Assembly: GCA_009746045.1 (NCBI GenBank)
Contig: RPFO01000104.1
Span: 1,081,076 to 1,145,075, forward strand
DNA length: 64,000 bases
Reading direction: 5' to 3'
From: Mesostigma viride
Taxonomy: Eukaryota > Streptophyta > Mesostigmatophyceae > Mesostigmatales > Mesostigmataceae
The notes below the pieces were generated by a model. The model had not been told where the DNA came from. It made no database searches and saw only the letters and a program-made list of their open reading frames with translations. Below are positions 1 through 64,000 of the stretch, piece by piece. The position numbers and the translations under genes are program-made. Numbering within the stretch: position 1 is the first letter of the stretch; every line of letters begins with the position of its first letter.

Positions 1-1252
1 CGATAGAAACGTTGACAGCAATACCTTTCCGGCGTATTTTAAAGGATATATTGGTTTCTTTGTACTTTTTATGATACATGGTAGTCGTAAACGTGCAAGG
101 GTGGCCAGAAATCGCCGAATCCAGCGACCATGCTGCACAACTTTGGTGTGCCGAAATGCGCCATTTTGCGGCCACCGCCTGGGCCAAGGTAACGCCATCC
201 ATGCCTGGTAAAGCTTAAGCATCGTTTTCCTATCGATGTTTGACGTTTATATATACGTTCTAGCTTGTGTAGCACATTCTTTTTGCATTATTCATGCTCT
301 TTCTTGACCCTGGCCTGGCCCCTTTCTAAAACACCCTTCTTAGATGCTTCCCTCAGTCAGTTGACCTGCCACAGGGTGATGGTGATAAGTTTAAGAGGCT
401 GTATGGGTTTGAATACCTCCATATATGTTTGTTATACATTTCCCACACACATATTGCATGAGTGTGAGGCAGTTGGCTGGTCTCTGTGGCATCATCAAGC
501 ATGTAACCGGTGAGTAGAAGCTTCCCATTGTCAGCATGTGACACCAGGTGTGCTGGCCATCACCTGGCAAGCTATAGCAGCTTAGGCCTAGTTTATTCTT
601 GCTAGGGCAAGCTGAAATAGGCTTAAAATCACTAGTTTGTTGGTGGCTGCCTCCTAGAATGCATGCCTTGCGTAGGGTATCCGTACCACGTTACCTACGT
701 GCATGGACAAGGTGGCACCTGCACATAGGTGCCATGTAAGGGCAGTGTGATGATGCAGTTATGTTTCCCCATCATTGTGGAATGGAAATGTATTGTGTGG
801 CATGGTTGGGGGCCATATTAGTAGGTATTAGTAGGTAGTATGCCCACTCCTACCCCCTTGGTTGCTTTTTACCAACGGTACCCCTATGGGCTGTACTGGG
901 TGTAACTGCTGGTATACCCACCCAAATGATGACCCCAATGGCTCAAACTGTTCAGCAACTAATTGTTTATCATCCCTGAAGTGGTAGGTGCCTAGCTCTT
1001 ACAACATAATTCAAAATGCACATTCTACCAAAAATGAAAACGCTCGTCTTGACCCCCCTGACTTTGACGGCAGTTATACATGGCCTACCCTGCATATATG
1101 TAAGGTTGTGATATACCAACCCGAAGGGCAACTCATGGACATGCTTGGCCCCCAAGGACAGCCATTGGATATGGGTGGGTTGGATGGCATCTGGTTTGCA
1201 AAATTGTGAAGTTACAGCCGATGCATCGGCAGTATTTCTGCCCATTTAGGGG
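1..1252. mobile_element. piggyBac-like non-autonomous element (copy 1, left end outside window)
   Basis: This segment is nearly identical to 41219-42467, which is most of a complete 1.7 kb element with CCCCTAAATGG terminal inverted repeats and TTAA target duplications. Here only the right end is inside the window; it finishes with CCCATTTAGGGG at 1252 followed by TTAA at 1253-1256. No transposase-like reading frame is present, so it would be mobilised in trans. The TTAA belongs to the gag start of the YR element to its right, so this is an insertion into that element. Superfamily assignment rests on the TTAA site and CCC-type ends. Confidence 0.75.
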
Positions 1253-1256
1253 TTAA
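1253..1256. repeat. TTAA target site at piggyBac-like / YR element junction
   Basis: TTAA lies exactly where the piggyBac-like end stops and the YR-element sequence begins. The same TTAA is present uninterrupted in the second YR copy near 23332, so it is the pre-insertion site. Confidence 0.7.
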
Positions 1257-1310
1257 TAAGAAATCTCGGTCTACTGCCTCAAGGGTGGTGTCTTCGTGAT
1301 CACTAGCCAT
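1257..1310 (-). pseudogene. YR-element gag, first codons only
   Basis: The start codon at 1310 and the following codons match the beginning of the 510-residue gag at 23278. The frame is interrupted at the TTAA by the piggyBac-like element. Nothing functional is expected from this fragment. Confidence 0.7.
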
Positions 1311-2060
1311 TATAGAATTCAAAGATGAAGAAATTTCTCACAACTAGGCTCAATATTCCGCAATCTTGGAGACTGAGAAAAATTTCGGACTGAAAATTTG
1401 TCACTCAGTTCTACCTTGCGGACTTTTACTCCCGTTGCGCAAACCCGTCAAAACTTGGTGCGAAAACCGTCAAAATGTTGTCGGCTATTGTCTCACGATT
1501 AGTTTGACACCAACTTTGTCAAAAACGGTGAAGTATTGCTCTAGTTGTGTTGAAAACTGATAAGCTGGCTTGGCAGCCATCACCACCTTGAAATACATCG
1601 CATCAACGTTGCATCCGTGACACACGCAAGTGCGGCGCCCCGCTGGCGCGGCGCTCCATGTAAGAATGACCTCAGAATACTACTGTACTAGATCTAGGAC
1701 CCTGATACTACTTTTTTCAACATTGTACTACATTTTTATGATGTCACACATGTTCTGTCATGCCAGAACCGTTTAGCAACCACCTGGCATATCTTGAGGG
1801 TCCCTGGATACTAGTTGAAGTAGATTGAACTCGTTTGAACTAGTTGGTACTACCTGTACTAACTTTGAACTAGTTCGAACTACATCTGAGGCCCATCCAA
1901 GGCTGTCAGACCCTCCAGAGAGGGCGTGGCCACCCCGTTTGGCTCCCGCATGTCGACTTGCACCACTGGGCAACGGTGTAGCGCCTCCAAGGTAGCGGCG
2001 CACCTCCATCCCTCCGCTCCCCCAGGCAAAATCAGGGAATCCCGATCGTAAGATCAATCA
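1257..2060 (-). mobile_element. Tyrosine-recombinase retrotransposon fragment (5' end: A1 repeat, leader, gag start)
   Basis: This is the reverse complement of 22526-23332, the 5' end of the autonomous YR element on the plus strand. It holds the A1 repeat (1552-2060), the leader, and the gag start codon at 1310 reading leftward for about 18 codons before the piggyBac-like insertion. The element's outer end, GATCGTAAGATCAATCA, is at 2060 and abuts an LTR. The rest of this copy lies beyond the left edge of the window. Confidence 0.85.
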
Positions 2061-2275
2061 TGATCACACGATGCAGTGACTAGACTGCTACCTGTCATCG
2101 TGCGGCCTCGGGCCAACGGTCTGCACCCAACGGTCACTGGCGGCGCGGCCAGTGAGAGCAACGTTGATAAAGGGTAAACCTATTTTCTAATGAACCAAGC
2201 AATTCATTGCCAACACAACGATACTCTGTGCTCTCAAGCATTATACTACGTCGTTCGTTTATCATTCCTAACTCT
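2061..2275 (+). repeat. LTR fragment of the AGTTAG...CTAACT retrotransposon family
   Basis: This is the reverse complement of roughly the first 210 bp of the 481-bp LTRs at 40225 and 49122, at lower identity. It ends in CTAACT at 2275, the family's LTR terminus. The other LTR end is missing, replaced by the YR element. In the minus direction the terminus supplies the TAG stop that ends the integrase relic next door, so the LTR truncated that reading frame. I read it as a diverged 3' LTR or solo LTR of a plus-sense copy. Confidence 0.7.
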
Positions 2276-4260
2276 TGGGATCACGCTTGCCGCTCATCAG
2301 TGCCCGGATGACGTCCGCCATGAGGAGCCCCTTGGGCTTTGGTCCTGCCCTGCCCCCCACTGGCCTTGTGACAGTTGCTACAGCAGATTCCAGCTCACCC
2401 TCGTCCATCCAGGACATACCATCATCCAAGCATGGAGGGTTAGCATCTACTGCCTGGCTCTCCTCCTGAGCCTCAACCTCCAAGGGAGGCTCAGGGCCGT
2501 CTACAGGCCAGATTGCACTTGGCCTTTTCTCTCGGACGTGAGCCCAGGACAACCTGTACACGCGCCTAGGATCCTTGTCCAAGGCTACCAGACAAGAATG
2601 GTTGTTGGCCTCATCCAACTGGGTTACCAGCCCATCCTGCCACTTGCCACGCTTGCCTGGTGTTGATGGCTCCTTCCACATCCTGACCCCCATTCCCACA
2701 AGGGGCCTCAGCATCTTCCAGCCCTTGTCCTTGCGCCTGAGCCGAGCAAACACTCTATCTGCCTTTCTCAGGCAGGCACCCACTACCTCTGGGGACAACA
2801 ACCCAAACTGCGCTGCTAAGGGAGAGACTGCCACACCATCATAGTAATAGTTTACCCTGTGGTTAAGCTGTTCCTCAATCCCCTTGCACCAGGCTGCCTT
2901 TTCCAAAGCAGACGCTACCACTGGCATGGTCTTTGCTGCTAGCACCACTGTCTTTACCTCACGGATAGATCTCTCTACAGCCCCCTGCTGCCCATGACTC
3001 TCTCTAGGGACCACTACCAGCTTACATGGAAGCTGGTCAGCATGCTTTCTCAAGCAGTCAAACTGCAAGTCAGCTTGCACCAAGGTGTACACCCCAAAGC
3101 ATGGCAACAATTAAAGACTGGAGACCCAACAACAAGCGATGCTCATCCATGCCAGGCAGGATGGTCAACAGCCGATACCGGCTTAACCTATCCACCCCCA
3201 CCAACAGGTACAAACCACGAATGTGCTGAATATATCTACTTGGATATCACCCCGCTCTCTAGCAGGCTGTCTAGCGTGGGACTGTGGTGGGTGAATCTGA
3301 TTCTCCTGACAGACACAGTTCTCAGCAGCTGCAGTGCAGGCCTCCAACAGAGGCTGCTTACCTAGCTTCCAAGCAAACATTTCTGCCTGTTTAGAGTGCC
3401 CAAATACATGATGTAGAGTATGCCCAGCGGCTGCATAGCTCAACCCCCTATCAGTCTCATTGCATAAGGAGGAACTAGGACCTGGCTGTGTGCGCGGGAC
3501 CGCACGACCCACCTCCTGCTCCTTGGAACCAGGGACCTCCACAGCTTGACTCCCAGAGCCAACACTGGTTCCCACGGCGCCAGCAGGACTTTCCAGCTGA
3601 GCTGCTTGACTCCCAGAGCCAACACTCACTGAAGACCCTGTACCTGCCACAGGCCCTGGGAATTGCACTGCTGCAGCAGCGACATTGCAATCATGTGGAA
3701 GAACAAGCCCATCATTACTCGCAACCCCCTGCTGGGCAGGTTGACAGTGGGGTCCACGGAGAGCACCACCAGCTCCATGTCCTCAAGCCACTTATCCAGT
3801 GCTTCCTGCGCTAATGGTGGACAGAGAGGCTTTTGGCCATTCATAACGGACACCGCGCTCATGTGAGGCCTCGACCCCGGTAATGCCCTAACTGTCTCAG
3901 CCAAAGCAGGCACCACAACAACGGTACCACTCGGGCCAGCAGGGGTGGGGGAGGGCACTTCTACATGACGTCGCTTACCATTGTCGTCAGAGGATACATC
4001 CCTCTTACGTTTCTCCAGCGTTGGTTGTCCGCCAGCCACCATTATACAGCATCCGAAGGCCACTCCGCCCGCGCCTGTTTGGCCTCCTCCACCGCCTCGT
4101 CGTGTTTACGCTTGCCCCCCGGCCTCCTGCTCCCGTCACTGTTGCTGGCTGGGATTGCCTCCCCCGCCATGGGTTCCTTCTCCTTTCGCGGCTCCTGGGC
4201 TGAACCCACAGGCGCCTCCTCCTCGCCCTTGTTGCCGTCGCCGGCCTTTCCACGAGGCAT
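2276..4260 (-). pseudogene. LTR-retroelement gag/integrase relic
   Basis: Reading leftward from an ATG at 4260 there is a lysine/glutamate-rich N-terminus beginning MPRGKAGDG, then frame-broken gag-like sequence, an integrase zinc-binding region (HHVFGH followed by CVC) near 3300-3430, and a catalytic core starting GDIQVD. The core continues at 3110-2268 with an aspartate in LVQADLQFDCL and the glutamate in GAVERSIREVK, about 32 residues apart, as in DD35E integrases. A C-terminal domain with a GD-rich hydrophobic stretch follows. At least two frameshifts are present and most of gag seems to be lost. The frame is cut by the LTR at 2275, so no reverse transcriptase follows. The family resembles the integrase at 45666-46685 but is distinct. 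Confidence 0.7.
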
Positions 4261-4319
4261 TATAATATGTACAAGGCGACACTGCAACACGCAAGGGAAT
4301 GACTGAAGAAGAAAGGAAC

Positions 4320-5350
4320 TCAAGCGTCTGGAGCGTCTAGCAGCTCCTCTGCCCCATGCTCTGCTCCAGCTGCAGCTTCTCTCTCCCGCTCCTCAGCAGT
4401 GGCGGCCACCGGCGTCCTCACCCGAGGAACAGCTCGCGCTTCTTCCTCAGAGTATGGGCCAAAAAGGCGGCTCACTGGCCTCCCGTCTGATGTTCTATCA
4501 AACGGTACGCGCGGCTCGTTAGCGCGTCTGCCCCACAACAGGTTGCGCACCCAGGCTGCGACGATCACCTTATGGTACCCGGCGGGCGGTCGACAAACTC
4601 TTCGTGAATCGCCTGCTGAGACAGGTCTCTACCTGTGACGATCTCCACTGATGGACGGTAAGCACCGGGAGCTCCTACCACACGAGGAGTCTCCAATGTT
4701 GACCAGATGCTGGCGGGACGCGTTGTTATCAACCACCGGTCGGCGTGTCCCCTTGACTCTTCAAGGAGAATGTTTACGAGATGCTCGCAGGTCTGCGCGA
4801 CAACCTCTTGCGAGGACCAGGGGTTATCCTGCTCAAGCACTTGTGCGTCACGCACCAGGTGCGAAGCGTTCGTCCCTTCGCCAAAGGGAGCTCGTTGCAA
4901 CCCGATGATTAAACAATCGGGCAGCACCAAGACTTATCGCCACCAACTGATCGACCCAGCGCTTCCCGGGCCAGATCCAACCCGTGTAGTGTGACGTGCC
5001 TCCCCCTGATACGAGATTTCGAGGCTGTAGATAAGCGCAGCAACCTCGTCTCTCAGCGCAATAAGACGCTCTACCGTCACGCGACTGATTTCACCGGGCG
5101 ACGTCGTTGCCCGCACACGCATTACCACAGGATTGTTAGCGGAAGGCCCGTCTGCGTTACCGAATACGGCTACCCAGCCTCCTCGCGCTAAGCCCCTTGC
5201 CAGATGCACGGCTTGTACGAAGGTGGACGCGGTTTCCGGCTGGCTGTAAATGTGCAGAGGCCCTTCTGCCACCTCCTCCCGCGGCACGAGCGCTTCTTGG
5301 CTTGGCGACTGCGCAAGCGCCGGATCGCCCTCCGACATGAAATTCGCCAC
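4320..5350 (-). pseudogene. Unrecognised gag-like gene, broken
   Basis: From an ATG at 5350 a frame runs to a TAA near 4934, continues in the same frame to about 4565, then continues after a one-base shift to 4320. One in-frame stop plus one frameshift would restore a protein of about 340 residues. It is acidic and ends in an alanine/glutamate-rich tail. I see no catalytic motif, zinc knuckle or membrane segment and do not recognise the family. Its position upstream of the integrase relic on the same strand suggests a retroelement gag, but that is inference. Confidence 0.4.
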
Positions 5351-5640
5351 GAAGCAATAGTACGAGTTAGAAACAAAGCCCAGAGCGTGTGAGCTCCTGG
5401 TCTTTCCACGCAGTGTTAAGCCAATTGCTGTGAGACAACAACCTTTAGCCCGTCACCAAGCCACACTTCGTTGGTCACTCCCACGTCCAAGCGGGCAACC
5501 AGAATTTGCATGCTTCCGAGATAGCTTGGCCATCCCCATGACCAAGCTATATCCCTCCTTGTTGCTCCTCGTTCCCATCGGCGTGACGAGGCACGTTGCA
5601 GGCTTGCTATGTAGCAAATCCTCAACGTCCACTGGCATCA
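5351..5640. other. Unassigned stretch between relics
   Basis: Only short overlapping reading frames occur here and none carries a recognisable motif. It is probably leader or spacer of the neighbouring decayed retroelements. Confidence 0.4.
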
Positions 5641-6874
5641 TGACAGAGCCAGGACGAACTGGATTTGCCTAGCCACCTGCAACCTAGGAAGTACAGGACC
5701 TGTCACAAGCCTGCAAGGCTTAGTATCCTTGCAGCCTTGTGCCAGTTCCAGTACCCCGCCAGTCACAGGCTGCTGTCCCTCCTGGTCTACGTGGACCACA
5801 GTCACGTGATAGACAGGCTAAGCCTGTGCAGGCACGGCCTGCCACGTGTCCTGTCCACCACACCAGAGGATTGCACCCTCGCCGGCCACGGACGGCTACA
5901 TAGGACTTCGGGACCTCATATCTTTCTCGTCCCTTGTCTGTTTCAGGCGGCCAGCACGGCGTTGGAAAGGTCTTTCCAAACTGCATCCACTTAGCATACT
6001 GGCTGCCCAAAATGCTAACTCCATATACGCGGTCCCCGGGGCGGCCACTAGAACGCAGGTGGTATGAAGCACGTCCATGTCCTCGTAGAACCAATAGTCC
6101 GCCCGTCGGGAAAGGGCGTCGGGGACCACGTTGTCCGCGCCTTTGACGTATTGGATCTTGAACGGCGCAAATTGCAACAAGTATTCCATCCACCGCGCTT
6201 GGCGAGGCGTCAGGTTGGGCTGGCAGCACCAGGAGGTGGGTGAGAGGCCGGTGGTCGGTGTGGATCACCAGACGATGGGGGTCAAGATCCCCCTGCTCAC
6301 TGATAGCCACCGAAAACTGTGCGCCCAACAGATGGTGACGCCATGTGTGGCAGCAGTAAACCACTGCCAAGAGTTCTTGTTGGTGTACTGGATAATTCCG
6401 TTCTGCAGGAATCATAGTGCATGAGATCAATATCATACTAATCACATTGATAATCACTGAGATGTACTCAATGGGCAGTAGGCCCTTGCCTTGATCATTT
6501 AGGAGAACCCCCCCGATGGCCACAGTCTTTACTGGCGTCAGTAGCCACGACAAAGGGAAGCGACGGGTCCGGTAGGATAAGGACCGGTGCCGTGGTGAGG
6601 CAGTGCTTGAGGGCCTCAAAGGCCTGCTGGCACTGCTCGGACCACAGGAATGGAGTGCCCTTCTTGAGAAGAGCATTGATCGGGGCGGCGATGGTGGCGA
6701 ACCTGGGGATGAAACGGCGGTAGTATGACGCCAGCCGGGCCCAGAAAACTGCGCACCCCTCTCACGTCCGTCTCACTGTTGGACGGAATCGATCTTTTCC
6801 GGGTCGGTCGCTACTCCGTCAGCGGACAGAGTGTGGCCCAGGAAAGGCACACTGCGTGCGACCGGCGTGCACCT
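5641..6874 (-). pseudogene. Gypsy-type reverse transcriptase / RNase H relic
   Basis: Reading leftward from 6874, the sequence encodes the end of a Gypsy RT (a CAFLGHTLSADGV block followed by ATDPEKIDSV), a connection region, and an RNase H with an ATDAS-type aspartate, ERNYPVHQQELLAVVY, LVIHTDHRPLTHLL and a terminal VPDALSRR. These are standard Gypsy landmarks in the usual order. Several frame changes interrupt it, for example at the CCCCCC run near 6510 and around 6430. Beyond RNase H (about 6050-5700) the sequence is related to 21936-22150. The RT is truncated at 6874 where the Copia-like LTR begins. Confidence 0.8.
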
Positions 6875-7669
6875 TGGCTTTTGTCAGAAATGTTCATTTA
6901 ATTCCTTGGTCGTCAAGACTGATTGAGACAATTGATAGACAGTTTATTCATTGCATATTTAGGTTACGGACTGCCACCGTTTCACCGCCAAAGCCATGGT
7001 GCGGTTCTCGGGTGGGGACCATAGCATCCATAGCCACACTGGGCTCGGACTGCAAGGTAAGTGCAACGTAGGTGTGTCACTTCCTTATCAAGGCACATTG
7101 GGGCAGCGGTGCACGTTCTAGAATATTGTGCACAAGTTGCCAGCTGTCGATTATACAATTGACGATTAGGAGAACGCCAGATGTTAAGCAACTAACACGG
7201 CATACAATGCATCTAGAACTGGATTCAGTCATACGAAATATCCAACACGGAATATTCGGCCGAGGATAGTACACCGTCGGCACCTAAGGTACGCAAAGTA
7301 TTGTGCCGGAATTACAACTTCGGCACCACATAACTTTTGCTATACTGCACTATATTCAGTGCTATAAGTTGTGCCGGAAAGCTCACGGCGGGCCCTACCA
7401 AGCCTATTTATTTACCGGCCAGAAAGACGGCAGGCGGGTGCGATTGTTAGGGACGCAACCCTAATACCTCCGTTTACAACATGATGGCCAGACACTACAA
7501 ATGTAAACAGGCAGTTGGGCACACAGGGTGAAATTCACCTCTGACACCCCCCTTGCACAATGCCTAAAGTGAAGACACTACGCAGGTAGGGCAAACAGTC
7601 TCTCCCCCCTCAATTCAGGCAAGGGCCTAAAAGCTAGGTAGGGCAGCCAGGTATAAACATACTCTGACA
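6875..7669 (-). repeat. 3' LTR of the non-autonomous Copia-like element
   Basis: About 795 bp matching the reverse complement of 9104-9899. It begins TGTCAGAGTATG in the sense direction and ends AAGCCA, conforming to TG...CA. It truncates the Gypsy relic at its left edge. Confidence 0.8.
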
Positions 7670-8430
7670 CCCCCCTTACATGGCTAGCCCGTCAAAACAG
7701 TGCTACCATTGCTATCAGCACGGGGAAGAAAACACATTGCTCGTGGCAAGGGCCACGGCCAAACCATTCCTGGAAAAACGCAGCATAAAAGTTGATGTCG
7801 TCCTGGATGCATTGCCGAACTTGGCTCGATGAAGCAGCAAAGAGTTCTTGGTCTTTGTGGAGTAGCACTTTCATCGTGCAGGTGGTAATGGCGGCGATAC
7901 TCGGTGCAAAAAGTTGCTCCCGGCCTGAACGCCTGCTCTCGTTCTGATCCCCTCGTTCTCGCATTGGGCATCTGCGTGAACTATGCACGTCTTATTAATC
8001 CCGCGATGAACGTCTAGTCAGCCGACCACATAGTACTCCCCATGCTGGCATAGGCCAGTGACAGGTTCCGGCACAAAATTCGCAGCTCCACGCTGCGTTG
8101 CCCAAAAAAATACCAAAAACTTAGCTTGCGACATCGCCGGCAGCAGGAATTGAACCTTAGCTCATCATATGGCTCCGGCTTCAACCAACGACGCCTGACG
8201 ACATGTGACATATTCCGGAAATTGTTTTATATAAACTTCCGCGACTCCAGCCGCGACTGGTTCCAGGAAACGCGCTGGCCAGCAGGACTTCAACAAGACG
8301 CCTGACCAGCAAATATTACGCGACTCACGGCCGCGAACTTCCGAACCATAATAATGCATGAAAAACATTACGTCTCTCGCCATTTTCAGGCGGGTCTCGC
8401 TAATTGACGTCCATAGGGTGAATTCTGTAA

Positions 8431-9103
8431 TGGCTTTGTGTCAGAAATTTTCATTTAATTCCTTGGTCGTCAAGACTGATTGAGACAATTGATAGACAGT
8501 TTATTCTCTGCATATTTAGGTTACGGACTGCCACCGTTTCACCGCCAAAGCCATGGTGCGGTTCCCGGGTGGGGACCATAGCATCCATAGCCACACTGGG
8601 CTCGGACTGCAAGGTAAGTGCAACGTAGGTGTGTCACTTCCTTATCAAGGCACATTGGGGCAGCGGTGCACGTTCTAGAATATTGTGCACAAGTTGCCAG
8701 CTGTCGATTATACAATTGACGATTAGGAGAACGCCAGATGTCAAGCAACTAACACGGCATACAATGCATCTAGAACTGGATTCAGTCATACGAAATATCC
8801 AACACGGAATATTCGGCCGAGGATAGTACACCGTCGGCACCTAAGGTACGCAAAGTATTGTGCCGGAATTACAACTTCGGCACTACATAACTTTTGCTAT
8901 ACTGCACTATATTCAGTGCTATAAGTTGTGCCGGAAAGCTCACGGCGGGCCCTACCAAGCCTATTTATTTACCGGCCAGAAAGACGGCAGGCGGGTGCGA
9001 TTGTTAGGGACGCAACCCTAATACCTCCGTTTACAACATGATGGCCAGACACTACAAATGTAAACAGGCAGTTGGGCACACAGGGTGAAATTCACCTCTG
9101 ACA
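8431..9103 (-). repeat. 5' LTR of the non-autonomous element, 673 bp, lacking the first ~120 bp
   Basis: It matches the other LTRs but starts in the sense direction at an internal TGTCAGAGG that directly follows an internal AAGGGGGG tract in the full-length LTR. It is head to head with the plus-strand LTR at 9104, forming a large inverted repeat. Confidence 0.75.
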
Positions 9104-9899
9104 TGTCACAGTATGTTTATACCTGGCTGCCCTACCTAGCTTTTAGGCCCTTGCCTGAATTGAGGGGGGAGAGACTGTTTGCCCTACCTGCGTAGTGTCT
9201 TCACTTTAGGCATTGTGCAAGGGGGGTGTCAGAGGTGAATTTCACCCTGTGTGCCCAACTGCCTGTTCACATTTGTAGTGTCTGGCCATCATGTTGTAAA
9301 CGGAGGTATTAGGGTTGCGTCCCTAACAATCGCACCCGCCTGCCGTCTTTCTGGCCGATAAATAAATAGGCTTGGTAGGGCCCGCCGTGAGCTTTCCGGC
9401 ACAACTTATAGCACTGAATATAGTGCAGTATAGCAAAAGTTATGTAGTGCCGAAGTTGCAATTCCGGCACAATACTTTGCGTACCTTAGGTGCCGACGGT
9501 GTACTATCCTCGGCCGAATATTCCGTGTTGGATATTTCGTATGACTGAATCCAGTTCTAGATGCATTGTATGCCGTGTTAGTTGCTTAACATCTGGCGTT
9601 CTCCTAATCGTCAATTGTATAATCGACAGCTGGCAACTTGTGCACAATATTCTAGAACGTGCACCGCTGCCCCAATGTGCCTTGATAAGGAAGTGACACA
9701 CCTACGTTGCACTTACCTTGCAGTCCGAGCCCAGTATGGCTATGGATGCTATGGTCCCCACCCGGGAACCGCACCATGGCTTTGGCGGTGAAACGGTGGC
9801 AGTCCGTAACCTAAATATGCAGAGAATAAACTGTCTATCAATTGTCTCAATCAGTCTTGACGACCAAGGAATTAAATGAACATTTCTGACACAAAGCCA
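9104..9899 (+). repeat. 5' LTR of plus-strand Copia element
   Basis: A 796-bp LTR beginning TGTCACAGTATG and ending AAGCCA directly before the primer-binding site. Matching copies in reverse orientation lie at 6875-7669 and 8431-9103. No matching 3' LTR occurs downstream of the pol region in this window. Confidence 0.85.
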
Positions 9900-9910
9900 T
9901 GGTATCGGAG
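9900..9910 (+). promoter_or_regulatory. Primer-binding site, initiator-Met tRNA type
   Basis: TGGTATCGGAG immediately follows the LTR and matches the common Copia primer site TGGTATCAGAG at all but one base. It would prime minus-strand DNA synthesis from the 3' end of initiator tRNA-Met. Confidence 0.8.
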
Positions 9911-9933
9911 GAGTGAGGCTTCTCTTTGACAAC

Positions 9934-11424
9934 ATGGCTGCTGCTGCTGCTGCTTTGGAAAACAAGTACCTCTCTTTTATTCCAGCATGTTCCAAGGCAA
10001 TTCCCAAGTTTGATGGTTCTTCCCTGCCAAAATGGGGAGAGACCAAGGAGCTTTTCCAAGCCCACCTGGAGGCCTATGATCTGGAGGGGGTCATCACCGA
10101 GCCTGAGGAGGCTACACCCAAGCAAGAGAAGGTTGTTTACACAGCCTTGCTGGCGTGCCTCACTTGCAGAGCAGCCCAGATTGCAAAGACCATTGGTGAG
10201 AGAAAGGGCAGTTTGCTTTTTGCTAAGTTGGTGGAGGTGTTTGAGCAGCCTAAACTGACCAAGAGCAACAAGCACGACCTGAGGACATCCCTAATGAGGC
10301 TGACTAAGCAGCCCAACCAGTCCATGATGGACTATCTTACCGGTTCAGAACTGCTTCTGAGTGAGTACAGGGATGTGGGGGGGGGTGTTGGCAGACAATG
10401 ATTTTGCCGCTGCGCTTAAAGGTGGTTTACCTGATGCGTATAGGCCTGCCCTCGTTTCCACCAGGTTCGATGAGGACATGTCGCTGCTGGAGGTGAAGAA
10501 GGCCATGCTTGAAGCAGATGACCTGCTTGTGGGGACGCGCTCCACCACCACGGTCAAGCCTGAGCCAGCAGCTGCCCAAGGCCAAGCATACAGCACAGGC
10601 CAACCAACCAAGCCGGGGAGGCCGACTTGCACATTCTGCGGAAAGGACGGACATGCGGAGGAGACGTGCTATACCAAGTACCCACCTCTCAGCAGGAAGA
10701 AGGGCCAGCAGAGGCCAAAGCGCAAGAACCAGAAGAAGAAGCAGGCTGTGACAGCGAACAACACGGTGGAGGCTCCTGAGCTTCCCGTGGACTACGCGTT
10801 TGCAACTACGCGCCTAGTGCCGGGCGTACCTTTCTGGATTCTGGACTCTGCTGCATCCAGCCACATGAGCCCTGAGGAGGCTGACTTTATCAAGGTTCAG
10901 CCAACCAACCTGGCCATCCAGGGCTCCGGAGGCCGGCTGAAGGCTGTGGGGACGGGGACGCTCAAGCTACGCGTCGCCAACAAGGTGGTGCATCTGCCTC
11001 ATGCTCTGCACGTGCCCTCTCCGGGTGACAGGCTTCTTTCCGTGGCCCAGCTGCATCAGCAGGGACACGAAGTGAACCTACTGCAGGGCGTGGCATGCTT
11101 TGCAGGCAGCAAGGTACCTATCAAGGTGCAGAACAACGTCTACGGTTTGCAAGAATCACAGACTGTGACTACCCCTGCTGCCCACCACACCACAGACAAC
11201 CCTGCTGCACTATTGTGGCACTGGCGACTTGGACATGCAGGTGCTGAGCGCATTCGCAAGCTGGCGGCCATACCTGCATCGAACATTACCATGCGGGCTC
11301 CAGGTGCGCCAGGCTGCCCGTCGTGCCCTGCTGGCATGATTAGGCGACGCTCCTTCGCTGCTGGGCAACCACGCTGGACCGTGCCTCGTGCCAAGCTGCA
11401 TGGGGACATCATGGGGCCGATGCA
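9934..11424 (+). CDS. Copia gag-protease-integrase N-terminal part, interrupted
   Basis: The first ATG after the primer site (9934) opens a gag with an alanine run, followed by a UBN2-like gag domain, a CCHC zinc knuckle (CTFCGKDGHAEETC, nucleotides near 10628), a lysine-rich tail, and a retropepsin signature WILDSAASSHM near 10845. A GAG-pre-integrase block (LWHWRLGHAGAERIRKL) and CPSCPAG follow. One frame change occurs at a run of nine G (about 10377-10385); eight G would keep the frame. The reading frame stops in the integrase at GDIMGPM because a YR retrotransposon is inserted after 11424; it resumes in phase at 18133. The order gag-PR-IN is that of Ty1/copia. Confidence 0.85.
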
Positions 11425-11578
11425 TCCTCTGTGCATGCTTTCAGGTTCACTTTGTTTGAGAAGGCACCAGAACTTGTTTATTGCAAAATTATATGCTTAA
11501 GCCGCTTGCAGGCCTTGGTAGACCGAGAGACTGGCAAATTGTGCGCAAGTCCCAGGCGGCTGCCACCATATAACACCC
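11425..11578 (-). repeat. YR-1 B2 repeat
   Basis: 154 bp matching B1 at 12103-12256. In the sense direction it holds an AATAAA followed by a GT-rich stretch, consistent with the transcript 3' end. Confidence 0.88.
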
Positions 11579-11611
11579 CCAGAGACAACAAACAAACAAA
11601 CAAACAAAAGA

Positions 11612-11627
11612 GGGTGGGTGGGTGGGG
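11612..11627 (+). promoter_or_regulatory. G-quadruplex-capable tract in the A2/B2 spacer
   Basis: GGGTGGGTGGGTGGGG on the plus strand is four G-tracts with one-base loops, the ideal G-quadruplex pattern; the sense strand of the element is C-rich. It lies between A2 and B2 and is absent from the B1/A2 junction. Equivalent tracts occur in the other two split-repeat elements at the same place. Confidence 0.7.
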
Positions 11628-11631
11628 AAAA

Positions 11632-12102
11632 CTGATAAAGCATGCGCCGCCATGTCTTCCTCAATAAATTGGCTGCATTGCATGCGCACGGTGACGAATG
11701 CAAGTCCGGTACAATACTGGCGCGGCGCCTAGGTGCCACTGACCAGTTGTACTACAAAGAACCCACTTGTACTGATTCTTTCGACATTGTACTACGTTTA
11801 GTAACTGTCTACTTCAACCCAGGTGGTCATACCACCTCCTAGGCAGGTTGTGCTACACCTGAACGAATCTTTACTAGCCTGAGCTAGTTTGAACTAGTTT
11901 GAAGTAGATTGTACTACCCTGTAGTACCAATGAAGTACTTTGAACTACATCCAAGTACTTGGAAACAGTCCAGAGGTCATTTGCAGGGACTTTCACCCTT
12001 TCCAGGAGCATTTCTCGCAGATCAGCCATGAGGCAGCGGCACCGACTCGCACTCCGCTCCCCTTAGTCGCAAATCAGGGAATCCAGATCGTAAGATCAAC
12101 CA
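11632..12102 (-). repeat. YR-1 A2 repeat
   Basis: 471 bp matching A1 at 17662-18132 almost perfectly (for example one A/C difference at 11802 versus 17832). It contains several short GTAGTAC and AGTTTGAACTAG motifs shared in spirit with the A repeat of YR-2. Confidence 0.9.
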
Positions 12103-12256
12103 TCCTCTGTGCATGCTTTCAGGTTCACTTTGTTTGAGAAGGCACCAGAACTTGTTTATTGCAAAATTATATGCTTAAGCCGCTTGCAGGCCTTGGTAGA
12201 CCGAGAGACTGGCAAATTGTGCGCAAGTCCCAGGCGGCTGCCACCATATAACACCC
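12103..12256 (-). repeat. YR-1 B1 repeat
   Basis: 154 bp matching B2. It is directly joined to A2, reproducing the junction expected in the circular integration intermediate. Confidence 0.88.
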
Positions 12257-12592
12257 GCATCTCCAACCTGGCCGTCCCCGGCCGCATCTGGAGTGGTTGT
12301 AGAGGGGGAAGCCCTAGCGTGGCTGCTAGAGTGCGCCTCCCCTGCACCTGTCAACGCAGGTACCCGCAGAGCCCTAGTGTATCCACTAGAGTGCGCCCCG
12401 CCGGCTCTGTCCAAGGCAGGATACGGTCGAAGGTTAGCCAAACTGGAAATCAGGATGATGGCGCGACGCCCAAAACCAGCAGGGCCCCAGCGTGTCCACT
12501 GGAGTGCGCCCTGCCGACTCCTCCAACGGAGCTGCATCGTTTTATACTGCGCCCCCCCGGCCTAGACCGGGGCAGGCGCATCCCCACACTGG

Positions 12593-15500
12593 CTACTGCC
12601 AGTGTGAACTCCACTGAGCGGGGGGGAACTCCTCAGCCAGCAACCACACCCACCGCGGCACTTGCACCGCTAGAGCACGGTGCAGGCCCACGTAGTGGTC
12701 CACCGACTTGAACTGGCGCCAACGCCCGCGCTTCTGGATGTCTGGGAGTGAAACGCCCTGCAGGTAGTCGTACGTTGCCCCACCATGTCGCATGGAGTAG
12801 GGCGGAAACATCCCCCGCAGGCCCAGAACATCCCACGCCGCGTGCCACCGACGAGAGAACTGGCTGTAGTTGAGGCTCCCAAACAAGGGCTCCTCGGGCT
12901 CCCGCCCAGCGCACAGGCGCTCGAGCACGTACAGCGAGAGGGGGTCCTGCACCACCACCGCCTGTGCACCCCCCTTGGCTGTCTTGGGATCCCGCAGAAG
13001 CAGCGCGCCCAGGCCTCGCTGCCCCAGGCGACGGTCGCCGCGCAGCGCCACGTCCCCCACTCGGAGCTTGAAGGCCTCCCCGATGCGCAGGTATTGCTGG
13101 AAAGTGATGACGCACACGGCTGCTGCCATGGGCGCCCCCTGCCAGCGGAGGATCTGCACCACCAGGTAGAGCAGCTCCCACGGCACCGGATTGGGGCTAT
13201 GGGTTTGCACGCGTCGCTGCCACCCGTACAGGAGTCGGCGGGCCTCGCGCCACCCCTGCACTTGGCTGGGGTAGTACAGTTGCAGCCCACACAGCGCCCT
13301 CATGCACATGGAACGCCCTGCTCCCCCTCCATCCTCGTAGACAGACACGAGCCACTCGCAGAACACGCTCTCCGCTTCCTCCGGCGGTACAGCACCATAG
13401 GGCTCAGCCCAAAGAAGGTACGCGATCACTGCGCGATGGTAGCTGCGCAGGGTCGCGGGCAGCACGGTGCTCTCCAGTAGCTCCTGCCGCCCTCCCGGCC
13501 CCGGGTTACTCTCCACATCGCCATCGGCGGTAAGGTCCCGCACCCACCGGCCCCGGCTGGGCGCGTCCGCGGGGTTTCGCTCCGAGCGGATGTACACCCA
13601 GTGGTACCTGGTGTTGCTGGCACAGCCCAGGGCGGCAGCGCGGCGGCACCACGTGTTGAGGCGGTAAGATGATGACCGCCCCTTCACCAGTGCGCCCAGA
13701 ACGGCGGAGCTATCCACCAGCCGTACGTGCCGTCGCCCCCACCGGGCCCGCGTGCGCAGCCCCCACTCCAGGCTCTGCACGGCTGCGCGCGCCTCTTTCT
13801 CATTGATGTGCGCACCCGCGTCCCTCCACCGGTGTTTCACCGCCACACGCCAGCGGGCGGTCGCCACCGCCCGATGTTCCCTCTCCCCCGTTCGCTCCAC
13901 ACCGACCTCTTCCGACCCGACACACAGAGTCTTCCACCCCTTCATCTCACGGCAGTTGGACAAAGCTTTCACGTCTGCCTCTGCCAGACGGGCGTACACC
14001 ACACCGGAGCCCCGGCTCGACGCGTCACTGGCCACGACGGTGGTGTCCAGCGGCTGGTTGCGCTGCGCATGCACCAGGGGAGCCAGGCAGACAGCCGCCC
14101 AGAGCTCCCGGCGCACACTTGCCCAGAGTTGGAAGCGTCCTCCCTTGCGGAGGGCCAGCACTTGGTGGAGCATCCTGTAGGCATGGAACCAGATGCTTAG
14201 CAGACTCCTGCGAAGCAGTTGGATCCATACCCAGCGTCCCAGTAGGGAGGCCAGCTCATGGTAGCTTGCTCGTCCCCGGGCCAGCACCGCCTCAGTGTCA
14301 TGGACGAGGAGGGCTAGTCGCTTCGCCGACGGCCACAAGCTCCCATCTTGGTGAAACTCGATGCCCAGGATCTCCACAGCTTGGCCCTCCCGCGCCCGCT
14401 CGACCTTTTTCTCATTCACCACCAGGCCAGCTGGCGCGTAGCACTCAGTGCATGCGCGGTCCAGCAGCGCGTTCGCCTCCGCTGCGCTGCGCGCGTGTGT
14501 GGTGCCCAGGTCGTCGATCATGACCAACTGCGCCGGCCGAGGAGGGTCCTCGGGCAGCAGCTGCCAGTCAAGCTCGGCGGCCCCCACCAACTCCATCCAC
14601 TCCCGTCCTCCCTCACGCACTGTGCGCACCCCGAGCTGATGCATCGGGACGCTCACACTCAGCCCGGGGTTCAGCTTCCCCGGCCCGAACAGGGTCTGCA
14701 TGTGCGCCACCTGCGCCAACAGGACCGAGTGGGACCACCCCATCACCAGAACACGGAACCTGGGATAGAGCCGGCGGCGCTCCCCTGGTTGGCCGACCTC
14801 GTCTGACCAGACTGGGGGCAGCGCGAACCACTTCCGCCACTCCGTTGGCACAGAGAAGCGGTAGTAGTACGTCTCCAGGTCCGTTTTACTCGAGTAGCTG
14901 GGCGCGCCCCCGGCCATCTCGGCCACCGCCCCCACATCTGGCAGGTAACAGCTGCCAGGGGTGAGGAACTTGTCGTTGCTCTGCACCATGTTGCAGATGA
15001 GTCGCTGGCGCTGGGCTGACGGGTCCACCACCCCTGGATCGCGCTTGGGCACGCCGAACAGGCCGTTGGTGACCGGTGGTTCCTCCTCGCTATACTCTGT
15101 CATCCCGGTCTCCGCCAGCCGCACGCTCAGGCGCGCGTACTCCGTGTCGCTCGCACAGCCATGCGTTACTCGCCGTCGACGCCCTGGCTGCGCTGCCTCT
15201 TCCCTCAAAATATTTTTTATATTGCCATATACCTCCCTCCACTGGGGGGGAGGCAGTCCATCAGCGGCACGCTGCCCGCCACTCCGCCCGCGGGCAGCGC
15301 AAGTCTCTCCGGGGCAATTATTTCATATTGCCCGTCGGGCCCATAGGGCCCAGACTCAACGTCATGCACCAGGTCCTCTGCCGCTACGGCTCTCAGCCGG
15401 CGCTCATGGACCTGGGCGGCAATCTCCAGCCCTTGTAGGGCCGCCTGCTGGGCCGCAGTGCAGGGGGTCACTAAGGACACCCCGCTGGTACCGCAACCCG

Positions 15501-15734
15501 CGGGCTCCTGGGCAACAGGTGCGGGCAAAGCCATCCGCATGCCACCGACAGGACCCGTTTCAGGCGGTTCCTGTGCTCCCCTCCACAACCAGTTGAGGCC
15601 ATCCACGATTCGCGCGCTGCGCAGGAGCAGGGCCCGCCGCCGCATGGCCCGCTGATACCTACGTCGGGACCGTAGGCGCGCGCGGTCGAGGGGCTTGATG
15701 GCCACCTCTGGGAGGGGGAATACACCTCGCCCTC
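12593..15734 (-). CDS. YR-1 pol: RT - RNase H - 2A - tyrosine recombinase
   Basis: The long open stretch (15208 to 12593, 871 codons) plus the preceding frame form the polymerase. RT landmarks are KTDLETYYYRF (first aspartate) and LVMIDDLG (the xxDD box, near residue 228). RNase H shows VVASDAS, NEKEARAAV, RLVDSSAV and NPADAPSRG. Directly after RNase H comes LTADGDVESNPGP (13496-13534), a perfect 2A motif. The recombinase follows, with YLRIGEAFKLRVGDV (first arginine), SMRHGGAT (second arginine/histidine), RGRW and DHYVG (likely nucleophile). The N-terminal pol segment (15734-15217) is in another frame because of a C7 run near 15250; eight C would join them. Gag ends at 15735 and the gag-pol junction mechanism is unclear. 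Confidence 0.9.
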
Positions 15735-17471
15735 TCACTTCTTCTGGGAAGAGCCCGCCACTCCTCCCTCCGCCTTGTCCTCCTTTCCTCGCGCCGACGC
15801 CAACGCATCGCGCTCCTTCTTGTGTGCCCGCAGCGCTCGTCGAGCCGCCCGCGTGCGGACACCCCCTGCCGGCCGGTAGGGCAGCATGTACCCGGACGCG
15901 TTCCAAGACCCGCTGGTCTCCACCAGCAGGAGAGCCTCCACGCAGAGCGCCAGGTACTCCACGCCCGCCAGCTCGCTGCACACGTTGGGACTGAGCTCCT
16001 TGTTGAGCGTATCCCAGACGTGGCACAGGTTCTGGGCCAGCTCCATCCTCTCCTTGGATGCCCACCCAAGTCCCGTCCCCTCCTTCTGCTGGCGCAGCAC
16101 GGGGGCCCTTTGCACGTTCAGCCAGGCCACCATGTTGCCGTTGTGGCCCTGTATGGCGGTCTCCATGTGCTTGGGGGCCGTGCGCTGGTGGTACTTGTGG
16201 TCTTCCACGTCCCACACCACGCTGAGCGCCCGCCCCGCCGGCAGGTACTCGAGCAGGTTGACCCCGCGGGTAACTGGCAGGTCGGTCAACCTCCCACCTG
16301 TGCCCCGGCCACCCGCGCGCCCTCGCCCGCTCCCCTCCGAGTCGCTGCTCGTGCTGTCGCTGGACGTGCACCGGCAGTGCCGATGCCCGCACTCCCGGCA
16401 CTTGGACCGCTTGCTCTCCCGTTTCCTCTGCCCACCTTGGGCTGCTGCGAGCGCCATGTGGTACGGGGTTCCAGCCGCTGGCACCCAGGTACCGTACGCG
16501 GTACCCGCTGGTGGGTAGGGCTGAGGCCAGGCTGCACCCATCTGCCCTGGGTAAGCGTACGCTGGGCCCTGCGTTCTTTCCACGCCTGTCGGTGTGCCCG
16601 GGTACCCATGGGGCCCGCTTGTCCACCCGGCAGGGCTGGGCCCTGCTGCCCCCGCCCCCCCCATGCGCCTCCTTCCTGCACGCTGGGTGCTGGCACCCGT
16701 ACTGCGGCTCCCAACCCCTGGGCGCCGCCAATCCCCAGCTGTTGGAAGCCCCCCATGAGGGCATTCATCTGCGCCATCATTTCGGGGCTCAGTCCCATTC
16801 CGGCCGCCCCGTCCCCCTTGGCACTGCGCGGGAGACCTGCTTTCTCCTCTTGCCTCCCCCGCGCGCGCCCGCTTTTAAAGTGCCTGAGCGTGGCACTGCA
16901 GACACCCCCTCGCCTCCCCAAAACTAGCGCCAGCCGCGTTTGCCAAGCTCCTCCCTGCATTTGCAAGCTGTTTCCTGCCATCCCCTCCGACGACAGGCGC
17001 CATATGACCAAAAACGGCGGGAAAAACGGCACCTGGTGCGCCAGCAACTGTGCTAGCACCTGGGGGGCGAAATCCCTGCGCCTGCTCCTCTTTGGCCCCC
17101 GCCAAAGCTTCCCCGACATCAGTGTCCTCCTCTGAGGAGTCCCCGTTCGGTTCCTCATCGTTTGTAATGCCTGTTGTACCTTGTGCTAACATTTTCGCCA
17201 CGTTGGCTGAAATATTTTGCGCCAGCTCCTCACGAGTGTCATACCCATTGATTTCAAACCCAAAGATCCGAAGCTTTTCTGCCAAACTTCGTAACTTGTT
17301 TTCCGAGCTACGCAACAATATTTTAGGGTATTCAGAGCCGAGTTTTGCTGCTATAAAATAGGCGACAGCTGAGGCGTTCCTGCCATGGTTCACATAGATT
17401 TCCTCCACACGACTCGCAAATCCGCGCGGTAAATCCCCCGTCTCGCTAGCGTTTTCATCCCCGCTAGCCAT
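15735..17471 (-). CDS. YR-1 gag-like ORF1 (frame-broken)
   Basis: An ATG at 17471 opens a protein beginning MASGDENAS, parallel to MASDHEDTT of YR-2. The N-terminal part (to about 17050) is acidic and helical. After frame changes the C-terminal part (16664-15735) contains a glycine/proline/tyrosine-rich stretch, a CRECGHRHCRC cysteine/histidine cluster, a serine-rich RS-like segment, and a conserved helical block (NLCHVWDTLNKELSPNVCS...VEYLALCVEALLLVE) that aligns with the C-terminal domain of the YR-2 gag. Its likely role is nucleocapsid/RNA binding. The frame breaks may be real or assembly errors. Confidence 0.65.
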
Positions 17472-17574
17472 CAAATTCGTAAAGAGGAAGTCATTAGCTG
17501 TAAAACGGATCTATTCCGAGGTAAAACGGCCAAAAGATGGCTTAGAAAACCGAAAAACGAATTTGAAAACTGAT

Positions 17575-17619
17575 CACGTCCACCAATAATTTTGCAATAA
17601 ACAAGTTCTGGTGCCTTCT

Positions 17620-17661
<42 letters not shown>
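17575..17661 (+). mobile_element. Retroposed 3' end of a YR transcript with a 40-nt poly(A) tail
   Basis: The insert reads antisense to YR-1. It holds AATAAA at 17596-17601, then the B-repeat sequence ending CTTCTC at 17620, then 40 consecutive A (17621-17660). It is flanked by CTGAT at 17570-17574 and 17662-17666, and removing it restores the GAAAACTGATAAAG sequence found at 11626. So it is a short, polyadenylated cDNA inserted with a 5-bp target duplication, probably by LINE machinery in trans. Confidence 0.75.
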
Positions 17662-17666
<5 letters not shown>

Positions 17667-18132
17667 AAAGCATGCGCCGCCATGTCTTCCTCAATAAATT
17701 GGCTGCATTGCATGCGCACGGTGACGAATGCAAGTCCGGTACAATACTGGCGCGGCGCCTAGGTGCCACTGACCAGTTGTACTACAAAGAACCCACTTGT
17801 ACTGATTCTTTCGACATTGTACTACGTTTAGTCACTGTCTACTTCAACCCAGGTGGTCATACCACCTCCTAGGCAGGTTGTGCTACACCTGAACGAATCT
17901 TTACTAGCCTGAGCTAGTTTGAACTAGTTTGAAGTAGATTGTACTACCCTGTAGTACCAATGAAGTACTTTGAACTACATCCAAGTACTTGGAAACAGTC
18001 CAGAGGTCATTTGCAGGGACTTTCACCCTTTCCAGGAGCATTTCTCGCAGATCAGCCATGAGGCAGCGGCACCGACTCGCACTGCGCTCCCCTTAGTCGC
18101 AAATCAGGGAATCCAGATCGTAAGATCAACCA
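17662..18132 (-). repeat. YR-1 A1 repeat
   Basis: 471-bp copy of A2. Its outer end AAGATCAACCA meets Copia sequence at 18133. Transcription of the element presumably begins in or near this repeat. Confidence 0.9.
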
Positions 18133-20986
18133 GCCATCACTGGGCGGTTCCCAGTACATTCTGGGCATCACTGACGACGCTACAAGGTTGCGTTGGTCTT
18201 TTCCTATGCGCCAGAAGAGTGAGGTGCCACTGCACTTCGACCGACTGCTGTCAAGGGATATCAGGCCCTACTACGACGGTTCTGTGCTTCTAAGGACCGA
18301 CAATGACGCAGTATTTCTTTCCGAGGACTTCCGCTCCCTCTGTGCTCGCCATCGAGTTCACCAAGAATTTTCCAGCCCCTACTGTCCGCAGCAAAACGGC
18401 GTTGCGGAACGCATGTGGGGTTTGGCGATGGGAATGACACTGTGCATGCTGCATTATGCTACCCTGCCCAAGACTTTCTGGGCCCTAGCTTTTGCGTGTG
18501 CTATCTACCTGCTCAATCGGCTGCCATGCGAGGCCAATGCAGACTCTGCTAGCCCTCATCGCCTTTTTCAAGGCGTTGATGCGGACCTGTCGCACTTGCG
18601 CATTTTCGGCTGCCCTGCCTACTTTCGTGTAGAAGGGCCACGTGGCAAGCTGGAGGACAAAGCCCAGGCTGGAATCTTTGTGGGCTATGACTTGGAGTCG
18701 CCTGCTTACCTGATTCTCCGCCCAGGCTCACGTGACGTTATTCGCAGGCTCCATGTGTCATTCGATGAGACTTGGCGGGCAAATTCTGCTCCCCTGCACG
18801 TCGCGAGTCCAGATGTCAACTTCCAGCTGCCGGCACCTGAGTCTCCCTCGGAATCTGGCGTGGCGCTGGTAACTTCGCCTGCACCCACTGAGCCTGCAGT
18901 GCTGCCGCCTGTCACTGCTGTGCCTGACTCGGTACCTGATGGTCACCAGGGCCAAGGCTCGCCAACAGCTGGGCACTGTCACCGGTGCAGACGGCAGTGG
19001 CAATGCTGAGCATCCTGGTCCGGGTGCTGCTCCTGACTCTGAAATTTCTGATGCGGTGCCGGACGCCGGCAACCAAGCTGCGCCCTCGGAGTTCCTGTGC
19101 CCTCGCCTGCGCCTGCGCCTCAAATTTGGAGTGCAACGGCTTTGCAGCAAGCCATCCACGCACCGCAGCGACCTTCATCTTCAGCGCCCAGCAACCAGGC
19201 AGGGGCGGATTCGGTGATAGCTGCTGCAACGATTGAGGAAAATGTTGGCGATGGCTACTGTCCCTCTAGTGACACATATGGGGCCTATGGTTGGACCTCC
19301 TTTTCTCAACGTCTTGCTTCTCCTAAGTGGGCCCGTTTTTGCCCAAATTACGCTGCTATTCGTGATGTGGTCGAGGATGTATATGCCACTAGTGTCGACC
19401 TGGACGTCCCTAAGTCTTGGCAACAAGCTCGTTCTCTTCCTGCGTGGCAGTCCGCCATGGATAGCGAGATGGCTTCTATTCGTTCTCACAAGGTTTTTTC
19501 TTTGGTGAGTAGGTCATCTCTTCCTCGTGGCACTTCGGCCCTTCCTTCCCGTTGGGTGTATGCACGTAAGTCGGATGAACGTGAGAAAGCACGTTTTGTA
19601 TGCAAGGGCTATGCCCAGCGTGAGGGTGTTGATTTTCAGGACATCTTTAGCCCCACTGTTCGTTCCTCCACAGTGCGAAAGTTGGGTGTGCAGAGGTACC
19701 AGATCCCAGGAACGAGTCATGTACCTTGGCGCAAGCTAGTGGAGATGATGCAAAGCCCCAAGATCGCTAAGGCATGGACTCTTGGCTTTGTTGCTTCTGG
19801 GCATGAGTGGATAGTTGCCAACTGTGCAGAGCCTGTGGATGTCCTCCCGGAGGATCACCAGCTGCTCAGGTTGATGTTTGTCCTCAAGCTCAAGGAGGTG
19901 GATGGCGTGCAGGTGCCACATGTAAGACCAGTTGTGACTGAGTACCATGGCACTGGACAGTTAGCAGATGAGGAGCTTTACACACCAGGGATGCTGCATG
20001 ATACATGGAGGATTTTGTTGTGCATTTACTTGTCTTTTCTGAACAAGGGGATACCCTATAGCTCTGTGTTGGTAGATTTCAAGAGGGCTTTTCTTAAGGG
20101 TGATCAGCAGGAAGCACAGGATACTTGGCGCACAATACCCCCTTTCTTTGTTAAGGTGCCTGCAGTGTGGAGGGCAGAGCTGAAGACAAGGTATCTGAGG
20201 ATTCTCAAAGGCGTGGAAGGCCTTAGATCGAGTCCCATCATCTGGAGGAAGAGCTTGGAGAAGTACCTCAGGTCTGTCTGTGGTCTCTCAGTCTCTCCAG
20301 TTGATCCTTGTCTGTTTCAGGGTAGCCATGATGGGCTGCCAGCGTTTGTCTCCCTGCATGGTGATGATCTGCATCTCCTGGGCCCTCCCACATGGCAAGA
20401 GTTGACTCTGGCCAGGATCCAGAAGCGGTTTGAACTGGGTAAGATCCAGTACATGGTTGAGAATGAGCCCATGGTGTTTTGTGGAATGCAGGCAACCTTG
20501 GTCCATCAGCAGGGTACATGGTCCATCAAGCTGGAGGGTGGTAAGGATTATCCCCAGCAGATCATAGATGCCTTGCAGGAGCCCATCACCCAGGCCAGAT
20601 GTGCAACAATACGGGGTATGTTGGCATGGCTGGCCAGCATTTGTGCTCCTGACCTGTTGGTACTGAGTCGGTTGACAGATTCCCAACTGGTTGAGGTGGG
20701 TGCTGAGAGTGTGGTAAAGGCTGTTCGCATGTCTCCCCCTCTCATGCTGGGTCCTTTGGAGTTGTACAGGCCTTTTGACATGGTGCTCTATGTGCACAGG
20801 CAGCTGCCCAGAAGCAGGGACCTTGATTATTTGTTGCTCAAGGAAATGTCTTGCTTAGCTAACATTGAACATGTGGCTGGCGTGGACAACCCTGCAGATG
20901 CTCTCACCAAGCTGGAGGAGAAAGCTGAGCTGCAATACCCTTTGCTTCGTGGGCTCATGGCCTCCAAGGGGGGAGGGCCAGAGTAG
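18133..20986 (+). CDS. Copia integrase-RT fused in frame to an HGDD-type RT/RNase H
   Basis: The frame resumes the Copia integrase in the correct phase: SLGGSQYILGITDDATR, an RTDNDAVF aspartate and SPYCPQQNGVAERMWG glutamate, then IFGCPAYFRV and FVGYD. After a frame change near 19000-19100 the Copia RT begins (WQSAMDSEMASIRSHKVF, SRWVYARKSD, GVDFQDIFSPTVRSSTVR). At about 19685, without a stop, it switches to the start of another RT, with VDFKRAFLKGD and SLHGDDLHLLGP, ending in an RNase H tail VDNPADALTKL at 20910. The second RT is homologous to that at 42778-44393, so the protein holds RT fingers from two families. The RNase H core appears deleted. Stop at 20986. Confidence 0.75.
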
Positions 20987-21935
20987 ACCAAACAGCCTTG
21001 CTCTAGGTGGGAGGCATCCCAGTGGGCTGGGCAGCCACGTGGTGGCTGACAGCAGGTCCTTCAGAGTTCAGACACACTTTGCTGGACAGGGGTCAGGGTG
21101 GAGTCACTCCCCTGGCTGAGAATTTCGCCTGGCTCTGTCATGGGGCTGCAGAAGAGTCTTAAGGACTTTGTAATGGGCCTTGGGTCTTCATGGAATGGAC
21201 CCTGCAAGGGCAGCCCAAGTGTTGGCTCTAACAGGTTGCTGTACATTTGTATACAGTATATTCTCTGTAACCAACCTGTTGCATGCTAATAATAATAAAA
21301 TCCCTGGTTGTGTGACCATGTTGCACGTGGTTGCCAGGGGCCTCACTATATGAGTTATACTTCTTTATAATAAAACATAATCTTGTTATTGTCATGTCAT
21401 GTTGTTTGTCATGGATTTGTCAGTTCCAGGAGCTGATCCAAACCTGGAGGGGGTTCGATTCCCCAGCTGACCTCAGCCTGGCATGTGTGAATCCTGAGTT
21501 TATCCCTCAGTGAGGACATGGGCTCCCCATGCGTTGGCTAACATTTGTCAGGGCTCTCTCAGTCTTTGGAAGGATTTAAAAGATAAGGGAGTATCCGTGG
21601 TGGGCGCCATATGAACGGGCGCCTGTGATAACTGGATGACCAGGAACTCACAATAGTACGTTCATGGACTCCTCTATCCAAACTCCTCTGACTAAGTGAA
21701 GACCTAACTTTAATCTACACCAGGTTCCCAAAGAAAGGGTTGGGATGACATGTGGGTCAGAGGGCAACCTTTGAACCAATGAGCAGGCCTAGCTAATATT
21801 TGGAGGCACCTCAGGTTCCAAAAGAAAAGGCAGGTCTGGTCTCTGGGAGGGATCAGATGTCTGAAGGCTTGTGGGGACAGTGGCTGATAGGTTCTCAGGC
21901 TGGTCCAAGCTCCAAAACAAGAAAGGGTTGGAGTA
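20987..21935. other. Non-coding tail downstream of the chimeric Copia
   Basis: Contains AATAATAAAA near 21288 and another AATAAAA near 21370 that could serve as poly(A) signals, but no LTR matching 9104-9899 and no gene. A purine-rich AAGGGGGGAGGG tract lies at the end of the coding region (about 20967), where a polypurine tract would sit. Confidence 0.45.
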
Positions 21936-22150
21936 AGCATATTGGGGCACCAATGTGCTAGATGGATGCAGGTTGAGGAGATCTTTCCAACGCCGTGTCA
22001 ACCGCCTAGAACAGACGAGGGATTAGAGAGATATCAGGTCCCGAAGTTCTGCCGACCGGCGGGCGAGGGTGGTGCACTCTCAGGGCATAGTGGACAGGAC
22101 ACGTGGTGCCCAGGCCGTGCCTGCACAGGTTTAGCCTGAACCCTCACGTG
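21936..22150 (+). pseudogene. Diverged Gypsy-related fragment
   Basis: This stretch aligns in reverse orientation with about 5790-6010 of the Gypsy relic, including the block encoding WTGHV and a nearby VPRPCLHRFS-like segment. No open frame survives. It is a second, more decayed copy of the region downstream of Gypsy RNase H. Confidence 0.5.
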
Positions 22151-22525
22151 ACTGGGACACAGTGTACTGAGGACGCAACGGTCCTGTGGCTAGTAGAAGC
22201 CAGTAGCCAGCCAGCAGGTCTGCAAGGATGTAAGTCCATGCAGGACTGTGGCAGGTCCTGTGCTGTCCTAGACACAGGATAGCCAGAGATTCCTGTATGC
22301 TGCCTGCAACAAGGATGCAGGGCAGCGATACGAGGCTCTGGCAAGGTAGCGTTGCACAGCGTTGCTCATGACCGAGGAACAAGGATGGAACGAGGTTGCA
22401 TATAGCTCGAGGCTCAACGAGGCAACGAGCGTCTTCACACACAAACCTTGGTCGTCACGACGAGTGGCGAGCCTATCGAGGGTCGTAGGCCTGGTGTGAG
22501 GATAAAGGTTGCTAGCCAGCAGCCT
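22151..22525. other. No recognised feature
   Basis: No reading frame or repeat that I can assign. It forms the left flank of the YR-2 insertion. Confidence 0.4.
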
Positions 22526-23034
22526 TGATTGATCTTACGATCAGGATTCCCTGATTTTGCCTGGGGGAGCGGAGGGATGGAGGTGCGCCGCTACCTTGGA
22601 GGCGCTACACCGTTGCCCAGTGGTGCAAGTCGACATGCGGGAGCCAAACGGGATGGCCACGCCCTCTCTGGAGGGTCTGACAGCCTTGGATGGGCCTCAG
22701 ATGTAGTTCGAACTAGTTCAAAGTTAGTACAGGTAGTACCATCTAGTTCAAACGAGTTCAATCTACTTCAACTAGTATCCAGGGACCCTCAAGATATGCC
22801 AGGTGGTTGCTGAACGGTTTTGGCATGACAGAACATGTGTGACATCATAAAAATGTAGTACAATGTTGAAAAAAGTAGTATCAGGGTCCTAGATCTAGTA
22901 CAGTAGTATTCTGAGGTCATTCTTACATGGAGCGCCGCGCCAGCGGGGCGCCGCACTTGCGTGTGTCACGGATGCAACGTTGATGCGATGTATTTCAAGG
23001 TGGTTATGGCTGCCAAGGCAGCTTATGAGTTTTC
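22526..23034 (+). repeat. YR-2 A1 repeat
   Basis: 509 bp, matching A2 at 28183-28700 apart from a short insertion in A2 within a CTAGTTCAAA repeat stretch. Rich in AGTTCAAA/GTAGTAC motifs. Confidence 0.9.
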
Positions 23035-23277
23035 AACACAACTAGAGCAATACTTCACCGTTTTTGACAAAGTTGGTGTCAAACTAATCGTGAGACAATA
23101 GCCGACAATATTTTGACGGTTTTCGCACCAAGTTTTGACGGGTTTGCGCAACGGGAGTAAAAGTCCGCAAGGTAGAACTGAGTGACAAATTTTTTTAGTC
23201 CGAAATTTTTCTCAGTCTCCAAGATTGTAGAATATTGAGCCTAGTTGTGAGAAATTTCTTCATCTTTGAATTCTATA

Positions 23278-23988
23278 ATGGCTAGTGATCACGAAGACAC
23301 CACCCTTGAGGCAGTAGACCGAGATTTCTTATTAAATGTGAAAAAATCGTATTTTCAGGGGGGCAAGGAGCTGTTAACGACTTTGAAGTTCTTGACTGAG
23401 TATCTCGGTCCAAACTGGGCCCAAAGGCTTACTACTATGTCTGAGGGTCGTTTGACATCCTTGGGACAGTTTCTCAAGACTGCAGGGCTCCAGATTAGTG
23501 AGGGGTCAAGTGATTCCGACATGGGTTCCATGTTGTGCAAGGCCATTACTCTAGAGATGAAGAAGCCCCCAGTGGCCACTGGGGGCAAGGGGAAGACTGG
23601 TCCAGCCAGGGGCGAAAGGACCCGAAAGGATCCTCCCAGCAACGGCACCGACGAGGAAGAGGAGGACGCGACGAGCTCTGAGGATTTTTTGGACGCGCGC
23701 GAGCAGCTGGCCCCTGCTGCTGCTCGCGCCAAGGGAAAGAAGTCTCAGGGCAGGAACCGAAAGCTGGCAGAGAATGCTGCCCTTCTGGCGGGCGTCCGCG
23801 AGCTCATCGGAGCGGAGTTGCAAGCCCTGGCGCGGGGGAAGAGGAGGGACGCGAGGAAAGGGAAGAGCCAGCGCGAGGACAAGGGGGGCAAGGGCCATCC
23901 GAAGAGCAAGCGCCAGGAGAAGAGACGCGCGCGGCGCGGGAGCAGCCCAGGCTCGACAGACACCAGCAGTGGGAGCGACGAGAGTCGC

Positions 23989-24069
<81 letters not shown>

Positions 24070-24810
24070 TCCGACAGCGAGAGCAGAGGCCGTGGCAGGG
24101 GCAGGGGTGGCGCTCGGTCGCGCCGCGACAAGTCCCGGGAGCGACGTGGGCATGGCAGGGGCCGTTCTGCGGAGCCCAAGGGGCGTCGGGATCGCTCCCG
24201 CGAGCGTCGCAAGGAGCGGCAGCGGTCCAGCAGCCGGAGCACGAGTCGGGACTCCTCCCAGCGGAGCTCGCGTCGATCGCGGGAGCGTGTGAGGGAGAGA
24301 GACCTGCGCCGAACCACCAAGGGGGTGCGTCTCCCCCGGCGAGCTTTCAAAGTGGCCTGGCGCCTGTTGGTCAAGGACCGCGACGACAGGGTGCTGCCGC
24401 TGCAGGTGCTGGATGCGCGCCAGGTCGCGCACGGGAGCCTGCAGGCCCGCTTGGCCCTTCGCAAGGAGCAGGAGGGCGTTGGGGCTGCACCGGGAGCCCC
24501 CCGCGGGTGGAAGAACAGCACGCACCATCTGGTGTGCAACAACCTGACCTACATTCTGGATGTGGCCATCCAAGAGCTGGGGGAGGATGTGGTGACGGAG
24601 CTGGCCTGCTTCGAGTACCTGGCGCGTGTGGTCGAGGCGTTCCTCATGGTGGAGAAGACCAGCGGCTGGAACAACGGGGCGATGCACCTGCTGCCACTGG
24701 TGGAGGGCAGTACTATTGGAAGCGCAGCAGCCCGGGCAGCGCGGAAGGCGGCTCGCCAGGAGGCGGAGCTGGCATCGGCGGCGGCGGCGGCGGCCAAAAA
24801 GGACAAGTGA
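23278..24810 (+). CDS. YR-2 gag: SR-rich, polyserine protein
   Basis: The ATG at 23278 (MASDHEDTT) is chosen because YR-1 has an equivalent start; the open frame before it has no ATG. The 510-residue product has an N-terminal helical domain (about 1-90), an acidic then highly basic linker, an uninterrupted serine run of more than 20 residues coded by AGC repeats, a long RS/SR-dipeptide region (about 275-345) like those of splicing factors, and a C-terminal helical domain (about 400-480) conserved with YR-1. It ends in an alanine-rich, lysine-tipped tail. It probably coats the RNA; the RS region may direct it to nuclear speckles or be phosphorylated (inference). Confidence 0.8.
23990..24062 (+). 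repeat. AGC trinucleotide microsatellite inside gag
   Basis: About 24 tandem AGC units, coding the polyserine tract. A repeat of this kind would vary in length between copies. Confidence 0.95.
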
Positions 24811-27800
24811 GGGGCAGGGGTGTGCTCCCGCTGCCAGTGAAGATGGTCCCCCGCTCGACCGCAGCCGCCTGCGATCCAACCGCAGGCTGCAGCGCGCTCT
24901 GCGTGCCAGAGCAAGGCTGCGGTGTCAAGAGCGGGCCACAAGGGGCCTGAACTGGCTGTGGGGCAGGACCCGGGAACGGTCCGGTGGACCGGCGGTGCAG
25001 CAGCAGGCTATTACTGCGAGCCCCTGCACCGTCGCCCAAAGGGCCGCCCTACAAGGGATGGAGGATGCTGCCCGCGTCTACAACCGCCGGCTTACCGCCG
25101 TAGCGGAGGCGACAGACACGGGGGACGCAGAGCCCGCGCCATACGGGCCGGGCGGTCAATACGAAATTATTGACCCGGAGAGGCTGGCACTGCCAAAAGG
25201 AGGAGCTGCAGGTAGTGTCAAGCTGCTGGACTGCCTGCCGGAGGCATGGCAGAGGACGTATGAGGACATAAACAACATTCTACAAAGATGCGACGCGGAG
25301 GCGGGGGCGTGGATGCGGCGGGGCCGGGTGTCTCATGGTTGTGCAAGCGATGCGGCGTACGCACGACTGAGCATCAGGCTGGCGGAGACGCGGATGATCG
25401 AGTACAGTGAGGAGGCGCCGCCTGTGGTGAACGGCTGTTTTGCCGTCCCCAAGAAAGACCCCGGGGTTGTGGAGCCCAGCGAACGACGGCAGCGGTTTAT
25501 AGGGAATATGGTGCCGTGCAACCGGCGCTTCCTCAAGCCGCCTACCTGTTACCTGCCTAACTTGGGCGAGGTCGCTGAGCTGAGTGTGGGGGCGCCATGC
25601 TATTCGGGCAAGACAGACCTTGACACCTACTATTACCGGTTCGAGGTACCTGAGAGCTGGCGCCCCTATTTCTCGCTGCCCCCCGTGTGGTCCGATGAGG
25701 TCGGCCAGCTGGGACGACGGCGAAAGTTGTACCCCAGGTTCCGGGTCCTTGTCATGGGCTGGAGCCACTCGGTGGTCCTTGCACAGGTTGCCCACCTGCA
25801 CTGTCTCTACGGGGCGGGGTGCTCGATGCCAAGAGAGGGCTGTCATATCCCATGCACTTGATGGGGGTGCGCACAGTGCGCGGGGATGGCATGGACCGGC
25901 TGGAGTTGGTGGAGAGCGCAGCCAGTGCAGCGTGGCGGCTGCTGCCGGAGGATCCCCCACATCCCGCTCAGCTGGTCATGATCGATGATCTGGGGGTCAC
26001 CCATGGGCGGAGCGCGGAGGAGACCAACGCCGTGCTCACCAAGGCGTGCGAGGAGAGCTACGGTCCCAAGGGGTTGGTGGTCAACGAGAAGAAGGTGGAG
26101 AGAGCTGAGGAGGGGCGCCCGGTGGAAATCTTGGGGATTGAGTTCTGCCAGGACGGGTCCATGCGGCCGAGCGCGGCCCGGATGGCGGCCTTGGTGCGCG
26201 ACACGCAGGCAATGCTGGGGCGTGGACGGGCCACTTACCACCAACTGGCCTCGTTGCTGGGACGGTGGGTGTGGGTCCACTTGCTGCGTCGGGGTCTACT
26301 GTCCATCTGGTTTCACGCCTACCGCTTGCTGCAGCAAGTCCTGGTGCACAAGCGGGGCTGGAGCTATCGGCTGTGGGGTAGTGTAAGGGAAGAGCTCCAG
26401 GCTGCAATGGACTTGGCCCCGCTGGTGCATGCGCAGCGCGACCAGCCCCTGAGCTGCACCGTGGTGGCCACTGATGCGTCAACCCACGGTTCTGGGGTGG
26501 TGTACAGCCGGTGGGAGGCGCCTGCGGTGCGTGGCCTGTCCAACTGTCGGGAGCGGAAGGGCTGGAAGACGCTCTGTGTGGACTCTGAGACGGCCAGCGT
26601 GGAGCGCACAGGGGAGATTGAGCACCGAGCCATGGCAGCGGCGCAGTGGCGGACCGCTCTTGCCCACCGGTGGCTCGATCCCTCGGCCCACATCAACGAG
26701 AAGGAGATTCGTGCGGCTGTGCAAGGGATCGAGTGGGGCCTGCGCTCACAGGTTCACTGGCAGCAACGTCACGTGCGGCTGGTGGACAATTCGGCAGTTG
26801 TCGGTGCGCTCGTCAAAGGGCGTTCGTCGTCCTACCGGCTGAACGCCTGGTGCCGCCGGGCGATCGCGCTAGGGCTGGCCAGCAACACCCGCTACCACTG
26901 GGTGTATGTGAGGTCGGAGCGCAACCCGGCCGACGCGCCCAGTCGTGGTCGATGGGTGCGCAACCTCACTGCGGATGGCGACGTGGAGAGCAATCCGGGG
27001 CCACATGGGCGGCAGGAATTGCTGGAGGCCACTGTGCAGCCCAGCACGCTAGCTGCATATCACCGAGCGCTGAGGGCGTACGTGGAGTATGGTCAACCCC
27101 TCGCTCCCGTGGCCAAGACGGAGGCGGAAGGCGTCTTTTGTGAGTGGCTGGTCAGCGTGTATGAGGAAGGGGGAAGCCGGACCATGGTTGTGCGCGCATT
27201 ATGCGGGCTGCAGCTGTACTTCCCCAACGAGATTAAGGGGTGGTACGAGGCGCGTCGCTTGCTGGCCGGCTGGGCGCGACGAGTTCCCGTGCAGAGCCCT
27301 CACCCCGTCCCGTGGCAGCTACTGTACCTCGTGGCAAACATTCTTCGTGCACAAGGCTCGATATTAGCTGCCTGCTGCTGCATCATTGTTTTTCAGCAAT
27401 ACTTGCGCATCGGAGAAGCGTTCAAGCTTCGCGTGGGGGACGTGGCTCTGCGCGGGGACTTCCGCCTGGGGCCCAGTAACCAGGGTGCGCTGCTGCTACG
27501 CGACCCCAAGACAGCCAAGGGCCAGGCCCAGGCAGTGGTGGTTGTTGAGCCCCTTTCACTCACGTTGCTTGGCGCCCTGTGTGCTGGGCGGGCGCACGAG
27601 GAGCTGCTCTTTGGCGCACTCAGCTACAGCCGTTTCTTGCGGCGGTGGCACGCCGCCTGGGACCTCCTTGGCTTGCGGGGGATGTTTTCACCCTACAGCA
27701 TGCGCCACGGGGGGGCCACCCATGACTACCTGCGCGGGGTACCAATCGCGGACATCCAAAAGCGTGGCCGGTGGCGCCAGTTTTCGTCCGTGGACCATTA

Positions 27801-27969
27801 CGTGGGGCTCCACCGCGCCCTGCAGGTGCGGGTGCCCCAGGTGGTGTGGGACCTCGCGGGCAGACTGCCCCCCGTGACTGGCGTCGTCACTTTGGGCCGT
27901 AGATTTCGGCCATACTTCGGTGAGGCGCACTCTAGCGGACACGCTAGGGCTTCACCAGCTGGAGGGTAA
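24811..27969 (+). CDS. YR-2 pol: RT - RNase H - 2A - tyrosine recombinase
   Basis: Pol lies in the +1 frame relative to gag and may start inside its end; I place the left edge just after the gag stop. Landmarks match YR-1: KTDLDTYYYRF, LVMIDDLG, VVATDASTHGSG, NEKEIRAAV, RLVDNSAVVG, NPADAPSRG, then LTADGDVESNPGP (26965-27003), then the recombinase with YLRIGEAFKLRVGDV, SMRHGGATHDY, RGRW and DHYVG. One frame change near 25818 occurs in a G run (GGGGCGGGG); one more G restores the frame seen in YR-1. The catalytic residues of all three enzymes are present. The 2A predicts separate RT-RNase H and recombinase proteins from one message. Confidence 0.9.
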
Positions 27970-28036
27970 GGATGTGCCCTCCCATGGCTCCTGACGCGGT
28001 TTCCAGATGTACGGCCTGCGGCCAGGTTGGAGATGC

Positions 28037-28182
28037 GGGTCAAGTGGAAGCGGCGGCCAGGGACTGCCAAAAAATATTTTATGTCTCTCTGTCTACTAAG
28101 TCCGGTCGGCTTCAACATATAGTGTAATAAACAAGTTCTGGTGCCCTTCAACCAGAAGTGGACCTAGGCAATGCACAGTGGA
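28037..28182 (+). repeat. YR-2 B1 repeat
   Basis: 146 bp matching B2 at 28734-28879. Contains AATAAACAAGTTCTGGTGCC, almost the same poly(A) region as in the B repeat of YR-1, which suggests a shared 3'-end signal. Confidence 0.88.
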
Positions 28183-28700
28183 TGATTGATCTTACGATCG
28201 GGATTCCCTGATTTTGCCTGGGGGAGCGGAGGGATGGAGGTGCGCCGCTACCTTGGAGGCGCTACACCGTTGCCCAGTGGTGCAAGTCGACATGCGGGAG
28301 CCAAACGGGGTGGCCACGCCCTCTCTGGAGGGTCTGACAGCCTTGGATGGGCCTCAGATGTAGTTCGAACTAGTTCAAAGTTAGTACAGGTAGTACACTA
28401 GTTCAAACTAGTTCAAACGAGTTCAATCTACTTCAACTAGTATCCAGGGACCCTCAAGATATGCCAGGTGGTTGCTGAACGGTTCTGGCATGACAGAACA
28501 TGTGTGACATCATAAAAATGTAGTACAATGTTGAAAAAAGTAGTATCAGGGTCCTAGATCTAGTACAGTTGTATTCTGAGGTCATTCTTACATGGAGCGC
28601 CGCGCCAGCGGGGCGCCGCACTTGCGTGTGTCACGGATGCAACGTTGATGCGATGTATTTCAAGGTGGTGATGGCTGCCAAGCCAGCTTATCAGTTTTCC
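28183..28700 (+). repeat. YR-2 A2 repeat
   Basis: Copy of A1, directly following B1. Confidence 0.9.
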
Positions 28701-28714
28701 CCACCCACCCACCC
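28699..28714 (+). promoter_or_regulatory. C-rich (i-motif / G-quadruplex on the other strand) tract in the A2/B2 spacer
   Basis: CCCCACCCACCCACCC lies between A2 and B2. It has the same sense-strand polarity as the tract at 11612-11627 in the minus-oriented YR-1. Confidence 0.7.
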
Positions 28715-28733
28715 TTTTCTGTTTTGTCTTGGG

Positions 28734-28879
28734 GGGTCAAGTGGAAGCGGCGGCCAGGGACTGCCAAAAAATATTTTATGTCTCTCTCTCTACTAAGTCC
28801 GGTCGGCTTCAACATATAGTGTAATAAACAAGTTCTGGTGCCCTTCAACCAGAAGTGGACCCAGGCAATGCACAGTGGA
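28734..28879 (+). repeat. YR-2 B2 repeat
   Basis: Terminal copy of B1; its outer end CACAGTGGA abuts the piggyBac relic. Confidence 0.88.
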
Positions 28880-31241
28880 AGGGTCATTCCAGCCAGCAAG
28901 ACCAGGAGCTCACAAGCTCTGCTGACGAGTTGCTGTGCAAATGACATATGGCTCAGCGAGGAGAGCCGCCACCCTGCCGCCTGTCCACTGATTGGTGCAC
29001 AGCTCATCGGCCAGCTTGCTCAAGAAGCCAGCATGGCTGAAGATGTCAGGGCGGCCAGCGCGGGTGAGCTTGTGCAGGATGAAGGCGTTGGTAACCGAGT
29101 TGGCCAGGTGGCCAGTTGCAGCCCTGTGCCACCAAATGCGCGTCACGAGCGCATCCTGCACAGGGTATTCAGCCCCGAGCTGGTCCTGCAAGTCCACACC
29201 CTTGTAGGTCCCCCAGTAGATCGGCACCAGGCTGGGGGCAGGCACCGTGATGCGGATGTCGCGGCCCCCATGGCGGCTGACCTCCACCTCCGTGAGCGGG
29301 ATCCCCTTGGACGCCATCCACACCGTCTTCATGTCCTGCCACGCCACGAGGGTGAGCCCATCCTGATCGACAGCCCGCGCGTAGTCCCCCTGCTCCGGCC
29401 TGCGCCCCAGCTGGTCCTTGACCTCCCTGAAGGGAAGCCCGCGCCGAATTGGGCATGATAGTGCCCACCACCGGGTGGCCCTGCACGTCATGGAGCTCCT
29501 CCAGCATGTCGCGGCTGGTGTAGAAGCGGTCGGTGGCGATCCTTCACGGGTGCGGCAGCTCACCCGCCAGCATCTTGGTGATCCTATACGTGTGCTGCTC
29601 CTCGGGCAGCTTGTCGTAGGTGTGCGCGTGGTAGAGGAAGCCCGTCGGCCAGTCGCAGACGCAATACTGCTTGATGTGGAACGGGGAGGGCTTGGTCGGG
29701 TTATAGCACCGGATGGGGCACAGCTTGTGCCGTGTCGAGATGGAGCGCTCGTCGATGGCAGCCTGCTCCCCTGGCACGAAGTACTTCTTGTATGCCGCAT
29801 TCAGCAGCTCCTCCAGCCAGAGGAACTGGAAGAGCCTCCACTCGCGTGTCTGGCGGTTCTCAGGGCGGTCTGCGGTGTTCCTGAAATGGAGATAGCGGCA
29901 AATCTGGTCAAACCTGAACTCAGACATCACGTGCTGCAGGTTGACAGGAGCTGCAGCGCCCATGGGCAGCCCAGAAAAGTAGTCTCCCCTTGCAGGCAGA
30001 TGCACAAGCGACATTGTGATGATGATGCCCAAGAACTTGCCGAGCTCGTGGATAGACATTGGTGTCCAATCCCGAGCTCCAGCCTTGCCAGCAGCTCGCT
30101 GCTGATCAGCATACCGGTTGGTCTCAGCAACGATGGGCTCGAGCACAGTCTTGGGATCCCAAAACAGACGGAACAGCTCGAGAGGACCAAACCTGTGCGC
30201 ACGGCCGGGAATGTTCTTGTATGTCACCTTGCCGTCAAAGGCCGGCGCAGGTATCTCGGGCAGAATTCCATCCTCCGGCTTTCCTGTCCCGAAAATTCAG
30301 TCACCATCCTCCTGAGCACGACCAGCCGCACCGTCATCAGGCTGCTCCTCATCGTCGGACTCGACCAGGTCTGGCACCTCGTCCTGCTCCTCATCAGCGC
30401 TGCCTTCAGACTTGTCGTCTGCAGGCGGGGCTGGCTGCGGCCGACGCCTTCTGGGTGGATTCTGGCGTGCCGGTGCTCTGGCCGAACGGCCAGACTTGCG
30501 CTTGGCACGCTTCTTGACCGGGGAAACCGAAATATCCTCGCTGTCGCCATCGCTAGCTGAGGAGGGGTCAGATTCGTCGTCGGCACCCCCCGACACCCCA
30601 CCGTCGTCAACATCATCCTGCACTGCGGCATCGCCATCATTCTCATCGCCACCGTCACCATCTACCGAGCCTGCAGCCTCGGCGACCTTCCAATGATAAA
30701 CCTGCGCCTTGGTGAAGTCGTATTTCTTCGGATCGCCCTCGAAAAGACATTTCGCGATAGTGCATGCGCGGTTCAGCGACACTACAGACCCAGGAATGCG
30801 CACAGTATCATGATTTTCCCCGAAATTCTCGCGTGCCCAGCCAGCACCGAATATAGCCCGTGGTACCGAAAGCTGAGTTCCACGTCTGAGCAAAAATCCT
30901 GACTGCGCGCCACCGGGAGGCGACGCCATGACTGCCGTCGTTACTCGTCGTTTTCGCGGTCTTCGTCGTTTTGGCTCGTTTTGGTCATTTTTTTCGCGCC
31001 CAAAGTTACCTTTGGACCAGGGTACCCCCCTGGATATTTCTGTTCATAGCTCCCTGTCCAGGTGTCCAAAAGTAGCAAACCAGGGGTGTACGTGAAAGTA
31101 CAAATCTAGATCTCGAAGCTGGTCCAAACAGAATATTCAAAAGTTTGCTAGAATTATAGCTAGTTCTGCCACAAACTCGGTCCGTTTTAGTGGACTTAGA
31201 AAAACTCAGTCCACGAAAACGGACCGAGTACGGTTTAAGGG
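28880..31241 (-). mobile_element. piggyBac-like transposon, right end present, left end lost
   Basis: The element carries a decayed transposase gene and has one recognisable terminus at 31241, CCCTTAAACCGTACTCGG read inward, next to TTAA (31242-31245). The subterminal region repeats CGGTCCG/ACTCAGTCC motifs also found at 38400 and 49830. The other terminus is missing; only about 30 bp separate the transposase stop from the B2 end of YR-2, so the YR insertion or an associated deletion removed it. Confidence 0.75.
28910..30929 (-). pseudogene. piggyBac transposase (DDE_Tnp_1_7 type)
   Basis: Read leftward from ATG 30929: an acidic, basic-patched N-terminus (including KKRAKRKSGRS, a possible nuclear signal), then the transposase core starting near 30230 (ELFRLFWDPKTVLEPIV, FLGIIITMSLVHLPARGDYF). 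The catalytic aspartates appear as ATDRFYTSRDM, a second in VAWQDMKTVWMASKG, and a third in YKGVDLQDQL, the order used by piggyBac. Two in-frame TGA codons (30297-30299 and 29544-29546) and a one-base insertion near 29455 break the gene. Both TGAs could come from CGA by C-to-T change. A cysteine-rich C-terminal finger is not seen. Confidence 0.85.
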
Positions 31242-31245
31242 TTAA
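31242..31245. repeat. TTAA target site of the piggyBac element
   Basis: TTAA directly outside the terminal CCCTTAAACC; the matching duplicate at the lost left end is not visible. Confidence 0.6.
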
Positions 31246-31250
31246 GTTGC

Positions 31251-31310
31251 GTTCCCGCGTTAAGTTGCCGCGCCAAGTTTTAGGGGGCGATCGCAACTTA
31301 ACGCGGGAAT
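31251..31310. repeat. Inverted repeat, 18-bp arms, 24-nt loop
   Basis: Arms 31251-31268 and 31293-31310 are complementary at 17 of 18 positions and each contains CGCGTTAAG. GTTAAGTTGC is also directly repeated at 31241 and 31259. Function unknown; it lies six bases outside the piggyBac TTAA. Confidence 0.7.
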
Positions 31311-31728
31311 GACTGTATATCACCTACAGTCACACTACACACAGTTGGTAACCGGCTGGTCGATACGTGGTACCTCTTCAGTTCACCTAACTATAATCCT
31401 ATTGCGGGTATTTCCTCGTAAATGGTGGGAGAGCGATCGCACAAATGGTGCTCACCACTAGACACTCCCGGCCAGTCAGGCTCGAAACACACGCCCTGAT
31501 CAAGCATGCTATTTCCGGCCCCACCGTCTAGGTCATCTAGTCGCTCTACACGTAAGCCAGCCATAATTTCAATGCACAAGGATACACATTTCCATCACCA
31601 TTCATCTTCATCATCCTGAACGACTCGAACACGCGGACAAGAAAACGGCAGGCTCGAGCTACCATATTCCAGATTCTCCCGATTTCTGGCCTGCGTTGGT
31701 TGTCTCCTTGATATTCCTATTGGTTAAT
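31311..31728. other. No gene seen
   Basis: Stops in all frames and no recognisable repeat except the flank of the next element. Confidence 0.4.
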
Positions 31729-32191
31729 CGGATTTCTCTGAAAATAGTTTATTAAACAGCATGCGGGAAAGAAAGGGCCGCCACAACCTTGTGGCTGTAC
31801 ATGCAGAAAGGCTTGTTAGACAAATGGGGACGGCTTGTTGTTTACCGGGGAATCCTACTGGCAACTAGCTTTGCCTTTTGTAAGTCAGGCGCCGTTTGTT
31901 TGAACGGCCGGCCATGTGTTGAATGCTGACGGAAGTTGCGTCAAAAAGCTGTAATAAAATCTGATGTAACCAGCACTCACCAATTGATTGGTGTGCTGCT
32001 TGGTTGGGTAGTGTGTTCAGGGTTGCATTCGAAGAGTACACATGGCCTGACAGCTCAGACGTGTGACAGATGAGCTGGCTGGCTGAATTATTAAATTGTC
32101 AGCGTTAGGATATTTCTGGTTTTGCCGTTTTCCATTTTGACGGTAGGCTTGATAAGCATGGTCGGCGGGTTGTGACCCGTAATTGTTTCTT
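31729..32191 (+). repeat. YR-3 A1 repeat
   Basis: 463 bp, differing from A2 by a 2-nt indel (TTAGACAAATG versus TTAGAGACAAATG) and very few other bases. Confidence 0.9.
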
Positions 32192-33142
32192 TGAATGTGC
32201 TCACTGAAGCAGTATGCGCGGCCTCGCTGCTATGGCGGCGGGGCTAAAGAAAATTAGGCAAAGACCCCGTCCTTGCCTGCTATGAAGTCGCGGGCTTTGC
32301 GACTTCACGGCAGGTAGGGGCGGTTTGAACGGAACGGAAATTTCGCGTTACCAATGTGCCAAGTGGTTCTGGTTGGCACCTTGCTGGGCAGCGTCTCGGT
32401 GGTCATAGAAAGTGGGCTGGGCGCCCCGCCCCGGCTGCTGGTAATTCCAGCAGCGGAGCCAATCATGTCGACTAAGAAGTCCGCAGCTGATGCGGAAACT
32501 GTGCGAAGGTCAATAGATTAATTTGGATTCCATGAGACTGCGCTGGTAGTCAGTCAGCGGCCCACCGCCTAGGGCGCTGCATGGCGCTGCCTTCGGCTTG
32601 GTGCGCGGCCCTTTTTTGTTATGGGCCAGCGAGGGATATAAGGGTGACGCGCGGCCGGCTAATTTCTTGCGTTCCGGAAGAAAATATATTTGCAAAATTC
32701 CCACAAAAGGAACCGAGTATCGGAAAGGCGTCTCGGCTGACAGTGGCAGTGTCTGGCCTTGTCGTCTCTCCCTGCTCAGCACCCGGCAGGTAGCGGTTCA
32801 AACCCTGGTGGCGTCGGAATGCGAATTTTCTGGGTTTTTATCCGGAATAATATTTTGCTGAGGCGGCTCCGCGGATTCGCTAACCTTTTATTGTCGGGCC
32901 CCTTAGGGGGTTATTATAGCCTTGTGCGGGCTGAGTTGCCATGAAGGAGATGTTGCGACACGCCCCACTTTGTGGTCTTTTATGGAAGCGGCTACCCTCG
33001 AGGCTGCTCGGAAGAGGGGGGGGGGTCTTCTCCTTTTCTTTGTTCACTGTTATTGGGGCAACAGTGATCCTATCAAGTTTTGTTTCCTGAGCGGCGACAG
33101 TGCGGGGGAGGAGGGTAATGGCGCCAGGGACTGGGGTGGATC

Positions 33143-33263
33143 GGGGGGCTCTTGCTCCTGCATGCGAGGGAGACGAGATGACTACTTAAACCTGCCTTTG
33201 GCAGGGGCTCTACTCATTGTTTTCAATCAAATGCTGGTTTTTTGGGAGCTCAAGTGTCATAAT
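33143..33263 (+). repeat. YR-3 B1 repeat
   Basis: 121 bp beginning GGGGGGCTCTTGCTCC, matching B2 except for one extra base in the latter. Confidence 0.9.
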
Positions 33264-33728
33264 CGGATTTCTCTGAAAATAGTTTACTAAACAGCATGCG
33301 GGAAAGAAAGGGCCGCCACAACCTTGTGGCTGTACATGCAGAAAGGCTTGTTAGAGACAAATGGGGACGGCTTGTTGTTTACCGGGGAATCCTACTGGCA
33401 ACTAGCTTTGCCTTTTGTAAGTCAGGCGCCGTTTGTTTGAACGGCCGGCCATGTGTTGAATGCTGACGGAAGTTGCGTCAAAAAGCTGTAATAAAATCTG
33501 ATGTAACCAGCACTCACCAATTGATTGGTGTGCTGCTTGGTTGGGTAGTGTGTTCAGGGTTGCATTCGAAGAGTACACATGGCCTGACAGCTCAGACGTG
33601 TGACAGATGAGCTGGCTGGCTGAATTATTAAATTGTCAGCGTTAGGATATTTCTGGTTTTGCCGTTTTCCATTTTGACGGTAGGCTTGATAAGCATGGTC
33701 GGCGGGTTGTGACCCGTAATTGTTTCTT
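33264..33728 (+). repeat. YR-3 A2 repeat
   Basis: Copy of A1 directly after B1. Confidence 0.9.
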
Positions 33729-33744
33729 CCCACCCATCCCACCC
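33729..33744 (+). promoter_or_regulatory. C-rich (i-motif / G-quadruplex) tract in the A2/B2 spacer
   Basis: CCCACCCATCCCACCC: four C-tracts with loops of 1-2 bases, at the same position and polarity as in YR-1 and YR-2 although the flanking A and B repeats are unrelated in sequence. Confidence 0.7.
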
Positions 33745-33746
33745 TT

Positions 33747-33868
33747 GGGGGGCTCTTGCTCCTGCATGCGAGGGAGACGAGATGACTACTTAAACCTGCC
33801 TTTGGCAGGGGCTCTACTCATTGTTTTCAATCAAATGCTGGTTTTCTTGGGAGCTCAAGTGTCATAAT
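33747..33868 (+). repeat. YR-3 B2 repeat
   Basis: Terminal copy of B1 ending GTGTCATAAT, next to the tandem repeat. Confidence 0.9.
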
Positions 33869-34172
33869 AAAAATACCCATTTACCCGGAAAAGCCGAACC
33901 TTGGTCCAAAAATGGAAGATAGGGGTCGAAATCGATCGGAATCCGATACATTACATTCTGGGCAAAAAATTAATTACAATTAACTCGCCAAAAGGTACCT
34001 TTCTGCTACGGTGGACCGGTTAATAAAAATACCCATTTACCCGGAAAAGCCGAACCTTGGTCCAAAATGGAAGATAGGGGTTGAAATCGGTCGGAATCCC
34101 ATACCGTACATTCAGGGCAAAAAATTAATTACAATTAATTCGCCAAAAGGAACCTTTCTGCTACGGTGGACA
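33866..34172. repeat. ~156-bp tandem repeat, two units
   Basis: Two units starting AATAAAAATACCCATTT (33866 and 34022) and ending CTACGGTGGAC. The same unit occurs twice at 50245-50565. It includes AAAATTAATTACAA and TACGGTGGACCGG. No coding capacity; origin unknown. Confidence 0.85.
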
Positions 34173-36063
34173 TGACACCCCAAAAGGGCACTTTTCTGGA
34201 AACCATAAATCATAACTAGGCATGTGATAAAAATCCAGTTATGATGGGGGACCATAATAAATATGATTTTTTAAAAAAATTCCAGCCACTTGGGCGGGGT
34301 ACTAGCCCCCACCATACACCGGTAACGCGCTAAAAATAGTAAAAGACGCTATTTTAGTCACATTTTTCCTAGGGCAGTGGGCAAACATATTGGGACCAAA
34401 TCATATATTCCCATATAGTTCCCCCAATTTTGAGAAAGTCTGCCTAATTTTGAGCACAAAATAATGATGTTTAGACACATTGATGGATTTTCCCCCCCAA
34501 AGGGTACTTTTTTCCACCAAAAAATAATAATCAAAATCATAAACACATGGAATAATACATAGTGCCAAATCATATATTCCCAAATATTACAGGTGGGGGG
34601 ACATGCAGCCCCAATTTTTCAGGTCATTCTGACAAGCGCAGCCTTATTTGATGGATATTCCTAGATCGCCACCTGTGATGACGCTGACAAAAGTTTTAGC
34701 TAATATTTAACCATACAAACACCCCTTTATACATCTAAGCCACGTGAAAACTAGCCAAACCACATACTACCACCCTCTGAACATATGGTACCTCCTATGT
34801 TCAAGGTTTGACGTTGTTCTGACAAGAGCTGCCCAAGTTACAACCATTCCAAGACGGCCACCCATGTAGACACTACAAGGAAATAAGAGTAACCATTCAG
34901 CCACACTAGCACCTCCTTCTTCATCAAAGACATCTGCAAACTGACCAAAGCACACATAATTAGCTCTTGCACGCTGACAGCGACGCATGCTCAATGTGGG
35001 GGGTCATTGTGACAAGAACTACTTAAGTTGATGGGTTTCCTATGTGACCACCTGACAAGGCGCCAAGGACCACTCAGTAAGTTAGTAACCCCACAGTGCC
35101 ACTTCATATGCCATCCAACATGCACCAAATACATTCTGAGTATGTTTACAAAGTACAAAGGGGTGGCCACGCACCTCATATGTCTTCATCATCCCTACAG
35201 CATGGCCAGCCTTGTAAATATGTGCATAGCCTTGACGATGGTAGCCCTAACATGCCTAAGCAGCATTTCTTATGTTTCTCCCAGGTTAGAGTGTGAGGTT
35301 GATGCCAACCAAGCTAATCAACTCTACAACACCTCCTAAACTGTCCTCCCCGGCATGGATGACAAACTGGGACTATGGAGGGCAAGGAACCAAGTAGGAA
35401 CATGGTATATATAGCTTGCATGCAGTCTTGCATGTTTACCATGGTTGGCTCAGCACATTGTAGTCTTGTCACATCATCATAACAAAAAAGGAAAGCTCAA
35501 ACAACCATTGGTGCCTGCTATCTACATGTAGTCACACAAATGCAATATTTCCAACATCATCATCACTAAAACACTTCCATCCCTGCACGATAAAATGCAA
35601 AGAAACCATTGGCGGCCCTTCAGCGCATGAGCACTGTGATGCCGCAGCAGCTGCGGCCTGCGAAGAGAGGGTGCGTCACTCTCAAACAACAAGAAGCGTC
35701 CATACGCACAACATCCTTGCCAGAACACGTTTAATTAAATGCTTGATACCTTCCCGAAGAGCTATAGGCTGGACTGAAGCGGCCTTGATCAAGACATCAA
35801 CGAAAACAATCTAAAGCTGCCAGGTATTTGACCATACAACGGCAAGCGACGGCGAGCTAGCTGGCGGAAACTGCCCAAAAAGAACGAAAAAAACCTCGAA
35901 CGATGAGCTCATAGAAGAAAGCACTGATAGCAGATAACATTCGCGACAAATCTGTACCTTGACCTCGTAAATCCCTCGCCCAGGCGCGCAACAACAGCCG
36001 TTCTTCCATGGACAAGTCAGACACGCACTGCGCAGGTACGTCTGAACAATATACGAAGGCGAA
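34173..36063. other. AT-rich stretch without a recognised gene
   Basis: Only short frames with no recognisable domain. Some of the right part may be the leader of the HUH element that follows, but I could not find its left terminus. Confidence 0.4.
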
Positions 36064-36318
36064 ATGCATAAAGTTAAAACGTTAGCCTCCGACAATCTGG
36101 AGCGTCCGATGATGGATCCAACGGCCGTGATAAACCCGCTAAGCTATAGGCTCGGGTCGTCCGTCCAAATACTACACATAAACAACCAATACAAAACAAG
36201 CAAACTACGGAAAACAAACGGCCTTCGGCCCCAACGGTCACAAATCCAACGGAAACGACCCGAAATCGATAACACCACCAAAACGACGCAGCCGCAGGCC
36301 AGTGACGCCGCAGCCACC

Positions 36319-36765
36319 ATGCCGACCTCTGACGACGGCGAAAGCCCCCAATACCTCACGCCCACCAAGGCCACGCAGGCGGATTTCGGAGGGCAAACTC
36401 CTAGAACGCCGCAAGATGAAATTGACTCACTGGTCGACGTCGGCAGGTGCGCGAAAAGCGCCCTCGAAAGTATTACAAAGAAAAGGCAGAGGGACGACGA
36501 CGGAATCCTAGTGGAGATTGCCTCGGCCAAAAAAAAGATGGAAGAAACAAAGGCGCAGATCCAAGTGATCGCCACAGAGGTGCACAACCTCCAGATGAGG
36601 CGAGGATGGTTTAATATTCAAAAGCGATATAAGCAGGAGCAGGAGGAGGTTGAGCGACTTGAAAACGATCACAAAAACAAACGCCTGGCGGCGGCCGACA
36701 AGCTCTACCAGGTGCTTCCCCTGCTTATAGATGCAGTGGAGGGAATAACCTACCTTCAACAATGA
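36319..36765 (+). CDS. HUH-element ORF1: coiled-coil protein
   Basis: The ATG at 36319 sits in GCCACCATG, an ideal eukaryotic context, which is why I prefer it to the upstream in-frame ATG at 36064. The 148-residue product has a low-complexity, proline/threonine-rich N-terminus, a KKRQRDDD basic patch, and a long heptad-like charged helix (about residues 65-125, SAKKKMEETKAQIQ and YKQEQEEVERLENDHKNK) that should form a coiled coil. No enzymatic motif. Its TGA overlaps the next ORF's ATG as ATGA (36762-36765), so the two could be translated by termination-reinitiation. It may be an oligomerisation or DNA-binding partner of the transposase. Confidence 0.6.
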   Translation: MPTSDDGESPQYLTPTKATQADFGGQTPRTPQDEIDSLVDVGRCAKSALESITKKRQRDDDGILVEIASAKKKMEETKAQIQVIATEVHNLQMRRGWFNIQKRYKQEQEEVERLENDHKNKRLAAADKLYQVLPLLIDAVEGITYLQQ

Positions 36766-37358
36766 GCATATTCATCGATGATCAACCGGAGCATTCCAGT
36801 GAAAGCGAAGACGACGAACAAGAAGAACAAACACGAAGCGACCAGGACTTTATTGACGACGCAAGTGTCAGCCAGGGCTCGCCGCCGCCGAGGGAGCAGA
36901 CGCCACCTCCTGCTAGTCATGCAGCTCCCGGCACAAGTGCTAGTCATGCAACGGCACCTGCACCATTCACAGCAGGGTGTCAGTACTGCAAGAAGACTTT
37001 CTCCACCATGCGAGGCCTTAAAAGACACACGACTCAGCAGCACACGAACAGAATCCTTGAAGACAACATGCGAAACCTGTCCCTTGCACTCGTCCCGGTT
37101 CCTGCTGCCGACGCTCCGCCTCCAGTGCCTCCAGCCGACGTTCCAGCGCAAGACCCTCCAGCAGCCGCTGCACGTCGCCCGCGTCGTCGTCGCAATGCCG
37201 ACAATGACGATGAAGAACCAGCAGCGCCGTGCCCGGAATTCGTCGACGGTAAAAAAACAATCCCACCCCGCAAGGTCACTGCGAATCATGTTTTTCTTTC
37301 AATGGCGCGACTTCAGCATTACTGTAAACCCGCATGGCAACAGCGACGTCACGGATGA
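36762..37358 (+). CDS. HUH-element ORF2: acidic protein with one C2H2 zinc finger
   Basis: Starts at the ATG overlapping ORF1's stop. The first 70 residues are very acidic and proline/serine-rich. A C2H2 finger follows, CQYCKKTF...LKRHTTQQH (C73, C76, H89, H94). A proline/alanine-rich linker and an arginine cluster RRPRRRRN come next. Past 37257 the same frame reads into sequence whose real coding frame is ORF3's, so the functional part of ORF2 probably ends there. The change coincides with seven A (37251-37257): a +1 shift after AAA AAA would fuse the zinc finger to the HUH domain. A real frameshift, an indel or an assembly error are all possible. Confidence 0.6.
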   Translation: MSIFIDDQPEHSSESEDDEQEEQTRSDQDFIDDASVSQGSPPPREQTPPPASHAAPGTSASHATAPAPFTAGCQYCKKTFSTMRGLKRHTTQQHTNRILEDNMRNLSLALVPVPAADAPPPVPPADVPAQDPPAAAARRPRRRRNADNDDEEPAAPCPEFVDGKKTIPPRKVTANHVFLSMARLQHYCKPAWQQRRHG

Positions 37359-38034
37359 ACAAGCGCAGGTGGTGCACGACTGGCTTGATACACACGCCAG
37401 CCGGTGCTTCGCGGTGTGCGAGCGGGGTGCTGCTGCTGGAAAACTGCACATCCAAGCCGTCGCCACCATCTTCACGTCCGGATCCCTACCTGTCGCTAAA
37501 TCGCTGAAGGAGGCCCTGGGTTGGATTCCCCACGTGCCACCCGGTAGCAAGGTGATTGTTTCAGAGCTGGCAGAAAAGGACGTGCACACGTACCTGGGCA
37601 TGCTCGGGTATTGCAACAAAGACGCGCACAAACCGGCCGCTGACTTTCGCGTCATCATCGACGTAGGCAACACGCCTGCCATGATGGAGGACGGACGCAT
37701 TATTTTCATGAAGTACCACGCAACGTCAAAGGGCAAGGTCGCCCTGTCGCCATCCAACATTTTGCAGAAGATGGTGGCGTACATGAATGCAAACCGGATG
37801 TGGGAGGACATTGAGCCCGATGAATTGCTCCTCCACATGCACCGCAGCGGCCATTACGTTGTACACGACAGCTGGGTGGCACCAAAGAATGGAATTCAGG
37901 GCATGGTCATGAGCAGGGTAACAGCAGCATTAATATTAAATGGGCATGATGTAAACAGGAAAACACTGAGTCACGTGAGGAGAGTCTATTTTTATGATCC
38001 CAAACAGGCTGGCCGTGTCCGTGTGCCAAATTAA
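37288..38034 (+). CDS. HUH endonuclease (Replitron/CRESS-Rep-like), no helicase
   Basis: Three Rep motifs appear in order: motif I FSITVNPHG, motif II KLHIQAVATIF (an HUQ form of HUH, about 37441), and motif III YLGMLGYCNKD (about 37591), in which the tyrosine of YCNK is the likely nucleophile and the lysine is typical of CRESS Reps. The rest (LSPSNILQKMVAYMNANRMW onward) has no Walker A or SF3 helicase motif, as in Replitrons and unlike viral Reps. The product is 248 residues from the ATG at 37288; the true protein may begin upstream by fusion with ORF2. It would nick one strand and join ends for copy-and-paste transposition. An integrated viral Rep is the alternative; the partner ORFs and missing helicase argue against it. 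Confidence 0.75.
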   Translation: MFFFQWRDFSITVNPHGNSDVTDEQAQVVHDWLDTHASRCFAVCERGAAAGKLHIQAVATIFTSGSLPVAKSLKEALGWIPHVPPGSKVIVSELAEKDVHTYLGMLGYCNKDAHKPAADFRVIIDVGNTPAMMEDGRIIFMKYHATSKGKVALSPSNILQKMVAYMNANRMWEDIEPDELLLHMHRSGHYVVHDSWVAPKNGIQGMVMSRVTAALILNGHDVNRKTLSHVRRVYFYDPKQAGRVRVPN

Positions 38035-38246
38035 TTTGTATTGTCCGCGCATTTCCGGCGCACGTCGCCGGCCGGACCTTGTGACAGCGCCAGAATCACA
38101 ATTAACATTGTTGTATGACTTCTCAGGCGCCACAACACACTAGACTGTGTAGGTAGAAAAATGTCTGTGGAGACGCTGTGCGTCGCGCTTAAATATTTTT
38201 ATATAATTTTAATGAAAAGTTTGAAATGTTTCGTAAACCTTCTTAT

Positions 38247-38271
38247 AGCTTAGCCGCTAGGCGGCTAAGCT
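38247..38271. repeat. Perfect hairpin: 11-bp stem, 3-nt loop
   Basis: AGCTTAGCCGC at 38247-38257 and its exact complement at 38261-38271 enclose TAG. It lies 213 bp after the HUH stop codon. Subterminal hairpins mark the ends or origins of several rolling-circle elements, so this may be the 3' end signal of the HUH element. That is inference, as the element ends are not mapped. Confidence 0.75.
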
Positions 38272-38771
38272 TAGCCTAACCACAACTGCAGATCGATATA
38301 GTCTCCAAAAAAAAAACAATTACTTACCGATAATGGCCGAAAGTCTGGCAAAAAGCCCCAGATCGGTTTAGAATTCGATGCAACCGATATTAACGCTTCA
38401 TTTGTACTGAGTCCGTTTTCGTGGTGCCAGTTGAACTCCTACCACTCCTAACGGACTGAGTTTGTGCGCCTTGCAGGCGCCGCGCCAAAAATAATCTAAC
38501 GGTCAAACCTAGGGGGATTGAAAGATCTAGCTCTCAGAAGATCTAGATCTCAGCTTTCCGTAGAGCACTTCAGACCGCTCTTTGGACACCTGGCCAGGGA
38601 GATATGCTTGAGCAAAGTTAGGGGGGTACCATGGTCCAATGGGACCGACGTGCATGAAAAATATTGACGCGCACGGCTATGGCGGTGCACACAACTGACT
38701 GGTACGAGAGAATGGCTTGACATAATGGACTCAAATTTTGTAGGCATGATTTTTAAGTCATAAAAACTTTT

Positions 38772-40219
38772 TATCCCTAGCCATGGAACGTTTGAAGATG
38801 CATAGATGGGTCATCAGGGTGCTGGTCGGCGCAGCAAATCATGTTAGCGGCCAGGCGGTGACAGTGCGAGTGCTGCATGTTGCTAGGCGGAAAATTTCGA
38901 GGTACTTACGCATGGATAAACCTTTCACGTTGTTCCCAACCAGATTTGCTAGAACTGGCAGCCAGGAAAGGCTCGAGGCTACGTCCATGAATCGGGCGTG
39001 CTGGCTCCCGCAGGAAAGGTAATCTGCTGTTCCGACCTGGTACGTTCTAGCCTCCTAGCGTGTTCCGTGAACCGTGTATGGTTGTACCATCGTTTCTAAC
39101 TAATATCAGGGTTATAATCGAGGGCTTGTGATTGTCATTTTGTTGTTTTGCTGCCTCTACGCATCGGCTTGTCATGGTTGTGGAATACCATCAGGTCAAG
39201 CAGACTTTGGACCATGTTTGGTCCCTGTTAGCTGAGGCTGCAACGGAAATAGCGTGATAACGGTTGGTATTGGTTAGTAATATGGTAAATTTGATTACCC
39301 AATGCTTTTCCTGGCTCAAACAGCCCAAGAAAAGTTCTTTTCTGACCAGTTTTAGGCATGGCTTCTTGTTTTGCTGGCCAACGCCCACCTTATTATTTTG
39401 CTTCCATGGCATGTGACAAACATGGAGATACCCAATACCTGTTTGCATGGAAGCATTACCAACTTGTTCCTTTTGTTTTCTTTATTGTTGCAAAGAACGT
39501 GGAGGTGTTTTGCCATTCATTGGGTGCGTTAGTGATGTAGCTCCTTGCCACCCCTTTGACGCGCGCTTGAGGCCTTGATTAATGAGCCTTTCACCTATTT
39601 TTTAGCATGGTCTTGTGTCTTATATGCTGGCTTATCTCAGGTTCCACGCTGGGCCAGTGGCTGGCGTCGACGACGACGACCGCCGCCAGCGTGCCATGCA
39701 GCCCCTGTCAGCCGGCAGCCCGGCTGGTCGCGCGTGGGCTGAGGCCAATGGCCGCACGACCCGCACGCTGGCAGCTGGCACCCAGCTGACAGGGCCTCGT
39801 AGGAGGCAGTATCTGCGCACCCAGAGGCGCAATCCGTAGTTTGGCATATAGCCAGGTAGCCTAATTGACAGTTAGCTACACCCTTGGCTATTCATGCGCT
39901 ATATACATACACCGCGCGCGCTTAGTAGTGCCATTTTGGCCCCTTGCGGCATGTTGGCATGTGTTATATGGCATGGTCTCTTGTTTTATCACCTGAGTAT
40001 GATGCATTATGCCCATTTGGGCATCCCTTGTTGTTTTATGCCAACTGGAATAAAGTTTTGTGTTGTTATGCTACCATTTATACCCCTGCCAACTGGCACC
40101 GTTATAACGGTGCCAGCTGGCTTCGGCCATTTGGTAGCTAGCGTTCACAGTTTTGTGACATATCATGTTGCCAATGCATTGATGGCATGTCTGTGATTAT
40201 ATTTAACTCCCCTCAAAAG
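38772..40219. other. Interior of the piggyBac-like element, no gene
   Basis: A few frames of 60-80 codons occur, none with a recognisable motif; the 39607-39839 frames lie in a short CG-rich stretch. Confidence 0.4.
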
Positions 40220-40224
40220 GCCAG
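40220..40224. repeat. 5-bp target-site duplication GCCAG (left)
   Basis: GCCAG directly precedes the LTR at 40225 and recurs directly after the other LTR at 49603-49607. Confidence 0.85.
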
Positions 40225-40705
40225 AGTTAGAATACGAACGACCGACTTGGTACAATGCTTGAGAACACAGAGTGCTGAGAGCAATGAATTGCTTGGTTCA
40301 TTAGAAAATAGGTTTACCCTTTATCAACGTTCCTCTCACTGGCTGCGCCGCCAGTGACCGTTGGGTGCAGACCGTTGGCCCGAGGCCGCACGATGACAGG
40401 TAGCAGTCTAGTCACTGCATCGTGCGATCACAGATCAATGCACAATGCAGTACGGTCCCTATCTAGGATACTCTAGTACCGTCCAATGACAGGACACTAC
40501 GTATACTGGGTACTGACATCTGTCACGTACCCCAGTACCCAAAGTACCTATCCAGGGAAACGTATGCGACTCGACTAGCATTCCTATCTGCATAGCCCAC
40601 GTGGTATTTATATTCACATACCAACGTAGGTTTACAAGGCTTATTCATACGTTGTATTCACAATGCCTTTGAGACTTAGTCTACAGCAAAGCATGGAGAC
40701 TAACT
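40225..40705 (-). repeat. 3' LTR of the AG...CT retrotransposon
   Basis: 481 bp; differs from 49122-49602 at CTATCCAGGG versus CTATCTAGGG and I saw no other change. Confidence 0.92.
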
Positions 40706-40769
40706 CCAGTATTGTTTTATTATTTATTTAGCAGGTCTGCACCCCCAACATTATTGTTATTGTTTTTAA

Positions 40770-42467
40770 CCCCTAAATGGTCTGGCTGCCGATTTTCCGC
40801 CTAAAACTGAGTTACAGCCGACACGTCGGCCCCTTCTCGGGGGACCAAATGCCGCAAAAACTATTGAGAATTAGGAAACGTTTAGCTGAGAAGATCGAAA
40901 GTTTATAATTTTCCTCACAGCATGGTACTAGGGTTTGCATACTTCTAACAAAGTTATAGAGGTGTTCTGGCCGGTCAAAGTACAAGGGGTCAGGGTACTT
41001 TTTCACGTACGACGTGCATTCCGGAAAACGACGACCTGGCCATGGCGGCTTGCGCCCACGCATGGCATTTACGTTTTCGTTCGAATTTTCTGACCAAAAT
41101 CAGGAAATTGATTTTATACGTCCTAAAGATGATACAGGCCAATTTTTGGTTCGCGGGAATGCCATTTGATAGGTGTCGGCAGCGTTCTTGCTGGAAAAAA
41201 CTGCGATCAGGCCGGACGATAGAAACGTTGACAGCAATAACTTTCCGGCGTATTTTAAAGGATATATTGGTTTCTTTGTACTTTTTATGATACATAGTAG
41301 TCGTAAACGTGCAAGGGTGGCCAGAAATCGCCGAATCCAGCGACCATGCTGCACAACTTTGGTGTGCCGAAATGCGCCATTTTGCGGCCACCGCCTGGGC
41401 CAAGGTAACGCCGTCCATGCCTGGTAAAGCTGAGTTATCGTTTTCCTATCGATGTTTGACGTTTATATATACGTTCTAGCTTGTGTAGCACATTCTTTTT
41501 GCATTATTCATGCTCTTTCTTGACCCTGGCCTGGCCCCTTTCTAAAACACCCTTCTTAGATGCTTCCCTCAGTCAGTTGACCTGCCACAGGGTGATGGTG
41601 AAAAGTTTTAGAGGCTGTATGGGTTTGAATACCTCCATATATGTTTGCTATACATTTCCCACACACATATTGCATGAGTGTGAGGCAGTTGGCTGGTCTC
41701 TGTGGCATCATCACGCATGTAACCGGTGAGTAGAAGCTTCCCATTGTCAGCATGTGCCACCAGGTGTGCTGGCCATCACCTGGCAAGCTATAGCAGCTTA
41801 GGCCTAGTTAATCCTTGCTAGGGCAAGCTGAAATAGGCTTAAAATCACTAGTTTGTTGGTGGCTGCCTCCTAGAATGCATGCCTTGCGTAGGGTATCCGT
41901 ACCACGTTACCTACGTGCATGGACAAGGTGGCACCAGCACATAGGTGCCATGTAAGGGCAGTGTGATGATGCAGTTATGTTTCCCCATCATTGTGGAAGG
42001 GAAACGTATTGTGTGGCATGGTTGGGGGCCACATTAGTAGGTATTAGTAGGTAGTATGCCCACTCCTACCCCCTTGGTTGCTTTTTACCAACGGTACCCC
42101 TATGGGCTGTACTGGGTGTAACTGCTGGTATACCCACCCAAATGATGCCCCAATGGCTCAAACTGTTCAGCAACTAATTGTTTATCATCCCTGAAGTGGT
42201 AGGTGCCTAGCTCTTACAACATAATTCAAAATGCACATTCTACCAAAAATGAAAACGCTCGTCTTGACCCCCCTGACTTTGACGGCAGTTATACATGGCC
42301 TACCCTGCATATATGTAAGGTTGTCATATACCAACCCGAAGGGCAACTCATGGACATGCTTGGCCCCCAAGGACAGCCATTGGATATGGGTGGGTTGGAT
42401 GGCATCTGGTTTGCAAAATTGTGAAGTTACAGCCGATGCATCGGCAGTATTTCTGCCCATTTAGGGG
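40770..42467. mobile_element. piggyBac-like non-autonomous element (copy 2, complete)
   Basis: Terminal inverted repeats CCCCTAAATGG (40770) and CCATTTAGGGG (42467) are flanked by TTAA at 40766-40769 and 42468-42471. About 1.7 kb with no transposase-like frame. The right two thirds are nearly identical to 1-1252. A palindromic motif (GCCGACACGTCGGC at the left, GCCGATGCATCGGC at the right) lies just inside each end and may be a transposase-binding site. Confidence 0.85.
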
Positions 42468-42777
42468 TTAAGTTGAGTAGGGGTACAAAAGAGACATGGC
42501 TGGTTGAGCCAAGTTGGTTACAGCTGGCTGTTCTGGCCAGGTGTTAAATTGCACATTAAATAAGGTGTGCACAGCTGGCTGGTTTGGCCAGTTATTGAAG
42601 CACACATTAAGTAAGTGTATACAAGGCTTGTGTCCTCAAGCTGCAAATGGATACAAATCTGACCTAGCCAGCACTCGCACCCCACAACAAATGTGTTGAA
42701 TTTTATGGCGCCCAGCAGCTATCGCTGTGGTAGCGGGGTGTGGTGGTTGTGTACTGAGCTGTAGCCAGACATTTTAT

Positions 42778-44393
42778 TCATACACTGACACGGATACCAT
42801 AGGGATTCATATTCTCAAAGAGTAGCTGGTATTGTGGGCCAGCTGCATCCCTCAGCTTGGTTAAGGCATCTGCTGGGTTTTCTTCATCTTCCACATGATG
42901 CCAGCTGGAGAAGTAGGTTGCCTCCTGTTTGAGGATCACCCAATCCAGGTCAGTGTGGACAGCAGCAGAAACAGATTTCTTGGTTAGAAAACTGATCACA
43001 GAGTAGCTGTCAGTATAGAGATGTGAGATGACATTGCATGTGCTGCCTGCCTGGGTTTGGAGCCAGGTGAGCATGTGCTGCAGGGAACGAGCATGCAATG
43101 CAGCAGACACCACAGCACGACATAATGAATTTCAGCTGAGTTGCTGCTGCCAGGTTTTCTGCGGTGTAGCCTGCTGTACCAGGAAGTGAGGGACATGTAA
43201 TCTGACCTGTTGGTGAGAAAAAACAGCCCTGATTCCCGTGCCCCCATCTGATTGATTGTTCTGCTCTCCATGGAGCTGTCCATGACACTGTGGATGTGGA
43301 TGTCTTCCATCAGATTCAGGCCATGGAGGATGAGGGGGGGACAGTCATTAACCAACTTCCTGATGTGACTGCATTTTATCTTGACTAGAACATCATGTGT
43401 GACCCTGCTGATGACAGCTAAGGGAGCCCCACAGATGGCTGACCACCACCCCAGTTTGCCCTGAACAGTGGCACACATGTGTAAGGGGAGGTGGTTGTCT
43501 TGCAGCAGATCTAGACAATCTTGGATATATTCTGCAGGAGGAGAGAGAGAGCAGACCCACTGATCTGGCTGCCTATGCAGCTGCAACATGATGCCACAGA
43601 ACTGGATGGGGGTTGTGCTCAATTCCACCTGTTTGCCAATCTCATATGATTCCTGGACCTGCTGAATAAATTTTTCCACCTCAGCTCTAGGCCCACAAAT
43701 GAGTTGGTCATCTCCATGCCACACAAAGAACAGCAGTCCAGAGGGGGTGGGTACAACAAAAAAGCATGGATCCAGGTCATCATACGTGGCCTTGAGCTTT
43801 TTGAATACTTCCTCTGCTGAGTCTCTGAAAATTTTGGGGGCACTGACAAGCCCTTCCACCCCAATGTTGATGATAAGGTGGGGTTCATCAATGTAAGGTT
43901 TCCACACAGCTGGGGTGTCTACCACGTACACCTTCCCTTTCCACACAGATTCAGCCTTTTCTGGGTCCCCCCTGAGGAAGGCCCTTTTAATATCAGTGGC
44001 TTTGCAGACATAGTCTTGGCCTGCATTGAGGTTGTGGAGGAATAGGGAGAGCATGATCCTGAGTGAGGTTTGTTGCAGCCCAGGTGTGTATGTTTCCCCT
44101 TTTGGTAGTGTGGATGTCCCCTTTAATTCTGTGACACATGGTCTGGCATGGAAGATTGGGGAGCCCACTTTTTGTGGTTTTTGTTTGAGAACAAATTTTA
44201 ATCTGAGCTTTTTGGCTCCCTCTGGCACGTCCCATGAAGGGGTGACAGGAGGTTTGTATTGAGGGTTTTTGGGGTTGGGCAGGACCCATTCCTGCCTGGC
44301 TTGGTGGACAATGGCCATCAGCCACTTGGTAAACCCTTTTTGTGTTTTGCATTCTTGTATGACGTGGGAGATTTGGTGGGGTGAGTGCATCAT
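42778..44393 (-). CDS. RT / RNase H of the AG...CT retrotransposon (HGDD catalytic box)
   Basis: The RT is Copia-like: LRLKFVLKQKPQ, HARPCVTELKGT, ETYTPGLQQTSLRIML, then KATDIKRAFLRGD (first aspartate) and LLFFVWHGDDQLICGP in place of the usual YVDD box. The connection and RNase H follow, ending with LYTDSYSVISFL and ENPADALTKL (from a second frame, 43113-42778). One frame change lies near 43100. The same HGDD form appears in the RT at 20300-20380, so it is a family character and not a mutation. Catalytic aspartates are kept; the residue before them is glycine. Confidence 0.8.
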
Positions 44394-44407
44394 TGGCTAT
44401 GTCCCAC

Positions 44408-45666
44408 TTACCCAGCCCAAAGGCTGAGGGATGGAGGAACTGGCTGTGCACTAACTAACTTGTCCAGATCAGGGATCTCCCCTGGTGCATACTGAGTGTT
44501 GACTGCCTTAATGACAGCATCCATACCAGGGACAATACTGGAGAGAGGGATTTTAAAGTGGTCCAGAGGAACTGCACCCACCCCTGTGACACTGAGCTCA
44601 TTTGCTGAGATAAGCACCCCAGGATAGGATACAAAAGGTTCCCCCAACAAGGTGTTACCAGAGTACCCCTCCACCACCTGGAAGGGTGTCTGAATACCAA
44701 GTATAGACTAGGGAGCATCACTTGTCCCACTACATCCAGTGAGCTTTGGCCTGAGAAATCCTGCACCCGAGCCCAAAATGAAGGTGCAATCTCAAGACCA
44801 GGGATGGCTTGTGCACTGATCACACTGACCTGTGCCTGAGTGTCTATTGCCAGGGTCCAGGGGTCCTGACTAGTGCACACAGCTGAGACTTTTGCCAGCC
44901 CTGCGGCCACAGCAGCTTGTTGCTTATGTGACCTGTGTAATGCTTGCAAGGCGACTGCCAATCTTGACCTCAGAGCGGGAGGGTTGGCAGACAATGTGGT
45001 GCCTTGGGGCTGAGCTAATGCTTCCAACCCAGCTACCTCGTGCCTGGTTAAGCTATCCCCAGGTTGTGAAGTGGGCCTGGCTTCACTGAGGGTGGAAGGG
45101 TTCACAGAGGGTGCTGTGGTGCTGTCAACAGCAGTAATTGGTGGCTCAGGGCTACTGCTGGGCATGCTGGAGTTGCCAGATAGAAGTAGTGAGTCCATGC
45201 TTAAAGACTCTTCCCCAGGCACGTCTGCCATGGGAGAATAATACTTCTTAATTCTATGACAGCTCACCCTGTGACGCTTCCCATTGATATTGTGCTTGAC
45301 CTCCACGGTCTTGCTGTTTTTGGTAAATCCACGGATGGTAACTGGACCTAGCCAAGTTCCAACCTTACCAAAGCTGTTTTCCTTGTAATAGAGAACTTGA
45401 TCACCTTTTTGGAATACTGGCCTAGTAGGATGGGTTTTATCTTTTTCTGCCAGTTTTGCTGAGGTTTGTGCACGTGCAGTGTTGTACAGTGCTATCACCT
45501 CTGGGGGATATACACCTGCCTGCAGGCCTGCTGGGATTACTTCACCCCACTTGGCATGCAAGACAGGTCTCATGTTTAGGGTTGTGCACATTTCATGACA
45601 CCAGAGTGCCCTGTCACAATAGACCCTACCTGGCATGTCTGCAGGGCAGCTACGTGTTGCACTCAT
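44408..45666 (-). CDS. Integrase C-terminal domain and protease-like domain
   Basis: From the ATG at 45666 the frame reads the end of an integrase (CDRALWCHEMCTTLNMRPV), then an SH3-like/GPY-like block (FQKGDQVLYYKENSFGKVG, TWLGPVTIRGFTKN), a serine/proline linker, and WTLAIDTQAQVSVISAQAI, which resembles a retropepsin active site (DTGA) with glutamine in place of glycine. After a frame change near 44690 the C-terminal half continues (VVEGYSGNTLLGEPF, VLISANELSVTG). If this is the protease, it lies after integrase, which is neither the Copia nor the standard Gypsy order. No other protease is visible between gag and integrase. Confidence 0.6.
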
Positions 45667-45845
45667 GATTGCTTTACCCAGATTCTACCCAGTTGACAGA
45701 ATTTTGCTTGATCAACAATTTTCTTGTCTGACTGACCTGGAAGGGTGTGAAGCAATAGAGATTGATGGGCTGGAAGATCATGAGGGTCAGGGGGTCATTG
45801 AAAGAACCATCAGATCTGTCAAAACCCTACTAGCCAAAAATCCTT
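45665..45845 (+). pseudogene. Inverted segment of the integrase catalytic core
   Basis: On the plus strand this stretch encodes YPVDRILLDQQFSCL and GQGVIERTIRSVKTLLAKN, the second aspartate and the glutamate block of a retroviral-type integrase, spaced about 30 residues apart. The neighbouring integrase parts on both sides are on the minus strand and lack exactly this portion. The segment is therefore inverted in place. Breakpoints are approximate; the right one lies near the palindrome-like ATCCTTCCAAGGAT. Confidence 0.75.
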
Positions 45846-46685
45846 CCAAGGATGTAGGGGTTCCATTACTGTGAACCTGGACCATGAATCTTTTAGGATC
45901 AGGTAGGGTTGGACATCTTTGTTGATGTGCATCACATCCCCCACTATCATGCCCCTAGTGGTGGAAGGAGTTGCAGTATGCCATTTTTGAGGTTTGGGGC
46001 TATTGAACTGACATTCTTGACAGTGTTGTCTAGCCAGTTTTACTGCATTCCTGAGTTGTTTTCCCATGCTACTACCCCCCAGCCGTCTGGCCAGTTCCTC
46101 AGCCACTGTTTCATGACCCATGGCTAGGTGCAGCTGATGAGCAAGCTCCTTGATATCTATGGAGTTGTCAACAGTAGGGGTTAGTGCTTTTATGTAAGGT
46201 TCCAGGACAGGGTGTTGGGAGGACAGTAAGGTTGCTGCCTCAAAATCAATTATGCCCTGGCTGCCATCCCCAATGGTAATAATGAGATCATCATCCTCAG
46301 AGTAAGCAAGGTGAGAGAACTCACATTGTTTTTGGTAGCGAGTCCTGTTGCACCGGCTGCCTGGAGGTCCCAGGGGATGACGTGCGTGCCAGCAACCCGG
46401 GCAGAGATCAACGTCTGTGTGCAGGGAGTCGTTGTTGGGGCAATGGTTCCTGTCATGCCCCCTCTGGAAGCACCTCAGGCACCGTATGCCAGGGTTTCCA
46501 GGTTGGTTGTTGTTGTTGTTGTTATTGTTGCCCTGCTGGGACCGATTGTTGTTGTGGTTATGGCCCTGCTGGGGCCTGTTGTTGTTGTTGTTGTGGCCCT
46601 GTTGGGACCTGTTGTTGTTATTGTTGCTGCATGTTGTTGTTGTTGTTAACAATTGGGGTTGCCATGCAGGGGCACACGGTGCCAC
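45819..46685 (-). CDS. Nucleocapsid zinc knuckle and integrase N-terminal part
   Basis: This frame is -1 relative to gag and overlaps its last 40 bases, so pol is probably reached by frameshifting; no canonical slippery heptamer is obvious. It begins with an Asn/Gln-rich low-complexity tract coded by AAC repeats, then a CCHC knuckle CLRCFQRGHDRNHC, a second Cys/His cluster, the integrase zinc-binding HLAMGH...CQEC, and the start of the catalytic core GDVMHINKDVQPYLILKDS (first aspartate). It stops just after HPWKD, where the inverted segment starts. There is no usable ATG at the beginning of the frame. Confidence 0.75.
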   Translation of the reverse strand: MAPCAPAWQPQLLTTTTTCSNNNNNRSQQGHNNNNNRPQQGHNHNNNRSQQGNNNNNNNNQPGNPGIRCLRCFQRGHDRNHCPNNDSLHTDVDLCPGCWHARHPLGPPGSRCNRTRYQKQCEFSHLAYSEDDDLIITIGDGSQGIIDFEAATLLSSQHPVLEPYIKALTPTVDNSIDIKELAHQLHLAMGHETVAEELARRLGGSSMGKQLRNAVKLARQHCQECQFNSPKPQKWHTATPSTTRGMIVGDVMHINKDVQPYLILKDSWSRFTVMEPLHPWKDFWLVGF

Positions 46686-49102
46686 GTGTTGCCACGCCCC
46701 TGAGAGCCACTGCCCCCTTGGTGGGAGGACTTGTGGGTCTTGGGTGCCCCCCCCTGGCTGGCCCCCCCCTTGCGCTTGTGGCCTTGGACACCCTGGACCT
46801 TGGGGTCCTGGGCCTGGGGGTTGCCAGTTCCCAGGGGGTCCACTGCCTCCTCGATATAGAGCATGGCAGCTCTGAAGTTATCCCAGAGGGACTTGAGGCC
46901 TGTAAGCAGGGTAGCCAGGACAGAGGGTTGCAAATTAGCTTTTGTTAGCCAGGTGTGGATGAGATACCTTGGTTGGAGCTTGAGAAGCTCAAGGTCTTTT
47001 TCTATCATCACCCTGTATGTTTTTGCATCCCCAGAGAGGTTATTCTTGTTCACCTTATAAGCAGTCAGCCAGTTGAAACGTTCTACTGCTTCCATATGGT
47101 TGTTGGTAAGCACTAGTTGTTTCAGATCAGTGATAAAGGTAGGCCACTGTTCAATGGCTGCTTCAGGTGTCAGGGTGCGTTCCTGATAGGTTTGTATCAA
47201 TGCTCTAATTGCAGGAGATGATTGGTGAAAGGTGGATGAGGCTCTGAGAGCCTTAAACTGATGCCTAAGGTTTAGGCCTTCCATCCCATACTCCAGAGCA
47301 AAGACAAACTGTTTGGCATGTTCAATGGTATGTCCCTCAGGTAAGCCAGCAATATTGATCTTTGATTCCTTTTTGTGAGGGTTATACACACCTGTTGGAG
47401 GGGGGTTGGCCCTCAAGAAGACATCGGTGGCATGCTGGAGGCGAGCAGGGTCCAGGTTGATGGTCCCACGCTCGTACCGGGACATCAGGGCGCGCAGGCC
47501 CTCCACAGTTTGCAGCTGGTTAGCTGTTAACTGCTGGTCATGCAATGAGGCCAGCTGAGCCTGTAGTATGGCAAGCTGTTCTTGTATGTCCCCTGCCCTT
47601 GGGGTGGCCTCAGCAGGTTGAGTGGGTGCCCTGGGCACCTCTGGACCTCCCCCCAGGGCCTCCTGGGGTCCTGGCACCCCCCCCTGGGTGGGGAGGGGGC
47701 CCCAACCCACAGGGCGAACCTGGGGTGGTGGGGGAGGGGGAGGGGGGGCCGTGGAGGCCCGGGGGGAGGCCGGGGGGGTCCGGGGGACCCCGCTAGGGCC
47801 AGCCCCAGCGGTGGAGGGGCGGGCAGGGGTGTCTGCCGCCGCTCTCCTCGCTGCCTCCTCCTTGAGGAGCCTTTTCATCTCCTTGCGAATCTCATGTTCT
47901 TTGAGGGCAGCCTGAAAGGCCGCCTCATCCGTAGGAATGTCAGGGAGGGGGTCTCCCATGATCAGAGCATCCCGGACAGGGCAGTCCGTGCTCTTCCCCT
48001 GCCTCTGGCCCAGGACCAGCAGGCCCTCCTTGTACTGCAAGGGTGGGTGAGGGGAGGGTCCCTTGGTGGTTTCCAGCGGGGGGGCAGCTTCAGCTACCAC
48101 CCCATGCTTAGCCAATATGGCCTCCGTTACCCTGGCTTGGGTCACGGACTCCATGGCTTTAAAATGGGCTGACCGCGCAAGCGCGGCCAGGTCTTGACCA
48201 TCCGAGTATTCCAACGGATAATCAGCATTGGTGAGAAGGTCGCGTAGCCGCTGAGTTGCCTCGCGGTACGCCGCCGCCATCGCCTGGTGGGTTGCCAGGC
48301 GACGGGCGGCCTCCTCCTCGTATTCCTGCCGCTTGGCGGCGAGCCGAAAAGCCGTCTCGCGACGGACCTCCCGGTCTCGCTGCCTCGCTCGGCGTTCTTC
48401 GTTGGCCACCAGCGCGGCCTGCTCCACCGCCAGGAGCGCTGGGGTGAGGGTTATCTCAGTCTCCCCGTCGGGAAGACTGGCAGTATCTGAGACCTCATCA
48501 TCGGACATTTGTTGTCCTCCGATGGGCTCAACGGGTCTACGCACCACCCGCGCGAGCTTTATGCTTTCCATCTCCTTCTTCTTTCGAAGAAGGGAAGAAG
48601 GTCGCCCAAACTGAAGCTCGATGTGATTGTGCCCCTGGGCGAATGGGACACGAAGATCAGACGTGGCGGGGCGAAACGTGATCGCCCCGTCCGGCGCCAC
48701 AGAAGCCGTTTGGCGGGGCATGAGCTCCCGAATGGTCGGCAGCTGAGGGCCGAACTGGGGAGCCTCGGTGGGGTTGGCCGCCGAGGGCTCCGCAGCCATG
48801 GCTGCTCCAGCCGTGGTTTCGGCTGTTGCAGCCGCCGGAGTCGAGGGTAAGCCGGTCTCCCGGGGGGGAGCTGTCTCGTCCTCCGGCTTCTCAGGGGAGG
48901 GGGGTAGGTCGGTCGGCCTTGCGGCCGCCGTCCCCTCCTCCTGGCAGACATTGTTGTTCTTTTTGTTTTTCTTCTTTTTCTTTGAAATAGCCGCATCCCC
49001 AGCCGGCTTCTGATTGTTATCCTTGGGCATCCGCTGATCCTGCCCGTCATCTTCATCGTTAAAGTTCAGCTTCTTCGAGGCGTTCTTGTTAGAGATAGCC
49101 AT
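46646..49102 (-). CDS. Gag polyprotein of the AG...CT retrotransposon
   Basis: The ATG at 49102 is 20 bp after the 5' LTR and opens an uninterrupted frame of 818 codons. The N-terminus has a lysine-rich, possible nuclear-localisation stretch (SKKKKKNKKNN), followed by a proline/alanine-rich region, an alanine/arginine/glutamate-rich helical segment (about residues 215-300, likely coiled coil), a proline-rich hinge, and a C-terminal capsid-like helical domain (about 520-750). A basic glycine/serine tail leads into the zinc-knuckle frame. The intact length fits the nearly identical LTRs. Confidence 0.8.
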   Translation of the reverse strand: MAISNKNASKKLNFNDEDDGQDQRMPKDNNQKPAGDAAISKKKKKNKKNNNVCQEEGTAAARPTDLPPSPEKPEDETAPPRETGLPSTPAAATAETTAGAAMAAEPSAANPTEAPQFGPQLPTIRELMPRQTASVAPDGAITFRPATSDLRVPFAQGHNHIELQFGRPSSLLRKKKEMESIKLARVVRRPVEPIGGQQMSDDEVSDTASLPDGETEITLTPALLAVEQAALVANEERRARQRDREVRRETAFRLAAKRQEYEEEAARRLATHQAMAAAYREATQRLRDLLTNADYPLEYSDGQDLAALARSAHFKAMESVTQARVTEAILAKHGVVAEAAPPLETTKGPSPHPPLQYKEGLLVLGQRQGKSTDCPVRDALIMGDPLPDIPTDEAAFQAALKEHEIRKEMKRLLKEEAARRAAADTPARPSTAGAGPSGVPRTPPASPRASTAPPPPPPPPQVRPVGWGPLPTQGGVPGPQEALGGGPEVPRAPTQPAEATPRAGDIQEQLAILQAQLASLHDQQLTANQLQTVEGLRALMSRYERGTINLDPARLQHATDVFLRANPPPTGVYNPHKKESKINIAGLPEGHTIEHAKQFVFALEYGMEGLNLRHQFKALRASSTFHQSSPAIRALIQTYQERTLTPEAAIEQWPTFITDLKQLVLTNNHMEAVERFNWLTAYKVNKNNLSGDAKTYRVMIEKDLELLKLQPRYLIHTWLTKANLQPSVLATLLTGLKSLWDNFRAAMLYIEEAVDPLGTGNPQAQDPKVQGVQGHKRKGGASQGGAPKTHKSSHQGGSGSQGRGNTWHRVPLHGNPNC

Positions 49103-49121
49103 TGGTAGCGAATAAAATTCA

Positions 49122-49602
49122 AGTTAGAATACGAACGACCGACTTGGTACAATGCTTGAGAACACAGAGTGCTGAGAGCAATGAATTGCTTGGTTCATTA
49201 GAAAATAGGTTTACCCTTTATCAACGTTCCTCTCACTGGCTGCGCCGCCAGTGACCGTTGGGTGCAGACCGTTGGCCCGAGGCCGCACGATGACAGGTAG
49301 CAGTCTAGTCACTGCATCGTGCGATCACAGATCAATGCACAATGCAGTACGGTCCCTATCTAGGATACTCTAGTACCGTCCAATGACAGGACACTACGTA
49401 TACTGGGTACTGACATCTGTCACGTACCCCAGTACCCAAAGTACCTATCTAGGGAAACGTATGCGACTCGACTAGCATTCCTATCTGCATAGCCCACGTG
49501 GTATTTATATTCACATACCAACGTAGGTTTACAAGGCTTATTCATACGTTGTATTCACAATGCCTTTGAGACTTAGTCTACAGCAAAGCATGGAGACTAA
49601 CT
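49122..49602 (-). repeat. 5' LTR of the AG...CT retrotransposon
   Basis: 481 bp, partner of 40225-40705. In the sense direction it ends CTAACT directly before TGAATTTTATTCGC and the gag ATG. Confidence 0.92.
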
Positions 49603-49607
49603 GCCAG
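49603..49607. repeat. 5-bp target-site duplication GCCAG (right)
   Basis: Matches 40220-40224. Confidence 0.85.
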
Positions 49608-49869
49608 GGCCAACAGATTTGAATAAATGGTTCATAATGCATTATATGTGTCTCGAACCCCGTGTGCACCGTACCCCCCTGAGGGGGGTGCTATTTATAG
49701 CAGGTGTAGGGCATGGATATGTGACCAACCAAATTTCCTAAACATTATTTGATATAGAAGCATGCTTGGTTCCAAGGGTGGGCCAGAAAAAGTTATTTGG
49801 CTAGTTACTGCCAGGCGCACAAAGATACCCAAACTCAGTCCGTTCTGGCGGTTCCAGTTGACACAATTG

Positions 49870-50244
49870 AAGGGTTAATGCCTGCTTCACGGTCAGAACA
49901 ACCCCCAAAACTGCGATTTTACAGCCGCTATCATGAATTCTATTTCATTCCACGCGACCAAAAAAATCAGATTACCCGCCCCCCCATGCCGACGGCATAT
50001 AAAAACAACAGCGATATTGTAAACCAGCTTATTTCCGCCACAAACTAACATCATAAACTCATCGCCTTTTAGATTCGAGTAAATTTTTCGCATTTCGCCT
50101 GCCCTAGTGTGGTAGTTTCGCCTGAACGCAGTCGCCATGGCCTCTTCTGCGAGGGATGCGCGCACCGTGCACGTGAAATTTGTGACCTTCGGTTCCGGCG
50201 CGAATTTTTTGGCGCCAAAAAATTCGGGGGTGTCACGTCCCCTT
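49870..50244. other. No gene seen
   Basis: Short frames only; nothing recognised. Confidence 0.4.
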
Positions 50245-50565
50245 AATAAAAATACCCATATACCTTGCATATACCCGGAAAAGCCGAACCTTGGTCCAAA
50301 ATGGAAGATAGGGGTCGAAATCGGTCGGAATCCGATACCGTACATTCTGGGCAAAAAATTAATTACAACTAATTCGCCAAAAGGTACCTTTCTGCTAAGG
50401 TGGACCGGTTAATAAAAATACCCATTTACCCCGAAAAGCCGAACCTTGGTCCAAAATGGAAGATAGGGGTCGAAGTAGGTCGGAATCCGATACCGTACAT
50501 TCTGGGCAAAAAATTAATTACAATTAATTCGCCAAAAGGTACCTTTCTGCTGCGGTGGACCGGTT
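50245..50565. repeat. ~156-166-bp tandem repeat, two units (second locus)
   Basis: Same unit as at 33866-34172. The first unit carries a short insertion (ATACCTTGCAT). The pair again begins at TTAATAAAAATACCC. Confidence 0.85.
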
Positions 50566-50769
50566 TCTCGCCAATAGCGTCATATGTAGCTGATGTGAAC
50601 ACCCGCGCCGGGCACTTTTCCCACAGCCGGCTGTAAACGAACCGCTGGACACTGGACAGAGGCTGACGCTGAAAAGTCGTTTCCTTATCTCTGCTGCCCA
50701 TAGGCGGCGTGGCAACAAAACAACAGCGAAGGTGAACCTTGGGGGAAAACACCGAAAACAAGGAGGCGT

Positions 50770-50817
50770 GGGTAACAACAAGAACAAGAACAACAGCAAC
50801 AACAACAACAACAACGA

Positions 50818-50852
<35 letters not shown>

Positions 50853-50965
50853 TCGGTGTAAAACTGGCTTTTGGTTCTCAATTCTCAAATTCTCAGAGGG
50901 CGGGGGCACTGCGGGGGCTGAGGTCAACATCATCATCATCAACAACAACAACAACAACAACGCGA
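50770..50965. repeat. AAC/CAT microsatellites
   Basis: Interrupted AAC repeats at about 50776-50850 and ATC/AAC repeats at 50927-50960. They create asparagine- or valine-rich pseudo-frames on both strands that I do not regard as genes. Confidence 0.9.
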
Positions 50966-51538
50966 CTGCGCGATTGCCAAGTGCCAGGGCACGCCATCGT
51001 CTGCTAGGGCCTCTCAACCCCCCACATTTCCGCGAGAAAACGTGGGAACTAGTTGGCGCCAAAAGGGAACCACCCAGCTGCGAGGCAGCATCCGGGCAAT
51101 ATTGCGGGGAAAGATGGCCGGGGTGTGCTCATCGACCTTCCTGACTATTGCGTACTTGGCTATCCTCCAAGGCATATTGGTCGTGGTAAGCTTGCTGACG
51201 ACATCATTGAGGATCCATTTTTTTTTTTTTACCGGGCTCTCTCGTGCCGCGCTAGTGATCCGACAGTGATATTGATATGATATATTAGGGGCTTTAGCTT
51301 CCCGCCTTTGTTTTAATTTCGGTACCCACTGTTTCAGTATTCAGATCACATATAGTAGCCACGTTTTCACAGCTTCTGTAACAACGTCAGCACAGCTTCT
51401 GTCGATCGTGCAGTAATTCGGCATTTATGATATAATGCCGGATTGAAAGCGAAGAGATGGTAAAGGGGGATCATGCATGTTATAAAACCTTTTTACATTA
51501 CGATACTTCTAGATCTTCATGGACCATATTAGTAGGGC
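50966..51538. other. No gene seen before the tandem array
   Basis: Contains a T11 run near 51220 and short frames only. Confidence 0.4.
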
Positions 51539-54500
51539 ATGCGTGGACGATAGGAATTATAGCACCGGCGGGCTTCAAAGTGCCGGACGGCAGGCGGTAC
51601 CACCATTCCGTGGCAGCTTGGCTCAGTTTGCTACCGGCTGGCACACGTTTTCAGTGAATTTTGGGCTCCAGATTTAAATGCAGCGTGCGGTTTGAGGCAG
51701 GGGAAAACATGCGTGGACGATAGGAATTATAGCACCGGCGGGCTTCAAAGTGCCGGACGGCAGGCGGTACCACCATTCCGTGGCAGCTTGGCCCAGTTTG
51801 CTACCGGCTGGCACACGTTTTCAGTGAATTTTGGGCTCCAGATTTAAATGCAACGTGCGGTTTGAGGCAGGGGAAAACATGCGTGGACGATAGGAATTAT
51901 AGCACCGGCGGGCTTCAAAGTGCCGGACGGCAGGCGGTACCACCATTCCGTGGCAGCTTGGCCCAGTTTGCTACCGGCTGGCACACGTTTTCAGTGAATT
52001 TTGGGCTCCAGATTTAAATGCAACGTGCGGTTTGAGGCAGGGGAAAACATGCGTGGACGATAGGAATTATAGCACCGGCGGGCTTCAAAGTGCCGGACGG
52101 CAGGCGGTACCACCATTCCGTGGCAGCTTGGCCCAGTTTGCTACCGGCTGGCACACGTTTTCAGTGAATTTTGGGCTCCAGATTTAAATGCAACGTGCGG
52201 TTTGAGGCAGGGGAAAACATGCGTGGACGATAGGAATTATAGCACCGGCGGGCTTCAAAGTGCCGGACGGCAGGCGGTACCACCATTCCGTGGCAGCTTG
52301 GCCCAGTTTGCTACCGGCTGGCACACGTTTTCAGTGAATTTTGGGCTCCAGATTTAAATGCAACGTGCGGTTTGAGGCAGGGGAAAACATGCGTGGACGA
52401 TAGGAATTATAGCACCGGCGGGCTTCAAAGTGCCGGACGGCAGGCGGTACCACCATTCCGTGGCAGCTTGGCCCAGTTTGCTACCGGCTGGCACACGTTT
52501 TCAGTGAATTTTGGGCTCCAGATTTAAATGCAACGTGCGGTTTGAGGCAGGGGAAAACATGCGTGGACGATAGGAATTATAGCACCGGCGGGCTTCAAAG
52601 TGCCGGACGGCAGGCGGTACCACCATTCCGTGGCAGCTTGGCCCAGTTTGCTACCGGCTGGCACACGTTTTCAGTGAATTTTGGGCTCCAGATTTAAATG
52701 CAACGTGCGGTTTGAGGCAGGGGAAAACATGCGTGGACGATAGGAATTATAGCACCGGCGGGCTTCAAAGTGCCGGACGGCAGGCGGTACCACCATTCCG
52801 TGGCAGCTTGGCCCAGTTTGCTACCGGCTGGCACACGTTTTCAGTGAATTTTGGGCTCCAGATTTAAATGCAACGTGCGGTTTGAGGCAGGGGAAAACAT
52901 GCGTGGACGATAGGAATTATAGCACCGGCGGGCTTCAAAGTGCCGGACGGCAGGCGGTACCACCATTCCGTGGCAGCTTGGCCCAGTTTGCTACCGGCTG
53001 GCACACGTTTTCAGTGAATTTTGGGCTCCAGATTTAAATGCAACGTGCGGTTTGAGGCAGGGGAAAACATGCGTGGACGATAGGAATTATAGCACCGGCG
53101 GGCTTCAAAGTGCCGGACGGCAGGCGGTACCACCATTCCGTGGCAGCTTGGCCCAGTTTGCTACCGGCTGGCACACGTTTTCAGTGAATTTTGGGCTCCA
53201 GATTTAAATGCAACGTGCGGTTTGAGGCAGGGGAAAACATGCGTGGACGATAGGAATTATAGCACCGGCGGGCTTCAAAGTGCCGGACGGCAGGCGGTAC
53301 CACCATTCCGTGGCAGCTTGGCCCAGTTTGCTACCGGCTGGCACACGTTTTCAGTGAATTTTGGGCTCCAGATTTAAATGCAACGTGCGGTTTGAGGCAG
53401 GGGAAAACATGCGTGGACGATAGGAATTATAGCACCGGCGGGCTTCAAAGTGCCGGACGGCAGGCGGTACCACCATTCCGTGGCAGCTTGGCCCAGTTTG
53501 CTACCGGCTGGCACACGTTTTCAGTGAATTTTGGGCTCCAGATTTAAATGCAACGTGCGGTTTGAGGCAGGGGAAAACATGCGTGGACGATAGGAATTAT
53601 AGCACCGGCGGGCTTCAAAGTGCCGGACGGCAGGCGGTACCACCATTCCGTGGCAGCTTGGCCCAGTTTGCTACCGGCTGGCACACGTTTTCAGTGAATT
53701 TTGGGCTCCAGATTTAAATGCAACGTGCGGTTTGAGGCAGGGGAAAACATGCGTGGACGATAGGAATTATAGCACCGGCGGGCTTCAAAGTGCCGGACGG
53801 CAGGCGGTACCACCATTCCGTGGCAGCTTGGCCCAGTTTGCTACCGGCTGGCACACGTTTTCAGTGAATTTTGGGCTCCAGATTTAAATGCAACGTGCGG
53901 TTTGAGGCAGGGGAAAACATGCGTGGACGATAGGAATTATAGCACCGGCGGGCTTCAAAGTGCCGGACGGCAGGCGGTACCACCATTCCGTGGCAGCTTG
54001 GCCCAGTTTGCTACCGGCTGGCACACGTTTTCAGTGAATTTTGGGCTCCAGATTTAAATGCAACGTGCGGTTTGAGGCAGGGGAAAACATGCGTGGACGA
54101 TAGGAATTATAGCACCGGCGGGCTTCAAAGTGCCGGACGGCAGGCGGTACCACCATTCCGTGGCAGCTTGGCCCAGTTTGCTACCGGCTGGCACACGTTT
54201 TCAGTGAATTTTGGGCTCCAGATTTAAATGCAACGTGCGGTTTGAGGCAGGGGAAAACATGCGTGGACGATAGGAATTATAGCACCGGCGGGCTTCAAAG
54301 TGCCGGACGGCAGGCGGTACCACCATTCCGTGGCAGCTTGGCCCAGTTTGCTACCGGCTGGCACACGTTTTCAGTGAATTTTGGGCTCCAGATTTAAATG
54401 CAACGTGCGGTTTGAGGCAGGGGAAAACATGCGTGGACGATAGGAATTATAGCACCGGCGGGCTTCAAAGTGCCGGACGGCAGGCGGTACCACCATTCCG

Positions 54501-56023
54501 TGGCAGCTTGGCCCAGTTTGCTACCGGCTGGCACACGTTTTCAGTGAATTTTGGGCTCCAGATTTAAATGCAACGTGCGGTTTGAGGCAGGGGAAAACAT
54601 GCGTGGACGATAGGAATTATAGCACCGGCGGGCTTCAAAGTGCCGGACGGCAGGCGGTACCACCATTCCGTGGCAGCTTGGCCCAGTTTGCTACCGGCTG
54701 GCACACGTTTTCAGTGAATTTTGGGCTCCAGATTTAAATGCAACGTGCGGTTTGAGGCAGGGGAAAACATGCGTGGACGATAGGAATTATAGCACCGGCG
54801 GGCTTCAAAGTGCCGGACGGCAGGCGGTACCACCATTCCGTGGCAGCTTGGCCCAGTTTGCTACCGGCTGGCACACGTTTTCAGTGAATTTTGGGCTCCA
54901 GATTTAAATGCAACGTGCGGTTTGAGGCAGGGGAAAACATGCGTGGACGATAGGAATTATAGCACCGGCGGGCTTCAAAGTGCCGGACGGCAGGCGGTAC
55001 CACCATTCCGTGGCAGCTTGGCCCAGTTTGCTACCGGCTGGCACACGTTTTCAGTGAATTTTGGGCTCCAGATTTAAATGCAACGTGCGGTTTGAGGCAG
55101 GGGAAAACATGCGTGGACGATAGGAATTATAGCACCGGCGGGCTTCAAAGTGCCGGACGGCAGGCGGTACCACCATTCCGTGGCAGCTTGGCCCAGTTTG
55201 CTACCGGCTGGCACACGTTTTCAGTGAATTTTGGGCTCCAGATTTAAATGCAACGTGCGGTTTGAGGCAGGGGAAAACATGCGTGGACGATAGGAATTAT
55301 AGCACCGGCGGGCTTCAAAGTGCCGGACGGCAGGCGGTACCACCATTCCGTGGCAGCTTGGCCCAGTTTGCTACCGGCTGGCACACGTTTTCAGTGAATT
55401 TTGGGCTCCAGATTTAAATGCAACGTGCGGTTTGAGGCAGGGGAAAACATGCGTGGACGATAGGAATTATAGCACCGGCGGGCTTCAAAGTGCCGGACGG
55501 CAGGCGGTACCACCATTCCGTGGCAGCTTGGCCCAGTTTGCTACCGGCTGGCACACGTTTTCAGTGAATTTTGGGCTCCAGATTTAAATGCAACGTGCGG
55601 TTTGAGGCAGGGGAAAACATGCGTGGACGATAGGAATTATAGCACCGGCGGGCTTCAAAGTGCCGGACGGCAGGCGGTACCACCATTCCGTGGCAGCTTG
55701 GCCCAGTTTGCTACCGGCTGGCACACGTTTTCAGTGAATTTTGGGCTCCAGATTTAAATGCAACGTGCGGTTTGAGGCAGGGGAAAACATGCGTGGACGA
55801 TAGGAATTATAGCACCGGCGGGCTTCAAAGTGCCGGACGGCAGGCGGTACCACCATTCCGTGGCAGCTTGGCCCAGTTTGCTACCGGCTGGCACACGTTT
55901 TCAGTGAATTTTGGGCTCCAGATTTAAATGCAACGTGCGGTTTGAGGCAGGGGAAAACATGCGTGGACGATAGGAATTATAGCACCGGCGGGCTTCAAAG
56001 TGCCGGACGGCAGGCGGTACCGC
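51539..56023 (+). repeat. 170-bp tandem array, 26 full units plus a 60-bp partial
   Basis: GCGTGGACGATAGG recurs at 51541, 51711, 51881 and every 170 bp to 55961. Units are virtually identical; only the first differs, at two places (CTCAGTTTG/CCCAGTTTG and CAGCGTG/CAACGTG). The last unit breaks off after CAGGCGGTACC and continues directly into the LINE leader. The unit has TTTAAATG and GC-rich blocks but no open frame through it. It may be a satellite, or promoter monomers belonging to the LINE. Confidence 0.97.
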
Positions 56024-56130
56024 GAGCGCGTTGGGGGGCTGCCGCCCCCCAAACCCCCCGCGTGGGGGGCTCCGCCCCCCACACCCCCCGCCCCCCCCCT
56101 CGGTGGCTGCCACGCCTGCCCTGATTGTTC

Positions 56131-57530
56131 ATGGACGACCCACGACCCCCTTCGCCCAACGGCTCCCCCGCTCCCCGGTTGGCGCCTCGGCGGTCCTCTC
56201 GGCTTGCGGCCCTTCTTGCGGAGGTGGGCGACCCGGCTGCGGGGGGCTCGGGCGCCCCGGTCTCCCCCTCCTTGGTCTGCGAGGTCTGCCGGAGCGGGCA
56301 CCGCGGGCACCACATGTTAGTTTGTGATGCTTGCAATTCCGGGTGGCACTTGCAGTGTCTTACTCCCCGGCTCTACCGGGTCCCGCCGGGCTCCTGGACG
56401 TGCCCGCGCTGTCCCCCCCGGCGGGCCCCCGGGCTGCCCTCCCCGCTGGGTGCTCCGGCCCCCTGCCCCGTGTGCCCCCCTGCCGAGGCCCTCGGGGCGG
56501 GCCGTGGCCTGCCCGATGGGGCCGCCGTTGCTCGGGCCCTGGCGCCCTCGGCCCCGGGGCCCCACCCGTCGCCTGGCCCCGCCGACGGGGGCGCGGCGCT
56601 GTCGCCTGGGCTGGGCCCGGCCGACCCCCGGCGGGCCTGGCGACCCCGGCGCCCGCCCCCGGCCCCTCGCTCCCCGACGCTCTGGCCTCCCTTCCCCCGG
56701 CCGCGGTTGGCCACCCAGCCGCCACCCCCGTCCTTGCCGCGTGGGACGGCGGCCCCCGGGCCCACGCGTTCACCTCGTGGCCGCCCTCGCACATTGTCGG
56801 CGTGGTGGGCCGCGCCACCTTTTCTTGGGCGTACTGCCCTTTGTTGCTGGACGCGGTCGGGTTCCAGGCCGCCTTCCCCTCGCTCCCTAGGCCCCCGGCC
56901 TTCCTGGCCCTAGTTGCGCGGTGCGGGCGACATTTCTTTCCGCCGCCCCCCGGTGACGGCCTCGACTCTTTGGGGGTATGTCTTGGAAGGATATCACGCC
57001 GGCTGCCGGCTGCCGTGGCATCTCCCGGCCGCCCGGCAGGAAGAGCTGCTTTCCCTGGACGAGCGGGTGGGTCAGGAGGTGGTCGAGTTCGTCACGGCGG
57101 TGGCTCGAGACGCACAGGTCTCGGTGCGGGCGGCCTACCTCGCGGGCGGCGCCGACCTGGGCCTCATGTCCCCGCGGCAGCTTCGCCTCTTCTTGGACGC
57201 CCAGGCCCCGCCTCCCGGCCCGGTTGCCAGTGGGGGCTTTCTCATCACCTCCCTCAGCCTGGCGCAGGCCGCCATGCTGCGTGTGGAGTTCGGGGCCCCC
57301 ATCGCGGTTCAGGGCGGCCAGGCCATCTTGGTGGACTCGGCCGGGCGCGCCCAGCCCCTAACCGCGGGGACGCCTGTTTCTGCCTTCCTCCACGACATCC
57401 TGGAGTTGGCAGGCATCCCGCACGAATGGCACCCCGCGGCTGACCAACCGGTCGGCATCCTCTCGCGCGCCCAGATTGCTGCTCTCCCGGGTTGCTGGGA
57501 GGCCGGCTGGGACCCGCCCCCCCTCATGTC
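56131..57530 (+). CDS. LINE-A N-terminal part: PHD finger and unknown domain
   Basis: First ATG after the leader at 56131. Residues 50-94 are a C4HC3 PHD finger: CEVC, LVCDAC, WHLQC, then SWTCPRC. PHD fingers read histone H3 tails in known proteins, so this could guide integration to particular chromatin (inference). A proline/arginine-rich linker follows. After frame changes near 56600 and in the C run near 56950, an alpha/beta region with SLDERVGQEVVEFVTAVAR, MSPRQLRLFLDAQ and AFLHDILELAGIPHEW continues to about 57530; I do not recognise it. Confidence 0.65.
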
Positions 57531-59195
57531 CGGTCCCTTCTGGAGGGGGACGACCCCGAGTCGGGCTCCTGTGCCATCTGCCTTGAGCCCTTCCGGCCGG
57601 GGGATGGCTTGTGTCGCCTGCCCGCGTGCGGCCACACATTCCATCAAGCGTGCATCGCGCGCAGCTTGCTCCACTCCGTGCCGCGCTGCCCGTTGTGCCG
57701 GGCTGTTGTGCCGCCCCCTGGGACTGCGCTTCCTCTCGGCCCGCCCCCGGTCTCGCTGGGTCCCCTGCCGGGTCCCCACCGGGCCCCGGGGCCAGCTGCC
57801 TCCCCGACCCCTCGGCCGCCGCCCCCGGCCTCGTTGCCGGGGCCTGGGGTGGTCGCGGGCGCGCTGGCGAGTCCCCCTGGGAGGGGCGCCGGCGTTCTCG
57901 ATCCCCCTCCGCTGGGGGTCTCCCCGGTGGGCACTGCCTCCTCCGTGGCCCCGGCGGGCATGCCGGGCGCTGGTCGGGTCGTGGTGCGCGCGCCTGCCGG
58001 CCCGGCTGGGGAGACGCCGCAGGCCCCACGTCCTGCCTTTGCTGGCGCCGCTCCCCGCCACTCAGCGCCCGCCGACGGCCTTCACCGGTGTGCCGTGCTG
58101 CTTCCCACGGGGTCCCCGTGTGCTGGTGTGTTCCACAACCGTAACCTCCTCTGCCAGCACCTTCGCGCTGTGCACCCCGATCTCGGCGCGGCGGATCTGC
58201 AGGCCATGAGCTGTTACCGGTGCCCGGAAGCTCACTGCCAGCGGGTGTACTCCATTCACGGGCGCGCTCAGCACGCGCGCGCCTGTGTTGCTCAACGGCC
58301 CCTCAACCGGCCAGCAGTCCCGGCCCCCTCCCCCCCTCCCGCCTCGGCTCCCACCGGCTCCCAGCCCCCGCCGCCCGACTACTCGGCCAGTTGGCGTTGG
58401 CTTGACACGGTTCCCTGGGATGCATGCGCCATCAACCCGACGTCTACCCTGACCGACCTCCCCCACCGCGCGCGTAGCCTTTTCGCGCAATGTGCAATCG
58501 TTTCTCTCCGGCGCATGCACGCCGCTCCGGACGACCCGCTGGGCTTTAAACTGCACATGGTGACCCCCCGCCTGCTCCTCACCCCTCTCGGGCGTGGTGT
58601 GCGCGGCCTCCAGGGTGCGGTTATTGCCCGTTGCCGACGCTTTCTGCAGGGGGACTGGGAGGGGCTGTTTGGCGTGCCGCCCCCGCGCACGGCCCGGCTG
58701 TCGGGGGAGGTCAACTTCGAGCGGGTGGCCGCCGACGTCATCCGCCTCGTCCGCGAGGGGCAGCTCAGCCGGGCCATGACCCGCTTGGAAATGGCCAAGC
58801 TGGCCCCCGCCAATGCGGCTACCCTGGCGGCCTTGGAGGCTCTTCACCCTGCGGAGCCCGGATTCCAGCTGCCCGTGCCGGACCCCCTGCCGGCCCCCCT
58901 CCGGCTGGACCGCGACTGCTTCCTGGAGGTGATGCGTGCGGTCCCGCGGGCTTCCTCTACCGGGCCGTCGGGCTGGCGCTACGAGCACTTGGAGGTCCTG
59001 GTGGGGCATGGGGGCGAGGACATTCTCTTTGACACCCTCATTGACCTGGCGGCTGGTCGCGTTCCTCCCGCTGCGCGCGAGTGGTTAGCGGGCGCTCGCC
59101 TCCTCGCTCTGCTCAAGGGTGTCTTGCCCCCCCCGAGGGCAAGGTGCGCCCGATCGCCTGCGGTGAGGTGCTCCGCAAGCTCGTGGGCAAAGTGA
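57492..59195 (+). CDS. LINE-A middle part: RING-H2 finger, C2H2 fingers, RT N-terminus
   Basis: The frame carries CAICLEPFRPGDGLC, CGHTFHQACIA and CPLC, a complete RING-H2 (C3H2C3) finger at about 57568-57697, the fold of E3 ubiquitin ligases. Then a proline-rich linker, and C2H2-like fingers around 58090-58300 (LLCQHLRAVH and CYRCPEAHCQRVYSIHGRAQH), the DNA-binding type found at the N-terminus of R2-like LINEs. The RT begins with a GPSGWRYEHLEVL block near 58965. The frame leaves the RT at a run of eight C (about 59129-59136); nine C would continue it. Confidence 0.75.
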   Translation: MLGGRLGPAPPHVRSLLEGDDPESGSCAICLEPFRPGDGLCRLPACGHTFHQACIARSLLHSVPRCPLCRAVVPPPGTALPLGPPPVSLGPLPGPHRAPGPAASPTPRPPPPASLPGPGVVAGALASPPGRGAGVLDPPPLGVSPVGTASSVAPAGMPGAGRVVVRAPAGPAGETPQAPRPAFAGAAPRHSAPADGLHRCAVLLPTGSPCAGVFHNRNLLCQHLRAVHPDLGAADLQAMSCYRCPEAHCQRVYSIHGRAQHARACVAQRPLNRPAVPAPSPPPASAPTGSQPPPPDYSASWRWLDTVPWDACAINPTSTLTDLPHRARSLFAQCAIVSLRRMHAAPDDPLGFKLHMVTPRLLLTPLGRGVRGLQGAVIARCRRFLQGDWEGLFGVPPPRTARLSGEVNFERVAADVIRLVREGQLSRAMTRLEMAKLAPANAATLAALEALHPAEPGFQLPVPDPLPAPLRLDRDCFLEVMRAVPRASSTGPSGWRYEHLEVLVGHGGEDILFDTLIDLAAGRVPPAAREWLAGARLLALLKGVLPPPRARCARSPAVRCSASSWAK

Positions 59196-61291
59196 TCTGC
59201 CGCCAAAAGGCGCCCGAGCTCCGTGCCTTTTTCTGCCCGCCCCTCGCAGCGGGTGAGACCTCGGTGGCGGCCCAGCTGGGGGTGACGACTCCAGGCGGGG
59301 CGGATATCCTCATCCATTCGGTGCAGGCCTACCTCGAGGCCCACCCCACCCACGCTGTCGTCAAGGTCGACTGCCACAACGCGTTCAACAGTCTGTCCCG
59401 CGCCAGCATGTTTGCGGCCGTCATGGAGTCCTTCGAGGACTTGTACGCTTGGACAGCCGTGTGCTACGGCCAGCCCGGCCAACTGGTTCACATCATGGAG
59501 GACGGCACTCGCGGCGGCCTGCTGTCGCGGTCGGGCACCCAGCAAGGGGACCCCCTGGGACCCCTGTACTTTGCCGCCCCCCTCCAGGGTTGCCTCCAAG
59601 CGGTCCATGCTGCCCACCCGGCGGTCGCTATTCAGGCCTACTTGGATGATATCTACCTTCTGGGCCCTGTGCCGGACACCACCGCGGCTCTGCTGGCACT
59701 GCAGACCGCGGTGGCCGACATCAACCTCCAGTTGACCCTGGCCAAGTGCGCGGTGTACTCGCCCCAAGGTGATTGCTCCGGCTTTCCGCCCCAGCTCTTG
59801 GGCCGGGACGAGCGCCTCCATGGGTTGGATGTCCTCGGCGTTCCGGTTGGCGACCCCGCGTTTGTCATCGATGCTCTGCGGGCCGCCCTCGAGGCACGCA
59901 CTGAGGTACTGCCCTTGATTGCGCGCCTTCATGATTCGCAGACCAAGGGTCTGCTTCTGTGGTTTTGCGCTCACCCTCGCGTCGTTCACTGGCTCCGGGG
60001 CGCTCTTCCGGCTCAGGTCCGGCTGGCCGCCGAGGGCCACGACGAACGCATCCAGTCGGCCTTGGCGCAGCTGGTCCCGGGCCCCGACCTCCCGCCACAT
60101 GCTATTCGCATTGCCTCCCTGCCTGCACGGATGGGTGGCTGCGGTCTGACTCGTGCCGCCCGGCTGGCCCCAGCAGCATTTTTGGGCTCCGTCGCTCAGT
60201 CGTGGGCGGAAAGCTGCCGGCTCCTGCCCCTTTTGGCAACGGCAGCGCCTGACCTCCTGGACCCCAGCAGCCCTTTGCCCTTCGTCACCGCCATCCAGGA
60301 GGCCTATGCTGAGATCCAGCAGGCCTGTTCTCCCGTCCGTGCCGCTCAGGCGGTACAGCGCCACCTCCCTCGCGGCACTCCCTCGGTCGCCTCCGTTCAA
60401 TCTCCCGCCGCATTCCCTGCTCGCGTCATCGATAAACACCAGAAAACCTACGCGGGTATTCTGCACACGGCTGATTGGATTGCTCTTTTCGCGGACCTCA
60501 ACGCCCAGGGACGTGCGTGGCTGTTCTCGCTTTCCTTGCGGAGTGTGGGCTCGGCGTACCTTCGTGCTCTTCCCATGGCCCCCCCATTCGCCTTGGCTCC
60601 CAGCCACTACTCGGTGGCGCTCCGGCACCAGCTATTTGCCCCGCAGCCTCTTGTTCCGGCCGGGCGGCCTTGTGGTAGCTGTGGGCAGCCGCTGGATCCC
60701 ACGGGGACTCACTACCTTGCCTGCATGGGGGGCCAACAGAATCAGAATTGGTATTTGTATTTGCACACTGTCCTCCTGACGGTGGTGCTCGCCATGATTC
60801 GGTCGGTTTTCCCCCACGCGAACATCCGGTCCGAGGATGCGGATGGCGCTGCCTTCTATTCCCCCAACCACCGGCCTGACATCGTGGTGCTGGACTTTGA
60901 GGGGGGTGGCCGGCATCTGCTTATTGACGTTTCGGTGGCGCGGCCCTTGGCTCTTAGCCACGTGGCTGGGGCCTCCCTCACGGCAGGTTACACGGCGGAC
61001 CGGGCGGAGCGGGCCAAGCTCCTGGCCTACGGCGACGTCGGGCACCATCGTGTGGTGCCCTTTGTCCTGGAGGAGTTTGGGGCCATGGGGCCCCTGACCT
61101 CCGCCTTCTTCAAGGAGTGTTGCCGGCTCCGGGAGGACCGGCTGGACCTGGAGGGCCAGCGGGCCCCATGGTCGGCGCGGACCTGGACGTCATATTGGCG
61201 TCAGCGCTTGTCGGTGGCGCTGACTCGGGCCATGGCTGACATCATGCTCCGCCGTACGCGGGCTGATTTTGCGGTGCAGCAGGGCTATTAG
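59081..61291 (+). CDS. LINE-A C-terminal part: reverse transcriptase and restriction-like endonuclease
   Basis: RT motifs: EGKVRPIACGEVLRKL, VVKVDCHNAFNSL (first aspartate), GTQQGDPLGPLYFA and AYLDDIYLLGP (catalytic YLDD). A thumb region follows. Near the C-terminus lie a Cys/His motif CGSCGQPLDPTGTHYLAC and the nuclease signature RPDIVVLDF...LLIDVSVARP, matching the PD...D core of restriction-like LINE endonucleases. The coding region ends at 61291. All key catalytic residues are present. Confidence 0.88.
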   Translation: MVSGRSPPRSAQGCLAPPEGKVRPIACGEVLRKLVGKVICRQKAPELRAFFCPPLAAGETSVAAQLGVTTPGGADILIHSVQAYLEAHPTHAVVKVDCHNAFNSLSRASMFAAVMESFEDLYAWTAVCYGQPGQLVHIMEDGTRGGLLSRSGTQQGDPLGPLYFAAPLQGCLQAVHAAHPAVAIQAYLDDIYLLGPVPDTTAALLALQTAVADINLQLTLAKCAVYSPQGDCSGFPPQLLGRDERLHGLDVLGVPVGDPAFVIDALRAALEARTEVLPLIARLHDSQTKGLLLWFCAHPRVVHWLRGALPAQVRLAAEGHDERIQSALAQLVPGPDLPPHAIRIASLPARMGGCGLTRAARLAPAAFLGSVAQSWAESCRLLPLLATAAPDLLDPSSPLPFVTAIQEAYAEIQQACSPVRAAQAVQRHLPRGTPSVASVQSPAAFPARVIDKHQKTYAGILHTADWIALFADLNAQGRAWLFSLSLRSVGSAYLRALPMAPPFALAPSHYSVALRHQLFAPQPLVPAGRPCGSCGQPLDPTGTHYLACMGGQQNQNWYLYLHTVLLTVVLAMIRSVFPHANIRSEDADGAAFYSPNHRPDIVVLDFEGGGRHLLIDVSVARPLALSHVAGASLTAGYTADRAERAKLLAYGDVGHHRVVPFVLEEFGAMGPLTSAFFKECCRLREDRLDLEGQRAPWSARTWTSYWRQRLSVALTRAMADIMLRRTRADFAVQQGY

Positions 61292-61641
61292 GTTCCTCCC
61301 GTTAGGCGTTTCCATTGGTCTTATCGTAGTATAGAGTTTTGACATGGCTCTGTATATAGGTTTATAGCTGGGCGTTTGCTTTGGTTTGAGTGATTTCACT
61401 CTGCTGTAAGTAATTATATTTTTAATATATATTCATTGAGAATGATAGATTACCGAGGTGAGATAGGCATGCAACATAAGGAAAAACCCGATAACTGGGA
61501 GAATAACCCTGAAGAAATTAATAGTAATCTGACACAGACATCCAAGGATCACGCCAGCGGCACAAGGTACAACTAACTATACATCACAAAACTACACGCA
61601 GCAACAGCGCTGCCGGCCCACCATGCAGGCCTGGAAGGGAT
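61292..61641. other. 3' untranslated regions of two converging LINEs
   Basis: The 3' tail of LINE-A and, in reverse, that of LINE-B meet here. No satellite units resume after LINE-A. Contains ATATTTTTAATATATATTC but no long poly(A). Confidence 0.5.
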
Positions 61642-62189
61642 CTAGACCGCATGGGTCGCGACAAAGTCGGCCCGGGTGCGGCGGAATAACACATCAGCCA
61701 CGGTGCGAGTGAGGGCGAGTGACAGGCGCTGCCGCCAATACGAGGACCACGTGCGGGCCGACCACGGGGCGGTCTGACCCTCGAGGTCGAGGCGGTCTTC
61801 ACGGCGCTGGCAGCACTCGTGGAAAAACTCCGCTGTCTTGGGGCCCATGGCCCCGAACTCCTCAAGGACAAAGGGGATGACCCGGTGGGGCCCCACATTG
61901 CCGTAGGAGGCAAACTTGTCGCGCTCAGCCACAGCGGCAGCAGCGCCGGCATCCACAGCCGCCCGGAGGATGTGGCGACCGGAAAGCGGCCGAGCCACGG
62001 AGACATCGATGAGCAGGTGGCAACCCTGCCCGTCGTAGTCAAGCACGGTAATGTCGGGGCGGTGGTTGGGTGAGTAGAGGGCGGCCCCATCCGCATCCTC
62101 GCACTTGATGGTGGAGTGGGGAAAGACCGACCGAACCATGGCACACACCACCCGGAGGAGAGCGGTATGGAGATAGAGGAACCAGTTCT
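61642..62189 (-). pseudogene. LINE-B endonuclease domain (C-terminal end)
   Basis: Reads MVRSVFPHSTIKCEDADG, YSPNHRPDITVLDYDG and HLLIDVSVARPL, the same PD...D nuclease as LINE-A at clearly lower identity, to a stop near 61644. It continues upstream across the hAT-like insertion at 63503. The segment itself is open. Confidence 0.85.
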
Positions 62190-62195
62190 GGTTCT

Positions 62196-63502
62196 ACCCG
62201 GGTTGGTCTGTACGCCGCACTTTTGCGATAAAATGCGGGATAAAGCATATTATGGGCCTCGACGTATTTTACGCGTATTTTACGTCTGACCACGCGGTTT
62301 GGACTTAGAATTTTTCGGGGGTACCAGCGGGCAGCGGGCACTGGCGCGGTGCCCAGGTTCTGGGCGCGGCGCGCTCACTGCACATTTGAGATTTTTACTA
62401 CTAGAAGTAGATGCGTACAGTTCTTTTCATAAAGCGCAAGCCTTGCAAAATGTTTGGCCGGTAGGAGACAGCTAGGACTAGGTACATAACGCATAAATAA
62501 CAGTGTGCCAGCAAATGCCAGCTGTGCTACTGACGGTGTAATGCAATATAGCGACGACGAGGCCAGTGCGACTGTGCGACAGTGTGCAGCCATTTTCGAT
62601 TTGCAGCCATGAAGAAGAAAGGGCCTGAATGGGATTTCGTTCTCGAGAAGAAAGAAGCAGTCACAGATGCTGTTAGTAACAAAACGCAGTTTGTGTCGAA
62701 TAAGTTCTGCTCATTTTGCAACAAGAAGTTCTCATACGGGGCGGGGGCAATCAGCGTATTCCGAGTCCATGCACACTTTGCCGGAATCGCAGGGGAAGGG
62801 ATGTTACCCTGCGACAAAATTCCACCGAATATCCGGAGCAGGTTTCTCAGGATGTATAACAACAAGTCGCAGCAGTCAGACGCCAAGAAGCAGCACAATT
62901 TGAACAGGGCAATGGCGGAGATGGGAGGGGCAGCTGCGCCGGCTGACTTGTCGTCGGTTCCCAGCAAAGGCCAGCTGAGCATCACCAAATGGCTGGTTCC
63001 CGTCGACGAGAAAGGTGTCCAGCTGCTGGCTGCCGAATTTTTTATCGAGAACGGCATTGCTTCAATGCGGCTGAGAGCGCCTCTTTCAAGCAGATGGTGG
63101 CCGGCATGATCCAGTACAAAGGAGGGCACGTCACCCCTCCTTCTCGGAAGTTGTGTCTTATGTCCTCTCATGCATTATATAGTGGATGGCTTTCCTTACA
63201 ATCAATTAATTAATTGAATCCTTACTATTCCCGTTGCAGCATGCTCCCCCCTGCATTTAACAAATCATAATCAGATAGGATTGCAGGGCATAAATGGAAG
63301 ATGTTAATAAATAAGCATATACACCAAATTTCAGTTGTAATAACTGCATGACCATCATCAAGGAGCGTGCTAATTGGGTGACTGACAATTGGACCACAAA
63401 AACTGTCGCGCATTTTACCACCGCGTATTTTATACCCCCCACGTATAATACGCGTATTTTAAGTCCACGTATTATACCCCGCACACGTATTTTCCAACCT
63501 GG
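62196..63502 (+). mobile_element. hAT-like element, internally deleted, inside LINE-B
   Basis: Termini CCCGGGTTGG (62197-62206) and CCAACCTGGG (63494-63503) are inverted with one mismatch. GGTTCT is repeated on both sides (62190-62195, 63503-63508), and excising the element with one copy rejoins the LINE frame across GGQQN. Six bases is shorter than the usual 8-bp hAT duplication. Subterminal ACGTATTTTA-like motifs recur near both ends (62258-62285, 63418-63492), as hAT transposase sites often do. It encodes only an N-terminal transposase fragment. Confidence 0.75.
62609..63165 (+). pseudogene. hAT transposase N-terminal fragment (BED-type zinc finger)
   Basis: From the ATG at 62609: KFCSFCNKKFSYG then VFRVHAHFAGIAGEG and CDKIPPNIRSRF, the arrangement of a BED-type finger in plant and algal hAT transposases. 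A linker leads to EFFIENGIA, and, after a one-base frameshift near 63065, FNAAESASFKQMVAGM and TPPSRK, which are hallmarks of the start of the hAT core. The catalytic core and dimerisation domain are missing. Confidence 0.75.
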
Positions 63503-64000
63503 GGTTCTGCTGGCCACCCATGCACGCGATGTAGTGCGTCCCAGTAGTATCCAGAGCAAGCCCGCAGCTGCCGCAGGACGCACCCGCCGTGATGAGAGGT
63601 TGCGGGGCAAAGAGCTGGTGGCGGAGAGCGATGGCGTAAAGGGCCGGAACCAGTGTGAACAAAGGGCTCATGGGGAGGGCGCGCAGGAATGCGGACCCCA
63701 CGCTCCCCTCAAGGGAAACGGAGTGAAGCCAAGCCTTCCCCTGATCGTTCAAGCTCGCATGCAGACCCATCCAGTCGGCACAGTGTAGTATACCCGCGTA
63801 GGTCTTTTGCTGTTTTTCATGAACGCAGGCAGGGAAGACACTAGGACTGACGACAGTGGACACGCCGGGCGTGCCCCGGGGCAGGCGACGGTGGACGGCC
63901 TGAGCGGGGCGGACGAGGTCGCAAGCCTGCTGGATCCCGAGGTAAGAATCCTGCACAGCCTGCACAAAGGGGAAGGGGGATGGGGTGACCAAGTCGGGAA
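63503..64000 (-). pseudogene. LINE-B thumb / Cys-His region (continues beyond the window)
   Basis: Parallel to LINE-A 60270-60740: FVQAVQDSYLGIQQACDLV, KQQKTYAGILHCADWMGL, then CGSCGLALDTTGTHYIAC and MGGQQN, where the hAT-like element interrupts. Upstream RT lies outside the window. Confidence 0.85.

Follow-up and report, generated by a model that had tools for sequence, protein, structure and literature searches.

Two tyrosine recombinase (YR) retrotransposons with split direct repeats, found in a 64,000-nt stretch of the Mesostigma viride genome (the window), carry the peptide LTADGDVESNPGP in frame at the boundary between RNase H and the recombinase. On the sequence comparisons given below, it is highly probable that this motif is a 2A/StopGo recoding element by which such elements make two enzymes from one ORF. 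Each pol ORF would most likely yield an RT-RNase H and a separate recombinase starting with proline. The 2A motif is real and not a chance match, and it is very probably functional. This reading, which the first-pass annotation of the window had already proposed, is supported by a match to StopGo motif 4 upstream of the core, by the presence of the motif in five families, two of which were found by a search that did not require it, by variation of the kind that StopGo tolerates, and by a recombinase whose predicted start is collinear with XerD in weak matches.

The 13 codons of the motif occupy positions 26965-27003 on the plus strand and 13496-13534 on the minus strand, and the frame is open on both sides, which confirms that the motif lies exactly at the RNase H/recombinase boundary in both elements. 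A six-frame scan of the window found D.E.N.GP cores at these two places only. Since the reading frame is continuous at the RNase H/YR boundary, a programmed frameshift or stop at that point was rejected. The coordinates of both elements, designated family A (minus strand) and family B (plus strand), are given in Table 1.

Table 1. Features of the two YR retrotransposons in the window
Feature	Position	Strand	Basis
Family A element	18132 to 11423	-	A1 - ORFs - B1-A2-B2 split direct repeats
Family A repeat A1, 5' end of element	17657..18132	-	99.4% identity to A2
Family A upstream ORF, frame differs from 871-aa ORF	15217..16764	-	last part resembles N-terminal part of B pol, by eye
Family A pol ORF, 871 aa, RT - RNase H - 2A - tyrosine recombinase	12593..15208	-	motifs by eye
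Family A 2A/StopGo element (putative), WVRDLTADGDVESNPG/P	13496..13546	-	StopGo motif 4 match (PMC12846837, available part)
Family A tyrosine recombinase, 301 aa, predicted release with N-terminal proline	12593..13498	-	weak Phage_integrase/XerA matches
Family A repeat B1	12101..12256	-	100% identity to B2
Family A repeat A2	11628..12102	-	repeat comparison
Family A repeat B2, 3' end of element	11423..11578	-	repeat comparison
Family B element	22526 to 28879	+	A1 - ORFs - B1-A2-B2 split direct repeats
Family B repeat A1	22526..23034	+	97.1% identity to A2
Family B gag-like ORF, Ser/Arg-rich, overlaps pol in another frame	23266..24810	+	gag by position only
Family B pol ORF, 5' piece; frame changes into 3' piece in window copy	24626..25861	+	ORF list, L031
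Family B pol ORF, 3' piece: RT end, RNase H, 2A, recombinase	25819..27969	+	Phage_integrase PF00589, 30 bits
Family B 2A/StopGo element (putative), WVRNLTADGDVESNPG/P	26953..27003	+	sequence comparison
Family B tyrosine recombinase from 2A proline; C-terminal end unlike copy L031	27001..27969	+	Pfam, NCBIfam (L031)
Family B repeat B1	28037..28182	+	98.6% identity to B2
Family B repeat A2	28183..28699	+	repeat comparison
Family B repeat B2, 3' end of element	28734..28879	+	repeat comparison

The repeats within each element are 97-100% identical. Those of the two elements, which had been called otherwise different, are indeed diverged yet homologous, with about 62% identity between the A-type repeats and 70-73% between the B-type repeats. 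A third family, C, showed one flanking repeat pair. With a tyrosine recombinase and split direct repeats present, a LINE-type 2A element was rejected. Each of the copies in the window has a pol frame change upstream of the motif and no unbroken pol frame. The change in the plus copy lies at about 25819-25861, where another family B copy, L031, reads as one 1092-aa ORF. For the change near 15217 in the minus copy, 20 family A copies including that of the window were compared: 12 were identical and one had one difference, while the exact 30-base anchor near this site was not found in the other seven. This change (15217-15245, minus strand) directly follows a C-run (CCTCCCCCCCAG), and it may reflect either programmed frameshifting or a defect that became fixed in the source copy. 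A Pfam search with the gag-like ORF of family B gave no match.

A DNA stretch of 34-40 nt (GGGGAGGCGCACTCTAG...GCTAGGGCT), 82-90% identical in families A, B, and C, occurs once or twice per element: after pol in A (window 12305-12342 and 12370-12403), at the end of the pol ORF in B (window 27918-27958), and upstream of pol in C (L062, 1457-1496 and 1538-1577). It is perhaps a cis site. Elsewhere in the window, ORFs at 36064-38034 (plus strand) resemble by eye a Rep/HUH endonuclease-bearing element unrelated to the 2A finding, and pieces of a piggyBac-like transposase, also seen by eye, adjoin the family B element at 28910-30929 (minus strand).

In the family A pol protein, we take LVMIDDLG (MIDD) to be the RT box and DAS, NEKE, VDSSA, and NPAD to be RNase H motifs, assigned by eye as were the YR residues. 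The Pfam RT models matched none of the pol proteins searched, and RNase H gave only a sub-threshold match to DNA_pol_viral_C. With Phage_integrase PF00589 (cut-off 27.1 bits), family B scored 30.0, L031 29.0, and family C 27.7 bits; family A remained below the cut-off at 20.8 bits, although its pol protein is 71% identical to that of L031. Among the NCBIfam models, XerA weakly matched the family A recombinase (E 0.013). For L031, positions 10-74 of XerD aligned to residues 9-74 after the cut (E 0.019) and XerA matched residues 120-266 after the cut (E 1.5e-4), both far below the model cut-offs. The frame of families A and B is open through the motif into a recombinase of 298-301 aa, compared with 290 for the XerD model. 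Since the XerD and XerA matches are collinear, the proline-start product has the length and the start of a free XerD-type recombinase.

In the C copies examined and in the copy L074/L094 of a further family, H, the frame is broken further into the YR. A 300-aa piece of H that ends before the catalytic residues had no Pfam recombinase match, and H and the fifth family, G, were called YR via their homology to C and by eye. From the end of RNase H (NPAD..SR) to D12 of the core there are 11-18 aa, and from NPGP to the recombinase block 5-12 aa; with these linkers, there is no room between RNase H and YR for a stretch of the size of a methyltransferase, the domain that follows RNase H in the PAT-like subgroup. 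AlphaFold2 runs on the RNase H-2A-YR region of four sequences gave a mean pLDDT of 35.7 and no usable model, and a PDB sequence search gave a XerC-like match (E 0.031) and a proteasome subunit (E 0.28).

A 2026 survey of nearly 10,000 viral StopGo sequences describes, in the part of it available to us, a motif 4 whose signature, WV(R/K)DLTx[acidic]G, ends with G at p11 and goes together with D at p12 and S at p15 (PMC12846837). The same part reports that a natural motif 4 example gave almost 100% skipping in reticulocyte lysate and that activity was, with few exceptions, nearly lost when residues characteristic of the tested motifs were changed (PMC12846837). The context upstream of the core reads WVRDLTADG in family A and WVRNLTADG in family B; A fits motif 4 at every stated position, and B differs by one D-to-N. 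Family C reads WRRDLTSDG, its lineages having R or H for V, with A at p15. Families G and H keep W..DLT..G upstream, with P for R/K, RC for the x-acidic pair, and H at p14. In the available part of the survey, H at p14 is flagged as an infrequent variant of natural StopGo sequences that retains over 95% activity in its native context, and G at p12 is a common accepted core variant (PMC12846837). Thus, the StopGo core (D/G/C/N)(V/I)ExNPGP is present in A, B, and C, and G and H have the published active variant with H at p14.

These activities bear on the alternative that skipping is deliberately partial, both the fusion and the separate enzymes being needed, and that G and H, which carry H at p14, have a tuning unlike that of A to C. 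For sea-urchin proteins, the available parts of two papers describe a natural case in which StopGo is incomplete and leads to two fates (PMC4981915, PMC12846837), but the motif 4 and p14 = H examples, at almost 100% and over 95% in reticulocyte lysate in what is available of the survey (PMC12846837), make this rather unlikely.

The assembly to which the window belongs (440 Mb, 2243 contigs) was searched for further copies. D(V/I)ExNPGP occurred at 177 places, compared with none for the reversed control and about one strict core expected from composition in six frames of 440 Mb. Thirty core-pattern loci were cut out from 100 listed places of the 177, and 24 of them lay at the RNase H/YR junction (A 9, B 9, C 6), several being also in the family A pol homology set described below. 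Around the motif, L057 (C) and L059 (A) showed decay; L041 and L042 overlap each other. The other six were short ORFs, five of a kind designated D and one designated E. Eight further listed places, with unusual codons or of family C, added a lineage A2 near A, a short ORF F, and more C, D, and E copies; one C copy among them has DLTSNG upstream.

The short ORFs D (L033, L041, L042, L054, L055, L070), E (L040, L064, L065), and F (L063) share a leader like FIN(L/I/F)...R..(Y/T)WRA, which is followed by KRDLTKDGDVESNPGP in D, EKDLTADGDVEANPGP in E, and GWDLTRDGDVEPNPGP in F, with nothing recognizable beyond. No match to D or F was returned by Pfam. They may represent another type of repeat or gene family with a 2A in this genome.

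A search with the family A pol that did not require the motif gave at least 57 matches (best 52 of 2829 candidates scored). The core was intact in 29 of the 30 pol-homology loci cut out; L019 had lost the final proline of the core, and L026 contained a second copy with NPGL. Among the matches listed, 28 of 29 family A loci were 94-100% identical to the query and one was 88% identical. Since the copies within a family are thus mostly recent, the independent evidence amounts to about five families, not dozens of copies.

The search with the RT-RNase H of family C gave at least 86 matches (best 86 of 2044 candidates scored), and those listed comprised 17 C-like matches at 85-100% identity, five of family G at 64%, and 64 of family H at 61%. 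Only the beginning of the motif, RRDLTSDGD, was present in this query, at its end, so that the search could not favor the remainder. The G junction of L075 reads WVPDLTRCGDVHPNPGP and the H junctions of L074 and L076 read WIPDLTRCGDVHPNPGP. All 18 G/H junctions examined read DLTRCGDVHPNPGP (GDVHPNPGP) in frame, that is, 14/14 in H (from 64 listed matches; L074, L076, and 12 more) and 4/4 in G (from five; L075 and three more), the fifth G match ending before the junction. One of two C copies from this list has DVEANPGP, and the other, with stop codons upstream, has GVEANPGP, the StopGo form with G at p12 that is seen in the decayed family C copy L092 (G000:C1835:1144696-1144966). Consequently, the absence of the motif from other members, which had been named as evidence against a 2A, was not what we found, since 29/30 pol loci and 15/15 further G/H junctions keep it. 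YR families without the motif may exist beyond the best 52 of 2829 and the best 86 of 2044 candidates.

The listed A and B copies are packed into about 40-110 kb on several large contigs, for example C2 (3.846-3.921 Mb), C1391 (0.755-0.832 Mb), C1480 (2.258-2.369 Mb), C1579 (2.620-2.733 Mb), C1106 (8.850-8.892 Mb), and C1 (13.264-13.304 Mb), and the places listed for C, G, and H are dispersed. Among the listed B copies, at least one (C1469) stands alone. The A/B clusters, including the window, may be centromeres. DIRS-1 is located at centromeres in Dictyostelium.

Among viral contigs, protein scans for relatives found none, a DNA scan for DLTxDGD(V/I)ExNPGP gave 0, and one for GD(V/I)ExNPGP gave two stretches; their ORFs, 140 and 986 aa long, were viewed only around the motif. 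Relatives sought in phage records were likewise not found. The sole relative outside this genome among the matches listed, L001 on a contig of a Rickettsiales MAG (25% identity), shares a related RT-RH and a tyrosine recombinase, but these are in separate ORFs, with no motif and no repeats found. Therefore, the device is not general among YR elements.

Five families (A, B, C, G, H) keep the 2A at the RNase H/YR junction while the flanking linkers vary in length. Eight lineages (A, A2, B, C, C2, C3, G, H) were aligned, with 45-87% pairwise identity around the junction and 51-76% among A, B, C, G, and H; A2, C2, and C3 were found by a search demanding the core, so that they provide independent evidence only for the residues upstream. 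No variation was seen across the eight in the motif columns W, L, T, G, D, V, N, P, G, and P. Differences fall in the two columns that follow W (V/L/R/H/I and R/P), in D/N, x, p10 (D/C), p14 (E/H), and p15. Variation within the octapeptide is confined to p14 E to H, a free p15, and one p12 D to G, all of which are active in StopGo.

Between A and B, the eight core codons differ at four synonymous sites (GAT/GAC, AGT/AGC, AAC/AAT, CCG/CCA) and at no nonsynonymous site, as first reported; family B was represented by L031, and the window copy has the same codons. Over all 13 codons there are seven synonymous changes in 9.7 sites and 0 nonsynonymous changes in 29.3 sites, against 6.0 expected at the pol-wide rate of 0.205. 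Synonymous sites are nearly saturated between A and B (over 864 codons, 0.652 differences per site; dS about 1.5). Of 851 13-aa windows of pol, 24 are fully identical between A and B, one being the motif and the others lying around NPAD, FQQYLRIGEAFKLRVGD, and other conserved blocks; the motif is therefore as conserved as those blocks, not uniquely so.

This last result is in keeping with the alternative that the peptide is a structural linker or a protein-binding tail of RNase H, in which case an RT-RH-YR fusion would work as such and the 2A likeness would be convergent. The stretch also directly follows the conserved NPAD..SR end of RNase H. However, family A fits a StopGo class upstream of the core as well (PMC12846837, available part), the octapeptide variants (p14 E to H, p15, one p12 D to G) are all seen in active StopGo, and a like signature stands in the short ORFs D, E, and F, which have no recognizable RNase H; we consider a linker or tail quite improbable. 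The young age of most copies within families would also suit a relic, i.e., an ancestral 2A merely inherited under no current selection. This is highly improbable, as A and B show no nonsynonymous change in the 13 codons at a dS of about 1.5 and five families keep the motif beside linker indels; pure inheritance was rejected. A chance match, favored by nothing but the shortness of the core, has a vanishing probability in view of the 177 places against 0 in the reversed control and about one expected by composition, and of the search that found G and H without requiring the motif.

Under the preferred 2A/StopGo reading, the ribosome would first make RT-RNase H, and the nascent chain W-x-x-(D/N)-L-T-x-x-G-D-V-(E/H)-x-N-P-G would then disable the peptidyl transferase center. 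The chain would be released after the glycine of NPG, and translation would restart at the proline and make the XerD-like recombinase. We infer that skipping takes place in the M. viride host with some efficiency and that the enzymes are presumably separate in its cells, at some ratio and with relevance to transposition. In the DIRS-order model, RT-RNase H acts on RNA and the recombinase on DNA. Separation may help for this reason.

A broader proposal is an even call: StopGo may be a standing device for gene expression in an entire clade of YR retrotransposons, and no accident of a single element; it would replace the usual separate YR ORF and be old enough for five families to have diverged, with the E14H form having evolved in the family most numerous among the matches listed and a like signature in the D, E, and F ORFs. 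The host lineage may then use StopGo more widely than is thought for cells. The available part of the survey describes StopGo as mostly a feature of viral decoding, cellular cases being rare (PMC12846837). If the 2A/StopGo reading is true, StopGo would reach a second order of retroelements, and the elements would show how a single pol ORF supplies a free recombinase. Natural, long-conserved variants (E14H, RCG) would be available to test the exit-tunnel model, and two ideas would become testable, namely that DIRS-order integration needs a free recombinase and that the device was transferred between RNA viruses and retroelements.

With RT and RNase H as assigned here, the elements share their RT - RNase H - YR content with DIRS1, PAT/TOC/Kangaroo, Ngaro, and VIPER/TATE, and their A1 ... 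B1-A2-B2 split direct repeats are arranged as in PAT, Ngaro, and VIPER, as described in the available parts of three papers (PMC6681497, PMC4157794, PMC3266345). According to the same parts, DIRS1 encodes YR in a separate ORF, which in some cases overlaps pol, and in PAT the YR can be inverted (PMC3266345, PMC4157794, PMC6681497). By contrast with DIRS1 and PAT, RT-RH and YR are here in one frame with the 2A between them and no methyltransferase-sized stretch. The lack of a methyltransferase and the internal repeats downstream of YR in A and B are two of the traits by which, along with the RT/RH phylogeny, a Ngaro-like subgroup is recognized. No report of a 2A in a DIRS-order element was found in the literature searched, in agreement with the novelty claimed earlier, but key papers on 2A and retroelements lie outside that search and absence from print is not established. 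Accordingly, we present the finding as a known device put to a new use, in a retroelement order for which no report of it was found.

In non-LTR elements, the 2A stands near the N-terminus. Those of trypanosome L1Tc and of APE-type elements of sea urchin and others are likewise retroelements with a D(V/I)ExNPGP core, but they belong to a different order (LINE), whereas the 2A described here sits between two catalytic enzymes. 2A sequences are documented in non-LTR retrotransposons and in sea-urchin NLRs in the available parts of two papers (PMC4981915, PMC11512398). With viral motif 4 StopGo, family A has in common the octapeptide, G at p11, D at p12, S at p15, and the upstream signature with its spacing. 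The viral motif 4 sequences lie in virus ORFs, whereas family A has its own inside the pol of a retrotransposon, where RNase H meets the tyrosine recombinase.
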